Positions 1-64,000 of a stretch of 64,000 nt of DNA are shown here, piece by piece (the stretch's first letter is position 1; each line of letters opens with the position of its first letter). Where the stretch lies: NCBI RefSeq assembly GCF_001428895.1, contig NZ_LMJA01000033.1:62001-126000 (forward strand), in the 5' to 3' direction. The notes beneath the pieces are model-generated. The model had not been told where the DNA came from and ran no database searches. It was given only the letters and a program-made list of their open reading frames with translations. Origin of the DNA: Mycobacterium sp. Root265 (GTDB lineage: Bacteria; Actinomycetota; Actinomycetes; Mycobacteriales; Mycobacteriaceae). The translations under genes and the position numbers were made by a program.

Positions 1-2277
1 CGGGTAGTCGCCATAGGTCCAATGCTCATCCAACGGGTGGCGCCCATAGTCAACGTCGATCTCGTCGTTGTCTAGACGATGCCACCCGTCGCCACGTTGC
101 GCATCGGAATGGAGCGGGTTCGAATGGCCGCCGACGTCTCCATCCGATGCCGCCGCCTCTGGTGCCGCGCCACTTACACCGGAAGAGTCAGAGGTCCCAG
201 AGTTACCTCCGTCATCCTTCGATTGTCCGCCGCCATCATTCGGCGGATGTCCAGTAGGCGCTTCGTTCTCGGGATCGCTCTGCTTCAGATCAGGTTCGGA
301 CAGCGATCCGTCACCGCTGGTGTGGTGCGGTGAACTGTCAGTGTTGGACGATCCACCTGTCGGACTCGATGCCCGATCGTCGGGTGACGGTCCGCCCGAC
401 CCACCACCGCTCGCGGAAGACCCGCCACCCGGACCATCCCCGCCGCCCGCAGGACCAGCCCCCGAAGGCGACTGGCTCGGCCCACTCGAGCCGGGAGAAT
501 CACCAGGCGAGCTCATCGACGGGGACAACGGCGCGCCGCCCGACGGCTTGCTGGGGCCGTCACCACCGCTCGAACTGGGCGAACCACCCGTCGGGACAGG
601 ACCGTTGGACGACGGACCCCCGCTGCTGCCGCTCGGACTCGGCGAGCCTCCCGTCGGCGCGGCACCGTTCGACGACGAACTACCCGGCCCAGCACCGCCT
701 CCGGACTGGCTCGGTCCCGAACCGTTGGTTGACGGCCCGGTCGGCGCAGGGCCGCCACCGGAGCCGGACCCCGGCGAGGTCGGCGATGTCGGGGTGGGGC
801 TCGACGGACCACCGCCTGGGCTGTTCGGTCCCAGCACCGAGCCTGGAATTCCGGGCGGCGGGGTGAACTCCGGGATGTTGGGCGCGGCAGGCGCATCGGG
901 AAGTTCGGGTGCATCCGGCACCCGGTTGCCACCCAGTCCCGGCAGACGGCCGAGCCCCTCCAGTCCCCCACCGTCGAGCAGACGACGGGTTGCGGCCAGT
1001 CCCTTCGCGACCGAACCGCCCTTGGCCAGCGCACCCCCGGGAATGAACAGCGATCCGATGTTGCCGAGAGCCTCACCGACGCCGCGTGCCGGATTGTCGC
1101 CGGTGATCTCATCCCAGGCGATGAACTCGCTGCCGGACTGAAGAAGGACGTCGTCGATCATCGTCGGATCCTTGGCGATCATGATCGCGGTGTCCGCCAG
1201 GCCCTTCCAGGTGTCGGGATCGGCGAGGGCCACGGTGCCCGAAACGAGGCCGATCACCGCGATCCCGAGGCCGGCCTGCAGGTCGGTGGAGATCTTGACG
1301 GCGTCGGCCAGCGCGTTGCCGACATCGTCGCCGAAAGCCCCCACCAGGACGGGTCTTATCCACTTCTGGAAAGAATCGGCTGCCTCGCCCAGCAAGGTCT
1401 GTAGCTCGGAGAGCAACCCGAGGACACCCTGAACCTGATTCTGGAAGTTCTCCAGCACATTGCCGACGTCTTCGGCGATCTCGCGCAGGACCTTGTCACC
1501 GTCGCCGCTGAGTAACCCGGTCACGGTGTCCCAGAGGCCGTCGAGCGACAGCCGGTCCAGCAGGTCGCGGATGGAGTCCTGGGTCTCCTGTACGCCCTTG
1601 GCGAAATCGCTTATGGTGGTGGCCATCTGGTCGCCGAAGCTGGCCAGGTTGGTCGCGCCGTCACCCAGATCCTTGAGGGCCTTGTTGATCTGCTCGACCT
1701 CGGGGATGTTCTGAGCCCCTGCAGCAGCGGCGGCCCCGGCCAGTGCGGGCTCGAACACTTTCAGACCCCGACCGATGTTGGCCCATTGCGCCGCAGTCAG
1801 ATTCATCATCGAGGCGTTGCCGGTGGGCCATGTCATTGCGGCCCCGAACAGTGGAATCATGTTCAGGAACGGCTGGATCATCCACCATTTCGACGGCGGA
1901 GGAACGATGCTTCCGTTGGGTGCGTAGGGCGCATCGCCCGCCGTGGTCTCCGCCTGCTCACCGCTGACACTGCCCGACGGTCCCGGCCCGCCGGCGGTCG
2001 ATGCGGCGTCGGCATTCTTGTAATTGAAGCCCGTCGCCTCCAGCAGCATGCCGACGCTCTTGAAGGCGTTGGCCAGCTGCGCCAGTTGCTTCCCGAATTC
2101 GTCGGCCTGGCGGCCGTAGGAGATCCCGAAGTTCAACCCTGCCGGATCCGTGCCGGACGCGATGCCGTCAGACAGTGTCTGCCCCATGGCGTCCGACAGC
2201 GCACCGAGTTGGGCGCCAAGAGAGCCGACCTGTTTCCCCGCATCGATGAGCGCCTGCGGTTCTACTTCAATCCGCAC
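1..2277 (-). CDS. cpnT: CpnT-like secreted toxin, partial (C-terminus beyond window)
   Basis: The frame is open from a GTG at 2277 to the left edge, so 759 residues are visible and the C-terminus is missing. Residues 1 to about 465 form a mostly helical N-terminal domain. About 466-725 is a Pro/Gly/Ser-rich linker that turns acidic and Ser-rich at its end. A new domain then starts with GDGWHRL and runs out of the window at DEHWTYGDYP, which resembles the opening of the TNT domain of M. tuberculosis CpnT (Rv3903c). In that family the N-terminal domain handles export and channel formation, and TNT hydrolyses NAD+ in host cells and is neutralised by the antitoxin IFT encoded next. Catalytic residues and any immunity gene are outside the window, so toxin activity is inferred. 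It starts 4 nt after esxE on the same strand, as in M. tuberculosis. A different C-terminal toxin on a CpnT-type stalk remains possible. Confidence 0.82.
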   Translation of the reverse strand, partial: MRIEVEPQALIDAGKQVGSLGAQLGALSDAMGQTLSDGIASGTDPAGLNFGISYGRQADEFGKQLAQLANAFKSVGMLLEATGFNYKNADAASTAGGPGPSGSVSGEQAETTAGDAPYAPNGSIVPPPSKWWMIQPFLNMIPLFGAAMTWPTGNASMMNLTAAQWANIGRGLKVFEPALAGAAAAAGAQNIPEVEQINKALKDLGDGATNLASFGDQMATTISDFAKGVQETQDSIRDLLDRLSLDGLWDTVTGLLSGDGDKVLREIAEDVGNVLENFQNQVQGVLGLLSELQTLLGEAADSFQKWIRPVLVGAFGDDVGNALADAVKISTDLQAGLGIAVIGLVSGTVALADPDTWKGLADTAIMIAKDPTMIDDVLLQSGSEFIAWDEITGDNPARGVGEALGNIGSLFIPGGALAKGGSVAKGLAATRRLLDGGGLEGLGRLPGLGGNRVPDAPELPDAPAAPNIPEFTPPPGIPGSVLGPNSPGGGPSSPTPTSPTSPGSGSGGGPAPTGPSTNGSGPSQSGGGAGPGSSSSNGAAPTGGSPSPSGSSGGPSSNGPVPTGGSPSSSGGDGPSKPSGGAPLSPSMSSPGDSPGSSGPSQSPSGAGPAGGGDGPGGGSSASGGGSGGPSPDDRASSPTGGSSNTDSSPHHTSGDGSLSEPDLKQSDPENEAPTGHPPNDGGGQSKDDGGNSGTSDSSGVSGAAPEAAASDGDVGGHSNPLHSDAQRGDGWHRLDNDEIDVDYGRHPLDEHWTYGDYP

Positions 2278-2281
2278 GCGA

Positions 2282-2572
2282 TCAGCCCGCCCACATCTTC
2301 TCGTTCTTGTCCACCGCGTCGGTGTAGTTCTTGTGCGCGTTTTCGGCGACCTTGCGCAGCGCCTCCAACGACGTCCTCATCTGCTCGGCGCCGTCCTCCC
2401 ACTGCTGCTGGGACTGCTGCTGAGTTTCGGACGCCTGCCCCTCCCAGTTGGCCCGCAGAGCGGCCATCGCCTGGTCGATCTCCTGCAGTACCTCGTCGAC
2501 CTCACGACCGAACTGCGCCATGTGATCGATGGCCCCCTGCAGCTGCGGGAAATCCACCACCAGCTTCGTCAT
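2282..2572 (-). CDS. esxE: EsxE-like WXG100 protein
   Basis: A 96-residue WXG100 protein: two predicted helices around W43-E-G45, no signal peptide, and a C-terminal segment KNYTDAVDKNEKMW close in pattern to the end of M. tuberculosis EsxE (Rv3904c). Family role: EsxE pairs with EsxF, and both are needed for CpnT secretion and membrane pore formation. The ATG shares one base with the stop of the upstream esxF-like gene (TGATG), and the toxin gene follows after 4 nt, so the three genes are probably one translationally coupled operon. Length is close to the usual 90-100 residues. A perfect YxxxD/E export motif is not obvious here; the partner carries it. Confidence 0.88.
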   Translation of the reverse strand: MTKLVVDFPQLQGAIDHMAQFGREVDEVLQEIDQAMAALRANWEGQASETQQQSQQQWEDGAEQMRTSLEALRKVAENAHKNYTDAVDKNEKMWAG

Positions 2573-3396
2573 CAGAGGCTCCTGCCTGGTGTTGCCTCCG
2601 GCCCGGACGTCCCGGCACCCTCACGGGGTGCCTCGACCGGTGCCGGACCCACCGGCGCCTCGCCGCCTTCCGCACCTGCGGGTGCGTCAGCGGGCTTCTC
2701 CGCGGACTCGGTCTCCTGGGCTTCCTGTGTCTGCTCGGCCTCCGCGGCGGCCGCCTGCGCCTGTTGCGCCACCTGGGTGGCCAGCTGCACCGCTTGTTGC
2801 GCGGCACCGGCGGCCATGGTCCCGGCCTGCATCAACCCGCCCGCCACCTGACCCGCAAACTGGGCGGGGATACCGGCGGCCTGCGACATCGGGGCCATCG
2901 CCGGGCCGAGATTCATCTGATCCGCCAGACCGGACGGTGAGTCCGTCGGACCGCCGGTCTCACCGCCGCCGCCGCCGACGTTCTGCTCAGCACCGGAATC
3001 CCCCGAGGCAGGAGCGGTTACTCCGGCCGGGGCGCCGCCAGCCGACGGGCTCGCACTTCCCCCACCGGTCCCCGCCCCGGAGCCGCCACCGCCCTGCATG
3101 GTCGACCCGAGCGCGCCGCCGGCCTGCTCATCGGCTGTCTCGTAGCTCTGGGCAGCCGCTTGCAGGGCATCCGACATGGTCTGCAGCGCGCGCACCACCT
3201 GGCCCGCGCCGTTGTGCCACTGTTCCCAGTACTTGTCGAAGGCCGTCGCCGCCTCGCCCTTCCAGCCGGACGCGAGCAGGTTGCTGGTCTCCAGATCGAC
3301 CGACGAAAGCCCATCCTGCAGACGTTGTCCCGCGCCCCGCAAACGGTCCGCTGCCAGGTGCAGCTCCGAGGTGACAACCTCGACCGACTCGCCCAT
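2572..3396 (-). CDS. esxF: EsxF-like WXG100 protein with long low-complexity tail
   Basis: Residues 1 to about 100 are a WXG100 domain with W45-K-G47 at the turn and Y85-E-T-A-D89, which fits the general type VII secretion signal YxxxD/E. The pattern WEQWHNGAG matches the same region of M. tuberculosis EsxF (Rv3905c). Unlike the 103-residue M. tuberculosis protein this one has 274 residues: after the WXG fold come a Gly/Ser/Ala-rich stretch, an Ala/Gln-rich helical segment (about 200-240) and a Pro/Glu/Ala-rich end. First gene of the esxF-esxE-cpnT operon, probably exported as a heterodimer with EsxE. The tail has no recognised domain; it could span the cell wall or contact the toxin stalk (inference). 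The start is the first ATG, preceded by a G-rich stretch usable as ribosome-binding site. Confidence 0.85.
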   Translation of the reverse strand: MGESVEVVTSELHLAADRLRGAGQRLQDGLSSVDLETSNLLASGWKGEAATAFDKYWEQWHNGAGQVVRALQTMSDALQAAAQSYETADEQAGGALGSTMQGGGGSGAGTGGGSASPSAGGAPAGVTAPASGDSGAEQNVGGGGGETGGPTDSPSGLADQMNLGPAMAPMSQAAGIPAQFAGQVAGGLMQAGTMAAGAAQQAVQLATQVAQQAQAAAAEAEQTQEAQETESAEKPADAPAGAEGGEAPVGPAPVEAPREGAGTSGPEATPGRSL

Positions 3397-3486
3397 CCGA
3401 CCCCCGAATTCGTAGCTTCTCTAGCACCCTAAGCCGGGTTCGGGGCCCCGACTTGCACCAATTCCGGGCGGCCGTTTTGGCCCTGA

Positions 3487-6014
<2,528 letters not shown>

Positions 6015-6087
6015 GCCTACCATCGTCTAACCAGCGACGGCAGATGTGTTGACCGATCTTCGGCGCAACTAGGACTATCTTTGGTAG

Positions 6088-6948
6088 ATGGCAGCACCGG
6101 CCCGACTCGCCCGCCACCGCGACGGCGTACCGGTCTACGCCTACGCCGTCGGACTCGACACGCCACCGGTATCGCTGATCCGTCTGCGGGCCGGAGAACT
6201 GCCCGAGTCCCGGCCGCATATCCACGACTTCCCAGCACTGACCTACTTCCCGGCTTGCGGCACCGTGTTCGTCGCGGCCGCCGGCGAAGCGGTCGACCCC
6301 ACCCGGGTGGGCTCCCGGTCCGACGCGACCGGGGTCTTCTTCGACCCCGCCGCACTCGGTGCCGGCGCCCGCTCACCCTGGCCGACCTGGCGAGCCCACC
6401 CGCTGTTGTTCCCGTTCCAGCATGAGCACCGCGGCGGCATGCTCGAACTGCAGGTGCCTGTCGACCGAAGACCGTTCTGGGACAATGCCATCGAGTCGAT
6501 CAGCACCGAACTCGGCACCCGCCGGGACGGCTACCGCCAGGCGGCACTGGCACATCTGACCCTGCTGCTGATTGACCTGGCCCGCCTCGCCGACGACGTC
6601 GTCGACGATCTGGCTGTGCGCGGCACGTCGGTGGTCGCTGAGGTCCTTGCTGTGATCGAGCGTCGTCTCGCCGAACCACTGTCGCTGCGCGAGGTGGCCG
6701 ATGAACTCGGCCTCACTCCCGGCCACCTGACCACCGTGGTGCGCCGACGCACCGGGCGCACGGTCGGGGACTGGATCCTCGACCGCAGGATGTCCGAGGC
6801 GCGGGTGCTGCTCGCCGAGACGGACCTGCCGATCTCAGAGGTCGCGCGCCGCGTCGGGGTCCCCGACCCCGGGTACTTCGCGCGACTGTTCGGCAGGGAA
6901 CACGGTGTGACGCCGCGCCGTTGGCGGGCCGGCGTCAGAACAGTGTGA
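6088..6948 (+). CDS. AraC/XylS-family transcriptional regulator
   Basis: 286 residues. The N-terminal half is a cupin-like sensor domain (about 1-160); the C-terminal 100 residues carry two helix-turn-helix motifs, the first around LSLREVADELGLTPGHLTTVVRRRTG and the second ending in ISEVARRVGVPDPGYFARLFGREHG, the classic AraC signature. Ligand unknown. A TATCTT hexamer at 6076-6081 ends 6 nt before the ATG with no ribosome-binding site, so the mRNA is probably leaderless. It is divergent from the methyltransferase, a plausible target (inference). The 3' end overlaps the convergent exonuclease gene by 14 nt. Confidence 0.9.
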   Translation: MAAPARLARHRDGVPVYAYAVGLDTPPVSLIRLRAGELPESRPHIHDFPALTYFPACGTVFVAAAGEAVDPTRVGSRSDATGVFFDPAALGAGARSPWPTWRAHPLLFPFQHEHRGGMLELQVPVDRRPFWDNAIESISTELGTRRDGYRQAALAHLTLLLIDLARLADDVVDDLAVRGTSVVAEVLAVIERRLAEPLSLREVADELGLTPGHLTTVVRRRTGRTVGDWILDRRMSEARVLLAETDLPISEVARRVGVPDPGYFARLFGREHGVTPRRWRAGVRTV

Positions 6949-7924
6949 ACTGGTCGCCGTCCCCGGTGGTGTCGGTGAACTCCTCGACATCGGTGCCACC
7001 GACGGCCTGCCCGATGAGCGCCATGAACTCGGCATCGCCCATCAGCGGGATGCCCTGCTCGACCGCCTGATAGCCCTTGCCCTGTTCTGGTGCGGGGTCA
7101 TTGCACACCACCAGGGAGGTCTGCTGATCGACGTTCTCCGCATAGGCCAGGCCGGCATCGATGATCCGCTCGATGACCTCTTCGTGGGTGTGCGTCATCT
7201 CCGCCGAGAGCGCGATGCGCATGCCCTGTACCAGGGGGCGTCCGGCGACGTAGAGCCCCGGGTTCAGGTGGTCGCAGGGCATCCGTGCCGCCAGCACCTT
7301 CAGCGGACGCAGCTCGTCGTGGGTGATCTGACCGTTGGGCCAGATCCGGCGGCTCACCGAGCGGATCGGCAGCCACGATTTGCGCTCCCGCGCCTGCACC
7401 AGCGCGGGCTTGAGGATCTGTGCGAGCACCAGGGCATCGTCGAGCGCATCGTGTGGGCGCAGCTGGGTGGCCCCCCAGTGCCGGGCCAACGTCTCCAGAC
7501 GCAGGTTCTCGGTACCCAGATTGAGCCTGCGGGCCAGTTCGACCGTGCACATGACGGTGTCGACCGGCAGTTGGGCGCCGACGAGTTCGGCCTCGGCGGC
7601 CAGGAACGCGTAGTCGAACGCGACATTGTGCGCGACCAGCGTCCGGCCGTGCAGCACCTCCATGAGCTGCGCTGCGATATCGCCGAACGTGGGCTGGCCC
7701 TCCAGCATCTCGGCGGTCAGGCCGTGCACATGGGTGGGGCCGGGGTCGACGCCGGGGTTCAGCAGGGAGGAGACGCTGTGCTCGACGCTGCCGTCGTCAC
7801 CGACAGCCAGTGCGGCAACGCTGACGACACGAGCCTGGCCCGGCCGGAACCCGGTCGTCTCCACATCCACGACGGCCCACCCGGCGCCCGCGTCGGCCGC
7901 CGGTCGGCCCCAGCACTGGCTCAT
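6935..7924 (-). CDS. dnaQ: DnaQ-like 3'-5' exonuclease with C-terminal BRCT-like domain
   Basis: The protein begins MSQCWGRPAAD and matches M. tuberculosis Rv3711c in order and sequence pattern. The DEDDh exonuclease domain covers about residues 15-185: ExoI VVDVETTGF, ExoII HNVAFDYAFL, ExoIII HDALDDALV. The C-terminal part (about 240-325) contains AGRPLVQGMRIALSAEM and SLVVCND, consistent with a BRCT fold as in DinG/DnaQ-type proteins of actinobacteria. Known family role: proofreading-type or repair exonuclease; in mycobacteria the main proofreading activity belongs to DnaE1 PHP, so this is likely an accessory exonuclease. A longer start at 7993 exists, but the ATG at 7924 fits the homologue. 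Confidence 0.88.
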   Translation of the reverse strand: MSQCWGRPAADAGAGWAVVDVETTGFRPGQARVVSVAALAVGDDGSVEHSVSSLLNPGVDPGPTHVHGLTAEMLEGQPTFGDIAAQLMEVLHGRTLVAHNVAFDYAFLAAEAELVGAQLPVDTVMCTVELARRLNLGTENLRLETLARHWGATQLRPHDALDDALVLAQILKPALVQARERKSWLPIRSVSRRIWPNGQITHDELRPLKVLAARMPCDHLNPGLYVAGRPLVQGMRIALSAEMTHTHEEVIERIIDAGLAYAENVDQQTSLVVCNDPAPEQGKGYQAVEQGIPLMGDAEFMALIGQAVGGTDVEEFTDTTGDGDQFTLF

Positions 7925-7989
7925 AACCCGAGGATGGCACGGTGGTCTGACAACACCGGATCGCAGCGGCGCGTGTCGGCCGCCGAATT

Positions 7990-8577
7990 TCACCGGGTGA
8001 AGACGCCGGCCGCCACCGCAGCCAGCGTGGCAGCGGCTGCGCGATCGGCATCGGCCCGGCGCAGTGGTGCCGTATCGGTCAGTAGGCGGTAGTACAAGGG
8101 CGCGGACAACTGCCGGATCACCTCGGCAGGGTCGGTTCCCGCCGGCGCCTGGCCGCGAGTGACGGCATCCGTGACGATCGGTGCCATCTCCTCGACGCGG
8201 ATCCGATAGAACCCCGCCAGCGCCTCCGCAGTGCGGACATCGCAGGTCCCGGCCGCAAGGATCGCCTTGAACAGGCTGCCCTGTCGACGGTCGGCCAGGG
8301 TCCGTTGGATGAGCCTGGCCACGCTCAGCAGATCCTCTTGGAGACTTCCCGTGTCGGGGCGGCGCTGCGAGGTTTCGGCCATGTCCACGAGCAGATCGTC
8401 GACGATGGCGCTCACTGTCCCCCAGCGCCGGTACACGGTGGACTTACCCACGCCCGCCCGCTCGGCCACCGCGGTCAACTCCAGTGCCACCAGGCCCGAC
8501 TCGATGAGTAGATCTGCGGCAGCGGTCAGCACGGCCGCGCGTACCGCTGCTGTCCGCCCGCCGGGCCGCGTCGTCAC
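7990..8577 (-). CDS. TetR-family transcriptional regulator
   Basis: 195 residues with an N-terminal helix-turn-helix (about 25-65: LTAVAERAGVGKSTVYRRWGTV), typical TetR/AcrR, and a C-terminal ligand domain of the TetR_C type seen with YRRWG proteins. GTG start at 8577. It is divergent from the aldo-keto reductase gene, and a palindrome lies between them at 8629-8644, so it most likely represses that gene and itself. The ligand is not predictable from sequence. Confidence 0.9.
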   Translation of the reverse strand: MTTRPGGRTAAVRAAVLTAAADLLIESGLVALELTAVAERAGVGKSTVYRRWGTVSAIVDDLLVDMAETSQRRPDTGSLQEDLLSVARLIQRTLADRRQGSLFKAILAAGTCDVRTAEALAGFYRIRVEEMAPIVTDAVTRGQAPAGTDPAEVIRQLSAPLYYRLLTDTAPLRRADADRAAAATLAAVAAGVFTR

Positions 8578-8628
8578 TCCTCGATCTTAACGGGACGGGA
8601 GTGTCTTTAAAGCCCATCTGATGCTAGC

Positions 8629-8644
8629 GTTCCTTAACAGGAAC
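8629..8644. promoter_or_regulatory. Candidate TetR operator between regulator and aldo-keto reductase
   Basis: GTTCC-TTAACA-GGAAC is an inverted repeat with perfect 5-bp arms in the 89-bp divergent intergenic region. It sits about 23 bp before the reductase start and 52 bp before the TetR start. The placement suits a repressor acting on both promoters. Binding is inferred. Confidence 0.5.
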
Positions 8645-8666
8645 ATCGTCCCCTTAAGGAGTGGAT

Positions 8667-9704
8667 ATGGAATACCGGAACGTCGGTGCATCAGGTCTGG
8701 TCGTATCCGAGTTGGCTTTCGGCGCTGCCACCTTCGGCGCGAGCGGCGAGTTCTTCGGCGCCTGGGCCGGTACCGACCTGCAGGAGGCCCGCACCATGGT
8801 GGACATGTGCCTGGACGCCGGGGTGACCCTGTTCGACACGGCCGACGTCTATTCCGACGGTGCCTCCGAGTCGGTACTCGGCGCCGCCTTGGAGGGGCGC
8901 CGCGATTCCGTACTCATCTCAACGAAAGCGGCGCTCCCCACCGGGGCGGGCCCGGACGACGCGGGCACCTCGCGGCGGCGTCTCATCACCGCCGTCGAGA
9001 AGGCGCTGCGCCGATTGCGCACCGATCGCATCGACCTGTTCCAGCTGCACGCCTACGACCGCGCGACGCCGATCGAGGAAGTAGCGCAGACACTCGATAC
9101 CCTTGTGACACAGGGCAAGATCCGCTACACCGGAGTATCCAACTTCGCGGGGTGGCAGCTGATGAAATCCCTGTCGGCCGCCGACGCCTTCGGGCGCGTG
9201 CGGTTCGTGGCACATCAGGTGTACTACTCGCTGATCGGCCGGGACTACGAGTGGGACCTCATGCCGCTCGGCCTCGACCAGGGCGTCGGCGCGATCGTGT
9301 GGAGCCCGCTGGGTTGGGGGCGGCTGACGGGGCGGATCAGGCGCGGCACCGAACTGCCGGCCGTGAGCCGACTGCATGCGACCGCCGCCGCCGGACCGCC
9401 GGTCGACGACGATGTGCTCTTCGCCGTCGTCGACGAGCTCGCAGTCATCGCCGAGGAGACCGGCCGATCGATTCCGCAGATCGCCCTCAACTGGTTGCTG
9501 CGCAGGCAGACCGTCGCGTCGGTGATTGTCGGCGCCCGCAACCCCGCTCAGCTGAGCGACAACCTGGGCGCCGTGGGCTGGTCTTTGAGCGAGGAGCAGA
9601 TGGCCAGGCTCGATGCCGTCAGCGCCCCGGTGCCGCCCTATCCGCACTTCCCCTACGTACGCCAGGCCGGGTTCGCGCAGCTGAACCCGCCGCTGTACGC
9701 CTGA
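8667..9704 (+). CDS. Aldo/keto reductase (Kv-beta-like)
   Basis: 345-residue NAD(P)H-dependent oxidoreductase of the AKR superfamily, (beta/alpha)8 barrel. Visible catalytic tetrad: D and Y in DTADVYSDG, K in ISTKAA, H in LFQLHAYDR. The NADP-binding end has IVGARNPAQLSDNLGA. The subtype resembles the YajO/YghZ, potassium-channel beta-subunit group that reduces small carbonyls. The ATG at 8667 is preferred over a GTG 6 nt upstream because AAGGAG at 8656-8661 is well spaced. It is probably induced when the divergent TetR releases the operator at 8629-8644, suggesting a detoxification role. Confidence 0.92.
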   Translation: MEYRNVGASGLVVSELAFGAATFGASGEFFGAWAGTDLQEARTMVDMCLDAGVTLFDTADVYSDGASESVLGAALEGRRDSVLISTKAALPTGAGPDDAGTSRRRLITAVEKALRRLRTDRIDLFQLHAYDRATPIEEVAQTLDTLVTQGKIRYTGVSNFAGWQLMKSLSAADAFGRVRFVAHQVYYSLIGRDYEWDLMPLGLDQGVGAIVWSPLGWGRLTGRIRRGTELPAVSRLHATAAAGPPVDDDVLFAVVDELAVIAEETGRSIPQIALNWLLRRQTVASVIVGARNPAQLSDNLGAVGWSLSEEQMARLDAVSAPVPPYPHFPYVRQAGFAQLNPPLYA

Positions 9705-9782
9705 GCAAGCTCGACGCGGTGGCGGACCCGGCAAGCAGCACCGGATCGCGGCACCGCGTGTCGGGCCCCTAAAATTCGCAGG

Positions 9783-11003
9783 ATGGTCACTCCTCGAGGC
9801 CGGCTGGCGCTGGGCGCCGGGGCCGCCGCACGCTGGGCCTCCCGGGTGACCGGCCGTGGCGCCGGGGCGATGATCGGCGGTCTGGTGGCGATGTCGATCG
9901 ACAAATCGATCCTGGGCCAGCTCGGCAAGAACCGACGCGCGGTGGTCGTGACCGGCACGAACGGTAAATCGACGACCACCAGGATGACGGCGGCTGCGCT
10001 GGCCACGCTGGGCCCGGTGGCCACCAATGCCGAGGGCGCCAATATGGACGCCGGGCTGGTGGCCGCGCTGGCAGGTGCCCGCCAGGCCGAGCTGGCCGCC
10101 CTGGAAGTCGACGAGATGCACGTCCCGCACGTCAGCGACGCCGTGTCTCCGGAGGTGGTCGTGCTGCTGAATCTGTCCCGCGATCAGCTCGATCGCGTCG
10201 GTGAAATCAATCACATCGAGCGCACGCTGCGCGCTGGGCTGGCCCGCCATCCCGACGCGGTGGTGATCGCCAACTGCGATGACGTCCTGATGACCTCGGC
10301 GGCCTACGACTGCCCGAACGTGGTGTGGGTGGCGGCCGGCGGCAGCTGGGCCGGGGACTCGGTGAGCTGTCCGCGCTCCGGAGAGATCATCGTCCGCGAC
10401 GGTAACCACTGGTACTCCACCGGCACAGATTTCAAGCGACCCACGCCGCAGTGGACCTACGACGACACCGATATCCATGGCCCCGAGGGCTTCACGCTGC
10501 CGATGACGCTCGCACTGCCGGGCGCGGTCAACCGCGGGAACGCCACCCAGGCCGTCGCCGCGGCGGTGGCCCTGGGCGCCGACCCGGCCGAGGCGGTGGC
10601 CGCCGTGTCGACCGTCGATGAGGTCGCGGGCCGGTACCGGACCGTCAAGGTCGGTGACCACACCGCGCGTCTGCTGCTGGCCAAGAATCCCGCCGGCTGG
10701 CAGGAGGCTTTGTCGATGATCGACAAAGACGCTGCGGGAGTGGTCATCTCGGTGAACGGCCAGGTCCCCGACGGGGAGGATCTGTCCTGGCTGTGGGATG
10801 TCGGGTTCGAGCATTTCGAGCGCACCCAGGTGGTGGCGGCAGGTGAGCGCGGTACCGACCTGGCGGTGCGCCTCGGTTATGCCGGTGTGGAGCACACTCT
10901 GGTGCATGACACCCTCGCCGCGATCGCGTCCTGCCCGCCCGGACATGTCGAGGTGATCGCCAACTACACGGCCTTCCTGCAACTGAACCGGAAGGTCTCA
11001 TGA
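9783..11003 (+). CDS. murT: Lipid II isoglutaminyl synthase, glutamate ligase subunit MurT
   Basis: With GatD, MurT amidates D-iso-glutamate of lipid II to D-iso-glutamine at the inner membrane face. The 406-residue Mur-ligase-like protein has the ATP loop TGTNGKST (58-65), the Mur central-domain pattern DEMHVP and LNLSRDQLDR, and the DUF1727 C-terminal domain (from about 310) that binds GatD. The cysteines of the zinc ribbon seen in some firmicute MurT proteins are reduced to scattered C residues (YDCP, SCPRSG). TAAAAT at 9770-9775 lies 7 nt before the ATG without a ribosome-binding site, so the transcript may be leaderless. ATGA overlap with gatD implies coupled translation. Equivalent to Rv3712. 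Confidence 0.95.
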   Translation: MVTPRGRLALGAGAAARWASRVTGRGAGAMIGGLVAMSIDKSILGQLGKNRRAVVVTGTNGKSTTTRMTAAALATLGPVATNAEGANMDAGLVAALAGARQAELAALEVDEMHVPHVSDAVSPEVVVLLNLSRDQLDRVGEINHIERTLRAGLARHPDAVVIANCDDVLMTSAAYDCPNVVWVAAGGSWAGDSVSCPRSGEIIVRDGNHWYSTGTDFKRPTPQWTYDDTDIHGPEGFTLPMTLALPGAVNRGNATQAVAAAVALGADPAEAVAAVSTVDEVAGRYRTVKVGDHTARLLLAKNPAGWQEALSMIDKDAAGVVISVNGQVPDGEDLSWLWDVGFEHFERTQVVAAGERGTDLAVRLGYAGVEHTLVHDTLAAIASCPPGHVEVIANYTAFLQLNRKVS

Positions 11004-11707
11004 CCGTCCGGATAGGGCTGGTGCTGCCCGACGTGATGGGCACCTACGGTGACAGCGGCAACGCGGTCGTGCTGCGACAACGCCTGCTGCTACGCGGGAT
11101 CGACGCCGAGATCGTGGAGATCACGCTGGCCGACCCGGTCCCCGACTCGCTGGACATCTACACGCTGGGCGGCGCTGAGGACTACGCCCAGCGGCTGGCG
11201 ACCAAGCACCTGATCCGCTACCCGGGCCTGCAGCGCGCCGCCGTGCGCGGAGCCCCGGTGCTCGCGATCTGCGCAGCCATCCAGGTGCTCGGGCACTGGT
11301 ATGAGACCTCGGCCGGTGAACGCGTCGACGGTGTCGGTCTGCTCGATGTCACCACCGCACCGCAGGAGAGCCGCACCATCGGGGAGGTGTCGGCGAAGCC
11401 GCTGCTGAGCGGTCTCACCCAGCCCCTGACGGGCTTCGAAAATCACCGGGGCGGAACCGTTCTCGGACATGACGCCGCGCCACTGAGCGCGGTCACCAAG
11501 GGCGCGGGCAACCGCGCGGGTGACGGTTATGACGGCGCGGTACAGGGCAGTGTGCTGGCGACCTATCTGCACGGGCCGTGCCTGGCGCGCAATCCGGAAC
11601 TGGCCGACCATCTGCTCACCCAGGTCGTCGGTGAGCTTCCGGCGCTGCAGCTGACCGAGGTGGATCTGCTGCGCTCCGAGCGATTGGCGGCGCCGCGCCG
11701 GGTCTAG
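11000..11707 (+). CDS. gatD: Lipid II isoglutaminyl synthase, glutamine amidotransferase subunit GatD
   Basis: 235-residue class I glutamine amidotransferase of the CobQ/CobB type that releases ammonia for MurT. Nucleophile C91 lies in VLAICAAIQVLG and the catalytic histidine is H191 in TYLHGPCLARNP. The N-terminal IGLVLPDVMGTYGDSGNAVVL is typical of GatD. It overlaps murT by 4 nt (ATGA), so the two subunits are made together. The stop overlaps the stop region of the convergent pyruvyl transferase gene by 4 nt. Equivalent to Rv3713, formerly called cobQ2. Confidence 0.96.
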   Translation: MTVRIGLVLPDVMGTYGDSGNAVVLRQRLLLRGIDAEIVEITLADPVPDSLDIYTLGGAEDYAQRLATKHLIRYPGLQRAAVRGAPVLAICAAIQVLGHWYETSAGERVDGVGLLDVTTAPQESRTIGEVSAKPLLSGLTQPLTGFENHRGGTVLGHDAAPLSAVTKGAGNRAGDGYDGAVQGSVLATYLHGPCLARNPELADHLLTQVVGELPALQLTEVDLLRSERLAAPRRV

Positions 11708-12831
11708 CCTGCGACCAGCGCCCGCAACCGGTCACGCACACCGTCGAGCTCGGCGCGGGCACCCCTGATGCGGCGGCTGACGGCCTCCGGATCGGCGAAC
11801 ATCTCCGCGAGGTAGCTCTTGATGGCACCCGGATCCTGCGAAGGCAGGTCGAACCCTCCGGGTTTGAGCATCCGGACGGCCTTCTCGGTGGTCCAGTTCG
11901 ACAGGGCCAGCGGTATCGCACCCTCGGTCGCGGCGATGATCAGGGCGTGCAACCGGTCGCTGACCACGATCGCGGAATCCCGGTACATGGTGCGCATCAA
12001 GGTTTCCCACTCACCGTGGGTCTCGTCGCGCATCAGGATGGCCGGCGTTCCGGGATGCAGGATCTCGGCCAGCTTCTCCATGGTCTCGCGGTCGCGGCGC
12101 ACCTGGCTGTACACCTGGATCCGCAGCCCGTGCATATGGGCGATCTCCCGGATCAGCGCGATCTTGTCCTCGGTCAGGACATCGCGGTCCGAGCGCATCG
12201 TCACCGCCAGCATCTTGCGCTCCGACGGGGCCGGGCCCAGACCGCCGGCCGGATCGGGCCCCTCTCCGAAGGCCCAGTCCGGAGCGACATCACCGACCTG
12301 GAATGAGTTGCGGGTGTTGGCATCTCGCCACGCCACCACCGGCATGTTGCGCCGCGCGATCCGCTCCAGGGGCGGCACGTCGACCTCTTCGCGGACCACG
12401 CGGGACCCGCCTTCTGATTTCTTGCCGACCGACGCCATCCGGACCCCGGCACCGACCTGGACCATGGCTCCGCCGCGACTCTTGGCTCCGAGCGCCCCGA
12501 TGAGGGTCCACCAACCCCAGTAGCGCCGGAAGCGCTCGGGCATGAGGATCTCACCGGTCGGCATGACCAGGATCGTGCGGGCCGCGGCGGAACTGCCCAG
12601 CGCCCGGACCAGCCAGCCGGCCGCCGTGTCGTATTGCTTCTCGCTGCCGTCGAGCCCGATCGCGGTCACATAGTCATCGGAGTTGGGATCGAAATCCTTG
12701 CGGCCCACATGTACGTGCAGTTGCGCGCCGTCGATGTTCTGGAAGGTGCGGAGTTGGCCGCGCCGCAGGATCGAATCGCCGATGTTGTCACTCTGCCCCC
12801 AAGTCGATAGGAAGACGCGAGTCACCTTCAC
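11704..12831 (-). CDS. Polysaccharide pyruvyl transferase family protein
   Basis: 375 residues beginning VTRVFLSTWGQSDNIGDSILRRG, the Rossmann-like N-terminus of the polysaccharide pyruvyl transferase (CsaB/WcaK) family, and ending with the family's second half HALIIAATEGAIPLALSNW (donor-site region) and a helical tail. Family role: transfer of pyruvate from phosphoenolpyruvate to a sugar as a ketal, or related nucleotide-sugar chemistry. The mycobacterial target is not evident; cell-envelope glycans are the obvious guess. It is not part of the murT-gatD operon, which it meets tail to tail. Confidence 0.8.
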   Translation of the reverse strand: MKVTRVFLSTWGQSDNIGDSILRRGQLRTFQNIDGAQLHVHVGRKDFDPNSDDYVTAIGLDGSEKQYDTAAGWLVRALGSSAAARTILVMPTGEILMPERFRRYWGWWTLIGALGAKSRGGAMVQVGAGVRMASVGKKSEGGSRVVREEVDVPPLERIARRNMPVVAWRDANTRNSFQVGDVAPDWAFGEGPDPAGGLGPAPSERKMLAVTMRSDRDVLTEDKIALIREIAHMHGLRIQVYSQVRRDRETMEKLAEILHPGTPAILMRDETHGEWETLMRTMYRDSAIVVSDRLHALIIAATEGAIPLALSNWTTEKAVRMLKPGGFDLPSQDPGAIKSYLAEMFADPEAVSRRIRGARAELDGVRDRLRALVAG

Positions 12832-12857
12832 CGCCCTTCAGAAAACTTTGCGCCGTC

Positions 12858-12892
12858 AAGCAAAAACAGCAAACCTCCCGTCGTCCGGGAGG
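12858..12892 (-). terminator. Intrinsic-type terminator of the ybaB-recR operon
   Basis: CCTCCCG (12874-12880) pairs with CGGGAGG (12886-12892). Read on the minus strand the hairpin is followed by a T-rich tract through about 12858, the arrangement of an intrinsic terminator. It lies 28 nt after the recR stop. Confidence 0.6.
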
Positions 12893-12919
12893 CAGTGTAC
12901 AAATTGACGACTATGTCAT

Positions 12920-13531
12920 CTAGACCATAGCGCGGCGGCCCGCGAGCGCACGTCCTAGCGTCAATTCGTCGGCAAACTCCAGGTCACCGCCCATGGGCAG
13001 ACCCGACGCGATGCGGCTGACGGTCAATCCAGGGATATCTCGCAGCATGCGCATGAGGTATGTGGCGGTCGCTTCACCCTCGGTGTTGGGGTCGGTAGCA
13101 ATGATGACCTCGGCAACGTCGACACCGTCGACCCGTTCGCCGATCCGGTTCAGGAGTTCACGGATGCGCAGTTGGTCCGGGCCCACCCCGGACAGCGGAT
13201 CCAGGGCCCCACCCAGCACGTGGTACCGGCCGCGGAACTCGCGGGTGCGTTCCACCGCCTGGATGTCCTTGGGTTCCTCGACGACGCACACCAGGGAGGC
13301 GTCGCGGCGGGCGTCCTTGCAGATCCGGCAGCGTTCCTCGTCGGAGACGTTGCCGCACACCGCACAGAACGTGACACCGTCGCGGATCCGGCCGAGCACC
13401 GCGGTCAGCCGGTCGATATCGGGTGGCTCCACCGACAGCAGATGGAACGCGATGCGCTGGGCGCTCTTGGGCCCGATACCCGGCAGCTTGCCGAGCTCGT
13501 CGATCAGATCCTGTACCGGTCCCTCGAACAA
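12920..13531 (-). CDS. recR: Recombination mediator RecR
   Basis: 203 residues, the normal RecR length. An N-terminal helix-hairpin-helix ([14 protein letters not shown]), a C4 zinc finger (C56, C59, C68, C71) and a Toprim domain ([23 protein letters not shown]) are present. RecR works with RecO/RecF to load RecA on gaps coated with single-strand binding protein. The start is taken as TTG at 13531, giving [15 protein letters not shown] as in Rv3715c; upstream ATGs would add 34 residues encoded inside ybaB. The TTG lies one base after the ybaB stop, so recR translation is probably coupled to ybaB. Confidence 0.95.
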
Positions 13532-13532
13532 T

Positions 13533-13868
13533 TCAGGTACCCGGCAGTCCGAAACCACCCAGGCCGCCGGCCAACGGCCCGAGGCGGGTCTGGGCGAGGA
13601 TGGTGACCTGCTTGGCGGCATCGGCGAGCGCACCGACGATGAGGTCCTGCAGCGTCTCGGGATCGGACGGGTCGATCACCTTCGGGTCGATGGCCACCGC
13701 GATAACCTCACCGCTGCCCTTCATGGTGACCTGCACCAGGCCGCCACCGCCCTGACCGTGCACCTCGGAGTTCGCCAGCGCCTCTTGCGCCTCCATCAGC
13801 TGCTGCTGCACCTGCTGCGCCTGCGCGAGCAGCGCGGACATATCGGGCTGACCACCACCGGGTTGCAT
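13533..13868 (-). CDS. ybaB: YbaB/EbfC-family nucleoid-associated protein
   Basis: 111-residue DNA-binding protein of the YbaB/EbfC family: helical N-terminus with a Gln-rich coiled segment ([19 protein letters not shown]), the central [20 protein letters not shown] strand region and the conserved [14 protein letters not shown]. Forms dimers that bind and compact DNA; almost always next to recR. The ATG at 13868 ([14 protein letters not shown]) matches the start of Rv3716c; in-frame codons further upstream are judged non-coding. It has a shorter C-terminus than the Pro/Gly-rich tail of the M. tuberculosis protein. First gene of the ybaB-recR operon, divergent from the amidase gene. Confidence 0.93.
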
Positions 13869-13972
13869 GACTGTCCCCTCTTGATTGCGACCTGGTCTCG
13901 ACTTCATTTCACTCACGAGTCCGAGACGATTTGCTCTTCAACAGTAGCCGTCACCGCGACTACCGTGGCGGC

Positions 13973-14728
13973 GTGCACGTCCCCTCCAGCTTGCGTGTCG
14001 GCGCCATCACAGCGGCGACGATGCTCGTCGCCGCCAGTCTGTCCGCCTCGGCCGCCCCGCTCGCCGGCGCCGCGCCCAACACCATCACCGGAAAGATCGT
14101 GTTCCTCGATCCGGGCCACAACGGTGCCAACGATGCGTCCATCAGTCGCCAGGTTCCCACCGGCCGGGGCGGCACCAAGGACTGTCAGGCCAGCGGCACC
14201 ACCACAGAGTCCGGCTATCCCGAGCACACCTTCAACTGGGATGTCACGCTGCGGGTCCGGGCGATCCTGGACGCCAACGGTGTCCGCACCGCGCTGTCAC
14301 GCGGAAACGATGACGCACTCGGGCCGTGCGTCGACGAACGCGCCGCCATGGCCAACGCCCTGCGCCCCAACGCCATCGTCAGCATCCATGCCGACGGCGG
14401 CCCGGCCACCGGCCGCGGATTCCACGTCCTGTACTCGGACCCGCCGCTGAACACCGTGCAGGCCGGCCCCTCGGTGCAGTTCGCGCAGATCATGCGTGAC
14501 CAGCTCAAGGGGTCCGGGGTCGTACCGTCCACCTACATCGGCTCGAACGGGCTCAACCCGCGCTCGGACATCGCCGGGCTCAACCATGCGCAGTTCCCGT
14601 CGGTGCTGGTCGAACTGGGCAATATGAAGAACCCGGCCGACTCGGCACTGATGGAGTCCGAGGCCGGACGCCAGAAGCTGGCCGAGGCCGTGGCCCGGGG
14701 CGTCGCGACCTGGCTGGCCAACAGCTAG
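13973..14728 (+). CDS. ami1: N-acetylmuramoyl-L-alanine amidase (Rv3717/Ami1-like)
   Basis: 251 residues with a signal peptide (hydrophobic stretch about 10-36, cleavage near AGAAPN), then an Amidase_3 zinc hydrolase domain: FLDPGHNGANDAS (first Zn histidine), a conserved glutamate in YPEHTFNWD, VSIHADGG (second Zn histidine) and the catalytic glutamate in LVELGNMKN. The two cysteines expected to form a disulfide in Rv3717 (KDCQASG, LGPCVDE) are kept. Cleaves the peptide stem from N-acetylmuramic acid during septal wall turnover and recycling. GTG at 13973 is chosen because an earlier ATG would add residues ahead of the signal peptide. Convergent with the next gene, 4-nt overlap. Confidence 0.93.
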   Translation: MHVPSSLRVGAITAATMLVAASLSASAAPLAGAAPNTITGKIVFLDPGHNGANDASISRQVPTGRGGTKDCQASGTTTESGYPEHTFNWDVTLRVRAILDANGVRTALSRGNDDALGPCVDERAAMANALRPNAIVSIHADGGPATGRGFHVLYSDPPLNTVQAGPSVQFAQIMRDQLKGSGVVPSTYIGSNGLNPRSDIAGLNHAQFPSVLVELGNMKNPADSALMESEAGRQKLAEAVARGVATWLANS

Positions 14729-15168
14729 GGAGCCGTTTCGAGTTCCTTCTTCAGGTTGCCCAGCACCTCGTCCTGGATCTTGCGCAGGCCCACCGGGGCG
14801 AACGTCTTCTCGAAGAAGCCCTTGATACCGCCCGCGCCCGTCCACGACGTCTTGACGGTGACGGTCGAACCGGTGCCGGCGGGCGCCACCGTCCAGTTGG
14901 TCACCAGAGTGGAGTTGGCGTCCTTCTCGATGACGGTCTTGCCTGCCACGTCGACGCTGGCCTTCACGTCGCGCGAGCGGGACTCGGTGGCCTGCAACTT
15001 CCAGGCGACCACGGTGCCCGCACCCTGCCCGCCCTCGAGCACGGAGTAGTTGCTGTAATGCGACGAGAGGATCTTGGGCCGCACCGTCTGGTAGTCGGAG
15101 ACCGCGGCGAGCACAGCTTCCGGTGCGGCATCTATCAACACAGTGCTGGAAGCGCTGACCTGTCCCAT
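14725..15168 (-). CDS. SRPBCC/polyketide-cyclase-like protein (Rv3718c-like)
   Basis: 147-residue START/SRPBCC helix-grip fold: N-terminal strand SASSTVLIDAAPEAVLAAVSDY, a central antiparallel sheet and a long C-terminal helix (FAPVGLRKIQDEVLGNLKKEL). These proteins bind hydrophobic ligands in an internal cavity; no catalytic residues can be named. Matches Rv3718c in position. Divergent from the FAD-oxidoreductase gene at 15239, so its ligand could relate to the lipid enzymes encoded there (inference). Confidence 0.85.
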   Translation of the reverse strand: MGQVSASSTVLIDAAPEAVLAAVSDYQTVRPKILSSHYSNYSVLEGGQGAGTVVAWKLQATESRSRDVKASVDVAGKTVIEKDANSTLVTNWTVAPAGTGSTVTVKTSWTGAGGIKGFFEKTFAPVGLRKIQDEVLGNLKKELETAP

Positions 15169-15238
15169 GAGTGAAAAACTCCTGTCATCACGTGTCGGTG
15201 CGGTCGCGGCTTCGGCGACCGAGGACTAGCGTATATGT

Positions 15239-16621
15239 GTGTCTGTTGTGGCAACTGACGCACAAGCTGTACACGGGGCGGGCGTGCAGCGACTACTCGA
15301 CAGTTATCGAGCCATCCCCCCGACAGCGACTGTGCGACTGCGCAAACCCACGTCGAACCTGTTTCGGGCGCGGGAGAAGATCGCTGCCGAAGGTCTGGAC
15401 ACCTCGGGCCTCACCGGCGTCATTGCGGTGGACCCCGCGGCCCGCACCGCAGATGTCTCGGGCATGTGTACCTACGAGGATCTGGTGGCCGCCACGCTGC
15501 CGTACGGCCTGTCCCCGCTGGTGGTCCCACAGCTCAAGACCATCACCCTCGGCGGCGCGGTCACCGGACTGGGCATCGAATCGGCCTCGTTCCGCAACGG
15601 CCTGCCGCACGAATCGGTACTCGAACTCGATATCCTCACCGGTGCAGGCGAACTCGTCACCGCAAGCCGAGACCTTCATCCCGATCTTTTTCATGCCTTC
15701 CCGAACTCCTATGGCACCCTCGGCTATTCGGTGCGCCTGCGGATCGAGTTGGAGCCCGTTCAGCCGTTCGTCGCGCTACGCCACCTGCGTTTCCACTCGC
15801 TCGAAGAGATGGCGGCCGCGATGGACCGCATCATCGAAACCCGCGGCTACCAGGGTGTGCCCGTGCACTATCTCGACGGCGTGGTGTTCAGCGCCCAGGA
15901 GAGTTACCTGTGCCTCGGCTTTCAGACCGACACCGCGGGACCGGTCAGCGACTACACCGGCCACGACATTTACTACCGGTCCATTCAGCACGCCGACGGT
16001 GAGCGTCACGACCGCCTCACCACCGCCGACTACCTGTGGCGCTGGGATACCGATTGGTTCTGGTGTTCACGGGCTTTCGGCGCCCAGCATCCGGTGTTGC
16101 GCAGGCTGTGGCCGCGACGCTACCGGCGCAGCAGCTTCTACTGGAAGCTCATCGGCTACGACCAGCGGTTCGGTATCGCCGACCGGATCGAGAAGCGCAA
16201 CGGCCGGCCGCCCAGGGAACGGGTGGTTCAGGACGTCGAGGTGCCGCTGGAGAACTGCACCGCATTCCTGCGCTGGTTCCTGGACAACGTCCCCGTCGAA
16301 CCGATCTGGTTGTGCCCGTTGCGGTTGCGCGACGACGGCGCGCAATGGCCGCTGTACCCGCTGCGGTCGGGTCACACCTACGTCAACATCGGCTTCTGGT
16401 CCTCGGTGCCGGCCGGCCCCGCGCCCGGACACACCAACCGGCTCATCGAACGCAAGGTCTCCGAACTCGACGGCCACAAGTCGCTGTACTCGGAATCCTT
16501 CTACAGCGCCGAGGAGTTCGGCGCTCTCTACGGCGGCGAGACCTACCGGTCCGTGAAGAAGGCCTACGACCCCGACTCCCGATTGCTCGATCTGTATGCG
16601 AAGGCGGTGCAGAACCGATGA
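15239..16621 (+). CDS. FAD-binding oxidoreductase (Rv3719-like)
   Basis: 460 residues. The N-terminal FAD_binding_4 (VAO/PCMH) domain covers about 25-200, with the dinucleotide-contacting segments DPAARTADVSGMCTYEDLV and the LGGAVTGLGIES loop; the C-terminal part resembles the DIMINUTO/DHCR24-like reductases. The following gene encodes a cyclopropane-synthase-like methyltransferase, overlapping by 4 nt (ATGA). This pair resembles the methyltransferase/FAD-reductase pair that makes tuberculostearic (10-methylstearic) acid, where the FAD enzyme reduces a methylene intermediate; here the order is reversed. TAGCGT at 15227-15232 ends 6 nt before the GTG, so a leaderless transcript is likely. Confidence 0.88.
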   Translation: MSVVATDAQAVHGAGVQRLLDSYRAIPPTATVRLRKPTSNLFRAREKIAAEGLDTSGLTGVIAVDPAARTADVSGMCTYEDLVAATLPYGLSPLVVPQLKTITLGGAVTGLGIESASFRNGLPHESVLELDILTGAGELVTASRDLHPDLFHAFPNSYGTLGYSVRLRIELEPVQPFVALRHLRFHSLEEMAAAMDRIIETRGYQGVPVHYLDGVVFSAQESYLCLGFQTDTAGPVSDYTGHDIYYRSIQHADGERHDRLTTADYLWRWDTDWFWCSRAFGAQHPVLRRLWPRRYRRSSFYWKLIGYDQRFGIADRIEKRNGRPPRERVVQDVEVPLENCTAFLRWFLDNVPVEPIWLCPLRLRDDGAQWPLYPLRSGHTYVNIGFWSSVPAGPAPGHTNRLIERKVSELDGHKSLYSESFYSAEEFGALYGGETYRSVKKAYDPDSRLLDLYAKAVQNR

Positions 16622-17922
16622 CCACTTTCAAGGACCGTGCCGAGCAAAGCAAGCTCAGCCTCGCCGAGGTGCTCGAAGCGTTCACCTCCGGCAGACTCCC
16701 GCTGAAGTTCACCGCGTACGACGGCAGCACATCCGGACCGGCTGATGCTGCGGTAGGGCTGGCGCTGACGTCCCCCCGGGGCACCACCTACCTGGCCACC
16801 GCGCCGGGTCAGGTGGGCCTGGCCCGTGCCTACGTCGCGGGCGATATCGAGCCACTGGGTGTGCACCCCGGCGATCCCTACGACCTGCTGCGCGCGCTCG
16901 CGGACAAGACGGCGATCAAGCGACCGCCCGCGCGGGTACTGGCCAATGTCATCGCATCGATCGGCCTGGAGCACCTCGTCCCGATCGCGCCACCCCCGCA
17001 GGAGGCGCTGCCTCGCTGGCGACGGATCCTGGAAGGGCTGCGGCACAGCAAATCCCGGGACGCCGGCGCCATCCACCATCACTACGACGTGTCGAACGCC
17101 TTCTACGAAATGGTGCTCGGCCCATCGATGACCTACACCTGTGCCTGCTATCCGGACGAGCAGGCCACGCTGGAAGACGCCCAGGACAACAAGTACCGGC
17201 TGGTGTTCGAAAAGTTGCGACTGCAACCCGGCGACCGTCTGCTCGATGTGGGATGCGGCTGGGGCGGCATGGTGCGCTACGCCGCCCGTCGCGGTGTCCA
17301 GGTGCTGGGTGTGACCTTGTCGGCCGAGCAGGCCGCGTGGGCGCAACGCGCGATCGTCGATGAAGGTCTGTCCGGCCTGGCCGAGGTGCGCCACGGCGAC
17401 TACCGCGACATCACCGAATCCGGCTTCGACGCGGTGTCCTCGATCGGGCTGACCGAACACATCGGGGTGGCCAACTATCCGTCCTATTTCGCCTTCCTGC
17501 AGGCGAAGATGCGGGTGGGCGCACTGCTGCTCAACCACAGCATCACCCGGCCGAACAACCGGGCCGATGCTTCCGCCGGCTTCTTCATCGACCGCTACGT
17601 CTTTCCCGACGGGGAGCTGACCGGATCGGGGCGCATCATCGCCGAGGCCCAGGACGTCGGTCTCGAGGTGCTGCACGAGGAGAACCTGCGCATGCACTAC
17701 GCGCTGACCCTGCGCGACTGGTGCCGCAATCTGGTCGACCATTGGGACGAGGCGGTCGCCGAGGTCGGCCTGCCCACCGCCAAGGTGTGGGGGCTCTACA
17801 TGGCCGGGTCCCGGCTCGGTTTCGAGTCCAACGTGGTTCAGCTGCACCAGGTTCTGGCGGTCAAGCTGGACGATCGCGGCCATGACGGCGGGCTGCCGAT
17901 GCGGCCGTGGTGGACTCCGTAG
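16618..17922 (+). CDS. Cyclopropane-fatty-acyl-phospholipid synthase-family methyltransferase (Rv3720-like)
   Basis: 434 residues. The N-terminal 130 residues resemble the CFA synthase lipid-binding domain; the C-terminal SAM-dependent domain has HHHYDVSNAFYE, the AdoMet loop LLDVGCGWGG and the active-site region SSIGLTEHIGVANYPSYF. Family chemistry is methyl transfer to an acyl-chain double bond giving a cyclopropane, methyl branch or methylene. The ATG overlaps the FAD-enzyme stop, so the two act together, probably adding and then reducing a methylene group (inference from the TmsA/TmsB pair). The 3' end overlaps the convergent GGDEF gene by 62 nt. Confidence 0.9.
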   Translation: MTTFKDRAEQSKLSLAEVLEAFTSGRLPLKFTAYDGSTSGPADAAVGLALTSPRGTTYLATAPGQVGLARAYVAGDIEPLGVHPGDPYDLLRALADKTAIKRPPARVLANVIASIGLEHLVPIAPPPQEALPRWRRILEGLRHSKSRDAGAIHHHYDVSNAFYEMVLGPSMTYTCACYPDEQATLEDAQDNKYRLVFEKLRLQPGDRLLDVGCGWGGMVRYAARRGVQVLGVTLSAEQAAWAQRAIVDEGLSGLAEVRHGDYRDITESGFDAVSSIGLTEHIGVANYPSYFAFLQAKMRVGALLLNHSITRPNNRADASAGFFIDRYVFPDGELTGSGRIIAEAQDVGLEVLHEENLRMHYALTLRDWCRNLVDHWDEAVAEVGLPTAKVWGLYMAGSRLGFESNVVQLHQVLAVKLDDRGHDGGLPMRPWWTP

Positions 17923-18967
17923 CGTAGACCGCACAGGCCGCGCCGCCCGACCGCTTGGCGTCGTACATTGCCGCGTCGGCGTGCCTGAGTACGTCGTCGA
18001 CGGCGAAATGGGCGTCCGCCGAAGGCATCGTGGCGATCCCGAAGCTGACACTGAACTCCACTGCCCCGCCCCGCACCCTGGTCAGGACGGACACCCGGTC
18101 CACCAGCTCCGAGATGGAGCCGCGGTCACCGAGGAACGAGACGAGCGCCAGCTCGTCCCCGCCGATACGCGCGGTGATCTCGTCGTCGCGTGCGACGTCG
18201 CGCAACAGATCTGCCAGTGCCACGAGCGCGGCGTCACCGGCTGCATGGCCGCCATCGTCGTTGAGTTGCTTGAACCGGTCGATATCGCAGACCGCCACCG
18301 CGACTGTGGTCGACCCGCCCTGCCGCAGGGCGGACGCCACGGCCGAGTACATACCGCGCCGGTTACGCAGTCGGGTCAACGAGTCGTAGTGCGCCGAGCG
18401 CGCCGTGGTGAGGATGGCGCGCCTGCCCAGTTCGATCAGGACCGAGCTGATCAACGGAACACCCACCGCCCAGGTGAACGCCGGCATGAAATAGATGAAG
18501 AGCTCGACCACCGAATGGTCTTCGAGGACGGCCCAGACCACGATCCCGCCGATCAGAAGAGCGCTGAACGCGCAGTGCAGCCTCAATATCTGGGTGCCCA
18601 GGATGAACCCGGCGAAAATGCCGATCAGACCGACGTACGACGTCATCGAGAGCCTGGCCGCCGGGGTCGCCATGGTGACGGCCACCATCGCACAGGCGAG
18701 GTCGGCCCAGACGACGAATGCCACGGATTGGCCGAAGGACGGCCACGGAGCACGCCACCAATACACCCCGATCACGACGGCGGAGATCAACACGGTGCCC
18801 TGGACAGACCGCGCCGTCACCCCGGCAGGGCCCTCGGGGTGAAGCTGCATCACGCCGCCCAGGACGGCCAATCCGATGCACCCCAGCCCGGCGACCAGCA
18901 TGAACACCCGCATGAAGTGGCCCGCGCGCAGCGAGTTGGTGGCGAAAACATACTCACGTCTACCCAC
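17861..18967 (-). CDS. Membrane GGDEF-domain protein
   Basis: 368 residues. About six hydrophobic segments fill residues 15-190 (membrane sensor), followed by a GGDEF domain (about 200-350) with YDSLTRLRNRRGMYS, CDIDRFKQLND and the active-site loop RIGGDELALV. GGDEL replaces the canonical GGD/EEF, and the inhibitory-site RxxD appears as RDDE, so c-di-GMP synthesis is possible but product inhibition may be altered. Mycobacteria carry few such proteins; the input signal is unknown. GTG start; a GGGG stretch upstream may be the ribosome-binding site. The gene ends within the last 62 nt of the opposite methyltransferase gene. Confidence 0.88.
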   Translation of the reverse strand: MGRREYVFATNSLRAGHFMRVFMLVAGLGCIGLAVLGGVMQLHPEGPAGVTARSVQGTVLISAVVIGVYWWRAPWPSFGQSVAFVVWADLACAMVAVTMATPAARLSMTSYVGLIGIFAGFILGTQILRLHCAFSALLIGGIVVWAVLEDHSVVELFIYFMPAFTWAVGVPLISSVLIELGRRAILTTARSAHYDSLTRLRNRRGMYSAVASALRQGGSTTVAVAVCDIDRFKQLNDDGGHAAGDAALVALADLLRDVARDDEITARIGGDELALVSFLGDRGSISELVDRVSVLTRVRGGAVEFSVSFGIATMPSADAHFAVDDVLRHADAAMYDAKRSGGAACAVYATESTTAASAARRHGRDRPA

Positions 18968-19088
18968 GCGCGCCCCTGATTCATAGCAATGACAAGAACA
19001 TCACTCTAGCGGGTGTTCGAGGCTGAGCCGCTAATCACGAAGGCGGATTACAGACCGTCATGGTGTCATCACAGCAAACAGCTGGACT

Positions 19089-21047
19089 TCATCCCCGGTC
19101 GATCCGCTTGGCGCCCAGCTCGGTCTGCAGCAGTTCGATCGCCACTTCCTCCGGGTCGCGGCGCACCACTTCTGAGGTGTCGCTGTTGGCCTCGGCCAGC
19201 ATGCGTTCCTCTTCGGCGCGCTGATCCTGGCGGGGGGCGGGACCGGCGTCGGACGGGACCGGCTCGCCGGAGTCCGGCACGCAGCGAACCTGCCAGTTCA
19301 CCCCGAGCGCGTCCTTGAGCGCCTCGCGGATCACCTCGACATTGCGCGGCTCACTGAGCCGCTTGGCCAGCGGAGGTGCCCGGTGGCTGAGCACGAGCGT
19401 GTCACCGTCGACCGCCCGCACGATCGCATCGGCCAGCATGGCGTTGACCGGCTTACTCCGGCCGTTCACCTTCTCCCGCACGGTGTCCCACATGGCGCGG
19501 ACCGCGGCGGCATCCGGTTGACCGACAGCGGCAGGCGCGGCGGGTGCGGCGCGCGGCGGCGTGGGGACGGGCGCGGGAGCGGGAGCGGGTGACGGTTCCG
19601 GTTCGGGCACCGGAACCGGACGCGGCGGCGGCACGGGTTCCGGAGCGGGCGTGGGCACCGGCGGCGTCACCGGCTCGGGAGTCGGCACGGGTTGCGGGAC
19701 GGGCTCGGGCTCCGGCGCCGGAGCGGGCTCCGGTGTCGGCAGCGGCCTGGGCTGGGGCACCGGGGCGGGTGTGGGTTCGGGTGTGGGTTCGGGTGTGGCC
19801 TCGGCCGCCGCCTGGGCCCGGCTGGCCCGGACGAACTGTTTTGCCGGCGCCGACGCGGCCGGCGCCGGGGCGGACCCATCGGACGGGATGGCCATGTCCA
19901 GCCGGGTCTCGATCCGCTCGATGCGTTGCAGCAGAGCCGATTCGGTGTCGTGGGCCGACGGCAGCAGCAACCGGGCGCAGACCACTTCCAGCAGCAGTCG
20001 CGGTGCGGTGGCGCCGCGCATCTCACCGAGCCCGGCATGCACCACCTCGGCGTAGCGCGCCAGCGTGGCCGAGCCCACCTTGGCGGCCTGTTCACGCATC
20101 CGATCCAGCACGCCGTCCGGGGCATCGACCACACCGCGGTCGGCGGCGTCCGGAACTGCTTGCAACACAATGAGATCGCGGAACCGTTCCAGCAGATCGG
20201 TGGCGAACCGGCGCGGGTCGTGTCCGGCGTCGATCACCGATTCCACCGCACCGAACAGCGCCGCGGCGTCGCCGGCGGCCAACGCATCGACCGCCTCGTC
20301 GATCAGCGCGACGTCGGTGGCCCCCAGCAGCGACAGCGCGCGCTGGTAGACGACGTGGTTGTTGTCGGCCCCGGCGACCAGCTGATCGAGCACCGAGAGA
20401 CTGTCGCGCGGTGACCCGCCGCCGGCCCGGATCACCAGCGGGTAGACCGCGTCCTCCACGGTGACGCCCTCGTCACGACAGATCCGTTCCAGCAGGGTGC
20501 GCATCGTCTTGGGCGCCAGCAGCCGGAACGGGTAGTGGTGGGTGCGGGACCGGATGGTGGGCAGCACCTTTTCCGGTTCGGTGGTGGCGAACACGAAGAT
20601 CAGGTGGTCCGGCGGCTCCTCGACGATCTTGAGCAGCGCGTTGAAGCCCGCGTTGGTGACCATGTGCGCTTCGTCGATGATGAAGATGCGGTAGCGCGAC
20701 TGGGCCGGCGCGTAGAACGCACGGTCGCGCAGTTCACGGGTGTCGTCGACGCCACCGTGGCTGGCGGCGTCCAGTTCGGACACGTCCACATTGCCCGGGC
20801 CGTTGGGCGCCAGCGCCACACAGGAGTTGCACACCCCGCACGGAGTGGGGGTGGGACCCTGCTCGCAATTGAGCGAGCGGGCCAGGATGCGCGCCGAGGA
20901 GGTCTTGCCGCAGCCACGCGGCCCGGAGAACAGATACGCGTGGTTGATGCGCCCCGCGGACAGCGCCGTCGACAGCGGTGCGGTGACATGCTCCTGGCCG
21001 ACGACCTCGGCGAAGCTTGCGGGTCGGTACTTCCGGTAGAGCGCCAC
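19089..21047 (-). CDS. dnaX: DNA polymerase III subunit gamma/tau
   Basis: The 652-residue clamp-loader ATPase. Walker A GPRGCGKT (42-49), four-cysteine zinc module (C61, C70, C73, C76), Walker B region IFIIDEAHMV and sensor 1 in FATTEPEKVL; the clamp-loader core ends near residue 365. Then comes an unusually proline-rich linker of about 100 residues (roughly 395-500) built from Pro-Glu, Pro-Thr and Pro-Ala repeats, before a C-terminal tau-type domain. Loads the beta clamp and tethers the polymerase. No slippery frameshift signal for a separate gamma form was recognised. It lies 27 nt downstream of the aminotransferase gene on the same strand. Equivalent to Rv3721c. Confidence 0.97.
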   Translation of the reverse strand: MALYRKYRPASFAEVVGQEHVTAPLSTALSAGRINHAYLFSGPRGCGKTSSARILARSLNCEQGPTPTPCGVCNSCVALAPNGPGNVDVSELDAASHGGVDDTRELRDRAFYAPAQSRYRIFIIDEAHMVTNAGFNALLKIVEEPPDHLIFVFATTEPEKVLPTIRSRTHHYPFRLLAPKTMRTLLERICRDEGVTVEDAVYPLVIRAGGGSPRDSLSVLDQLVAGADNNHVVYQRALSLLGATDVALIDEAVDALAAGDAAALFGAVESVIDAGHDPRRFATDLLERFRDLIVLQAVPDAADRGVVDAPDGVLDRMREQAAKVGSATLARYAEVVHAGLGEMRGATAPRLLLEVVCARLLLPSAHDTESALLQRIERIETRLDMAIPSDGSAPAPAASAPAKQFVRASRAQAAAEATPEPTPEPTPAPVPQPRPLPTPEPAPAPEPEPVPQPVPTPEPVTPPVPTPAPEPVPPPRPVPVPEPEPSPAPAPAPVPTPPRAAPAAPAAVGQPDAAAVRAMWDTVREKVNGRSKPVNAMLADAIVRAVDGDTLVLSHRAPPLAKRLSEPRNVEVIREALKDALGVNWQVRCVPDSGEPVPSDAGPAPRQDQRAEEERMLAEANSDTSEVVRRDPEEVAIELLQTELGAKRIDRG

Positions 21048-21074
21048 GCTCAGCAGGGTACCGAGCGGGGGCGA

Positions 21075-22394
<1,320 letters not shown>

Positions 22395-22426
22395 TCAGGA
22401 AAGCTGGTTGCTCCCCCGAAACATAA

Positions 22427-22516
22427 GGGGACCCCGCGCACCCGCCAGAGCCCATTGACCCTTGCTGCCTTCCGGCCCTGGGGGAGTTCACAGGATGGAC
22501 GCCGCGCGGGGTCCGA
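22427..22516 (-). ncRNA. ffs: Bacterial small SRP RNA (4.5S RNA)
   Basis: The minus strand carries the SRP domain IV signature GGAAGGCAGCAAGG inside a long hairpin whose outer stem pairs GGACCCCGCGC (on the minus strand from 22514) with GCGCGGGGTCC (ending near 22429). This RNA scaffolds Ffh for co-translational membrane targeting. Ends are approximate. The position between Rv3722c and tRNA-Ser/lucA matches M. tuberculosis. Confidence 0.93.
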
Positions 22517-22590
22517 GTGCCGAGTGTAGTACCCCGCCTCACTACGGAGGGTGGTCGGGCTTCTCTCGTCGGTCGGCTACCATTGCCGAC

Positions 22591-22676
22591 GGAGGATTCG
22601 CCTAGTGGCCTATGGCGCTCGCCTGGAACGCGGGTTGGGTTAATAGCCCTCAGGGGTTCAAATCCCCTATCCTCCG
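22591..22676 (+). tRNA. tRNA-Ser (anticodon GGA)
   Basis: The acceptor stem GGAGGAT pairs with ATCCTCC. The anticodon arm CTCGC-CTGGAAC-GCGGG gives anticodon GGA (reads UCC/UCU). A long variable arm (GGGTTGGGTTAATAGCCCTC) and T loop GGTTCAAATCC are present, as expected of a class II serine tRNA. The genomic sequence after the discriminator G is CAG, so the CCA end is not fully encoded. Confidence 0.96.
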
Positions 22677-22681
22677 CAGTT

Positions 22682-22726
22682 GGTCCGGGGCGTGACCGCA
22701 GATCCATCCGGTCACGCCCCGGGACC
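22682..22726 (+). terminator. Strong hairpin after tRNA-Ser
   Basis: GGGGCGTGACC (22687-22697) pairs perfectly with GGTCACGCCCC (22710-22720), extended by GGTCC/GGACC with one bulge. It lies directly after the tRNA and before lucA. There is no U tract, typical of mycobacterial terminators. Confidence 0.65.
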
Positions 22727-22748
22727 ACGAACTCGTTCTAGGAGGAGT

Positions 22749-23471
22749 ATGCGGCGCGGTATCGCATCGCTGTGGCACGCGTCATCGCTGGTACTCGCCG
22801 GGGTTCTGTTTTTCCTCTTCGTGCTTCCGCGTTGGTTCGAGCTGACCGGACAGTGGCCGGGCACCCTGGGCACCGCGCTGCGCATCGTGTGCGGCGTGCT
22901 GGTCGGCCTGACGGCGCTGCCGGTGGTCGTGACCCTGACTCGTACCCGCAAGCCCGAGCTCGGGACGCCGGCCCTGGCGCTGTCGCTGCGCGTCTGGTCG
23001 ATCGTCGGGCATATCGCGGCCGGGGTGCTGATCACCGGTGCCGCCATCAGTGAGATCTGGCTGGATCTGGATACCGCCGGCCAGTGGCTGTTCGGCATCT
23101 ACGGGGCTGCTGCGGCAATCGCCCTGCTGGCCGCCTTCGCTTTCTATCTGGCCTTCGTGGCCGAGTTGCCCCCGCCGCCGCCGAAGCCGCTCAAGGTGAA
23201 GGCCGAGCGGCAGAGCCGCGGCGACCGCGATGCGGACGCCGCAGCGACCGACGATGCGCCTGCCGAGGACACGGCCGAGGCCACCGACGGTCCGGATTCC
23301 GACGAATCAGCAGAAATCGAGTCTGCCGACACCGAGGACGAGCCCGCGTCGACCGAGGACGCCGAACCCGTCGAGGAAACCACCTCTGACGACGGCAAAC
23401 TGCGCAATCACCGGCCGTCGGGGAAGGCCCGCCGGGGCCGTACCCGCGGTGGCGTCGCCACCGAGAACTGA
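22749..23471 (+). CDS. lucA: LucA-like lipid uptake coordinator (Rv3723-like)
   Basis: 240 residues. Four predicted membrane segments (about 10-30, 40-63, 78-98, 108-135) are followed by a long, highly acidic cytoplasmic tail ending in a basic cluster (GKARRGRTRGG). Position right after tRNA-Ser, and topology, match Rv3723 (LucA), which in M. tuberculosis stabilises Mce1 and Mce4 transporters and is needed for fatty acid and cholesterol uptake. The ATG at 22749 has AGGAGGAG at 22740-22747; an earlier in-frame start overlaps the terminator hairpin and is rejected. The function is inferred from synteny. Confidence 0.82.
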   Translation: MRRGIASLWHASSLVLAGVLFFLFVLPRWFELTGQWPGTLGTALRIVCGVLVGLTALPVVVTLTRTRKPELGTPALALSLRVWSIVGHIAAGVLITGAAISEIWLDLDTAGQWLFGIYGAAAAIALLAAFAFYLAFVAELPPPPPKPLKVKAERQSRGDRDADAAATDDAPAEDTAEATDGPDSDESAEIESADTEDEPASTEDAEPVEETTSDDGKLRNHRPSGKARRGRTRGGVATEN

Positions 23472-23576
23472 CGCGTCCAGCGTCAATTACGTCGACAGTT
23501 CGCCTCCTCACAGTCACTATTGAGGGAACTCCCAGTCTGTATCGAGGGGGAACCTCTGGCGCTCGGAAGGCGGCGA

Positions 23577-24599
23577 ATGCGCAAGGTCCACTCTCGGCGG
23601 TGGCTCACCGCCCTGGTCACCGCCGTCGCTGCCGTCCTGCTGGTCCCTCCGGTGACCGCGGTCGCCGACCCGGGTGATCTGTCCTGGGCTGCCGATCAGG
23701 TCGAGCCGGCGGCCGTGCGCCTGGACACCGTCGTCGATTACCAGCATGTGCTGGGCACCGGTACCGGTTTCGTGATCGATGGCGGGGGTCAGGTGCTGAC
23801 CAACTACCACGTGGTCCAGGGCGCCGATGTGATCACCGCGGTGGTGGGCGGTCGCTCGTTCGGCGCCGATATCGTCGGCTTCGACCGCGGCCGCGACATC
23901 TCGGTGCTGCAGTTGCGCGGCGCCGGCGGGCTGCCGACGGCCGCGTTGGGCGACTCCGGCCGGATCGTGATCGGCGAGCCCATCATCGCGCTCGGCAATG
24001 CCCGGGGCAGCAACAGCCCGCTGACCCGCGAAGCCGGCACCGTCACCGCACTGGGCCGCACGATCAGTGCCGAGGACGAGCTGACCGGTTCCAAGACCGA
24101 GATGACCGGACTGTTCGAGATCGCCGCGCCCGTGCGGGCGGGTGACTCCGGAGGTCCGGTGGTCAACGGCGCCGGGCAGGTCATCGGCGTGACGACCGCG
24201 GCGACCGTGAACTTCCAGACCGACCCCGGCGGTGAAGGATTCGCCATCCCGATCAACGACGCGATGGCGATCGCCAATCAGATCCGCTCGCGGACACCGT
24301 CGGACACCGTGCACATCGGCCCGCCGACCTTGCTGGGAGTCGGGATCAGCAGCGCCGAACAACACGAGGCCTTCCCCGGCGTCATCGTGCGCGAGGTACT
24401 GCAGGGTGGCCCTGCCGAGTTGGCCGGGCTGGCCAACGGTGACGTGATCCTGACCATCGACGAGACCCCGATCGAGTCGGCGGCCGATCTGACCCGCGTA
24501 CTCGACCGGCACTACCCGGGCGATGTCATCGGCTTGACGTGGATCGACAGGGCCGGCCAGCAGCGCACCGGCAAGGCGGCGCTGACGCCCGGCGACTGA
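23577..24599 (+). CDS. Secreted trypsin-like serine protease with PDZ domain
   Basis: 340 residues. The signal peptide (charged MRKVHSRR, hydrophobic core 10-29) probably ends at AVA-D31. The chymotrypsin-fold protease has the triad H78 (TNYHVV), D107 (GRDISVL) and S191 (RAGDSGGPVV). A PDZ domain follows (about 250-335: GVIVREVLQGGPAELAGLANGDVIL). This is the HtrA/PepA (Rv0125-like) family of secreted or periplasmic quality-control proteases. The first ATG, 57 nt upstream, would put extra residues before the signal peptide, so 23577 is used. Confidence 0.9.
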   Translation: MRKVHSRRWLTALVTAVAAVLLVPPVTAVADPGDLSWAADQVEPAAVRLDTVVDYQHVLGTGTGFVIDGGGQVLTNYHVVQGADVITAVVGGRSFGADIVGFDRGRDISVLQLRGAGGLPTAALGDSGRIVIGEPIIALGNARGSNSPLTREAGTVTALGRTISAEDELTGSKTEMTGLFEIAAPVRAGDSGGPVVNGAGQVIGVTTAATVNFQTDPGGEGFAIPINDAMAIANQIRSRTPSDTVHIGPPTLLGVGISSAEQHEAFPGVIVREVLQGGPAELAGLANGDVILTIDETPIESAADLTRVLDRHYPGDVIGLTWIDRAGQQRTGKAALTPGD

Positions 24600-24607
24600 G
24601 CATTTGC

Positions 24608-24621
24608 TGAGCGATCGCTCA
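24608..24621. promoter_or_regulatory. Perfect 14-bp palindrome after the protease gene
   Basis: TGAGCGATCGCTCA, 8 nt after the protease stop. It resembles a TetR-type operator core, but no promoter-proximal gene is nearby. It could also act as a weak terminator hairpin. Confidence 0.35.
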
Positions 24622-25189
24622 ACAATGCGCAGCGGTGTCTGAAGGCCGCCTGCCGCCGCGACGGAGCCCGCAAGGGACCGTCCGCGCGCGCCGATGCGGA
24701 AATTCACCAACTTCCCGCTCAGACGTCAATTGGATTCACAGGGCGTTGCTCGTTGTCACGTCGGCGACTCGTGTGACCCGCCTTACATCCAACCGGTAGC
24801 TGAGGCGGCAGACACTTTGCCGTCATCGGGCGACCGTCGGCCCGGCCAGTGGTTTCGGTACCGAGATCAGCCGGGTCTCCACGGATGACTCGATTCGCGG
24901 CGGGTCGGACACCCGCGGCGCGGACGCGCCGCCCCCGGGGGCGCCCCGTCCCAGCCGTGCACCTGTGCGAATGCCCGCATATTCGTCGTAATGCTCAGTG
25001 CGGCAACGGTTATGGCCTCGTCAACGCCGAGGGGCACACGGCAGGCGCAACGGACCCACCGGCGCACCGCACGGGACCGGCCCCAAATACCTACGGACCG
25101 GTTCTCGGCACCGGACCGCACCGGCCCCACACCACCTCGCGATCACTGGAGCAGGGTGCGCGACGCCCTCCAATACGTGGCCCACAGGG

Positions 25190-25207
25190 AGTTAGCCGGG
25201 GCTAACT
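25190..25207. promoter_or_regulatory. Perfect inverted repeat upstream of small membrane protein gene
   Basis: AGTTAGCC-GG-GGCTAACT, with 8-bp perfect arms, about 190 nt before the gene at 25397. It is compatible with a dimeric repressor site. No regulator is adjacent. Confidence 0.4.
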
Positions 25208-25396
25208 TCCGGGCTCTTCTGGCAACCGACTGTGAGGTTGCTGGCGGACTCAAAAGGTCTTTGACCTGGCAAATGTCGGCAAACCCGGGGCCGCGTGGGG
25301 GCTTCCGCCAAGATCAGGCGGAGGTTACATTTAGCTGAACATCGCGCCCAGGCATGTGCATCACACGCCCCGCTGCCGATGAAGTGGGGAGACACC

Positions 25397-25660
25397 GTGG
25401 TCCAGACAACTGTCATCGCGTACCTGATCGGCTGGGTGGTCAGCACCGCCGTCGTCTACGTGACGAGCCGGCGCCTCAACGATCCCCGCAACCCCGCTCC
25501 GCACATCCTGATCCTCAGCGCCGTGGCCGGCGCACTGTGGCCGATGCTGCTGCTCGGGGCGGTCGAATTCAGCTCGCTGGTGGCCTGCTCCAATGCCGCC
25601 TCGCACCTGAAGGCCGACGGAGCCGAACTCGTCGGCGCCGGTGTCGTGCCCCTGCGCTGA
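25397..25660 (+). CDS. Small two-helix membrane protein, unknown function
   Basis: 87 residues starting at GTG (VQTTVIAYLIGWVV), with GGGGAGA just upstream; an ATG 18 nt earlier is an alternative. Two hydrophobic segments (about 5-22 and 38-57: ILILSAVAGALWPMLLLGAVEF) are separated by a short basic loop (TSRRLNDPRNP), predicting a hairpin in the membrane. The C-terminal 25 residues are polar. I recognise no family. It ends 6 nt before the convergent polymerase gene. Confidence 0.65.
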   Translation: MVQTTVIAYLIGWVVSTAVVYVTSRRLNDPRNPAPHILILSAVAGALWPMLLLGAVEFSSLVACSNAASHLKADGAELVGAGVVPLR

Positions 25661-25666
25661 AACGCT

Positions 25667-26716
25667 TCAGTCAGCGATCCGCTTACCGTCGGCATCCCAG
25701 TGCTCGGCGACCTTCTTGCTCGGCTGTACCCGCGGTGGTTCGCCCGGCATCTTCGGATAGCTGGGCGGGTACGGCAGATCACCCAGGCCGCGCTCCTCGT
25801 CGGCCTTCACCATGTCCAGTAGCAACTCGATCGACTGCGCATCCTCGTCGATACCCGCCCATGGGTCGGGCCGGCCGGCAATGAAGTCGGGCACCGTGGA
25901 GATCGTGTAGTCATCGGGATCGGCGTCGCGCAGCTCGTCCCACGTCAACGGCGTCGACACCGTGGCGATCGGGGTTTTGCGAGCCGAGTAGGCCGACGCG
26001 AACGTGCGGTCCCGGGCGTTCTGGTTGTAGTCGATGAACAACCGCTCTCCCCGCTCCTCCTTCCACCACGATGTCGTGACGGCTTCGGGGGCGCGCCGCT
26101 CGATCTCGCGGGCCAGCGCGATGCCGGCGCGGCGCACCTCGATGAAGTCCCAGTCGGTCGCGATCCGCAGGAAGACGTGGACACCGCGGCCACCCGAGGT
26201 CTTCGGATAACCCACCAGGCCGAGTTCGTCGAGCAGCGGTTTGAGCACGTCCACGGCGACCTCACGGGCCTGCGCGAACCCGGTACCCGGCTGTGGGTCC
26301 AGATCGATACGCAGTTCGTCGGGATGCTCGGTGTCCGGGCAGCGCACCTGCCACGGGTGCAGCGTCACCGAGCCCATCTGGGCGGCCCAGGCGATGGCGG
26401 CCGGATGGGTGATCTTCAGCGCGTCGGCGGTGCGCCCCGAGGGGAAGGTGACGGTGCAGGTCTGCAGATAGTCGGGGTGCTTCTGCGGAACCCGCTTCTG
26501 GTAGATCTCTTCACCGTCGATGCCATCGGGGAACCGCTGCAGGTGAACGGGCCTGTCCCGCAACAGCTTCACCATGCGGTCGGCGACGGAGAGGTAATAG
26601 TCGAACAGCATGCCCTTGGTGCCCTTGGCGCCGAGTTCCGGAAAGTAGGGCTTGTCGCGGTTGGTCAACCGCACGGCCACACCGTCGACGTCGATCTCTT
26701 CGGCCTTGCTTGCCAT
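25667..26716 (-). CDS. polD1: LigD-type primase-polymerase (PolD1-like)
   Basis: 349-residue stand-alone archaeo-eukaryotic primase domain of the LigD polymerase family, matching the position and pattern of Rv3730c/MSMEG_6301 (PolD1). Visible motifs: the catalytic aspartate pair in LRIDLDPQPG, the SGGRGVHVFL motif and the histidine-containing ligand region, and FIDYNQNARDRTFASAYS near the C-terminus. Family activity: ribonucleotide-preferring gap filling and end extension in DNA repair. The ATG at 26716 lies one base after the stop of the arginase-like gene, which itself overlaps ligC, forming a ligC / arginase-like / polD operon on the minus strand. An ATG 111 nt earlier would read into the preceding gene and is rejected. 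Confidence 0.92.
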   Translation of the reverse strand: MASKAEEIDVDGVAVRLTNRDKPYFPELGAKGTKGMLFDYYLSVADRMVKLLRDRPVHLQRFPDGIDGEEIYQKRVPQKHPDYLQTCTVTFPSGRTADALKITHPAAIAWAAQMGSVTLHPWQVRCPDTEHPDELRIDLDPQPGTGFAQAREVAVDVLKPLLDELGLVGYPKTSGGRGVHVFLRIATDWDFIEVRRAGIALAREIERRAPEAVTTSWWKEERGERLFIDYNQNARDRTFASAYSARKTPIATVSTPLTWDELRDADPDDYTISTVPDFIAGRPDPWAGIDEDAQSIELLLDMVKADEERGLGDLPYPPSYPKMPGEPPRVQPSKKVAEHWDADGKRIAD

Positions 26717-26717
26717 A

Positions 26718-27620
26718 TCAGGACTCCCGTGTGTCGAGGTGGGCTCGGAGGAACGCGACGTATTCGGCGATGCGTGCGGCCGCGTGGCCACCGTCGAGTT
26801 CAGGGTTGTAGATGACGACGCTGGCACCCAGGCAGCCCGGCACCCGCAGGCAGGCCGCGGTGATCAGTTCCAGTTGTTCCCAGGACAATCCGCCCGGCTG
26901 CGGGTAGTCGACCGCGGCCAGTTCCGATGTCGCCAGCACATCGAGATCGACGTGACACCACCAGCCCGCCGGTGCCGTGGCGGCGCCTGTCGCCACGAGG
27001 TCGGTGACGTCGTTGTAGGGGTGCGGGTGCGTTTCACCCTCCAGCTGCGCTCCGCTGAGGTAACGGGTCACCTCGTTGCGGATGCTGGGCTGGTGCGCGT
27101 CGGCGATCTCGTCCTGGTCGCGCGGGCCGAGCACCACGAGATGTTCGGGGCGCAGGCATGGCAACCCGATCAGGGCCCGCGGGCCGGGAAAAAGCCCCAG
27201 CGCGAGGCCGATCTCGGAATCCGCGGCCTCCCCGGTGGGGCCGACCCGGGGATCCCAGGCATCTTCGTGACCATCGATGAAGACCAGGCCGGCTCCGCCG
27301 CGGGTTTTTGCCGCGATGAGCGGGGCCAGCAGCGCCGGGCAGTCCCCGGCGATCACCACCGGCACCTCGCCCAGGGTCCAGGCGTCATCGAGCGCCGTGG
27401 CGGTATCGGCCACCATCGATGCCAAGGCGTCCTCGGCGAGCAGTCCCGATGGTCCGCGGGTCGGTTGCATCGTGTCGGTGTTGACCCAACTGGTGACGAC
27501 CGGCCCCGCCAACCGGCTCTCCACACCTGCGGCCTGCAGCGCCGCCGGCATCCCCGCCACGCCATTGGCCACCCCCGCGGCGTTGAACGGCACATAGATG
27601 ACGCGGGTGGTCGCGGTCAT
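26718..27620 (-). CDS. Arginase/agmatinase-fold protein
   Basis: 300-residue ureohydrolase-superfamily protein. Metal-binding motifs: IAGDCPAL (the usual GGDHS histidine is a cysteine), FIDGHEDAW (D-x-H-x-D kept) and CHVDLDVL (D-x-D kept). Loss of the first histidine ligand is known in side branches of this family and makes arginine hydrolysis uncertain. Gene order is striking: it sits between a DNA ligase (4-nt overlap upstream) and a DNA polymerase (1-nt gap downstream), so it is co-translated with repair enzymes. A nucleotide-, protein-arginine- or polyamine-linked role can only be guessed. Confidence 0.85.
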   Translation of the reverse strand: MTATTRVIYVPFNAAGVANGVAGMPAALQAAGVESRLAGPVVTSWVNTDTMQPTRGPSGLLAEDALASMVADTATALDDAWTLGEVPVVIAGDCPALLAPLIAAKTRGGAGLVFIDGHEDAWDPRVGPTGEAADSEIGLALGLFPGPRALIGLPCLRPEHLVVLGPRDQDEIADAHQPSIRNEVTRYLSGAQLEGETHPHPYNDVTDLVATGAATAPAGWWCHVDLDVLATSELAAVDYPQPGGLSWEQLELITAACLRVPGCLGASVVIYNPELDGGHAAARIAEYVAFLRAHLDTRES

Positions 27621-28669
27621 GACTCAAGCACGTCCGAGAGGTCATAGTTCAGCGGCACATCCAGTTGGCCGAACGTGCAACTGTCCGGATCGCGGTCGGG
27701 CCGCCAGCGCAGGAACTTCACCGCGTGCCGGAACCGCCTGCCATGCTCGCTGTTGCCCTCCATCTGGTCATAGGCCACCTCGCAGACCCGCTCCGGGCGC
27801 ACCGGAATCCAGCGTTTGTCGGCAGCGGAGTTCCACCTGCTCGGTTCGCCGTCGTTGACCTGATCGCCTTCGCGCAGCGGTTCGAGATCGGCCAGCAGCG
27901 ACAGCCGGGCTTTCGCGGTGAAAGATGCTGCGCCGCCGACCATCTGGAGCTCGCCGTCGTCGCGGTACAGGCCGAGCAGGATCGACCCGATACCCTCACC
28001 ACTTTTGTGGATGCGGTACCCGATGGCCACGCAGTCCGCATCGCGGTGGTGTTTGACCTTCACCATCTCCCGCTTGCCCGGCAGATACGGCCCGTCGAGG
28101 CGCTTGGCGATCACGCCGTCGAGTCCGGCGCCCTCGAACTCCTCCAGCCACCGCTCACCGAGGGCGGGATCCTCGGTGGTACGCGTGACGTGGCACCACT
28201 GCTTCGGGTTGACCGCCGCGAGCAGGCTTTCCCGGCGGACGCGGAAGGGTTCCTTGAGCAGTGAGCGATCGCCGGTGGCGAGCGCGTCGAAACCGATGAA
28301 ATGGGCCGGGGTCTCCGTGGAGAGTTTGGTGATGCGGCTTTCCGCCGGGTGGATGCGCTGGCTCAGCGATTCCCAGTCCAGCCGGGTCCGGCCGGCGATC
28401 TCCCGCGGCACCACGATCTCGCCGTCCAGTACACACCGCGGGGCGAGCTCATCGCGGACGGACTCGACGACTTCGGGGAAGTACCGGCCCAGGTCCTTGC
28501 CGCTGCGGGACAACAGCACCACGTCGTCGCCGTCGCGGAAGACCAGCGCCCGGAACCCGTCCCACTTGGGCTCGAAGGACCAGACTCCGTCGTCCGTCGG
28601 CACCTTCGTCTGCGCCTTGGCCAGCATCGGTTCCAGCGGTGGCACAACGGGGAGTCCCATGCGTTCCAT
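27617..28669 (-). CDS. ligC: ATP-dependent DNA ligase LigC
   Basis: 350 residues, the compact LigC type (nucleotidyltransferase plus OB fold). Adenylation motif I is EPKWDGFR with K35; motif III FIGFDALATGD, motif IV AGLDGVIAKRLDG, motif V MVKVKH. LigC ligases back up LigD in mycobacterial end joining and base-excision repair. The first possible GTG is 6 nt upstream and another ATG 9 nt downstream; the start is uncertain within these codons. It leads the operon with the arginase-like gene and polD1. A second LigC gene lies at 32805. Confidence 0.92.
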   Translation of the reverse strand: MERMGLPVVPPLEPMLAKAQTKVPTDDGVWSFEPKWDGFRALVFRDGDDVVLLSRSGKDLGRYFPEVVESVRDELAPRCVLDGEIVVPREIAGRTRLDWESLSQRIHPAESRITKLSTETPAHFIGFDALATGDRSLLKEPFRVRRESLLAAVNPKQWCHVTRTTEDPALGERWLEEFEGAGLDGVIAKRLDGPYLPGKREMVKVKHHRDADCVAIGYRIHKSGEGIGSILLGLYRDDGELQMVGGAASFTAKARLSLLADLEPLREGDQVNDGEPSRWNSAADKRWIPVRPERVCEVAYDQMEGNSEHGRRFRHAVKFLRWRPDRDPDSCTFGQLDVPLNYDLSDVLES

Positions 28670-28734
28670 ACTCACGTAGACCGGGGTACCCCCACAATGT
28701 CATCGCGACCGGCATTCCGCTCCCGGACTGCGGC

Positions 28735-29175
28735 TCAGTTGGAGTACACGCGGGTCGGGGCGATCAGCACCGCGGCACGTCGCTGCTCGACCATGGTGCG
28801 GTCAAAGGTCGCCCAGTCGTCATGCGTTCCACCGGCACTGGTGAAGACTTCCCGAAGCAGCATGCGTAGCGTCTCGCTGTCGGCGAGCCACGGTTGCGGA
28901 TCGTCGGGTCCGGCCAGTTCGGCACGGCCCTCCACGGTGGCCCACTGGCCACCGTTGCGAAAGGTGACAGCGATCTGCGGGCGCGCCCGCAGATTGGTCA
29001 GCTTGACCTTTCCGTAGGTGACGAACCCGAGCACCTGCTGCCCGGTCGCCGGATGCAGCAGTGTCGCGGCGTTGATCAGTGAGGCCTGGATCGTCGCGTC
29101 TGCGCGCACCGTCGACACGATCGCGAGCCCCTTCTCGGCAGCCGCCAAGCTGACTGCGTCATTCAGAGTGACCAT
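28735..29175 (-). CDS. PPOX-family (pyridoxamine 5'-phosphate oxidase-like) flavin/F420 protein
   Basis: 146 residues with the split-barrel flavin-binding fold: EKGLAIVSTVRADATIQASLIN, then VTYGKVKLTNLRARPQIAVTF, WATVEGRAEL and a C-terminal RVYSN. This is typical of the PPOX class of F420- or FMN-dependent reductases abundant in mycobacteria. Substrate unknown. The ATG at 29175 has GAGAGGACGAG immediately upstream; the frame is open for a further 200 nt but with shadow-like composition. Confidence 0.85.
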   Translation of the reverse strand: MVTLNDAVSLAAAEKGLAIVSTVRADATIQASLINAATLLHPATGQQVLGFVTYGKVKLTNLRARPQIAVTFRNGGQWATVEGRAELAGPDDPQPWLADSETLRMLLREVFTSAGGTHDDWATFDRTMVEQRRAAVLIAPTRVYSN

Positions 29176-29227
29176 CTCGTCCTCTCCTCGTGCCTTTCGA
29201 AGGCTACCGAAGCGCGCTCGTTCACCG

Positions 29228-30118
29228 TCACCCGAGCAGATGGGTGCGCGCGGCACTGACGAAGTCGGCCACCAACGGGTTCGCCTCGCCCGCCCGAGTG
29301 GCGACAACGACGGCGCTGGGCGGGAAGCCGTCCAGCGCCACGGTGGCGAGGTCGGCCCGCAGGGAGCTGCGGCGGTCACCGACCGGTAGGACCGCGACGG
29401 CCTGTCCGCCGGCCACCAGTTCGATCCGGTCCTCGAAGCTCTCGATGACGGGTCCGGCAGACACCGGACCGGGATCGTTCACCTGGTACGAGTCGGCCGG
29501 GAAGATGGCGCGGGTGCCGCCGTGTGAGCAGATGATCGACTCCCCGGGCGCGAAATCGTCCAGCGACACCGAGGCCCGGCCGGCCAGTGGGTGTTCCGCC
29601 GGCATCACCAGCATCCGCGGTTCTTCGTAAAGGACGGTGATCCGGGCGTCGTCGGTCGCGATGAACAGCGGTGCCCGCGCGACCAGCACATCCACCTGTC
29701 CCTGGGTGAAGACATCCTCTTCGTGGCACCCGAGGTGCCGGGTCCCGATCTCGGCCTGCGGGTGGCGGCGGCGCAATTCACGAACCGCGGGGGTGATCAC
29801 CAGGTCCTCGACGTAGCCGATGTTCAGCTTGCCCGCCGGCGTATAGGCCCGGGCGGTGAGCGCCGCTCGCCGGGCTGCACCCAAGAGTGCCTGCGCCTCC
29901 GGCAGAAACGCCTTGCCGGCCTCGGTGAGCAGGGCTCCCTGCGGCGTGCGATCCAGCAGGCGTACACCCAGACGATGCTCGAGGCGCTGGATCTGGCGGG
30001 ACAGCGAGGGCTGAGCCAGACGCAACTCCGCGGCTGCGCGGCTGAAGTTCAGCTGCTCGGCGACGGCGGTGAAGTACCGAACCAGCCGCAACTCCAGGTC
30101 CATTCCGAGATCGTTCAC
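29228..30118 (-). CDS. LysR-family transcriptional regulator
   Basis: 296 residues. The N-terminal winged helix-turn-helix (about 8-66: LVRYFTAVAEQLNFSRAAAELRLAQPSLSRQIQRLE) is followed by a LysR substrate-binding domain (about 95-290). It is divergent from the SDR gene at 30232 (113 nt between starts), the usual arrangement for a LysR activator and its target. Co-inducer unknown. Confidence 0.92.
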   Translation of the reverse strand: MNDLGMDLELRLVRYFTAVAEQLNFSRAAAELRLAQPSLSRQIQRLEHRLGVRLLDRTPQGALLTEAGKAFLPEAQALLGAARRAALTARAYTPAGKLNIGYVEDLVITPAVRELRRRHPQAEIGTRHLGCHEEDVFTQGQVDVLVARAPLFIATDDARITVLYEEPRMLVMPAEHPLAGRASVSLDDFAPGESIICSHGGTRAIFPADSYQVNDPGPVSAGPVIESFEDRIELVAGGQAVAVLPVGDRRSSLRADLATVALDGFPPSAVVVATRAGEANPLVADFVSAARTHLLG

Positions 30119-30231
30119 CTTGGTGGCAACCGGCCCGGTGCGCGACCCTATTCCGGGTCATGCCGATTCTGCATGGCGAGGTGCCGACCAGGTCTTGGAC
30201 AGCCGCTCCGGGCGACCGAAGACTCGAAGCC

Positions 30232-30972
30232 ATGAGCAGATACGACGGCAAGAACGTGGTGATCACCGGCGGCAGCAGCGGACTCGGGTTGGCGGCGGCG
30301 CAATACCTGGTGGACAACGGAGCGCGGGTCCTGATCACCGGACGACATCGCGACACCCTCGAGATCGCGGGTGAGCAACTCGGCGAGAACGCCATCACCG
30401 TGGAGAGTGACACCAGTTCACCCGCGGCGATCGACGCATTGGCGCGGCGAATCGAGGCGGAGTTCGGCACGGTGCACGCCCTGGTGCTGAATGCGGGCAT
30501 CGGGAGCTTCGACGCCTTCGAGGCGGTGACCGAGCAGACCTTCGACGAGGTGTTCGCGATCAACACCAAGGGGCCGTTCTTCACCCTGCAGCGGTTGGTT
30601 CCGCTGCTGACCGAGGGTAGCGGCGTGGTGCTGACGACGTCGATCGCGAACCAGACCGGTTGGGACGCCCTCAGCGTCTACTCGGCGAGCAAGGCGGCGC
30701 TGCGCTCGATGGCGCGCACACTGAGCCGGGAGTTGCTGCCCAAGGGAATCCGGGTCAATGCGATCAGCCCCGGGTCGATCGACACGGGAAAGTTGGACAA
30801 GGAGGCACCGGACAAAGCCGCGCGACTCAAGGCCGAATTCACCGAGAGCAGCCCGATGAAGCGGTGGGGTCACGCGTCCGAATTCGCCCCGGCCGTGGCC
30901 TTTCTGGCGTTCGACGCGACGTATGTCGCCGGGATCGAACTCGTCGTCGACGGTGGGGAGTCGCAGCTGTGA
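30232..30972 (+). CDS. Short-chain dehydrogenase/reductase (first of tandem pair)
   Basis: 246-residue classical SDR: cofactor loop TGGSSGLGLA, NAG motif LVLNAGIG, active-site serine in LTTSIAN and Y-x-x-x-K in YSASKAA, C-terminal AGIELVVDGG. R in ITGRHRD suggests NADP preference. ATG at 30232; an upstream in-frame start adds residues without support. It overlaps the next SDR gene by 4 nt (GTGA). The two are close paralogues and probably form an operon controlled by the divergent LysR. Confidence 0.93.
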   Translation: MSRYDGKNVVITGGSSGLGLAAAQYLVDNGARVLITGRHRDTLEIAGEQLGENAITVESDTSSPAAIDALARRIEAEFGTVHALVLNAGIGSFDAFEAVTEQTFDEVFAINTKGPFFTLQRLVPLLTEGSGVVLTTSIANQTGWDALSVYSASKAALRSMARTLSRELLPKGIRVNAISPGSIDTGKLDKEAPDKAARLKAEFTESSPMKRWGHASEFAPAVAFLAFDATYVAGIELVVDGGESQL

Positions 30973-31706
30973 GCAGCTACCAGGACAAGCGGGTCGTGAT
31001 CACCGGCGGGACGAGCGGTATCGGGCTGGCCACCGCGCGGGCACTGGTCGCGGGCGGCGCTCGGGTACTGGTGACCGGAAGGACTCCGTCCTCGCTGGAA
31101 AAGGCAAGGACCGCATTGGGTCCGGGAGCGATCGTGGAGGCCAGTGACGCCGTCGCCGATATCGACACCCTGGTGGGTCGTGCCGAGCAGGAACTGGGCG
31201 CCGTCGATCTGCTGGTGCTCAATGCCGGTGGGACCGCCGCCTCGACAGTCGATGACACCACGGAAGCTCTGTACGACAACCTCTTCGAACTCAACACCAA
31301 GGCACCGTTCTTCACCTTGCAGAAGTTTCTGCCGTTGATCCCGGCCGGTGGTTCGGTGGTTCTCACGACCTCGGTCAGCAACACCAAGGGGATCGCGACG
31401 ACGGGTGTCTACTCCGCGACGAAGGCGGCGCTGCGGTCCATGACCCGCACCTTCGCCCGGGAACTGGTCGATCGGGGAATCCGCGTCAACGCCGTCTCGC
31501 CGGGACCCATCGACACCGGGATCCTGGAGCGCACCATGCCCGTGGAGGCGGCCCGCGAGTTCCTCGAGCAGATCAAGGCCACCAATCCGATGCGGCGGTT
31601 CGGTGAACCCGAGGAGGTGGCCAAGGCGATCCTCTTCCTCGGGTTCGATGCGACCTATACGACCGGCACGGAACTGGTGGTGGACGGCGGCGCGTCGGAT
31701 CTCTGA
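30969..31706 (+). CDS. Short-chain dehydrogenase/reductase (second of tandem pair)
   Basis: 245 residues, GTG start overlapping the preceding stop. Cofactor loop TGGTSGIGLA, LVLNAGG, serine in LTTSVSN, Y-x-x-x-K in YSATKAA, and terminal TGTELVVDGGAS. Near-superimposable motif spacing with the previous protein points to a local duplication. The pair may form a heteromeric enzyme or act on related substrates. Cotranscription with the first SDR under the LysR regulator is likely. Confidence 0.93.
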   Translation: MSSYQDKRVVITGGTSGIGLATARALVAGGARVLVTGRTPSSLEKARTALGPGAIVEASDAVADIDTLVGRAEQELGAVDLLVLNAGGTAASTVDDTTEALYDNLFELNTKAPFFTLQKFLPLIPAGGSVVLTTSVSNTKGIATTGVYSATKAALRSMTRTFARELVDRGIRVNAVSPGPIDTGILERTMPVEAAREFLEQIKATNPMRRFGEPEEVAKAILFLGFDATYTTGTELVVDGGASDL

Positions 31707-31740
31707 CCCGCCACACAGCCGGCGCTGGAAGGATCGACCC

Positions 31741-32808
31741 GTGCCCGTTCCCACACTCCACGATCCCGACCGTCGCGGTTTCGCGAGTGACAACTACGCC
31801 GGCGTGCACCCGGAGGCGCTCGCCGCGATCGCGGCCGCCAACGGGGGTCACGAGATCGCCTATGGCGAGGACGCGTACACCGCTCGGCTGCGCGAGGTCA
31901 TCCGCACCCAGTTCGGCGCGGCCGCGCAGACGTACCCGGTCTTCAACGGCACCGGCGCCAACGTCGTCGGGCTGACCAGCATGCTGCCGCGCTGGGGTGC
32001 GGTCATCGCGGCGTCGACCGCGCACATCAACACCGATGAGGCCGGCGCCCCGGAACGGATGACGGGCCTCAAACTGCTCACCGTGCCCGCCCCGGACGGC
32101 AAGCTGACGCCCGAGTTGGTGGCACGCGAGGCGTACGGCTGGGGTGATGAGCACCGCGCCCAGCCGCTGGTCGTCAGCATCACCCAGACCACCGAACTCG
32201 GCACGCTGTACACACCCGACGAGATCCGGGCGGTGACCGAGTTCGCGCACTCCCACGGCATGGCCGCGCACCTGGACGGCGCGCGGCTGTGGAACGCGGC
32301 CGCGGCGCTGGACCTGCCGTTCCGGGCATTCACCACCGACGCCGGGGTCGACGTGCTCAGCCTCGGCGGCACCAAGAACGGTCTGCTCGGCGCGGAGGCC
32401 GTGGTGGTGCTGGAGCCTTCCCGCGCCGATGGGCTGGTCTATTTGCGCAAGCTGACGATGCAGTTGGCCAGCAAGATGCGCTTCGCGTCGGCGCAGCTGC
32501 TCAGCCTGTTCGACGACGACCTGGGATTGTGCAGCGCGCGGCACGCCAACGCGATGACCCAGCGGCTTCGCAGCGCGCTGGAGGCCGAATCTCTGCCCGG
32601 CCTGGCCTTCAGCCAGCCCAGCCCCGCCAACGCGATCTTCGCGACGCTGCCCAATGACGTCGCGGACCGAATCCGCGAGCGGGTGCGGTTCTACGACTGG
32701 GACCGGGCGCGCGGCGAGGTGCGCTGGATGACGGCGTGGGACACCACACCCGCGGACGTCGACCATTTCGTCGCCGTGATCCGCGAGGAACTGGGCCGCA
32801 CCCCGTGA
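31741..32808 (+). CDS. Threonine aldolase/beta-eliminating lyase family protein
   Basis: 355-residue fold type I PLP enzyme: FASDNYAGVHPEAL at the N-terminus, the cofactor-stacking region NGTGANVVGLTS, AHLDGARLWNAAAAL and the Schiff-base lysine in LSLGGTKNGLLG, all typical of low-specificity threonine aldolases, which cleave threonine to glycine and acetaldehyde. GTG at 31741 follows GGAAGGA. It is 34 nt after the SDR pair and overlaps ligC2 by 4 nt (GTGA), so a metabolic enzyme and a DNA ligase share one transcript. Confidence 0.9.
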   Translation: MPVPTLHDPDRRGFASDNYAGVHPEALAAIAAANGGHEIAYGEDAYTARLREVIRTQFGAAAQTYPVFNGTGANVVGLTSMLPRWGAVIAASTAHINTDEAGAPERMTGLKLLTVPAPDGKLTPELVAREAYGWGDEHRAQPLVVSITQTTELGTLYTPDEIRAVTEFAHSHGMAAHLDGARLWNAAAALDLPFRAFTTDAGVDVLSLGGTKNGLLGAEAVVVLEPSRADGLVYLRKLTMQLASKMRFASAQLLSLFDDDLGLCSARHANAMTQRLRSALEAESLPGLAFSQPSPANAIFATLPNDVADRIRERVRFYDWDRARGEVRWMTAWDTTPADVDHFVAVIREELGRTP

Positions 32809-33872
32809 AGCTTCCCGTTCTGCCGCCGGTACTGCCGATGCTGTCGAAGTCGGTGCCAGAGATCCCGCCCGGGGCGTCCTATGAACCCAAGTGGGACGGA
32901 TTCCGGTCGATCCTGTTCCGCGATGGCGACGAGGTCGAGCTGGGCAGCCGCAACGTCCGTCCGCTGACCCGCTATTTCCCCGAACTCGTGGAGGCGGCCC
33001 GCGCCGAACTGCCCACCCGCTGCGTCGTCGACGGTGAGATAGTGATCGCGACCGGAGATGGCCTGGATTTCGAGGCGCTGCAGCTGCGTCTGCATCCGGC
33101 GGCATCGCGGGTGATCAAACTTGCGGCCGAGACACCAGCCGCCTTCATCGCCTTCGACCTGCTCGCGCTCGACGACATCGACTACACCTCGCGGCCATTC
33201 CTGGAGCGCCGGCCGGCACTGGTCGCGGCACTGGACGGATGTGGCCCCACCTTCCACGTCACCCCGGCCACAACGGATCCCGGCACCGCGCAGCGCTGGT
33301 TCTCCGAGTTCGAGGGTGCCGGACTGGACGGCGTGATCGCCAAACCGCTCGACGGCACGTACCAGCCCGACAAGCGGGCGATGTTCAAAATCAAGCATGC
33401 CCGCACCGCCGACTGCGTGGTAGCCGGCTACCGGCTGCACAAGTCCGGCGACGACGCGGTCGGATCGCTGATGCTCGGGCTCTACGACGAGCAAGGTTCG
33501 CTGGCCTCGGTCGGCGTCATCGGTGCGTTCACCATGGCGCGACGACGCGAGCTTTTCACCGAATTGCAGTCATTGGTGACCGCTTTCGACGACCACCCGT
33601 GGAACTGGGCGGCGCACATACCGGTCGAGCCGTCGGTGCGGCGCACTGCGAACTCACGATGGAACCCCGACAAGAGCCTGTCCTTCGTACCGCTGCGACC
33701 CGAGCGGGTGGTCGAGGTCCGCTACGACCACATGGAGGGCAGGCGCTTCAGGCACACCGCCCAGTTCAACCGGTGGCGCCCCGATCGCGAACCACGCTCG
33801 TGCACTTACGAACAACTCGATCAGCCGGTGACCTTCCGGCTCCGCGACATCATCCCCGGGCTGACAGGGTAA
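32805..33872 (+). CDS. ligC2: ATP-dependent DNA ligase LigC paralogue
   Basis: 355 residues. Motif I EPKWDGFR with K29, FIAFDLLALDD, AGLDGVIAKPLDG, MFKIKHARTADCVVAGYRLHK and the OB-fold end CTYEQLDQPVTF. Clearly paralogous to the ligase at 27617 and in the opposite orientation, as M. smegmatis also has LigC1 and LigC2. GTG start overlaps the threonine aldolase stop. The two ligases may differ in substrates or expression. The lysine and downstream motifs are intact, so both should be active. Confidence 0.92.
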   Translation: MKLPVLPPVLPMLSKSVPEIPPGASYEPKWDGFRSILFRDGDEVELGSRNVRPLTRYFPELVEAARAELPTRCVVDGEIVIATGDGLDFEALQLRLHPAASRVIKLAAETPAAFIAFDLLALDDIDYTSRPFLERRPALVAALDGCGPTFHVTPATTDPGTAQRWFSEFEGAGLDGVIAKPLDGTYQPDKRAMFKIKHARTADCVVAGYRLHKSGDDAVGSLMLGLYDEQGSLASVGVIGAFTMARRRELFTELQSLVTAFDDHPWNWAAHIPVEPSVRRTANSRWNPDKSLSFVPLRPERVVEVRYDHMEGRRFRHTAQFNRWRPDREPRSCTYEQLDQPVTFRLRDIIPGLTG

Positions 33873-33932
33873 GGCGAGTGAACTTGCCCCGTACGCTCGA
33901 CGTGTCGATGGCAAACACGTTGCGGCGGAGGC

Positions 33933-33963
33933 GGGTCCGGCGGCGCGATCACCCGCCGGACCC
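33933..33963. terminator. Perfect 11-bp stem hairpin between ligC2 and HNH gene
   Basis: GGGTCCGGCGG (33933-33943) pairs perfectly with CCGCCGGACCC (33953-33963), loop 9 nt. It lies between two convergent genes, so it can terminate both. No T tract directly follows on either strand. Confidence 0.6.
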
Positions 33964-34013
33964 ACTGCGTGGGCCGTTTCTCTGTGTAGTTTTCAAGGTG
34001 CCTGAAAAGTCGG

Positions 34014-35300
34014 TTATGCGGCTGTGGGTACGTGGGAGCGTAGGTGCGCGGGCTCGGGATCGTCTGATTTGTGGGGTGGGATGAACCAGGGGTGCCGGTC
34101 GGGACCCAAATAGACCTGCCAGCCGCCGTGATGGATTGCGGTGTGATGGTGTCGGCAGAGCAGTACACCGTTGTCGATGCTGGTGGTGCCCCCGCTGCTC
34201 CACGGTCTGATGCGGTGGGCGTCGCACCAGGACACCGGCCGCCCGCAGCCGGGGTGGGCGCAGCCACCGTCGCGTACCGCCAACCCTTTCCGGATCGCCG
34301 GTGTGAACAGTCGCTCGCTGCGTCCGACGTCCAACGGCGCCCCCGCACCGTCGACAATCACCGAGGTGGTGGTGCTGTCACACGCGATCAATTCGGCGGT
34401 GATGGCGCTGACCGGCCCGGTGAATCCGAGGGTGTCGACGAACCCTGGCGTCTGGGGTCGAATGAGGGTGACGTGCGGCAGCACCCCTCCCGAGGCCGGG
34501 CGCCGCGAATTCGACAGGTAGGTCCGCACCAGCTGTCCGAGGGCGTCTGAGCGACGTTTACCGACCAGTCGGGGGTCCGGCGAACCGTCCGGCAGTGGGA
34601 TGGGCCGGCACAGCGGGTCCAGCGCGGTGAGCAGTTCCTCACCGGTGAGCGCGTCCACATCGAAAGTCGCCGCGACCCGCCCTTCCTCGGTGACGACCAC
34701 AGTCATCTCGTTGAGGTCAGCATTCTCCGCGACCGGCACCGACTGGTCGTCTTCGGGTTGAGCGCCGGCTTTGTCGATGGCGATCTCGCGGGCTTTCTTG
34801 GCCACACCCGAGGGCGTGGTCTGAATCATCAGCTTGGTGACGACGCCCGCCTTGTCCTGCTCGGACAACGGCACCCGACTGTTGATGTGGGCGACTCCCC
34901 TGCCGACGGCGTCCGCGAACTCGATACCGACCCCACCGAGACGCTGGGCCCGGGTCAACGCCGGCAGCGTGTGCGCCGCCCGACCGACCCGCGCCGCTCT
35001 GTGTGCCGCACCCGGTGCCACACCCAGGGCGGTAAGCAGATCGGCTCCCGAGCGCAGATGCTTGCGGTCCGGAATACCAAGACGTTCCGCGGCCGCGACC
35101 GCCTGGGCAATCACAAGATCCACCAGATTGCGCGCCACCACCGCAGCCACCAACACCGCCAGCAGGGGCTGCTCATCGAGCACCCGCCGCGGACAATCCA
35201 GCAGATGAAACAGTCTGCGCTCGCCATCTTCACCCGGAGGCGCAACAGCAAGGTCATCGATCAACGCATCGACAAACGTGTCGAGATGGGTGGCGTCCAT
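34014..35300 (-). CDS. DUF222/13E12-type HNH endonuclease-domain protein
   Basis: 428 residues. An N-terminal DUF222 region (about 1-330, Ala-rich helices) is followed by a C-terminal HNH nuclease domain: CAHPGCGRPVSWCDAHRI, then SIDNGVLLCRHHHTAIHHGGW, with paired cysteines for zinc and the H-N-H residues. This is the 13E12 repeat family found in multiple copies in mycobacteria; biological role unsettled, possibly a mobile homing-type nuclease. The gene stands alone. A consensus LexA box lies 144 nt upstream (35444-35459), and some M. tuberculosis 13E12 genes are known to be DNA-damage inducible. ATG at 35300 is the most upstream start in the frame. Confidence 0.9.
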   Translation of the reverse strand: MDATHLDTFVDALIDDLAVAPPGEDGERRLFHLLDCPRRVLDEQPLLAVLVAAVVARNLVDLVIAQAVAAAERLGIPDRKHLRSGADLLTALGVAPGAAHRAARVGRAAHTLPALTRAQRLGGVGIEFADAVGRGVAHINSRVPLSEQDKAGVVTKLMIQTTPSGVAKKAREIAIDKAGAQPEDDQSVPVAENADLNEMTVVVTEEGRVAATFDVDALTGEELLTALDPLCRPIPLPDGSPDPRLVGKRRSDALGQLVRTYLSNSRRPASGGVLPHVTLIRPQTPGFVDTLGFTGPVSAITAELIACDSTTTSVIVDGAGAPLDVGRSERLFTPAIRKGLAVRDGGCAHPGCGRPVSWCDAHRIRPWSSGGTTSIDNGVLLCRHHHTAIHHGGWQVYLGPDRHPWFIPPHKSDDPEPAHLRSHVPTAA

Positions 35301-35443
35301 ACTGGATACCGACTTTCACAGAAGGCGCCCAACGGGCACGATCATTCAATACGGTCCGACCAGTCCCGCGGGACCATCGAACCAATCGGCGACCGGAGTC
35401 GCGGTCTGCAGCTCACCGAGTCGCGTTGGGAGCTACGTCGCAT

Positions 35444-35459
35444 TCGAACTTGTGTTCGA
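35444..35459. promoter_or_regulatory. LexA (SOS) box
   Basis: TCGAAC-TTGT-GTTCGA is an exact match to the mycobacterial SOS box TCGAAC-N4-GTTCGA. It should bring the HNH gene, whose start is 144 nt away on the minus strand, under LexA control. Binding is inferred. Confidence 0.75.
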
Positions 35460-35605
35460 CTTTACGCGGTCCAAAGACGTCGCGCAAGGTGTTTATCCCG
35501 AGCGCGGCAACTCGCGGAAGTCGTTCTACGCGTGAGGTAAACGGGTCAGATCCGACGGACCCGCGCCGCCCCCAGACTTCGCGGCAGCCTCGGCCTATAA
35601 ATCGC

Positions 35606-35627
35606 TTGACCTCAACCATGGTTGATA
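35606..35627 (+). promoter_or_regulatory. SoxR/MerR-like dyad ahead of metallo-beta-lactamase gene
   Basis: TTGACCTCAACCATGGTTGA places a perfect 14-bp palindrome (TCAACCATGGTTGA, 35612-35625) right after a TTGACC hexamer. SoxR sites of actinobacteria have the same TTGACCTCAA left half. The right half departs from the symmetric CCTCAA arm and no good -10 hexamer is visible, so the assignment is tentative. Confidence 0.45.
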
Positions 35628-35662
35628 TTGAAGGCTGGGTGCACAACGACGAGGAGGCACCC

Positions 35663-36304
35663 ATGCGGCAGATCCGCTCCGACCTCTGGGAGACCCGGCA
35701 GGACAGCCCGTTCCCCGGCCTGACCACCCACGCCTACCTGTGGACCGGCGGCCCGGACGGCAACGTGCTGTTCTACAGCACCCAGACCGACGCCGACTTC
35801 GCCGAGCTGCAACAGCTCGGCGGGGTCGCCCACCAGTACCTGTCCCACCGCGACGAGGCCGGCCCGATGCTGGCGCGCATCGCCGGACAGTTCGATGCCC
35901 GCCTGCACGCCCCGGTGGCCGAGCTGGTCGATATCGGCAGGCACGCCCACATCGACGTCCCGCTCGGCAGCAGGCACCTCGACGGCAACGGCATCGAGGT
36001 GATCCCCACCCCGGGCCACTCCCCCGGCAGCACCAGTTATCTGGTGCCCGGCGCCAACGGCCAGAGCTACCTGTTCACCGGGGACACCATCTTCCTGGGC
36101 GAGGACGGCGACTGGGCGGCAGGCCATCTGCCCGGGATCAGCGATGCCGCAGAGTTGCAGGACAGCCTGCAGGTGCTGGGCCGATTGCATCCCGATCTGG
36201 TGATCTCCAGCGCCTTCCCGTCGGAGTCGGCTGTGCAGGTGCCGGGTCCACGGTGGGCGCGGTGCGCCGCAGAGGCACGCGATCGGCTGGCGGCGGTAGC
36301 CTGA
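35663..36304 (+). CDS. Metallo-beta-lactamase-fold hydrolase
   Basis: 213 residues. Recognisable parts: YLSHRDEAGPML (position of the H-x-H-x-D-H motif, but only H-R-D-E remains), TPGHSPGSTSYL (third metal site), LFTGDTIFLG (bridging aspartate) and a C-terminal substrate-binding segment ending without the usual final histidine. The degenerate first motif suggests one metal ion or altered chemistry. ATG at 35663 with GAGGAGG at 35651-35657. Upstream lies a SoxR-like dyad, so redox-stress induction is possible. It is 6 nt before gluQ, likely one operon. Confidence 0.85.
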   Translation: MRQIRSDLWETRQDSPFPGLTTHAYLWTGGPDGNVLFYSTQTDADFAELQQLGGVAHQYLSHRDEAGPMLARIAGQFDARLHAPVAELVDIGRHAHIDVPLGSRHLDGNGIEVIPTPGHSPGSTSYLVPGANGQSYLFTGDTIFLGEDGDWAAGHLPGISDAAELQDSLQVLGRLHPDLVISSAFPSESAVQVPGPRWARCAAEARDRLAAVA

Positions 36305-36310
36305 CGAGCT

Positions 36311-37165
36311 ATGCCAGCAGGCCGGTTCGCGCCCAGTCCGTCGGCCGATCTGCACATCGGCAATCTGCGCACCGCGGTCCTGGCCTGGTTGTTCGCCAGA
36401 TCGTCGGCACGCCGGTTCCTGATCCGGGTCGAGGATCTCGATGACCGCACGTTCAGCGATGTCGCCGCCCGCCAACTCGCCGACCTGACCGCCATCGGGG
36501 TCGTCTCCGACGATCCGCCCGAATACCAGACCGCGCACGCAGCCCGCTACGACAGGGTGATCGCCGAGCTCTCCGATCGCGGCCTGGTGTACGAATGCTA
36601 TTGCAGCAGAAAGGACATCCTCGGCGCGCCGCGGGCTCCGCATGCCCCGGAGGGCGCCTATCCGGGGACCTGCCGCGACCGCGACCCCCCGGCCGACCCG
36701 GACCGCCCGCCGGCATTGCGGTTGCGCAGCGACACCTTCTCCTACACCGTCGCCGATCTATTGCACGGCGAATTCAGCGGTGTGGTGGACGATTTCGTGC
36801 TGCGCCGTGGTGACGGGGTGACCGCCTACAACCTGGCGGTGGTGGTCGACGATGCCGCCCAGGGCATCGACCAGGTGGTACGCGGGGATGATCTGCTGTC
36901 GTCATCGCCACGGCAGGCGTATCTCGCGGCGCTGCTGGGCTACCCACCGGTGACCTACGCGCACGTGCCGCTGGTGCTCAACACCGAGGGCAAGCGGCTG
37001 GCCAAACGCGACGGCGCGGTCACGCTCGCCGAGATCGGGGTGCAGCCCGCATTGCGCCTCATCGCGGAGTCCCTCGGCTATGCCGGCGCCACGCTCGACG
37101 GCATGCTCGCCGAGTTCGATCCGGCGACTCTTCCGCACGAACCCTGGGTATACCGGCCCGTGTGA
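36311..37165 (+). CDS. gluQ: Glutamyl-Q tRNA(Asp) synthetase
   Basis: 284-residue truncated glutamyl-tRNA synthetase paralogue: [19 protein letters not shown] (HIGH motif as HIGN), [10 protein letters not shown] plus GTC for the zinc site, and KRLAKRDGA in the KMSKS position, without an anticodon-binding domain. It charges glutamate onto queuosine at the wobble position of tRNA-Asp. This fits the Tgt gene at 47219, since both belong to queuosine metabolism. Overlaps the next gene at GTGTGA. Confidence 0.93.
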
Positions 37166-39420
37166 GCGAAACCCTGTGCCCGGCGGACAACCATTGCTAC
37201 GGTCCGCCCGTGCTCGGAAACCTCCGGCGGGTCACGCTCGCCATACTCCTCGTCGCCGCGGTGATCCTCGGTGCCGTCGGCTGCGGCTCGTCCGACGACA
37301 AGGGCGCCGACCCGATCAAGTCGGCCGGTGTGCTGCGGGTCGGCACCGAAGGCGTCTACTCCCCGTTCAGCTATCACGATCCCAAGACCGGAGACCTGGT
37401 CGGCTACGACGTCGACGTCGCCAAGGCGGTCGGCGAGAAACTGGGCGTTCGCGTCGAGTTCGTGGAGACGCCGTGGGATTCCATCTTCGCCGCGCTGGAG
37501 GCCGACCGGTTCGACATCGTCGCCAACCAGGTGACCATCAACGCCGAACGCCAGGGCAAGTACGACCTGTCCCAGCCCTACACCGTCGGCGAGGGCGTCA
37601 TCGTCACCCGCGCCGACGACAACTCGATCACCTCGCTGGCCGACGTCAAGGGCAAGACCGCGGCGGAGAATGCCACCAGCAACTGGTCGCAGGTGGCCCG
37701 CGACGCCGGGGCCCGGGTCGAATCCGTGGAGGGCTTCACCCAGGCCATCACGCTGCTCAACCAGGGCCGCGTCGACGTCGTCATCAACGACAGCATCGCG
37801 GTCTACGCCTACCTGGCCGAAACCGGCGACAAGAGCGTGAAGATCGCCGGCACTGTCGGGGAGAAGAGCGAGCAGGGTTTCGCGGCCCGCAAGGACAGCG
37901 GCTACCTGCCGGAGCTCGACCAGGCGCTGAGCGAACTGCGCGCGGACGGCACACTCTCGGAGATCTCCCAGCGCTACCTCAAGGCCGACGCAACCGGAGC
38001 GCCGGCGGACACCCCCATCCGCGCCGCCGGCGTGCTGCGGGTGGGCACCGAGGGCACCTATTCTCCGTTCAGCTACCACGATCCGGCCACCGGTGAACTC
38101 GTCGGTTATGACATCGACGTCGCCAAGGCGGTCGGTGAACAGCTGGGTGTTCCGGTCGAGTTCGTGGAAACGCCATGGGATTCCATCTTCGCCGCGCTGG
38201 AGGCCAACCGGTTCGACGTCGTGGCCAACCAGGTCACCATCAACCCCGAGCGCCAGGCCAAATACGACCTGTCCCAGCCCTATACGGTCGGCGAGGGGGT
38301 GATCGTCACCAGGGCCGACGACGACTCGATCACCTCGGTCGACGATCTGAAAGGCAAGACCACGGCCCAGTCGATCACCAGTAACTGGGCTCAGGTCGCC
38401 CGCGACGCCGGCGCCAATGTCGAAGGTGTCGAGGGCTTCGCGCAGGCGATCACCCTGCTCAACCAGGGCCGCATCGACGCCACCGTGAACGACAGCGTCG
38501 CGGTGTACGCCTACCTCGCCGAGACCGGAGACACCTCGGTCAAGATCGCCGCGCAGACCGGCGAGACGAGCGATCAGGGCTTCGCCGCCCGCAAGAACAG
38601 CGGCCTGCTGCCCGAACTCAACGGCGCACTCGACGAACTGCGCGCGGACGGCAAGCTCACCGCCATCTCGGAGAAGTACCTCAAGGCCGACGCGACGGGT
38701 GCAGCACCGGAGGGCGCACCGAGCGCACCGGGATCCCAGCAGGAGGCCCCGCAGGTCCGATCGGCGTTCCAACTGGTGCTCGACAACCTGTGGCCGCTGG
38801 CCAAGGCCGCGCTCACCATGACGATCCCGTTGACGATCATCAGCTTCATCGTCGGCCTGGTGATCGCGCTGGCGGTGGCGCTGGCCCGGTTGTCGTCGAA
38901 CGTGGTGGTCAGCAATGTGGCGCGGTTCTACATCTCGATCATCCGCGGCACACCGCTGCTGGTGCAGCTGTTCATCGTGTTCTACGCGCTACCGGAATTC
39001 GGGGTGAAGATCGACCCGTTCCCTGCGGCGGTCATCGCGTTCAGCCTCAACGTCGGTGGCTATGCGGCCGAGATCATCCGCTCGGCGATCCAGAGTGTGC
39101 CCAAGGGTCAGTGGGAGGCCGCCGAGACCATCGGCTACAACTACACTGGCGCGTTGCGGCGCATCATCCTGCCGCAGGCCACCCGGGTCGCGGTCCCGCC
39201 GCTGTCCAACACGTTGATCTCGCTGGTCAAGGACACGTCGCTGGCGTCGACGATCCTGGTGACCGAGCTGCTGCGGCAGGCTCAGATCGTCGCGGCGCCG
39301 ACGTTCGAGTTCTTCGCCCTGTACGGCACGGCGGCGATCTACTACTGGGTGATCTGCCTGGTGTTGTCCTTCGGGCAGGCCAGAGTGGAGCACCGACTGG
39401 AAAGGTACGTGGCGAGATGA
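37162..39420 (+). CDS. Amino-acid ABC importer: two fused substrate-binding domains plus permease
   Basis: 752 residues in one chain. The N-terminal hydrophobic segment (22-40) ends in a lipobox-like AVGC (C41). Two type-3 substrate-binding domains follow (about 56-280 and 290-515), each with [22 protein letters not shown] and [14 protein letters not shown], about 80 % identical by eye. A HisM/GlnP permease domain completes the chain (about 530-752, five or so membrane segments, with [22 protein letters not shown] as the ATPase-contact loop). Architecture parallels Lactococcus GlnP, a glutamine/glutamate importer. Substrate inferred as polar amino acid. GTG at 37162 couples to gluQ; a GTG at 37210 would give a more usual signal peptide. 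Confidence 0.9.
37327..38001 (+). repeat. Internal duplication, copy 1 (substrate-binding domain)
   Basis: Copy 1 of a roughly 675-nt in-frame duplication, with copy 2 at 38029. The copies are offset by 702 nt (234 codons) and remain closely similar at DNA level, for example GTGGGATTCCATCTTCGCCG against ATGGGATTCCATCTTCGCCG. This indicates a fairly recent duplication or ongoing gene conversion. Confidence 0.85.
38029..38703 (+). repeat. Internal duplication, copy 2 (substrate-binding domain)
   Basis: Copy 2 of the duplication within the ABC importer gene. It joins the permease domain through a Pro/Ala/Gly-rich linker ([20 protein letters not shown]). Length equals copy 1 within a few codons. 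Confidence 0.85.
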
Positions 39421-40172
39421 CCGAATATCGGGTCGAGGCCCAGGGTGTGGAGAAGGCGTTCGGCGACAACAAGGTGCTGCGCGGGGTGTCCTTCAAGGTG
39501 GCCACCGGCACCGCGACGGCGATCATCGGGCCGTCGGGCTCGGGCAAGACGACCCTGCTGCGCACCCTCAACGCGCTGGACCGGGCCGACGCCGGGGTGA
39601 TCCGGGTCGACGATGTCGAGATCGACTTCGCCACGCCGACACCGAAACCCGAGGTGCGCCGGTTCCAGTCCCGTAGCGGTTTCGTGTTCCAGGGCCACAA
39701 CCTGTTCCCGCACAAAACGGTGCTGGAGAACATCATCGAGGGCCCGGTGATCGTGCAGAAGCGTCCCAAGGAGGAGGCCGTCGCCGACGCCGTCGCGTTG
39801 CTCGAGCAGGTGGGGCTGGCCGAGAAGCAGGATCAGTACCCGTTCCAGCTGTCCGGCGGGCAGCAGCAGCGGGTGGGTATCGCGCGGGCGCTCGCGTTGA
39901 AGCCCAAGCTGGTGCTCTTCGACGAGCCGACCTCGGCCCTGGACCCGGAGCTCGTGGGCGAGGTGCTCTCGGTCATCAAGGACCTGGCCGTCGAAGGGTG
40001 GACACTGGTGGTCGTCACCCACGAAATCCAGTTCGCCCGACAGGTTTCCAATCAGGTGCTGTTCACCGACAAGGGCGTCATCCTGGAGCAGGGCACGCCC
40101 GACGAGGTCATCGGGAATCCCAAGGAGGAGCGCACCCGGCAGTTCCTGGACCGGATTCTCAATCCGCTGTGA
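39417..40172 (+). CDS. Amino-acid ABC transporter ATPase (GlnQ-like)
   Basis: 251 residues. Walker A GPSGSGKTT, Q loop FVFQGHNLFPHKTVLENI, signature LSGGQQQRVGIARAL, Walker B LVLFDEPTSALDPE and the switch histidine in VTHE, all of the polar-amino-acid subfamily. Powers the fused binding-protein/permease encoded just before; the ATG overlaps that stop (ATGA). A homodimer of this ATPase with two copies of the fused permease would carry four binding domains. The end overlaps the convergent TetR gene by 14 nt. Confidence 0.95.
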   Translation: MTEYRVEAQGVEKAFGDNKVLRGVSFKVATGTATAIIGPSGSGKTTLLRTLNALDRADAGVIRVDDVEIDFATPTPKPEVRRFQSRSGFVFQGHNLFPHKTVLENIIEGPVIVQKRPKEEAVADAVALLEQVGLAEKQDQYPFQLSGGQQQRVGIARALALKPKLVLFDEPTSALDPELVGEVLSVIKDLAVEGWTLVVVTHEIQFARQVSNQVLFTDKGVILEQGTPDEVIGNPKEERTRQFLDRILNPL

Positions 40173-40716
40173 CGCCCGCGGCCCAGTCCACCAACGATCC
40201 GAGGTAGGTCAGCATCTCCGCCTCGGGGTGCGCAGCCGGATCCTCCAGATGTAGCCGGGCCAGTTCCTCGATGGCGGCCAACAGGATTCGTGCCGCCGTG
40301 CTGTCCGGGTCGATCCGCAAGTGCCGGGCGGCCACCGTCCTGGCGTAGGTGCGGCCCAGTTCGATGCGTACCCGCACTTCCGCAGGTGCACCGTCGGGCG
40401 GCCGCAGGATGATGCGCCAACTGGTGGGGGCAGCATGGAGATAGGCCAGGATGCCGCGGCCCAGTTCGTCGATATCGCGCACGTCCTGCACGCTGCCGAT
40501 CCCGGCGAAGGCCACCGCGGATTCGCGGTCCAGCAGCGCGGTCATCAGTCCGGCCAGATCGGTGAAGTGTTGATAGACCACCGCTCTGGTGACCCCGGAC
40601 TCGCCGGCGACCCGGTCGATGGTGAGCGCCGGGTAACCGTCGGCGGCGACGATATCGCGGGCCACGTCGAGCAGCTGGGCCCGGCGGTCGGCACCGCTGA
40701 GACGGCGGCGCGTCAT
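40159..40716 (-). CDS. TetR-family transcriptional regulator
   Basis: 185 residues. HTH at about 10-55: LLDVARDIVAADGYPALTIDRVAGESGVTRAVVYQHF. The C-terminal domain follows the usual TetR pattern. It is the second gene of a two-gene minus-strand operon, its ATG overlapping the stop of the FAD-oxidoreductase gene. The palindrome at 42073-42093, over the operon promoter, is its likely operator, making it an autorepressor. Confidence 0.9.
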   Translation of the reverse strand: MTRRRLSGADRRAQLLDVARDIVAADGYPALTIDRVAGESGVTRAVVYQHFTDLAGLMTALLDRESAVAFAGIGSVQDVRDIDELGRGILAYLHAAPTSWRIILRPPDGAPAEVRVRIELGRTYARTVAARHLRIDPDSTAARILLAAIEELARLHLEDPAAHPEAEMLTYLGSLVDWAAGVTAD

Positions 40717-42062
40717 GCCAGTAACAGGTCGACGGCTTTGGCCGCGCTCTGCACGGCGCTTTCCATGGTGGCCGACCAGTCGGTGGCGGTCCAGTCCCCG
40801 GCCAGCACCAGCGAGGGCACCGAGGTGCGTTGCGGTGGCCGCAGCGAATCGGTGCCGACGACCTGGGAGAAGGTGGCCCGCGGCATCTTGACCACCTGCG
40901 CCTCAAGCACTTTCGCCTGCGCGGCGGCCGGGTAGTAGCGGCGCAGCAAGGACAGCTGCTCCTCGACGATCTCGTCGTTGCTCTTGTGGATCTGCGCGTA
41001 GGCGCCGCTGGTGGTCAGGCAGTACAGCCATGACCGTTCGGTGCTGCGGCCGTGCATGATCTGCCGGTCGAAGACCTCGTCGATGACGCCGGTGCCGCCG
41101 ATCAGGCCCTCGAAGGCGGACTCGGTGCCCAACGGCCGGTCCAGGTACAGGTTCGTACTGACGATGGGTGTGTAGCCCAGTTTGTCTGCCGCGGCGTAGA
41201 TTTCCGGGTGTTCGGGCAGATCGTCGAGCAGGCCGGCGATACTGCCGTTCGGTACCGCGCACACCACGGCGTCCGCGGGGATCTCGGTGCCGTCGGCCAG
41301 CAGCACACCGGTCACCCGGCCATCGCTGATGACGATGCGCCGCGCCACCGCCCGGTAGCGCACGTCGACGCCGTGCTCCTCGAACACCTTCAGGGCCCCG
41401 TCGATGTAGAGGGTGTCCAGGTCGACGGTGGGGTAACCGATGGTGACCGGGGTGCGGTGTTTGATGCCGAGCCGGATACCGGTGCCGAGCACGTTCGCGA
41501 AGACCTTCGCCGACTCCTGCGCGACCGGTTCGGCGGCGATTCCCAGAGCCAGCCAGTCCCACAACGCTTCCCGCGCCGGCGCGGGCATCCCGACCCGGTC
41601 GAACCACTGCTCGGTGGAGATGTCGGCGAGGTCGGCCGGTGGCCGCAGCGCCTGCCACCCCAGCAGCATGGTGGCCCGCGCGGCGCGCAGCCGGTCTGGC
41701 CAGCTCGCATCCGGGTGCACGCCGAACAGGGTGCGGATCGCGCCGATTCCGGTGGTGTGCATGGTGACCTTGCGCCCGTCGGGCCAGCGCAGCGTGGAGG
41801 ATTTCGGGAACGCGATGTGTTCGCGGGTGCCGACGCTGGTCAGATACCGGTAGAGGTGCTGATATCCGCTGGCGATGACGTGCTGGCCGTTGTCGGGAAT
41901 ATCGTCGACGGCCTCGGCGCGCATCGCATGGGTACGGCCGCCCAGGCTGCCGCGCCGTTCCAGCAGTGTCACGGTGCGGCCGGCTTCGGCCAGCCAGACC
42001 GCCGAGGCCAGCCCGGCCAGCCCGCCGCCGATGACCACGAAGCGCCGCGCGTCGTCTCCCAT
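40713..42062 (-). CDS. HpnE-like FAD-dependent desaturase/amine-oxidase-family enzyme
   Basis: 449 residues. N-terminal FAD-binding GGGLAGLASAVWLAEAGRTVTLLERRGSLGGRT and the C-terminal LVLAGDWTATDWSATMESAVQSA motif are typical of phytoene desaturase/HpnE (squalene-associated) enzymes, flavin amine-oxidase superfamily. Likely redox chemistry on an isoprenoid or other lipid; no isoprenoid synthase is adjacent, so the substrate is open. TATGGT lies 6 nt before the ATG, suggesting a leaderless mRNA, and the TetR operator overlaps the same promoter. Confidence 0.88.
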   Translation of the reverse strand: MGDDARRFVVIGGGLAGLASAVWLAEAGRTVTLLERRGSLGGRTHAMRAEAVDDIPDNGQHVIASGYQHLYRYLTSVGTREHIAFPKSSTLRWPDGRKVTMHTTGIGAIRTLFGVHPDASWPDRLRAARATMLLGWQALRPPADLADISTEQWFDRVGMPAPAREALWDWLALGIAAEPVAQESAKVFANVLGTGIRLGIKHRTPVTIGYPTVDLDTLYIDGALKVFEEHGVDVRYRAVARRIVISDGRVTGVLLADGTEIPADAVVCAVPNGSIAGLLDDLPEHPEIYAAADKLGYTPIVSTNLYLDRPLGTESAFEGLIGGTGVIDEVFDRQIMHGRSTERSWLYCLTTSGAYAQIHKSNDEIVEEQLSLLRRYYPAAAQAKVLEAQVVKMPRATFSQVVGTDSLRPPQRTSVPSLVLAGDWTATDWSATMESAVQSAAKAVDLLLA

Positions 42063-42072
42063 CCGACGACCA

Positions 42073-42093
42073 TAACTTACATTTTGTTAGTTA
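42073..42093. promoter_or_regulatory. TetR operator over the FAD-enzyme promoter
   Basis: TAACT-N11-AGTTA with inner symmetric ACA/TGT: a 21-bp dyad directly behind and touching the TATGGT -10 element (42069-42074) of the FAD-enzyme/TetR operon. It also touches the last bases of the neighbouring CoA-transferase gene. Confidence 0.65.
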
Positions 42094-43431
42094 CAAGAGG
42101 ATGGTGCGGTCTGCGACCGGAGACCGGCCCTTGGCTGCCCGGTGGGCGGCCTCCAGCAGGCCGTCGCGGAACTGCGGATCCGCGATGGCGGCGAGCGCCT
42201 CGCCCCGCTCGCGGACCGTCAGGCCCTCCAGTTCGGCGGTGCCGTGTTCGGTGACGATCACGTCCACATGATGGCGCGGTGTGGTGATCACCGCTCCGGG
42301 TCCGAACCACGGCACGATGCGCGAGCGCAGTTCACCGTCCTTCATGTACGTCGATGGCAGGCAGATGAGTGAGCGGTCGGACAGCTCGAGGCCGGCGCCG
42401 GCCACGAAATCTTCGGCCCCGCCGATGCCACTGAACTGACCGCCATTGATGGTGTCGGCGACCACCTGCCCGTGGATGTCGATGCCCAGCGCACCGTTGA
42501 TGGTGACCATCCGGTCGTTCTCGGCGATCACCTCGGGGGCGTTCACCACCTCCACGGGCAGGAAGGCCACCTCCCGATTACCGTCCAGCCATTCGTAGAG
42601 TTCGGCCGACCCGAACGCGAAAGTCGTCACGCTGACGCCGTCGAACTGGCCCTTGTGGGCGTTGGCGATCTTGCCCGCCCGGTGCAGGCGCATGCAGCCG
42701 TCGGTGAACATCTCGCTGTGCAATCCGAATTCGCCGCCGTCCCCCTCGGCGAGCAGGGTGGCGATCTGGTTGGGAATGGAGCCGATGCCGGTCTGCAGGG
42801 TCACCCCCGACGGCATGTAAGCGACCGCGTTCTCGGCGATGGCCCGGTCGACATCGCTGGGCGGCGTGTCACCACCCGGCAGCGCGAGCGGCGCCTCCGA
42901 GGACCGCACCAGGATGTCGATCTCGTCGACGTGCAGGGCGTGGCGGTGCTGATCGCCCATTCCGTAGGTGCGCGGGAACGCGTCGGAGGCCTCGACGATG
43001 AGCACCCGGTCGGGATCCGCTCCGGCGCGGCGCAATTCGTCGATGGTGCCGCCGGCGTGCAGCGACAGCGAGCACCAGCCGTCGGCGTCCGGCGGTGCCG
43101 TCACCGTGGTCATCACCCGCGGTGACTGCCGCCGCAGCAGCGGTCCGAAGCGCCGGAAGTCGGCGGGCGTGAACTCGACGTCGGCGCCGCTGTCGCGCAG
43201 ACCCCGGTCCAACGGCCCGTAGAACCCGGACAGGTAGTGCACGCCCTTGCGGGTGAAGAGTTCGGTCATCACCGAGAGCAGCGCACCGTAGACCCGCAGA
43301 TCGGTCCAGTCGTCGCGCTCGCCCAGCGCCGCCAGGAACGCCGGCGGCTGGCCGGGCCCCAGTGGAATTCCCAATGTGTCGGTCGCCTGCAGCCGCGCGG
43401 CGGCCTGCTCGGCGGTGAGCTCGATCGGCAT
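42091..43431 (-). CDS. Acetyl-CoA hydrolase/CoA-transferase family protein
   Basis: 446 residues of the two-domain AcH1/4-hydroxybutyrate CoA-transferase family: an N-terminal Rossmann-like half, LQTGIGSIPNQIATLLAEG around residues 215-235, a glutamate in GLHSEMFTDG in the position of the catalytic Glu, and the C-terminal GGAEDFVAGAGLELSDRSLICLPST. Moves CoA between short-chain acids or hydrolyses acyl-CoA; the acid is unknown. TAGCGT 7 nt upstream of the ATG suggests a leaderless mRNA. The gene ends 29 nt before the FAD-enzyme start. Confidence 0.9.
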   Translation of the reverse strand: MPIELTAEQAAARLQATDTLGIPLGPGQPPAFLAALGERDDWTDLRVYGALLSVMTELFTRKGVHYLSGFYGPLDRGLRDSGADVEFTPADFRRFGPLLRRQSPRVMTTVTAPPDADGWCSLSLHAGGTIDELRRAGADPDRVLIVEASDAFPRTYGMGDQHRHALHVDEIDILVRSSEAPLALPGGDTPPSDVDRAIAENAVAYMPSGVTLQTGIGSIPNQIATLLAEGDGGEFGLHSEMFTDGCMRLHRAGKIANAHKGQFDGVSVTTFAFGSAELYEWLDGNREVAFLPVEVVNAPEVIAENDRMVTINGALGIDIHGQVVADTINGGQFSGIGGAEDFVAGAGLELSDRSLICLPSTYMKDGELRSRIVPWFGPGAVITTPRHHVDVIVTEHGTAELEGLTVRERGEALAAIADPQFRDGLLEAAHRAAKGRSPVADRTILL

Positions 43432-43505
43432 GTGTCCGACGCTACCGCACTACCGTGTCGAAATGCCGCCAGCAATCAGATCATCGGCTGCCTAGCGTCG
43501 GACCT

Positions 43506-44687
43506 GTGCAAACACGAGTCCTGTCAACAGAATCCACCACCGTTCTGAGCGCGAAGACGATAACCTTCATGGCCGTTGCCGCCGCGGTGGGCACAGCGAC
43601 CATCTATCCGCTGCAGCCGGCAATCGCCGATGTCGCCCGCGACGTCGATACGCCCGTCGCAACGGCCGGAGCCGCGCTGGCATGCGGGCCGGTCGGTTAC
43701 CTCCTCGGCCTGGCCACCCTGGTGCCACTCGTGGATCGATACTCCCCGAAACACCTTCTGGCGGTGCAGTTCGCGGTGCTCAGCATTGCCCTCGGTATCA
43801 ACGCGACGGCCACCACACCGTGGCTGCTCGGCTTGGCGGTCGGCGTGATCGGCGCAACGTCGACGGTCGGGGCCCAATTGAGTTCGATCGCCGGACGCTT
43901 CGCCACCATGCGTCGACGCGCCACCACGCTGGGCATCGTCACGGCGGGGATCTCGGCAGGCATCCTCGGCGGCCGAGTCATGGGCGGCTGGCTATCCGAC
44001 CAGATCGGCTGGAGAGCAATGCTTCTGATTGTCGCCACAGTGTGCGCGGTAATGGCCGGACTGGCGCTGCTCGCCCTTCCGGGAGACCGCGGCCACATCC
44101 GTCCCGGTTACCTTGACGCGTTACGGGCACTGCCTGGCCTCTACCGACGGCATCCCGTGTTGCGGTGGGCCGCCGGTCGCGGCGCACTGTGGTTCTTCGC
44201 GTTCTGCACGGTGTGGTCCGGGGTGGCGGTCGCTTTGGCACAACCACCGTTCGGGTACTCCGCCGATACGATCGGACTCTTCGCGCTGGCCGGCCTGCTC
44301 GGTATTGCCACCACTTGGGTGGCCGGGGCGTTGACCGACCGCGTCGGGGCGCGCACTGTCATCCTGATCGGACTGGCCGTGGCCGCGGGCTCAGCCGCCG
44401 TGTTGGCGCCGACGCTGCACAGCACCGTCGTGACGCTGATCTGCCTCGCACTCTTCGATGCCGGCCTGTTCGCGGCCCAAGTTGCCAATCAGAGCACGGT
44501 GCTGGCCATCGAACCCGATGCGCCCGCCCGGTTCAACGGTGCCTACATGGTGGTGTACTTCGTTGGTGGCAGCCTGGGCACCGCGTTCGGCGCCGCGGCG
44601 GTCGGCTGGTTCGGCTGGCCGGCCACCGCCGTGTGCGCCGCAGTGGCGATCGGCGGGGCGGCGGCGACCACCTTCAGAGCTCCTTGA
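43506..44687 (+). CDS. MFS transporter
   Basis: 393 residues with about twelve hydrophobic segments and a central basic loop near residue 205 (LPGDRGHIRPGYLDALRALPGLYRRHPVLRW). The loop VPLVDRYSPKHLL after the second segment fits the MFS A-motif region and LTDRVGARTV its counterpart in the second half. It resembles the YnfM/arabinose-efflux group of drug or metabolite exporters. GTG at 43506 is used, without a strong ribosome-binding site. Tail-to-tail with the saccharopine-dehydrogenase-like gene, 14-nt overlap. Confidence 0.85.
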   Translation: MQTRVLSTESTTVLSAKTITFMAVAAAVGTATIYPLQPAIADVARDVDTPVATAGAALACGPVGYLLGLATLVPLVDRYSPKHLLAVQFAVLSIALGINATATTPWLLGLAVGVIGATSTVGAQLSSIAGRFATMRRRATTLGIVTAGISAGILGGRVMGGWLSDQIGWRAMLLIVATVCAVMAGLALLALPGDRGHIRPGYLDALRALPGLYRRHPVLRWAAGRGALWFFAFCTVWSGVAVALAQPPFGYSADTIGLFALAGLLGIATTWVAGALTDRVGARTVILIGLAVAAGSAAVLAPTLHSTVVTLICLALFDAGLFAAQVANQSTVLAIEPDAPARFNGAYMVVYFVGGSLGTAFGAAAVGWFGWPATAVCAAVAIGGAAATTFRAP

Positions 44688-45879
44688 TCCCCCACGGGGA
44701 GCCGTAGGCCGTCAGCAGTTCCAGAAACGGCACCGCGTCGAAGGCCTCCGGCCCGAGCACCCCGGCCCCGCTCCAGCTTCCGTTGGCCAGAAGTTCGAGC
44801 GCCACAACGGGATTGACCGCGGTCTGCCACACCACGCACTGGTGCCCGTACTCGGCCATCGACCATTCGTTGTCGACCACGTGGTACAGGTAGGTCGACC
44901 GCGGCTGCCCGTCCTTGCCGGTGCCGGTCACCCACAGACCGGCACAGGTCTTGCCCGTCATCCTCGGACCCAGGGTGGCCGGATTGGGCAGGCAGGCCGC
45001 CACCACATCGCGCGGGCTCACCTCGACGCCGCCGACCTTCACTTTCTCGGTGCGGTCCAGTCCCAGCTTGTGCAGTGTCTTGAGGACGTCGATGAACTCC
45101 TCACCCAGTCCGTACTTGAAGGTGGCCCGCTTGCAGTCCACCCAGCGCGGCATCAACAGCACCTCTTCGTGCTCGACGTTCACGCACTCCACCGGCCCGA
45201 TACCGTCCGGGAAGTCGAAAACCTCGGGTTCGCTGAAGGGTTCGGTGACGAACCAGCCGCGGTCGGCCTCCCAGATCACCGGCGGGTTGAGGCATTCCTC
45301 GATGGTCGTCCAGATCGAGAACGACGGCGCGAACTCGTAGCCGTCGACGGTGAGGTTGGACCCGTCGCGGGTGCCGAGTTCGTCGATCTCGCCGAACAGG
45401 TGATCGGCGGCGTACCGGGCGAACACGTCCGACAGCCCGGGTTCCACGCCGATACCGACCAGCGCGAGCCGTCCGGCGGCCTCCCACTGTTTCTCCACGG
45501 CGAACTGCTCGTCGCCCAGTTTCACGCCGGTCAGCTCGTAGGGCTTGTCGGGGTGGCGCACCGACAGGCTCATCGCCATGTCGAGGTAGTCGGCACCGCC
45601 GGCGAGGGCGCCGTCGAAGATCGGCATCACGAACCGGGGGTCGACGGCGTTCATCACGTGGGTGATGCCGTGTTCGCGGACGAGGGCCGCGACGGCATCG
45701 GCCGAGGTGGCGTCCACCTGGGCGGCGGTGAAACGGGTGTCGCCGACGGCAGCGGCCGCCTGCTCGGCACGGGCGCCGTCGTAGTCGGCCACCACGATCC
45801 GCTCGAAGAACTCGCGTCGCGCCGCAATCGCGCAGAACGCCGAACCGACACCGCCGGCACCCACAAGAAGAATCCGCAT
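44674..45879 (-). CDS. Saccharopine dehydrogenase family oxidoreductase
   Basis: 401 residues. The N-terminal Rossmann fold ILLVGAGGVGSAFC is followed by the catalytic-domain pattern NAVDPRFVMPIFDGALAGGADYLDMAM and GIGVEPGLSDVFARYAADHLF, as in homospermidine/carboxynorspermidine synthase-like and lysine-catabolic saccharopine reductases. No partner lysine-degradation gene is adjacent, so the exact reaction is open. TAGGGT 6 nt before the ATG and no ribosome-binding site suggest leaderless translation. Confidence 0.88.
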   Translation of the reverse strand: MRILLVGAGGVGSAFCAIAARREFFERIVVADYDGARAEQAAAAVGDTRFTAAQVDATSADAVAALVREHGITHVMNAVDPRFVMPIFDGALAGGADYLDMAMSLSVRHPDKPYELTGVKLGDEQFAVEKQWEAAGRLALVGIGVEPGLSDVFARYAADHLFGEIDELGTRDGSNLTVDGYEFAPSFSIWTTIEECLNPPVIWEADRGWFVTEPFSEPEVFDFPDGIGPVECVNVEHEEVLLMPRWVDCKRATFKYGLGEEFIDVLKTLHKLGLDRTEKVKVGGVEVSPRDVVAACLPNPATLGPRMTGKTCAGLWVTGTGKDGQPRSTYLYHVVDNEWSMAEYGHQCVVWQTAVNPVVALELLANGSWSGAGVLGPEAFDAVPFLELLTAYGSPWGIKEL

Positions 45880-45945
45880 GGGCCCACCCTAGTGCGGAAT
45901 CACCGCTGATTCGCCGATGTTACGACGAAATACACCCCAAAATGC

Positions 45946-47199
45946 TCATAAGTCGACTGAAAGCGTAGCGAGACCGCGCAGGGTGACATTCGGCTTGTAC
46001 GCCGGATCGCCGGCCGACCGCGCCCGCAGGAATCGCGCGGTGAGCTTGGAGAGCGCCACCCTGGCCTCCAGCCGGGCCAGCGGCGCACCCAGACAGAAGT
46101 GCGGGCCGAGCCCGAAGGACAGATGCCGCGTCGCGTCCCGTCCCGGCCGGAACACATCCGGTGCGTCGTACATGGCGGGATCGCGCTGGGCGGCCGCGAG
46201 CAGCAGCAACATGGTGTCGCCCGCGGCAATGTCGATATCGCCGATGCGCATGTCCGCCCCGGCGATCCGCATCACCAGCTGCACCGGCGGATCGAACCGC
46301 AACGTCTCCTCCACGATCGCGCCCGCCAGTTCGGGATCGGCCGCCAGGGCCGACCAGTGCGCCGGCGTGCGCAACATCTCCTGTGCCGCATTGGCAATCA
46401 GGTTGACCGTCGTCTCGTGACCGGCGATGAGCAGCAGGTTGCAGGTCGCCACGATCTCGTCCGCGGTCAGCTGGTCGCCGCCCTCTTCGGCGGCGATCAG
46501 CGCCGAGATCAGATCCTCCTGCGGGTCCGCGCGCCGCTGCTCGACCAGTTCACCCAGGTACTCGCGCAGCCACGCGCCGGCCTCGAGGCGGGCGTCGGCC
46601 TCGGGGTCGGGAGCACCGGTGATCGACATGATCGGGTCCAGCGCCTGCGCCACGAGTGCCGCGGCACTGCTGAACTGTGATTCGTCCTCGACCGGAACAC
46701 CGAGCAGCCGGCAGATCACGGCCACCGGCAGCGGGTAGGCCAGATCGGAGATGAGGTCGGCCGAGCCGGCGTCGGCCATTGGGTCCAGCAGGCTGTCGAC
46801 CATTGCGGCGATCTCGGGTTCCAGCGCCCGCACCACCCGCGGCGCGAATGCCTGCTGCGCCAGCTTGCGCAGCCTGGTGTGATCCGGCGGGTCCAGGAAC
46901 AAAAAGCCGGGCGTGTTCCCCCGTGGGGGCATCGCGCCGGACGCCAGATGGCGTTGCACGACAGAGGATTTCATGCTGTCGCTGCACGAATCGGGATGCC
47001 GGAGCACCTCATCGCAGTCGGCGAAGGACGAGAACACCGTCATGTTGGATTCCGGCATGAGCAGCGGTCCGAGTTCGCGGATCTGCGCGAACAGCGGATA
47101 GGGGTTCGCCCGGTTGGCGGGGTCGAGCATCTGGAACAGCAGCATCTGCGGGTCCGCAGTGCCATCCCCCGTCGCTTCGCTCGCCCCGTCCTTTGTCAT
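45946..47199 (-). CDS. Cytochrome P450
   Basis: 417-residue soluble bacterial P450: oxygen-binding I-helix AGHETT (259-264), ExxR pair E298/R301 and heme-ligand loop FGLGPHFCLG with C369. Monooxygenase of unknown substrate; no ferredoxin gene is adjacent. TACAAT is 6 nt before the ATG, with the 8-bp palindrome TTGTACAA over it, suggesting a leaderless, repressor-controlled promoter. It follows tgt on the same strand with a 19-nt gap, but its own promoter lies in that gap. Confidence 0.95.
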   Translation of the reverse strand: MTKDGASEATGDGTADPQMLLFQMLDPANRANPYPLFAQIRELGPLLMPESNMTVFSSFADCDEVLRHPDSCSDSMKSSVVQRHLASGAMPPRGNTPGFLFLDPPDHTRLRKLAQQAFAPRVVRALEPEIAAMVDSLLDPMADAGSADLISDLAYPLPVAVICRLLGVPVEDESQFSSAAALVAQALDPIMSITGAPDPEADARLEAGAWLREYLGELVEQRRADPQEDLISALIAAEEGGDQLTADEIVATCNLLLIAGHETTVNLIANAAQEMLRTPAHWSALAADPELAGAIVEETLRFDPPVQLVMRIAGADMRIGDIDIAAGDTMLLLLAAAQRDPAMYDAPDVFRPGRDATRHLSFGLGPHFCLGAPLARLEARVALSKLTARFLRARSAGDPAYKPNVTLRGLATLSVDL

Positions 47200-47218
47200 G
47201 CCGTTATTGTACAAATGT

Positions 47219-48949
<1,731 letters not shown>

Positions 48950-49066
48950 TCTGTCGCGGTCAGACAAGATTTTCGCGCAATCTGATGATTATGCGTCCGG
49001 CGGCGCACATACTGCTGAGGTTCATCCGGCGATCTTGATTGGTCGCACAACCTAAGGAGATCAGTG

Positions 49067-49579
49067 GTGAAGCGTGGCTTCGTAGTTGCCGTGAGTGGTG
49101 CGGCTCTCCTCATCGCCGGCTTGTCCGGCTGTTCCTCGGACGACAAGTCCTCTTCTGCAACCAGCGCCTCGGAGACGAGCGCTGCCGCATCCTCGGCCTC
49201 GGAGACGTCGGCCGCCGAATCGCCCACCGCCGCCACCGGGTCGGGCACCACCAGGGTCGTCATCGACGGCCAGGAGAAGACCGTCAACGGCAGCATCGTG
49301 TGCGCCGCCATGGGCGGCAACGTGAACATCGCCATCGGTGAGGCCACCACCGGCATCGCCGCCGTCGTCAGCGAGGGCGACGCCCCCACCGTCACCTCCA
49401 TCGGCCTGGGCAACGTCAACGGTGTGACCCTCGGCTACGCCGCCGGCGCGGGTGGCGAGGCGAAGGCCGAAAAGGACGGCAACACCTACAAGATCACCGG
49501 CACCGCCACCGGTATCGACATGGCCAACCCGATGACACCGGTGAACAAGCCGTTCGAGATCGAGGTCACCTGCCCCTGA
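49067..49579 (+). CDS. lpqH: 19-kDa lipoprotein antigen LpqH
   Basis: 170 residues. Signal peptide [22 protein letters not shown] with lipobox LSGC, a Ser/Thr/Ala-rich linker (about 23-58, likely glycosylated), then the LpqH domain with [28 protein letters not shown] and [29 protein letters not shown], very close to M. tuberculosis Rv3763. Surface-exposed acylated glycoprotein recognised by TLR2. The second of two adjacent GTGs (49067) is chosen because it gives the Rv3763 start and has AAGGAG about 8-10 nt upstream. A terminator hairpin follows. Confidence 0.95.
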
Positions 49580-49592
49580 TCGGGCAGCAGAC

Positions 49593-49635
49593 GAGCGGCG
49601 GCGGCATCCTTGTCCGGGGGTGCCGCCGTTCTCGT
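49593..49635. terminator. Bidirectional hairpin between lpqH and DUF732 gene
   Basis: CGGCGGCATCC (49599-49609) pairs with GGGTGCCGCCG (to 49628), with flanking ACGAG/CTCGT pairs. It is placed between convergent genes. Confidence 0.65.
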
Positions 49636-49636
49636 G

Positions 49637-49990
49637 TCAGCCGGTGTACCCGGCAGCCGATTCGCGCAGCTGCCAGATCTGCGCCGGGCACAGCTCGTTG
49701 ATCGCCTGATTGACCAGGTACCCGGCCTGGTAGTAGTCGGTGGTGTGGAAATCGACCTTGAGCTGGTCGACCAACTGCGGGTAGGGCATTTTGGCCGCGA
49801 CCCGGTCGCAGATCGTCTGGCCGTAGGCGATCGCCACATCACCGTTGGGGAAGTTGTACCCGGGCCGCACGTGCACGTTGACCAGATATGCCACCACATC
49901 GGCTCCCGCCGCCGGGGCTGCCGTCGTGGCAATTCCGCCGAAGCCCGCCGCGACCGCGGCCGCCGCGACAATTCCCCGTAAGACCTTCAT
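49637..49990 (-). CDS. Secreted DUF732 protein
   Basis: 117 residues with a signal peptide (MKVLRGIVAAAAVAAGFGG, cleavage likely after APAAGA) and a small helical DUF732 domain: YLVNVHVRPGYNFPNGDVAIAYGQTICDRVAAKMPYPQLVD, with two cysteines (TIC, ELC) likely forming a disulfide. DUF732 proteins are numerous, exported and largely uncharacterised in mycobacteria. ATG at 49990; a start further upstream would precede the signal peptide. Divergent from the PE-PPE hydrolase gene, 96 nt apart. Confidence 0.85.
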   Translation of the reverse strand: MKVLRGIVAAAAVAAGFGGIATTAAPAAGADVVAYLVNVHVRPGYNFPNGDVAIAYGQTICDRVAAKMPYPQLVDQLKVDFHTTDYYQAGYLVNQAINELCPAQIWQLRESAAGYTG

Positions 49991-50086
49991 GCGGGCTGAC
50001 TCTAATCGCCCGCGGATGCGAACGCGGCAAATCTCCTCTGCGAGCTGTAATACCGGGGTACGGTCCTGTTCGTCGAGGGGGCACAC

Positions 50087-51397
50087 ATGGCCGGATCACG
50101 GTTCAGAACACTCACGACGGCCTTGTTCGCCGTCGTGGTTTCGATCGCGCTGGTCTGCGGTCAGGCCATCGGGGTCAGCGGATTCCGCCCGCTGGTCGGG
50201 CTGGTCAGCACCGTCATCGGGATCGGCGGCAGCAGCGACCCGCTGTCGGAGCGACTGCCGGCCAAGCTCAGCAACACCGTCGTCCCGGTCGGCGACAGCT
50301 ATATCGCCACCGAGTATCCGGCGTCGCTGAACCTCGACCGCAGTCTGCGCGTCGGCATGCCGGTCTTGCACCAGAACTTGCTCACCACCTCGGGCAAGGT
50401 GCTCGTCGCCGGATACTCGCTGGGCGCCCTGCTCGTCGAACAGCTCAAGCGGGACGTGGTGGCCTCGGCGAATCCGCCCGAGCAGGACATCAGCTTCCTG
50501 CAGATCGCCACCCCGTTCGTGCCGAACGGCGGCATCTTCGGGCGGTTCCCCGGGCTGTCCATCCCCAACGTGGTGTCCGCGATGGGGCCGGGACAACCCT
50601 CGCAGTACAACACCACCTACATCGTCAACGAGTACGACCTGTGGGGTGACTTTCCGGCCTACTTCAATCCGGTGGCGATCCTGAACGCCGTGCTGGGACA
50701 CGAGTACGCGCACGTCGACAAGTGGTACGACGCGGTGGACCCGACCGACCCGGCCAACCACGTGAAAACCGTGACCGACCTCGTCACCGGCGGCACCGAC
50801 ACCTACATCTTGGTGCCGGCGTCGCGTCTGCCGCTGCTCGGCCCGCTGCGCGACATCGCCTACCACCTGGGTGTGTCGGTCCCGGCGGAGCGACTGCTGG
50901 GTCTCGTCGAGCCGCTGCTGCGGGTCATCATCGACATGGGCTACACCGACCGGCTGAACCTGAACCCCGAAGTGCGCACACCTTTCTCGCTGTTCACCCC
51001 GCCGCACAAGATCATCGAAGCACTGAACGCGGTACCCGGAGCGGTACGTGAAGGCCTGGAGAACCTGCTGGGCGTCAAGCGCCACCCGGTCACACCTGCG
51101 ATGGCGCCGGCCGCCACCGGTGCGGCCACCACGCAAACGGCAACCTCAGCAACGACGCCCGAGCCCGACGTGGACGTCGAAACCACCCTCGGGGATGAGG
51201 CGTCCTCCGACGACGACGACGAACTGGAGACGTCGCCGACGGTCAAGAAGAGCCCCGGCGCCCCCGTCGTCACCCTGCGCGACGGACCGCGAAGTGCGTT
51301 CGGCGGCAACCGGACCGGACCCAAGACCGCGCAGTCACCGGCCCGGTCGGAGAAGCCCGGTCAGGACAGCCGCGACCGCGGTGCAGCGGCGGCCTGA
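50087..51397 (+). CDS. PE-PPE domain serine hydrolase (secreted)
   Basis: 436 residues. An N-terminal hydrophobic export segment (about 7-30) is followed by the PE-PPE hydrolase domain (about 60-290) with nucleophile S111 in VLVAGYSLGALLVEQL (GxSxG) and ATPFVPNGGIFGRFPGLSIP. The last 90 residues are a disordered acidic, then basic tail. There is no PE or PPE module, only the alpha/beta-hydrolase found in such proteins. Relatives in this family act as esterases or in trehalose-lipid assembly (Chp1/Chp2). The catalytic Asp and His cannot be fixed by eye. Confidence 0.88.
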   Translation: MAGSRFRTLTTALFAVVVSIALVCGQAIGVSGFRPLVGLVSTVIGIGGSSDPLSERLPAKLSNTVVPVGDSYIATEYPASLNLDRSLRVGMPVLHQNLLTTSGKVLVAGYSLGALLVEQLKRDVVASANPPEQDISFLQIATPFVPNGGIFGRFPGLSIPNVVSAMGPGQPSQYNTTYIVNEYDLWGDFPAYFNPVAILNAVLGHEYAHVDKWYDAVDPTDPANHVKTVTDLVTGGTDTYILVPASRLPLLGPLRDIAYHLGVSVPAERLLGLVEPLLRVIIDMGYTDRLNLNPEVRTPFSLFTPPHKIIEALNAVPGAVREGLENLLGVKRHPVTPAMAPAATGAATTQTATSATTPEPDVDVETTLGDEASSDDDDELETSPTVKKSPGAPVVTLRDGPRSAFGGNRTGPKTAQSPARSEKPGQDSRDRGAAAA

Positions 51398-51492
51398 CGC
51401 CGCTGGCGGCGCCGCAGCCGGGCCAGCAACACCCGGCGGTGCACCTCGAACGACAACGACAGCGGGTCACGCCATGTCACGTTGCTACCCAT
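51361..51492 (-). CDS. Possible small basic protein (43 residues)
   Basis: Starting at ATG 51492, the frame reads MGSNVTWRDPLSLSFEVHRR and then a run of arginines (LLARLRRRQRRQ). Its last 37 nt overlap the PE-PPE hydrolase gene end on the other strand. A GGGAAAC stretch precedes the ATG. I recognise no family; arginine-rich composition can also come from a shadow frame. Confidence 0.3.
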   Translation of the reverse strand: MGSNVTWRDPLSLSFEVHRRVLLARLRRRQRRQAAAAPRSRLS

Positions 51493-51589
51493 AGTTTCCC
51501 AACTGTCGCACACGTCACGCGCCAACGCAGTTGACGCGCCCCGTGTTTGACCAATGTCACCGACGAAAAGAACTGCTGGTGAACGGGTT

Positions 51590-52765
51590 TCAAGCGACAG
51601 GCGAACCAGGTTCGACGGCCGGGCTACGCGGATCAATCAGGATCTTGGCCTGCGATTCCGGATCCCCGAGCGCTTGGAACGCTGCGGCCACCCCGTCCAG
51701 GCCGACGGTGCCGGTGACCAGAGCCGACGCATCGACCTTGCCGTCGGCCAGCAGGTAGAGGGTGTCCCGGAATTCCAGCGGGGTGTAGGCGAAGACGAAC
51801 CGCAGGTCGATCTCCTTGCCGTTCGCCATCGCCGGGCGTAGCCGGTCGTCGCCCATGCAGACCCCGACCACGATCACCCTGCTGGCCACGGGTGCGGCGG
51901 CGATGGCGCCGTCAATCATGCCCGGCACCCCGACGCACTCGAAGATCACCGGGCTCTTCGGTCCGGCCGCGCCCAGCTTGTCCGCGATCCGGTAGAGGTG
52001 CGCCCAGCCCGGCACCTTGCGCAGCTTCTCCATCGAGCCCATGCCGAGTTCGTAGAGATCGGGGGCCGCGGTGATGACGCCCTTCTGCGCGGCGACCCGG
52101 TCATAGGGCGAGTCGTGCGCCGGATCGACCACCACATGGGCGCCGCACCGGGTAGCAAGCGCGCGGCGGGTCGGCGAGTAGTCGCTGGCGACGATGGTGG
52201 CCACACCCTGAGCCTTGAGGTGACAGATGACGGCCAGCCCGACCGGTCCGCAGCCGATCACGATCGCGGTGTCCCGGCGTCCGATATCGCTGCGCCGGAC
52301 GGCATGCAGCGCCACCGCCATCGGTTCGGTGAGTGCGGCGGTGTCGACATCCAGGCCGTTGGGCACCACGAAACTCATGGCGGCCTCACCGAGTACCTGT
52401 TCGGCATAGCCGCCCGGCGCCAGCGGCGACAGCCCGGTCAGATGCACTCCGCCGTTTGCCCGCAGCAGCGGAAAGGACACCACCGTGGTGCCGACCTTGA
52501 ACTCCTTGGCGACCCCGCGGCCGCGCTCGGCCACCTCCCCGCAGAATTCGTGGCCCAGGACAGTCGGGGTGTCCCCACGCATGAAATCGGGGTATCCGAC
52601 CGCGTCCATCACCTCGGTGAGCTCATCGGCGTGGTCCTTGGCGTGCAGATCGGACCCGCAGATACCGCATCGCCGCACGTCGAGCAGCAACTGCCCGCGG
52701 GCGGGCTGCGGTGTGGGCATCTCGACCACGGACAGTTCGCCGGACAGACAACTGACAGCCTTCAT
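51590..52765 (-). CDS. Zinc-dependent alcohol dehydrogenase family protein
   Basis: 391-residue MDR-superfamily enzyme. Catalytic zinc ligands in CGICGSDLH and GHEFCGEV, coenzyme-binding IGCGPVGLAVI (about 175) with a following acidic residue in ASDYSPTR suggesting NAD. The four-cysteine structural zinc loop seen in classical ADHs is not evident. Substrate unknown. The ATG at 52765 has GAAGGGAAA upstream. Divergent from the large secreted hydrolase at 52877. Confidence 0.9.
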   Translation of the reverse strand: MKAVSCLSGELSVVEMPTPQPARGQLLLDVRRCGICGSDLHAKDHADELTEVMDAVGYPDFMRGDTPTVLGHEFCGEVAERGRGVAKEFKVGTTVVSFPLLRANGGVHLTGLSPLAPGGYAEQVLGEAAMSFVVPNGLDVDTAALTEPMAVALHAVRRSDIGRRDTAIVIGCGPVGLAVICHLKAQGVATIVASDYSPTRRALATRCGAHVVVDPAHDSPYDRVAAQKGVITAAPDLYELGMGSMEKLRKVPGWAHLYRIADKLGAAGPKSPVIFECVGVPGMIDGAIAAAPVASRVIVVGVCMGDDRLRPAMANGKEIDLRFVFAYTPLEFRDTLYLLADGKVDASALVTGTVGLDGVAAAFQALGDPESQAKILIDPRSPAVEPGSPVA

Positions 52766-52876
52766 AGGTATTTCCCTTCGTCAGTACCTGAGTATGGCGG
52801 TCGGTCAAAACCCCCCATAAAGCTTTCGCCCCTGTCAATATTCGGAGGGATCCAGGTGCCAATGTCAGGGGAATTC

Positions 52877-54496
52877 ATGGAACGCCTTTCGGTGTGGGTA
52901 AGTGCTGGGCTGCTGTCGGCCGGAGTGTCGGCGGCGGTGCTGGCAGGCGCCGGCGTCGCGGCAGCCGATGACTCGACGTCGGGCACCGGTTCGGGCTCGG
53001 AGCCCGGTTCGTCGTCCTCGGCGGGCGGCACCCAGACCGACAGCCCCGCTGACACGGATACCGACACCGACACCGACACCGAACCCAAGGCGACAGCGGA
53101 ACCCGAGGCCGAGGCAACCGGGAAACCCGTGGACGACGCCGTCGGCGACACCCCGAAGAAAAAGAAGCGCAACCTCACCGCGCGGACCACGGCCGTGACG
53201 GCGCTCAAACCGCACTCCGCACCGGTGACCGCGAGCGCACCCGAGCGATCGGCGACGGTCGCCGCCGAGACGGTGGAGACCGTCCCCGGTGTCGCGACGC
53301 CCGCGGTGACCGACATCAGCTCCGGCGGCGCGGCCGCCGTCGCGAGGATCACCGCGCAGCCGAACGTGTCCCTGGCGCTGGCCGCACCCGAGGCCGCCGC
53401 CCCGGTGCAGGCCGCTGCCGCCTCGCCGCCGAACCTGATCCGCTGGCTGCAGGGCGTGGCGGACAGAATCACGGGCGGGATCGCCTCCCTGGCGTTCAAC
53501 TCGTTGCAGGCGCTGGAGGCGCTCGTCACCGGCCCACCGGTGCTGCCCCCGAACAGCACTGTGACGGTGCGCAACTCGACGATTCTGCTGTCCACCGGGC
53601 AGCGGGTGAAGGCGAACTGGTACTACCCCGAGGGGGATGTGGTGCCGACGAAGCTGATCGTGTTGCAACACGGCTTCTTCGCGCTCGGTCCGATGTACAG
53701 CTTCACCGCGGCCAACCTCGCCGCATCCACCGGAGCCATCGTGGTGACACCCACGATCTCCTCGAATCCCTATGCCGGTGACGACAGCTGGATCAACGGT
53801 GACGGTCTGGCCGCCGCCATCGCCGACCTGTTCGACGGTGACCGCCAGGCGTTGACCGACAGCGCGCTGGCCGCGGGCTTCGCCACCCGTTACGGCCTGG
53901 ACCCCGCAGAGGCGCGGCTGCCCGAGAAGTTCGGGCTGGCAGGCCATTCGGCCGGCGGCGGGCTGGTGGCCGCGGTCGCCGGTTACCTCGTGGACAACGG
54001 TGACGCCGACGACCTGGTCGGTGTCATCACCTTGGACGGCGTGCCGCTCGGCAGCGCCGCAGTGGTCGCGCTGGGCAAGCTGCAGGCTTACGAAACCGCC
54101 ACCGGCCGTTACATCCCGGTCCGTGAGATCGGCGCACCGCCGAACTCCTTCAACTCCAACAGCAACCTCAAGGCGGATCTGAACGCGGCCCGGCCCGGCC
54201 GGTTCAACGGCGTGGTGCTCGCCGGTGGCGTGCACATGGACTCGATGCGGGGCGGCAACCCCGTCGTGCAGTTCGTCGCCTCGCTGCTCGCGGGCTTCCC
54301 GCGGCCGCAGAACCCGCCCGCCGTCGTGCAGCTGTCCACTCAGTGGTTCAACGACTGGTTCGCCGGTGACACCGACAACGGCGATGAACTGGTACCCGGG
54401 TCGACGGTACCGATCAGCACACCGAACGGGACCGCCCAGGGCACCGTGATCGGATCCGCCTTGCCGGCAACCCGGTTCGTCACCGTCGCGGTATAG
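52877..54496 (+). CDS. Secreted alpha/beta-hydrolase-like protein with long disordered N-terminal region
   Basis: 539 residues. The signal peptide (MERLSVWVSAGLLSAGVSAAVLAGAG..., shown in part) ends near AAADD. Then about 150 residues are low-complexity: a Gly/Ser stretch, a DTDTDTDTDT repeat (59-68) and KKKKRN. From about residue 225 a hydrolase domain: LIVLQHGFFALG, the nucleophile in GLAGHSAGGGLVAAVAG and VITLDGVPLG, with a candidate histidine in GGVHMDSM. Probably an exported esterase or lipase. ATG at 52877 has AGGGGA just upstream; an ATG at 52862 is an alternative. Confidence 0.85.
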   Translation: MERLSVWVSAGLLSAGVSAAVLAGAGVAAADDSTSGTGSGSEPGSSSSAGGTQTDSPADTDTDTDTDTEPKATAEPEAEATGKPVDDAVGDTPKKKKRNLTARTTAVTALKPHSAPVTASAPERSATVAAETVETVPGVATPAVTDISSGGAAAVARITAQPNVSLALAAPEAAAPVQAAAASPPNLIRWLQGVADRITGGIASLAFNSLQALEALVTGPPVLPPNSTVTVRNSTILLSTGQRVKANWYYPEGDVVPTKLIVLQHGFFALGPMYSFTAANLAASTGAIVVTPTISSNPYAGDDSWINGDGLAAAIADLFDGDRQALTDSALAAGFATRYGLDPAEARLPEKFGLAGHSAGGGLVAAVAGYLVDNGDADDLVGVITLDGVPLGSAAVVALGKLQAYETATGRYIPVREIGAPPNSFNSNSNLKADLNAARPGRFNGVVLAGGVHMDSMRGGNPVVQFVASLLAGFPRPQNPPAVVQLSTQWFNDWFAGDTDNGDELVPGSTVPISTPNGTAQGTVIGSALPATRFVTVAV

Positions 54497-54504
54497 CGCG
54501 CGAG

Positions 54505-55749
54505 CTACATCCCGCGCCTGCGCCCGATCGAGACGGTGCCGTTGCGCCGGAGCATCGCCAGCGTCGTCGCGATCCGGCCCCGGTTGACGTCCGGGGCGTG
54601 GCCGGCCCCGATCCGGTGCAGCTGATCTGTGTGCCAACTGAGTTCGAGAATGCCGTCCAGTGACTTCAGATCCACGAACCTGCCGAGCAGCCCGCGCATT
54701 CCCGCGCGCACCTGATGGGCCACCACAGTCTCCGACCGACCGTGCAGGATCGCACCGGCCGCGTCGGTGGTCGTCACCGTCGGCCTGCCCAGACCGATGA
54801 CATCGCATTCCCCGGTACCGACCGCCTCCGCCATGGCGCTGCGCGACCGGAATCCGCCGGTGACGGCAAGCGGGACATCCCCGACGATCTCCCGCACCGT
54901 GCGGGCGTATTCAAGGAAGTACGCCTCCCGCGCCCTGGTGCTGTCGGCGGCCTTGCCCATCATCGCGGGAGTTTCGTAGCTTCCACCGCTGACCTCGATG
55001 AGGTCGAGGCCCTCGCCGGCCAGGGCTGCCAGCACACCGCGGGACTCGTCCTCGGTGAAGCCACCGCGCTGGAAGTCCGCCGAATTCAGTTTGAGCCCCA
55101 CGGCGAAGGACGGTGAGACGCGCGACCTGATGCGGCGCACGATCTCCACGAGAAAGCGCATCCGCCGCTGCGGGTCGCCACCCCATTCGTCGTCACGCCG
55201 GTTGGACAGCGGCGACAGGAACTGCGCCACCAGATAACCGTGCGCCCCATGGATCTGCACGCCGTCGAAACCCGCCGACTCACACACCACGGCCGCCGTC
55301 GCAAACCGGTTGATGATGTCCTCGATCTCCGCAGCGGTGAGCGCCCGTGGTGTCGGCGAGCCCGGCAGGGTCAACGCAACGGCGCTGGGGGCGACCGGCG
55401 TGTGCCCGAGTGCAAGCGGATTCGATTGCCGCCCTGGGTGATTGAGCTGGACCCAGATGGGCACCCCGCCGTCCTTGGTGGCCTTGGCCCACCGCGACAA
55501 TGCGTCCAGATCGCGATCATCCTCGATCACGACGTTCCCGGGTTCGCCGAGCTGCCTGCGGTCGACCATCACGTTGCCGGTGATGACCAGGCCGTAGCCG
55601 CCCTGACTCCAACTGGAGTAGAGCCGCTCCAGGCGCCCGTCGGGAGCATTCTTCCGGTCGCCCAATGCCTCACTGAGCGCCGCCTTCATGATCCGGTTGG
55701 GCAGTACCTGACCACAGGGCAGCGTCAATGGTTCGGACAGGGAATTCAT
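54505..55749 (-). CDS. NADH:flavin oxidoreductase (Old Yellow Enzyme family)
   Basis: 414 residues. OYE TIM barrel: LPNRIMKAALSE, WVQLNHPGRQ, the substrate-binding histidine in VQIHGAHGYLVAQFLSP, NRRDDEWGG and the FMN-phosphate region AVTGGFRSR and DVIGLGRPTV. Reduces activated C=C bonds or acts in fatty-acid or xenobiotic reduction. Of two close ATGs the one at 55749 is better spaced from AAAGGAG. It is 13 nt downstream of the hydrolase gene on the same strand and so likely part of the TetR-controlled cluster. Confidence 0.92.
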   Translation of the reverse strand: MNSLSEPLTLPCGQVLPNRIMKAALSEALGDRKNAPDGRLERLYSSWSQGGYGLVITGNVMVDRRQLGEPGNVVIEDDRDLDALSRWAKATKDGGVPIWVQLNHPGRQSNPLALGHTPVAPSAVALTLPGSPTPRALTAAEIEDIINRFATAAVVCESAGFDGVQIHGAHGYLVAQFLSPLSNRRDDEWGGDPQRRMRFLVEIVRRIRSRVSPSFAVGLKLNSADFQRGGFTEDESRGVLAALAGEGLDLIEVSGGSYETPAMMGKAADSTRAREAYFLEYARTVREIVGDVPLAVTGGFRSRSAMAEAVGTGECDVIGLGRPTVTTTDAAGAILHGRSETVVAHQVRAGMRGLLGRFVDLKSLDGILELSWHTDQLHRIGAGHAPDVNRGRIATTLAMLRRNGTVSIGRRRGM

Positions 55750-55762
55750 GTGCATGGCTCCT

Positions 55763-56611
55763 TTATTCGCCGGCCAGGAATGCGATGGCATCGGGCACGA
55801 AGGTCTCGTGATGTTGAAAGATCCCACCGTGGCCGGACCGTGGATAGATCTTCAGCATGGCGTTGGGCAGTCGACGCGCCAAGTCGGCCGAGTGACTGCT
55901 GGCCACCATGACATCGTGGTCACCGTTGGCGACTAACACCGGCGCGGTGATGGCGGACAGATCATCGGGGGCGCTGAGACCGGCCCGGCGGATCGCCTTG
56001 AGTTGTCCGATCCTGGCCTGGAGCCTGATCTTCTCGTCGCGGTCAGACGTCCGCTGTGCGAGTCGGCGGAAGTACTCCGACGCCGCGCGCTTGCCCTCGC
56101 CGGTGCGGGGAAAGAACAGGAAGTTCCTGGCATCGCTGAATGTCAGAGCTGCCTTGACGTACGCGATGGCCGTGATCACGGCGATGCGTTCGATACCACC
56201 TCCACCGCGTGGACCGGTACCCGCCAGGATCATGCGGCGCACGAGCTCCGGGGCCTGCAGCGCGACCATCTGGGCGACGCCCCCGCCCAGCGAGAACCCG
56301 AACAGGTCGACCTTGCGGTGGCCGAGCGCACGGATGAACGCGATGGCATCGGCGCCCATCGCCTCGACCGTCGGCGGCACCGTGGACCCCGTCCCGCCGA
56401 CTCCGCGATTGTCGAAAGCTATGACGCGGTGGCGGGCGGCGATCCCCTCGATGATCTTCGGGTCCCAGTCATCCAGCACGGCCATCAGGTGGTGCAGGAA
56501 CACCACCGGCACACCGGCGCCGGAACCGAGTTCGCGGTACGCGTAGGTGATGCCGTCGACATCGATCGTTCTGGTCGGCGCATCTTTCCAGCTCGTCGTC
56601 TTGGTGGTCAT
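55763..56611 (-). CDS. Alpha/beta hydrolase (cluster copy 1)
   Basis: 282 residues. Oxyanion region VVFLHHLMAVLDDWDP, nucleophile S107 in LFGFSLGGG, acid D231/D233 in VANGDHDV and H261 in SGHGGIF; no lid signature. Closest relative in the window is the protein at 59925, sharing TIDV-T-AYR, DNRGVG, GHGGIFQ and overall length, so a paralogous pair. An epoxide-hydrolase- or lactonase-like role is possible. ATG at 56611 follows AAAGGCGAC. The divergent TetR gene begins 102 nt away with two operators in between. Confidence 0.9.
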   Translation of the reverse strand: MTTKTTSWKDAPTRTIDVDGITYAYRELGSGAGVPVVFLHHLMAVLDDWDPKIIEGIAARHRVIAFDNRGVGGTGSTVPPTVEAMGADAIAFIRALGHRKVDLFGFSLGGGVAQMVALQAPELVRRMILAGTGPRGGGGIERIAVITAIAYVKAALTFSDARNFLFFPRTGEGKRAASEYFRRLAQRTSDRDEKIRLQARIGQLKAIRRAGLSAPDDLSAITAPVLVANGDHDVMVASSHSADLARRLPNAMLKIYPRSGHGGIFQHHETFVPDAIAFLAGE

Positions 56612-56653
56612 GTCGCCTTTCGCGGCCGTCACGCCGGTCGTGGTGCGCGTCCG

Positions 56654-56671
56654 GTATACCGATTGGTGTAC
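56654..56671. promoter_or_regulatory. TetR operator A
   Basis: GTATACC-GATT-GGTGTAC, between the hydrolase and the TetR gene. It matches the shared site GTAnACC-N4-GGTnTAC. Confidence 0.75.
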
Positions 56672-56688
56672 TTGTGCCCGTCACCGTA

Positions 56689-56706
56689 GTAAACCGATTG
56701 GTATAT
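56689..56706. promoter_or_regulatory. TetR operator B
   Basis: GTAAACC-GATT-GGTATAT, 8 nt before the TetR ATG and 35 nt after operator A. One base departs from the shared site. Confidence 0.75.
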
Positions 56707-56713
56707 TGCAACC

Positions 56714-57295
56714 ATGCGTGTACGAGATCGACTCACCTCGGCGACCGCCGTCCTGATGCAGCGCCACGGCGTGGCGGGTACCGGGATTGCGCGCATCCTG
56801 GAGACCAGCGGCGTCACCAGGCGGTCCATCTACCTGAACTTCCCTGGCGGCAAGGCCGAACTCGTCACTGCCGCAACACGTTTTGCGGGCGATGAGCTTT
56901 CGGGCACCATACGCGGCCTTGTTGACACGCCGGATCCTGTGGGTGCATTCGCCCGGATGTGGGGCACCGTCCTGTTGAGCACGGAGTTCGAAGGCGGCTG
57001 TCCCATCGTCGCTGCGGCCTGCAGCGGGGACGAAGCTCCCGAGGCCGCGGCGGCGGCCGCCGAGGTGTTCGCCACGTGGGGCACACTGCTCGCCGAACGC
57101 CTCATCCGCGACGGGATCGCCGAGGACGTGGCGCAGTCACTGTCGACGACCATCGTCGCCTCGATGGAAGGCGCGGTGATACTCGCACGCGCTGCGCGTT
57201 CGACCACACCCCTGGAACAGGTCGCCCATCACATCGAAGAACTCATCGCGGCGCACCGGCCGGCCGCACGGCAGCGCCGTCGCACAGAGAAATAA
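56714..57295 (+). CDS. TetR-family regulator of the oxidoreductase/hydrolase cluster (1)
   Basis: 193 residues. HTH around GVAGTGIARILETSGVTRRSIYLNFPGGKAEL; the C-terminal domain contains GGCPIVAAAC, the LmrA/YxaF-type subgroup. Divergent from the hydrolase at 55763 and followed by the SDR at 57409. Operators A and B sit in its own promoter, so it is likely autorepressed and controls the divergent hydrolase-OYE operon. A second TetR at 59224 has the same CP-type C-terminal motif and similar sites next to it, so the two may share operators. Confidence 0.93.
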   Translation: MRVRDRLTSATAVLMQRHGVAGTGIARILETSGVTRRSIYLNFPGGKAELVTAATRFAGDELSGTIRGLVDTPDPVGAFARMWGTVLLSTEFEGGCPIVAAACSGDEAPEAAAAAAEVFATWGTLLAERLIRDGIAEDVAQSLSTTIVASMEGAVILARAARSTTPLEQVAHHIEELIAAHRPAARQRRRTEK

Positions 57296-57310
57296 CACCG
57301 ATCGGTTTAC
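57293..57310. promoter_or_regulatory. Degenerate TetR operator C
   Basis: TAACACC-GATC-GGTTTAC: the right arm is consensus and the left matches in 4 of 7 positions. It overlaps the TetR stop codon. Confidence 0.4.
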
Positions 57311-57340
57311 ATGTCGCAGCCGCGACGTGTACCGTCCCAA

Positions 57341-57358
57341 GTACACCATTCGGTATAC
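57341..57358. promoter_or_regulatory. TetR operator D
   Basis: GTACACC-ATTC-GGTATAC, 51 nt before the SDR start. Arms match the shared site. Confidence 0.75.
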
Positions 57359-57408
57359 AAGGGACGAGGGTTCTCCTTTCTCCCATTTCCCACGAGAGGG
57401 AGAACCAC

Positions 57409-58233
57409 ATGCGCTCTGTACTGGTCACCGGCGCGGGCCGCGGCATCGGCCGCGCGATCACCGAGCACCTCAGCGGCCACGGATGGGAGGTGTACGCGAC
57501 GGCACGGTCCGATTCCGCCCTGCAGGGTCTCGACCGGCTTCCACACGTGCACGCCGTACCCCTCGGCATCACCGACCGGGACGCCATCGCCGCCCTTCCC
57601 GACCAGCTACCCGAAACGCTCGACGGTGTGGTCAACAATGCGGGCATCATCGTGAACGGACCGGTGGAGGGCCTGCACCTCGACGACCTGTCGCGGCAGT
57701 TCGAGGTGAACGTGACCGCTCAGATAGCGGTCACCAAGGCAGTACTGCCCCAGATCCGGGCCGCTCGCGGCCGGGTGGTGTTCATGTCCTCGGTCAGCGG
57801 GCTGATCACGACCCCGGGTACCGGTGCCTACAGCGCGTCGAAGTACGCGATCGAGTCACTCGCCGATGCGCTTCGGATAGAACTGCGGCCGTGGCACATT
57901 GCGGTGTCGCTCATCGAGCCCGGCCCCATCCGCACCGACATGTGGGGCGACATCCTCGTCGAGCACGACCGGATGGTGAACGCACTCGACCCCCGGCACC
58001 GCGCACTGTATTCCGCCCATCTGGGCGGTACCCGGCAGTTGCTCGGGCGTATGCAGAAGTTGGCCGCCGACCCGAAGAAGGTGGTCAACGCCGTCGAGCG
58101 CGCGCTGACCGCCAGGCATCCGCGACGCCGCTACCTTCTCGACAATCTCAGCCGCGTCCAGAAGCTCGTGGTGGCGCTCAGCCCCACGCCGCTGAACGAC
58201 GCGGTCCTGTCTGCGGCGACCACCCGCTCATGA
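57409..58233 (+). CDS. Short-chain dehydrogenase/reductase (cluster)
   Basis: 274-residue classical SDR: VLVTGAGRGIGRAI, DGVVNNAGI, active-site serine in VFMSSVSG and Y-x-x-x-K in YSASKYAIESLADALRIEL, with SLIEPGPIRTDMW as in 17-beta-HSD-like SDRs. ATG with GAGAGGGAGAA upstream. It overlaps the next gene (ATGA), so SDR and medium-chain dehydrogenase are co-translated. Operators C and D precede it. Confidence 0.93.
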   Translation: MRSVLVTGAGRGIGRAITEHLSGHGWEVYATARSDSALQGLDRLPHVHAVPLGITDRDAIAALPDQLPETLDGVVNNAGIIVNGPVEGLHLDDLSRQFEVNVTAQIAVTKAVLPQIRAARGRVVFMSSVSGLITTPGTGAYSASKYAIESLADALRIELRPWHIAVSLIEPGPIRTDMWGDILVEHDRMVNALDPRHRALYSAHLGGTRQLLGRMQKLAADPKKVVNAVERALTARHPRRRYLLDNLSRVQKLVVALSPTPLNDAVLSAATTRS

Positions 58234-59243
58234 AAGCCTTCACGGTCGACCGTTATGCGAAGAAGAGCGTCCTCCGCAAAGCGGAGATGCCCGAACCCGT
58301 CGTCGGCGCCGACGACGTCCTCGTCGAGATCCACGCCGCCGGGGTCAATCTGTTGGACGCCAAGATCCGCGACGGTGAGTTCAAACTGATACTGCCCTAC
58401 CGGCTGCCTCAGATCGCGGGCAACGACGTGGCCGGCGTCGTGCGGCGGGTGGGCGCCCGGGTACGGGATTTCGCGCCCGGCGACGAGGTGTACGCACGCC
58501 CGGACAAGGACCGGATCGGGACGTTCGCCGAGCTGATCGCGATGAACCACCGCGACGTCGCCCAAAAGCCCCGTGCGCTCGGCATGGTCGAGGCCGCCTC
58601 GCTACCACTGGTCGCCCTGACCGCGTGGCAGGCACTCGTCGAGAGCGCCGGCCTGCAGAAGGGCCAACGGGTCTTCATCCAGGCAGGCACCGGCGGTGTC
58701 GGCACCATCGCCATCCAGTTGGCCAGACATCTGGGCGCGACTGTCGCGACCACGTGCAGCCCCGGCAGCTTCGATCTGGTCAAGGGTCTGGGCGCCGACA
58801 TCGTGATCGATTACCGGACAGCGGAGTTCGAAGACGTCCTGAGCGACTACGACGTCGTGCTGCACAGCCAGGACACCGCCGCGCTGAAGAAGTCGCTGCG
58901 GATCCTCAAGCCGGGCGGCACATTGGTCTCCATCTCCGGGCCGCCCGATCACGTCTTCGGCGCGCAGATCGGAGCGCCCTGGTACGTCCGGTTGTTGCTG
59001 CGGGCACTCAGCTCGGGGACGCGACGGCGTGCCCGTCGGCTCGGCGTCCGCTTCCACTTCCTCTTCATGCGCGCCGATGGTGGGCAGCTGCGGGAGATCA
59101 CCACGCTGATCGATGCGGGCGCCATCCGTCCGGTGATGGACAGGGTGTTCCCGTTCGATGAGACCAACGACGCGCTGGCCTACGTCGAGTCCGGACGGGC
59201 CAAGGGCAAGGTCGTCGTCGCGGTCACGCCGGAGCGCGACTGA
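58230..59243 (+). CDS. NAD(P)-dependent alcohol dehydrogenase, quinone-oxidoreductase-like
   Basis: 337-residue zinc-free MDR protein: MKAFTVDRYAKK, VEIHAAGVNLLDAKIRDG, GNDVAGVVRRVG and the cofactor loop QAGTGGVGTIAIQLARHLGA. It lacks catalytic zinc cysteines, as in QOR/enoyl reductases that reduce activated double bonds. Coupled to the preceding SDR by ATGA overlap; the two could act in sequence on one compound. The 3' end overlaps the convergent TetR gene by 20 nt. Confidence 0.92.
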   Translation: MKAFTVDRYAKKSVLRKAEMPEPVVGADDVLVEIHAAGVNLLDAKIRDGEFKLILPYRLPQIAGNDVAGVVRRVGARVRDFAPGDEVYARPDKDRIGTFAELIAMNHRDVAQKPRALGMVEAASLPLVALTAWQALVESAGLQKGQRVFIQAGTGGVGTIAIQLARHLGATVATTCSPGSFDLVKGLGADIVIDYRTAEFEDVLSDYDVVLHSQDTAALKKSLRILKPGGTLVSISGPPDHVFGAQIGAPWYVRLLLRALSSGTRRRARRLGVRFHFLFMRADGGQLREITTLIDAGAIRPVMDRVFPFDETNDALAYVESGRAKGKVVVAVTPERD

Positions 59244-59832
59244 TCGCAGCGTCGAGCAGGGTCTGGGCGGCCTTCCTGGCGTGCGTCCAGGGTGCGGGGT
59301 CGTTGAGCGAGGTCGACATGGCGGCGGCCCCCTCGAAGAGCAATGCGAGCTGGTGGCCGAGCAGTTTGGGATTGGCCGCCCCCGCTGCGCGCGCCAGCGT
59401 GACGAGCCCGTCAATGTAGCTGCGCTTGTGCGCCTCGACGATCTCGTGCACCTCGGGCATACCGTCGGCGGCCTCGACAGCCGCGTTGTGGAACGGGCAA
59501 CCTCGCATCAGCCCTCCCGCCGGAGGCGTCTGGAACAGTGCCAGGATGCGTGACCTCGGGCTGCGGTTGGCCGCCGCGGGTCCGGGTACGACGGGATCAC
59601 CGACACCCTGCCTGATATGGCGCAGATACTCCTCGACCACGGCCGTCTTGCTCGGAAAGTGTTGATAAAGAGTGCGTTTGGAGACGTTGGCCTCGGCCGC
59701 GAGCCGCTCGACACCGGTGGCGTTGATGCCCTCCTGATAGAAGAGCCTGATGGCGGCGTCCAGAATCCGTTGGCGCGCCCCCCGGCCGCCGCGCCCGGGC
59801 GCCGGTTGCACATCAGATGTCACGGTCATCAC
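59224..59832 (-). CDS. TetR-family regulator of the oxidoreductase/hydrolase cluster (2)
   Basis: 202 residues. HTH: GINATGVERLAAEANVSKRTLYQHFPSKTAVVEEYL; C-terminal motif GGLMRGCPFHNAAVEA. GTG at 59832 or ATG at 59829. Divergent from the hydrolase at 59925, with operators E and F in between. Tail-to-tail with the MDR gene. Sharing operator sequence with the sites beside the first TetR suggests cross-regulation or duplicated regulation. Confidence 0.92.
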   Translation of the reverse strand: MMTVTSDVQPAPGRGGRGARQRILDAAIRLFYQEGINATGVERLAAEANVSKRTLYQHFPSKTAVVEEYLRHIRQGVGDPVVPGPAAANRSPRSRILALFQTPPAGGLMRGCPFHNAAVEAADGMPEVHEIVEAHKRSYIDGLVTLARAAGAANPKLLGHQLALLFEGAAAMSTSLNDPAPWTHARKAAQTLLDAAISRAPA

Positions 59833-59836
59833 CGAA

Positions 59837-59854
59837 GTATACCGCTTGGTTTAC
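59837..59854. promoter_or_regulatory. TetR operator E
   Basis: GTATACC-GCTT-GGTTTAC, 5 nt before the TetR start on the minus strand. Consensus arms. Confidence 0.75.
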
Positions 59855-59888
59855 ATCGCCCCGGCTGGCGTGTAGCGTCGGCAACGAA

Positions 59889-59906
59889 GTACACCGAACG
59901 GTATAC
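59889..59906. promoter_or_regulatory. TetR operator F
   Basis: GTACACC-GAAC-GGTATAC, 19 nt before the hydrolase start on the plus strand. Consensus arms. Confidence 0.75.
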
Positions 59907-59924
59907 ATGGAGAGGTGCCAACCG

Positions 59925-60761
59925 ATGAGCGCGCGAACGTACAGGGATACCCCGACCAAGACGATCGACGTCGGTGACACGACGTTCGCGTACCGCGACG
60001 TCGGCACCGCAGCAGGCGTGCCGGTGATCTTCCTCAATCACCTCGCGGCCGTCCTGGACAACTGGGATCCGCGCGTCGTCGACGGCATCGCCGCGCAGCA
60101 CCGCGTCATCACCTTCGACAATCGGGGCGTCGGAGCCTCCCGCGGTAAGACACCGACATCGGTGGCCGCGATGGCGGACGACGCCATCGCATTCATCCGC
60201 GCACTGGGCTTCGAGCAGGTCGATCTTCTCGGATTCTCGTTGGGCGGCATGGTCTCTCAGGAGATCGCTGCTCGGCGGCCGCAACTGATACGGAAGCTGA
60301 TCCTCGCGGGAACCGGGCCGGCCGGCGGTGTGGGCATCGACAAGGTGACGCGAGTGACGATCAGCGACACCACCAGGGCTCTGCTGACAGGCAAGGACCC
60401 GAAGGAGAATCTCTTCTTCACCAGAACGGCGCACGGCCGGGCGGAAGCCAAGCGCTTCGTCGGCCGGCTCAAGGAGCGGACCGCCGATCGTGACAAGTCC
60501 ATCTCCCCCTTCGCTTTCCGTGCCCAGCTGAAAGCCATCCACGGGTGGGGCGTTCAGCAGCCCGTCGACCTCTCCGGCATCCGGCAGCCGGTGTTCGTCG
60601 CCAACGGCGACGATGACCGGATGGTCCCCACCAGCAACTCACACGATCTGGCCCGTCGGCTCCCGAATGCGCAGCTGAAGATCTACCCGGACGCCGGGCA
60701 CGGCGGCATCTTCCAGTTCCACGACGAATTCGTCGCCCAAGCCCTCGAGTTCCTGCGATGA
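59925..60761 (+). CDS. Alpha/beta hydrolase (cluster copy 2)
   Basis: 278 residues. VIFLNHLAAVLDNWDP, nucleophile S105 in LLGFSLGGM, VANGDDDRMVP and catalytic histidine in AGHGGIFQFHDEF. Paralogous to the protein at 55763, with the same distance between motifs. ATG at 59925 follows GGAGAGG; an in-frame ATG 18 nt earlier is less well placed. It overlaps the next gene by 4 nt, so hydrolase and small membrane protein are coupled. Confidence 0.9.
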   Translation: MSARTYRDTPTKTIDVGDTTFAYRDVGTAAGVPVIFLNHLAAVLDNWDPRVVDGIAAQHRVITFDNRGVGASRGKTPTSVAAMADDAIAFIRALGFEQVDLLGFSLGGMVSQEIAARRPQLIRKLILAGTGPAGGVGIDKVTRVTISDTTRALLTGKDPKENLFFTRTAHGRAEAKRFVGRLKERTADRDKSISPFAFRAQLKAIHGWGVQQPVDLSGIRQPVFVANGDDDRMVPTSNSHDLARRLPNAQLKIYPDAGHGGIFQFHDEFVAQALEFLR

Positions 60762-61141
60762 GCAGCAGGCGGAGGTTGCAGTGGACACTGGGGCTGCTGG
60801 CCGCCCTGCCGGCGCAAAGCGCGGTCCGCGAGATCGTCGGGGGCCCAGCTGCGGTTCCCGGCGGCTCACCCGCTGTCGCACCGACCGTCGACAGTGCGCT
60901 CCGGTATGCCAACGTGTTCAAACTGGCTGTCGCACCGATCATCTGGTCGCAGCTGTCGCGCATCGAGCGCTCGGACGCCATCACGGTCGCCGGTGCCACC
61001 ATCGGTGCCGGCGGGCTGGCCCGGCTGTGGTCATGGAAGCAGGCCGGGCGTCCGCATCCGGTCACCGTCGGCGCGACCGCGCTCGAACTCATCGGCATTC
61101 CCGTCATCCTGGCGTGGCAGCGCAGCCTCGCCGACCGATGA
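60758..61141 (+). CDS. Small membrane protein, unknown function
   Basis: 127 residues. Three or four short hydrophobic stretches (LQWTLGLLAALPAQSAV; ALRYANVFKLAVAPIIWSQL; ITVAGATIGAGGLARLW; TVGATALELIGIPVILAW) suggest an integral membrane protein of the DUF4345-like type found with TetR/SDR genes. ATG overlaps the hydrolase stop. Function unknown; in this cluster a transport-accessory or membrane-anchor role is possible. Confidence 0.75.
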   Translation: MSSRRRLQWTLGLLAALPAQSAVREIVGGPAAVPGGSPAVAPTVDSALRYANVFKLAVAPIIWSQLSRIERSDAITVAGATIGAGGLARLWSWKQAGRPHPVTVGATALELIGIPVILAWQRSLADR

Positions 61142-61172
61142 CAGACATCCACACACCCCCAGGAGAAACGAC

Positions 61173-61868
61173 ATGACCTCACTGCACAACCAGACCGTGC
61201 TCGTCACCGGCGCCAATCGCGGGATGGGGCGCCACTACGTGACGCAGCTGCTCGATCGCGGGGTGGCCAAGGTGTACGCCGCCGCGCGTGACACCGCTCA
61301 GATCGACACCACCGACCCACGGGTCACCGCACTGACCCTCGATGTCACCGACGCCCGGTCGGTGGCCGCAGCGGCCGAGGCGGCGCGCGATGTCACCGTG
61401 TTGATCAACAACGCCGGCATCGTGCGCGGCGCCTCGGTACTGGACCGGGATTCCACCAAGCTGCGGGAGGAGTTGGAGACCAACCTCTTCGGGCCGCTCG
61501 CGCTGGCATCGGCGTTCGCCGACCAGATCGCCGACCAGGCCGGCGCGATCGTCAACGTGGCCTCGGTGCTGGCGTGGCTGCCCGTCGGGGCGAGCTACGG
61601 CGTATCCAAGGCCGCGATGTGGAATGCCACGGACTCGATGCGGCTCGAGCTCGCGGCGCGTGGTGTCCAGGTGGTCGGCGTCTACGTCGGGCTCGTCGAC
61701 ACCGACATGGCGTCGTTCTCCGACAGCCCGAAGTCCGACCCCGCCGACGTCGTGCGGCAGGTTCTGGACGGGATCGAAGCCGGCGCCGATGAGGTGCTCG
61801 CCGACGAGCTGACCCGCACCGTCCGCGCGGAGTTGAACAAGCCCGTGTCCGAACGCGCGCTGGGCTGA
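61173..61868 (+). CDS. Short-chain dehydrogenase/reductase (cluster, last gene)
   Basis: 231 residues. [28 protein letters not shown], serine in [11 protein letters not shown] and Y-x-x-x-K in [24 protein letters not shown] at 61161-61165. A 12-codon frame (61138-61176) starts on the stop of the previous gene and ends across this ATG, perhaps coupling translation. Last gene of the TetR-flanked cluster. Confidence 0.92.
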
Positions 61869-61903
61869 GCGACCGTCGATGCGGCTGTGCCAGGCTGGAC
61901 AGC

Positions 61904-62203
61904 ATGCTTGTTGCCTTCAGTCTGACCCCGTCCGCCGCCGATGAGGACGGTGGCGTGCACCGGGCGGTGGCCGAAGCCGTCCGCATCGTGCGGGCATCCG
62001 GTCTCCCCAACGAGACGAACGCGATGTTCACCAACATCGAGGGTGAATGGGACGAGGTGATGGCCGTCGTCAAGCAGGCCGTGGACGCCGTCGCAGCCGT
62101 CTCGCCGCGGGTCGGCCTGGTGCTCAAGGCCGATATCCGCCCCGGGCACACCGGCCAGCTCAGCGCGAAGGTGCAACGCGTGGAACAGGCGCTCGAGCCC
62201 TAG
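61904..62203 (+). CDS. MTH1187/YkoF-type thiamine-binding-like protein
   Basis: 99 residues of the DUF77 ferredoxin-like fold: [53 protein letters not shown] (shown here only as the pattern, in part). Family members bind thiamine or its HMP precursor in a tetrameric shell. No thi gene is adjacent. A short gap and hairpin terminator separate it from the tRNA gene. Confidence 0.85.
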
Positions 62204-62213
62204 CTCCGCAAAC

Positions 62214-62248
62214 GAAAAGCTCCCCACCGGTGTGTACCGGTGGGGAGC
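62214..62248 (-). terminator. Terminator of tRNA-Ser(CGA)
   Basis: GCTCCCCACCGG (62219-62230) pairs perfectly with CCGGTGGGGAGC (62237-62248). On the minus strand it is followed by TTTTCGTTT, an intrinsic-type terminator just after the tRNA. It may also serve the plus-strand thiamine-binding-like gene. Confidence 0.8.
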
Positions 62249-62250
62249 CA

Positions 62251-62341
62251 TGGCGGTGGCGGAGGGATTTGAACCCTCGGACGGGGGTTACCCGTCACAC
62301 GCTTTCGAGGCGTGCTCCTTAGGCCGCTCGGACACGCCACC
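62251..62341 (-). tRNA. tRNA-Ser (anticodon CGA)
   Basis: On the minus strand the acceptor GGTGGCG pairs with CGCCACC, followed by discriminator G and encoded CCA. The anticodon arm CACGC-CTCGAAA-GCGTG gives CGA (reads UCG). There is a long variable arm of class II type and T loop GGTTCAAATCC. Confidence 0.96.
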
Positions 62342-62383
62342 GCGTGGCAGCTTACCGGGGACTGGCGGTTGGCCATAATCGCG

Positions 62384-62836
62384 TCAGCGCTGCCGGGCGA
62401 AGAACTCCTCCAGCGGGGCCGCGCACTCCTGCGCGAGCACCCCTCCGCGCACCTGCGGGCGGTGCACCAGCCGGCGGTCGCGCACCACATCCCAGAGCGA
62501 ACCGACGGCCCCGGTCTTGGGCTCCCACGCCCCGAACACCAGCAGGCCGATCCGCGCCATCACCAGTGCCCCGGCGCACATGGTGCACGGTTCGACGGTG
62601 ACCGCCAGCGTGCAGCCCTCCAGACGCCATCCGTCACCGAGCCGTGCGGCGGCCTCCCGTATCGCCAGGATCTCCGCGTGCGCGGTCGGATCGCCCAGTG
62701 CTTCACGGGCGTTGGCGGCACGCGCCAGTTCGGTGCCGTCCGGCCCGAACACCACCGCACCGATCGGCACATCGCCGGCGGGCGCGGCGCGGGCCACCTC
62801 CAGGGCGAGCCGGATCAGCTCCTGATCCGACTTCAC
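62384..62836 (-). CDS. tadA: tRNA-specific adenosine deaminase
   Basis: 150 residues. Zinc deaminase motifs H53-A-E55 and P-C84-T-M-C87-A. Converts A34 of tRNA-Arg(ACG) to inosine. GTG start overlapping the stop of the upstream gene by 4 nt (GTGA). Equivalent to Rv3752c. Confidence 0.95.
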   Translation of the reverse strand: MKSDQELIRLALEVARAAPAGDVPIGAVVFGPDGTELARAANAREALGDPTAHAEILAIREAAARLGDGWRLEGCTLAVTVEPCTMCAGALVMARIGLLVFGAWEPKTGAVGSLWDVVRDRRLVHRPQVRGGVLAQECAAPLEEFFARQR

Positions 62837-63351
62837 CGACCCAGTTTGTCGAGCACCGCGGACAGTTCGTTCTCGAAGCCCATCCGCTCGGCGATCGCGG
62901 TGATCTGCTCGTCGATCTCCATCTCGTCATCGGAGATGATCACGCCGAGCACACCGGCGGGCAGCCCGACATCGGCCAGCAGCCCGAGGTCGCCCTCCTC
63001 GAACGGGTCTTCGTCCTCGAGGTCCTCGTCATCGATATCGGAGTCCAGTTTGTCGAGCACCTCGGCGGCGATGTCGTAATCCAGTGCCGCGGTGGCATCC
63101 GAGAGCAGCAACCGCGTGCCCGCCGGGGCCGGCCGGACGATGACGAAGAATTCCTCGTCGACGTCGAGCAGCCCGAAAACGGCACCCGCGCTACGCAGCT
63201 CCCGCAACTCGGTCTCGGCGGCCGTGAGGCTGTTCAGCGCACCCTTGCGCAACGGAGTACACCGCCATTTGCCGTCCTCCCGGACGACCGCGACTCCGAA
63301 TCCGCCTGGCAGGTTGGCAGCTTCCTGCGCCGGCGCACGCTGTGCTCCCAT
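62833..63351 (-). CDS. tRNA adenosine deaminase-associated protein (Rv3753c-like)
   Basis: 172 residues from MGAQRAPAQEAANLPGGFG. A small alpha/beta protein with a central very acidic segment (DSDIDDEDLEDEDPFEEGD, about 105-125) and VRPAPAGTRLLLSDA. Always next to tadA in actinobacteria; its function is unproven, the name coming from gene order. An ATG 39 nt earlier is possible. Divergent from tyrA. Confidence 0.9.
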   Translation of the reverse strand: MGAQRAPAQEAANLPGGFGVAVVREDGKWRCTPLRKGALNSLTAAETELRELRSAGAVFGLLDVDEEFFVIVRPAPAGTRLLLSDATAALDYDIAAEVLDKLDSDIDDEDLEDEDPFEEGDLGLLADVGLPAGVLGVIISDDEMEIDEQITAIAERMGFENELSAVLDKLGR

Positions 63352-63441
63352 GGGCGCTAACGGTAGTCCCCGGCCGGGACCTTTGACCACCTATTCACCG
63401 GCCGGCAACCGGGCGCCTGAACCGTGTGCCAACCTAGAACC

Positions 63442-64000
63442 GTGACCGAGACTCCGGTGTGCGTGCTGGGACTGGGATTGATCGGCGGCTCGCTGATGCG
63501 GGCGGCGGCCGCGGCCGGCCGTGTGGTGTTCGGCTACAACCGCTCCGTGGACGGTGTGAAGGCCGCCCAGTTCGACGGGTTCGACGCCACCACCGCCCTC
63601 GACGAGGCGCTGTCCCGGGCCGCGGACACCGACGCGCTGATCGTGCTGGCCGTTCCGATGCCCGCACTGGGCGTCATGCTCGAACACATCCGCGCCCACG
63701 CCCCGGACTGCGCACTGACCGATGTGATCAGCGTCAAGGGTGCGGTGCTGGCGCAGGTCGAGTCCGCCGGGCTGCGGGCCCGCTTCGTCGGCGGTCACCC
63801 GATGACCGGGACCGCGCACTCCGGGTGGTCCGCCGGGGACAAGGACCTGTTCGCCGGGACCCCGTGGGTGGTCGCGGTGGACGACGATGTCGACGCCGAC
63901 GTCTGGGCGACGGTGATGCAGCTGGCGCTGGACTGCCGGGCATTCGTGGTGCCGGCCCGCTCCGATGAGCACGACGCCGCCGCCGCGGCGATATCGCATC
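63442..64000 (+). CDS. tyrA: Prephenate dehydrogenase, partial (3' end beyond window)
   Basis: The first 186 codons are visible. NAD-binding [39 protein letters not shown] and the active-site [13 protein letters not shown] are those of TyrA, which oxidatively decarboxylates prephenate for tyrosine synthesis. GTG at 63442 is the likely start. Divergent from the Rv3753c-like gene as in M. tuberculosis (Rv3754). Confidence 0.93.

Follow-up and report, generated by a model that had tools for sequence, protein, structure and literature searches.

The LmrA/QdoR dual regulon of Bacillus subtilis is reportedly a small set of genes, those of its two TetR-family repressors among them, under the control of both proteins. 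The two repressors belong to the LmrA type, and their targets include a quercetin dioxygenase and an efflux pump. Paired operators have been described for the qdoI promoter of this species (PMC8481877). The locus considered here, a compact block of nine genes in Mycobacterium sp. Root265 (ABH1-OYE; TetR1; SDR1-MDR; TetR2; ABH2-DUF4345-SDR2), resembles the Bacillus system in its two TetRs, in what is probably a single small regulon that takes in their own genes, and in its paired operators; moreover, TetR1 carries a PF21993 C-terminal domain and has YxaF as its nearest solved structure. Unlike that system, however, TetR2 is not matched by PF21993, and the block encodes an OYE, hydrolases, SDRs and an MDR rather than quercetin dioxygenase and efflux functions. 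A second precedent is the pairing of gamma-butyrolactone receptor and pseudo-receptor in Streptomyces, described as two TetRs in one cluster whose binding sites coincide and which regulate one another as well as shared targets (PMC7480387). Two TetR-family regulators likewise lie in one cluster here, and binding to shared sites is predicted for them, but the Streptomyces pairs, as that source presents them, regulate antibiotic signalling and consist of two receptor-type homologues.

Single TetR repressors are coupled to enzymes of similar classes in other bacteria. nemA encodes an OYE-family reductase and morB an OYE-type reductase, Cif has an alpha/beta hydrolase fold and EthA2 is an alpha/beta hydrolase. 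CifR reportedly has two binding sites, and epoxide hydrolases carry an aspartate at the nucleophile position. The NemR-NemA-GloA system of E. coli, in which a TetR is described as coupled to NemA (PMC3739934, PMC8748444), shares with the block this pairing with an OYE-family enzyme and a cysteine at the Cys106 position, but it has one repressor and co-directional genes with gloA. In the CifR-morB-MFS-cif locus of Pseudomonas aeruginosa a TetR is described as divergent from the morB-MFS-cif operon, again with one repressor, which answers to an epoxide inducer, and with an epoxide hydrolase as the cif product (PMC8244358). That operon resembles the block in its two enzyme classes. ABH1 and ABH2 carry GFSLGG with a serine. 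EthR2-EthA2 of M. tuberculosis (Rv0078-Rv0077c) offers a mycobacterial TetR divergent from its target with an intergenic operator, but in the account drawn on here it consists of one repressor and one 21-bp operator bound by two dimers, with no OYE, SDR or second TetR described (PMC6016246).

The first-pass annotation of this DNA had named no known mycobacterial system of this layout. Literature searches did not contradict it, although TetR pairs with shared operators and TetR-OYE pairs are known elsewhere; the components are already known, and their combination appears to be a new variation on them. Searches of titles and abstract beginnings, in which few subscription journals were covered, returned nothing relevant for the operator strings, for OYE with TetR and mycobacteria, or for Mycolicibacterium ene-reductase. 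A search on CifR cysteines gave no paper evidently on that subject, judged from the listing.

Genes, operators and promoters of the block

The features of the locus are collected in Table 1. The block had earlier been taken to begin at 55763, which is too late, as the OYE gene, 13 bp behind ABH1 and second in that unit, is part of the block. The start of MDR overlaps the SDR1 stop, and its best NCBIfam match, TIGR02824 (PIG3), scores under the family cut-off. ABH1 and ABH2 share 56% identity and, judged by this comparison, are duplicates of one another. The G+C content of the block (65-70%) is like that of its surroundings, and a search of known plasmids with the TetR1 promoter region gave no match.

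Table 1 Genes, operators and predicted promoter elements of the block (positions within the window)
Feature	Position	Strand	Description
OYE	54505..55749	-	Flavin oxidoreductase (ene-reductase), 414 aa; PF00724, 169.8 bits
ABH1	55763..56611	-	Alpha/beta hydrolase, 282 aa; nucleophile motif GFSLGG; PF00561
TetR1	56714..57295	+	LmrA/QdoR(YxaF)-like repressor, 193 aa, predicted leaderless; PF21993, 91.2 bits (cut-off 27)
SDR1	57409..58233	+	Short-chain dehydrogenase, 274 aa; PF00106
MDR	58230..59243	+	Quinone-oxidoreductase-like medium-chain dehydrogenase, 337 aa; PF13602
TetR2	59224..59829	-	Distinct-type TetR repressor, 201 aa, predicted leaderless; PF00440 and PF16925 (33.1 bits)
ABH2	59925..60761	+	Alpha/beta hydrolase, 278 aa; PF00561; closest solved relative 4pw0
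DUF4345 protein	60758..61141	+	Presumably membrane protein, 127 aa; PF14248
SDR2	61173..61868	+	Short-chain dehydrogenase, 231 aa; NF006119, over cut-off
Operator, exact	56654..56671		ABH1/OYE side of divergent promoter; also in orthologous promoters
Operator, one mismatch	56689..56706		Overlaps predicted TetR1 -10; 6 bp before ATG
Operator, degenerate, two mismatches	57293..57310		At TetR1 stop codon; contains candidate SDR1 -35
Operator, exact	57341..57358		At predicted SDR1 transcription start
Operator, exact	59837..59854		Overlaps predicted TetR2 -10; contains ABH2-side -35
Operator, exact	59889..59906		Just downstream of predicted ABH2 transcription start
Predicted TetR1 -10	56702-56707	+	TATATT
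Candidate SDR1 -35	57306-57311	+	TTTACA
Candidate SDR1-MDR -10	57330..57335	+	TACCGT; 18-bp spacer
Predicted TetR2 -10	59841-59836	-	TATACT
ABH2-side -35	59850-59855	+	TTTACA
Candidate ABH2 -10	59873..59878	+	TAGCGT; 17-bp spacer

The operator follows the 18-bp pattern GTAnACC-N4-GGTnTAC. All six sites listed by the first-pass annotation were recovered with zero to two mismatches, and they precede each transcription unit, both regulator genes included, in agreement with the promoter positions assigned to them. They are also the complete set up to two mismatches in the window (the whole 64-kb stretch of DNA that was analysed), and every one lies inside the block, while 100 shuffles of the window gave a mean of 0.69 matches and a maximum of 3 at the same threshold. 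The genome-wide motif search that had been proposed found almost no sites outside the block: the 6.67-Mb genome holds five exact matches, four of them in the block, against none for a reversed control pattern. The shuffles and the control counts rule out a chance origin of the sites. Seven further matches appear at a single mismatch, one in the block (56689) and six elsewhere; five of these six fall within long open frames in which G+C at third codon positions exceeds 0.8 and the sixth within a frame reading as a thiolase, and a genome-wide regulon is ruled out by their position in such coding-like frames. The two-mismatch level is uninformative genome-wide (190 matches versus 185 for the control pattern), and the degenerate site at 57293 is credible only because of its position and its alignment in two relatives (L062 and L050). 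The description of the regulon as self-contained holds in that the sites are nearly confined to the block, but the fifth exact match lies outside it, at position 394840 of contig C27, where a gene of the MMPL family neighbours a paralogue of TetR1; TetR1 might also bind at this intergenic site.

A generic promoter scan of the block found no consensus sigma-70 promoter. Comparison with relatives supports a conserved promoter grammar in which the operators overlap predicted promoter elements. The leaderless transcripts of TetR1 and TetR2 would begin at 56714 and 59829, and the enzyme transcripts of SDR1-MDR and of the ABH2 unit are predicted to begin near 57342 and 59885. TATATT or TATAGT stands at the place of the TetR1 -10 in 20 of 22 aligned TetR1 rows, and at the SDR1-MDR promoter GTACCGTC is invariant in the three aligned sequences. 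Among 23 orthologous ABH2-side loci (three of 26 had no recognisable proximal operator and were left out), a -10 of the form TANNNT follows at a spacer of 17 in 16 and of 18 in two, and is absent at the tested spacers in five.

Two types of regulator and their modules in relatives

The two TetRs had been described as of the same CP-motif type. A GCP motif is indeed common to both, but their best-matching families differ. TetR2 has no PF21993 match at E<=0.001, and TetR1 also passes PF16925 (41.0 bits), so the proteins are related at the level of that profile. BLASTP aligned only their HTH regions (35-41 residues, 31-32% identity), which rules out recent duplication. The nearest fold of TetR1 is YxaF (1sgm), and YxaF/QdoR is also its closest solved relative by sequence; those of TetR2 in a PDB fold search are 3jsj and 3g7r. 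Rv0078 is a weak profile match of TetR1 (E 2.4e-6), and the ScbR-type receptor profile NF041196 gave 22.1 and 33.8 bits, far from its cut-off of 150.

Both regulators keep the operator in relatives. A site with at most one mismatch lies within 150 bp upstream in 21/21 TetR1 orthologues (at least 58% identity) and in 24/25 TetR2 orthologues, a count that leaves out L049, a contig-end artefact; the sole miss, L116, does carry a site with one mismatch where its gene begins. TetR2 homologues of 50-58% identity retain the site less regularly (9/12). Across 148 whole genomes searched at a minimum of 60% identity, TetR2 occurs in 17, TetR1 in seven and both in five. In five genomes with TetR2, nothing TetR1-like was matched at E<=1e-30; two exact operators stand at TetR2 in G032, G074, G091 and G105, and the fifth, G084, has only sites with one or two mismatches there. 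Conversely, two genomes with TetR1 have no TetR2 match at this threshold (G064, G109) and keep sites at TetR1, in G109 with single mismatches only. By this comparison, each TetR keeps the operator in genomes where the other is not found at E<=1e-30.

One difference appeared at position 4 of the half-site. G is found there in 12/38 half-sites from ten TetR1-only loci versus 1/40 from twelve TetR2-only loci (p about 0.0006, computed on related sequences), where TetR1-only refers, for most named loci, to the fetched stretch; L060 (57.98% identity) is counted in this set and L054, whose genome (G106) has TetR2 on another contig, is not. In the wholly searched genomes the figures are 2/8 (two TetR1) versus 1/18 (five TetR2), which are too few for a decision. 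This usage indicates that TetR1 and TetR2 probably differ in their exact specificity.

The block comparison across relatives suggested at the outset turned up similar arrangements. Next to the same thiamine-binding-protein gene, one relative has the TetR1 module, two have the TetR2 module and two have both; tRNA-Ser was present in only one of six relatives' stretches, so the thiamine-binding-protein gene is the only flank claimed. OYE adjoins TetR1 in L048 and G064, lies divergently to TetR1 in loci of Mycolicibacterium, Mycolicibacter, Gordonia and Nocardia, and stands behind TetR2 operators in G137 and G032, neither of which yielded a TetR1 of at least 60% identity. In the window itself, ABH1 stands between OYE and TetR1. 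SDR2 adjoins TetR2 in 6/12 genomes that have TetR2 but no TetR1 orthologue. The ene-reductase/hydrolase regulon is patchy across mycobacteria, and the OYE-TetR1 unit reaches Gordonia and Nocardia.

One regulon or two

We consider the block a nine-gene regulon in which two TetR repressors, each controlling its own gene, have GTAnACC-N4-GGTnTAC as their common operator, formed by fusion of an OYE-TetR1 and a TetR2 module (probability roughly 0.7). The regulon, the operator and the association of each TetR with it are supported by the comparison of sequences; we infer the binding itself, the promoters, the cross-repression, the inducer and the substrate. The two modules, each found alone elsewhere with the same operator, would have come together at a single place in the chromosome. 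As long as inducer is absent, dimers of the repressors would occupy the paired operators and keep RNA polymerase out, with one operator covering the TetR -10 (together with the enzyme -35 in the case of the TetR2/ABH2 promoter) and the second at the enzyme start site or immediately beyond it. Release would follow inducer binding or modification of an invariant cysteine. Every base used in the window operators also occurs among the operators of either family, and each TetR is therefore predicted to repress the promoter of the other; with such mutual repression, full induction would need release of both. A bolder form of this proposal holds that TetRs of distinct type have a common operator specificity, whether inherited from an old ancestor or reached by convergence, and can replace one another at a single chromosomal position, with OYE handed between them; in the fused block both would occupy the same operators and form a two-input gate that opens fully only when both are released; we regard this as speculative, with a chance appreciably below even.

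Alternatively, two independent regulons might simply be neighbours, TetR1 controlling ABH1-OYE, itself and SDR1-MDR, and TetR2 controlling itself and ABH2-DUF4345-SDR2, with motifs alike through distant kinship and told apart by position 4 of the half-site or by the central four bases. The occurrence of the modules apart in other genomes, the different best-matching Pfam families of the regulators and the position-4 bias all point this way. However, the motif cores are identical, OYE occurs with either regulator in other species, and none of the 12 half-sites in the window has G at position 4, so that nothing visible divides the two sets of sites. Separate regulons are unlikely on this balance.

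Sensing and function

Two modes of sensing, both compatible with the two-repressor regulon, were weighed. The first is a ligand-type switch as in LmrA/QdoR, in which an aromatic or terpenoid plant compound would act as inducer and then be degraded by the enzymes. YxaF/QdoR, described as a quercetin-responsive repressor (PMC8481877), is the relative of TetR1 noted above, but a similar fold at 27% identity does not imply the same ligand, and the nine genes include no quercetin dioxygenase or efflux gene; we place this mode not far short of an even chance. The second is a NemR-like thiol switch, in which TetR1 C96 and TetR2 C111 would sense oxidants or electrophiles and the regulon would detoxify reactive species, as nemRA-gloA does in E. 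coli. These cysteines are invariant in aligned orthologues (C96 in 22/22; C111 in 27/27, the partial L049 being left out of 28 sequences) and, whichever of three alignment modes was used, line up with NemR Cys106. The first NemR entry (4yze) in the PDB fold search came at rank 8 with TetR1 as query and at rank 13 with TetR2, and OYE, the enzyme class of nemA, is the usual neighbour of TetR1. Against this, GCP is not specific to a thiol switch because it is also present in further TetR structures from this subgroup (3qbm, 3eup), and the block has no gloA; a switch of this kind is rather unlikely. A strict NemR mechanism is ruled out, since Lys175 (R159 in TetR1, T173 in TetR2), Cys21 (M15, F30) and Cys116 (D106, A121) are not conserved, the two cysteines being reported as critical for electrophiles (PMC3739934).

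With the ene-reductase, the quinone-reductase-like MDR, both SDRs and two serine hydrolases, the enzymes probably reduce and hydrolyse unsaturated carbonyl, quinone or ester compounds, and the role of the block is probably the breakdown or detoxification of some reactive compound. They may form one route, as initially proposed, but gene content differs from one species to another, a pattern that a detoxification repertoire fits as well as a fixed route does.

Loci that have this flanking gene in common but carry one TetR, the other or both form a natural series. It bears on how different regulators arrive at a common operator, and it could show whether modules behave as a logic gate after merging. 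Once the inducer has been identified, the paired operators may find use as inducible parts. For the biology of the group, the finding points to an ene-reductase/hydrolase regulon in mycobacteria.

Operator sites and the genes around them

The first-pass annotation had placed six operators of the form GTAnACC-N4-GGTnTAC (18 bp) around two TetR genes, and a search of both strands of the window allowing up to two mismatches returned exactly those six positions (100 shuffles: mean 0.69, maximum 3). A genome-wide search, which the annotation had suggested as a check (6,668,100 bases, 30 contigs), found five exact matches, four of them in the block, and none to the reversed control pattern. Seven further sites carry a single mismatch, one of them in the block; outside it, five of six lie within long frames whose third-position G+C exceeds 0.8 and the remaining one inside a thiolase-like frame. 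At two mismatches, operator and control patterns are equally frequent (190 vs 185). The 16-base core TAnACC-N4-GGTnTA matches exactly at six places, five of them in the block, against 4 for its control. The fifth exact 18-mer, GTAGACCATTTGGTCTAC at G000:C27:394840 (own-genome locus L006, 4246-7929), is located between a divergent MMPL-family gene and a TetR1 paralogue (PF21993, 43-46% identical to TetR1). Closely similar sites precede TetR homologues in loci L099-L103.

Genes of the block in the window
Gene	Position	Strand	Family match
OYE	54505-55749	-	family-model match
ABH1	55763-56611	-	family-model match
TetR1	56714-57295	+	PF21993, PF16925
SDR1	57409-58233	+	family-model match
MDR	58230-59243	+	family-model match
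TetR2	59224-59829	-	PF16925
ABH2	59925-60761	+	family-model match
DUF4345	60758-61141	+	family-model match
SDR2	61173-61868	+	family-model match

The annotated interval had omitted the OYE (ene-reductase family) gene, which lies 13 bp behind ABH1. The two alpha/beta hydrolases share 56% identity. OYE-family genes number about six in this genome, where seven matches were found, two of them within one frame. The 3' ends of the convergent MDR and TetR2 genes overlap by 20 bp (59224-59243). Left of the block, a long frame (51998-54496) contains a repeat stretch rich in Asp and Thr; its C-terminal part looks hydrolase-like by eye.

Two regulators of distinct type

TetR1 matches PF21993 (LmrA/YxaF-like, 91.2 bits) and PF16925 (41.0), while TetR2 matches PF16925 alone (33.1 bits). 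Because both match PF16925 but PF21993 matches TetR1 alone, their sequences identify them as distant relatives of distinct type; the BLASTP alignment between them is confined to the HTH (31-32% over 35-41 residues). Both models adopt a TetR fold (mean pLDDT 92.4 for TetR1, 82.1 for TetR2). The top PDB fold match of TetR1 is 1sgm, YxaF/QdoR (E 1.6e-8, TM 0.80), also first by profile, and those of TetR2 are 3jsj and 3g7r; NemR (4yze) first appears at ranks 8 and 13, respectively.

An invariant cysteine, C96 in 22/22 TetR1 and C111 in 27/27 TetR2 sequences, aligns with Cys106 of NemR whichever of three alignment modes is used, but NemR Lys175, Cys21 and Cys116 are not conserved in either regulator in the alignment with NemR. 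PMC3739934 reports that Cys21 and Cys116 of NemR are critical where electrophiles are concerned and that Cys106 suffices for HOCl. The GCP motif also occurs in 3qbm and 3eup, so the cysteine by itself makes no thiol sensor.

Separable modules in relatives

The block is flanked on its right by a thiamine-binding protein gene (61904-62203, PF01910), which flanks the same position in three relatives' loci and two compared genomes. Left of this gene are OYE/TetR1/SDR1 in L048 (M. sediminis), TetR2 and SDR2 in G035, and OYE, TetR2 and SDR2 in G137. L062 and L050 carry nearly the window's gene set there; MDR was not found in the former, nor DUF4345 in the latter. In G137 OYE lies behind TetR2 and is co-directional with it, and in G032 it lies behind SDR2, downstream of TetR2 operators; therefore OYE occurs with either regulator. 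Beyond the thiamine-binding gene, close to the variable block, lies a tRNA-Ser (CGA; 62251-62341), also seen in L062 and in none of the other five relatives' stretches scanned; a 14-pair terminator-like hairpin (62218-62249) stands behind the tRNA-Ser region.

At E<=1e-30, five genomes have TetR2 with no TetR1-like match; an exact operator pair stands at TetR2 in G032, G074, G091 and G105, and all sites in G084 have one or two mismatches. Conversely, G064 and G109 match TetR1 but, at the same threshold, not TetR2, and they retain sites at TetR1, all of G109's being single-mismatch. Each TetR keeps the operator where no match to the other was found. Of 12 genomes with TetR2 and without TetR1 at >=60%, 6 have SDR2 (>=75%) next to TetR2 and 5 have a less similar SDR there (31-34% to SDR1); 1 has neither.

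Exact operators occur in 45/148 genomes of the genus (75 sites in sum, 11 for the control). TetR2 matches at E<=1e-30 are present in 42/148 and TetR1 matches in 84/148, the latter mostly below 60% identity; at >=60%, TetR2 is found in 17, TetR1 in 7 and both in 5. A site with at most one mismatch lies within 150 bp upstream of 21/21 TetR1 orthologues (>=58%; two sites in 19) and of 24/25 TetR2 orthologues (>=58%; two sites in 16; one contig-end artefact row left out). Weaker TetR1 homologues have an upstream site in 16/17 (50-58%), 31/34 (45-50%) and 8/11 (35-45%) cases, and weaker TetR2 homologues in 9/12 (50-58%) and 0/1 (35-45%). A TetR1 scan of species-representative genomes gave 63 loci. 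A divergent OYE-TetR1 pair with two intervening operators is found in Mycolicibacterium, Mycolicibacter (L058) and Gordonia (L057, L060, L061); Nocardia (L064-L066, L087, L089) has it too, with a TetR1 of lower identity. In Mycobacterium sp. OAS707 (L046, 8576-11118), TetR1 stands beside two paralogues of TetR2 (77% and 61% identical to the window's copy), and both paralogues have an operator pair of their own.

Predicted operator sharing, candidate promoters and known systems

At position 4 of the half-site (GTANACC), G stands in 12/38 half-sites of ten TetR1-only loci against 1/40 of twelve TetR2-only loci (Fisher test on related sequences, p about 0.0006), most named loci being classed within the locus stretch compared; genomes searched whole give 2/8 for TetR1 (two genomes) and 1/18 for TetR2 (five genomes), numbers too small to separate the two. 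At this position the twelve half-sites of the window have A, C or T, never G. These letters are found at both families' operators, and cross-repression between TetR1 and TetR2 is therefore predicted.

Read from the sequence, the candidate -10 of TetR1 is TATATT, which lies 6 bp ahead of the ATG and is overlapped by the adjoining operator. TATATT or TATAGT is kept in 20/22 TetR1 rows (the exceptions are L051 and L061), as would follow if the operator 'mismatch' doubles as a -10; in the Gordonia rows the start codon is displaced downstream. The TetR2 start is arranged alike: TATACT overlaps the operator, and 6 bp separate it from the ATG. Towards ABH2, TTTAC(A) forms the end of the operator nearer TetR2; after a 17-bp spacer comes TAGCGT, and TANNNT recurs at spacer 17 in 16/23 and at spacer 18 in 2/23 orthologous loci. 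The second operator would sit just past the predicted ABH2 transcription start. The candidate SDR1 promoter region, which aligns in L062 and L050, appears to repeat this layout: TTTACA lies within the degenerate operator 57293, followed by an 18-bp spacer, TACCGT and operator 57341. The ABH1-side promoter could not be fitted to the ABH2/SDR1 pattern, and a generic scan of the block gave no consensus promoter.

These sequence comparisons indicate that the regulon is real and the original observation sound; the interpretation was for the most part right in its main lines, and the single catabolic or detoxification route also proposed is unproven. A literature search, with most subscription journals outside its coverage, found no paper on the gene block. 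Two TetR repressors acting on one box are described for LmrA/QdoR (title of Hirooka 2007; PMC8481877) and for Streptomyces receptor/pseudo-receptor pairs (PMC7480387), and TetR-OYE coupling is known from NemR-NemA and CifR-morB-MFS-cif (PMC8244358). What sets the block apart is that its two repressors are of distinct types, that each module occurs alone elsewhere with the same operator, and that both meet at one site.
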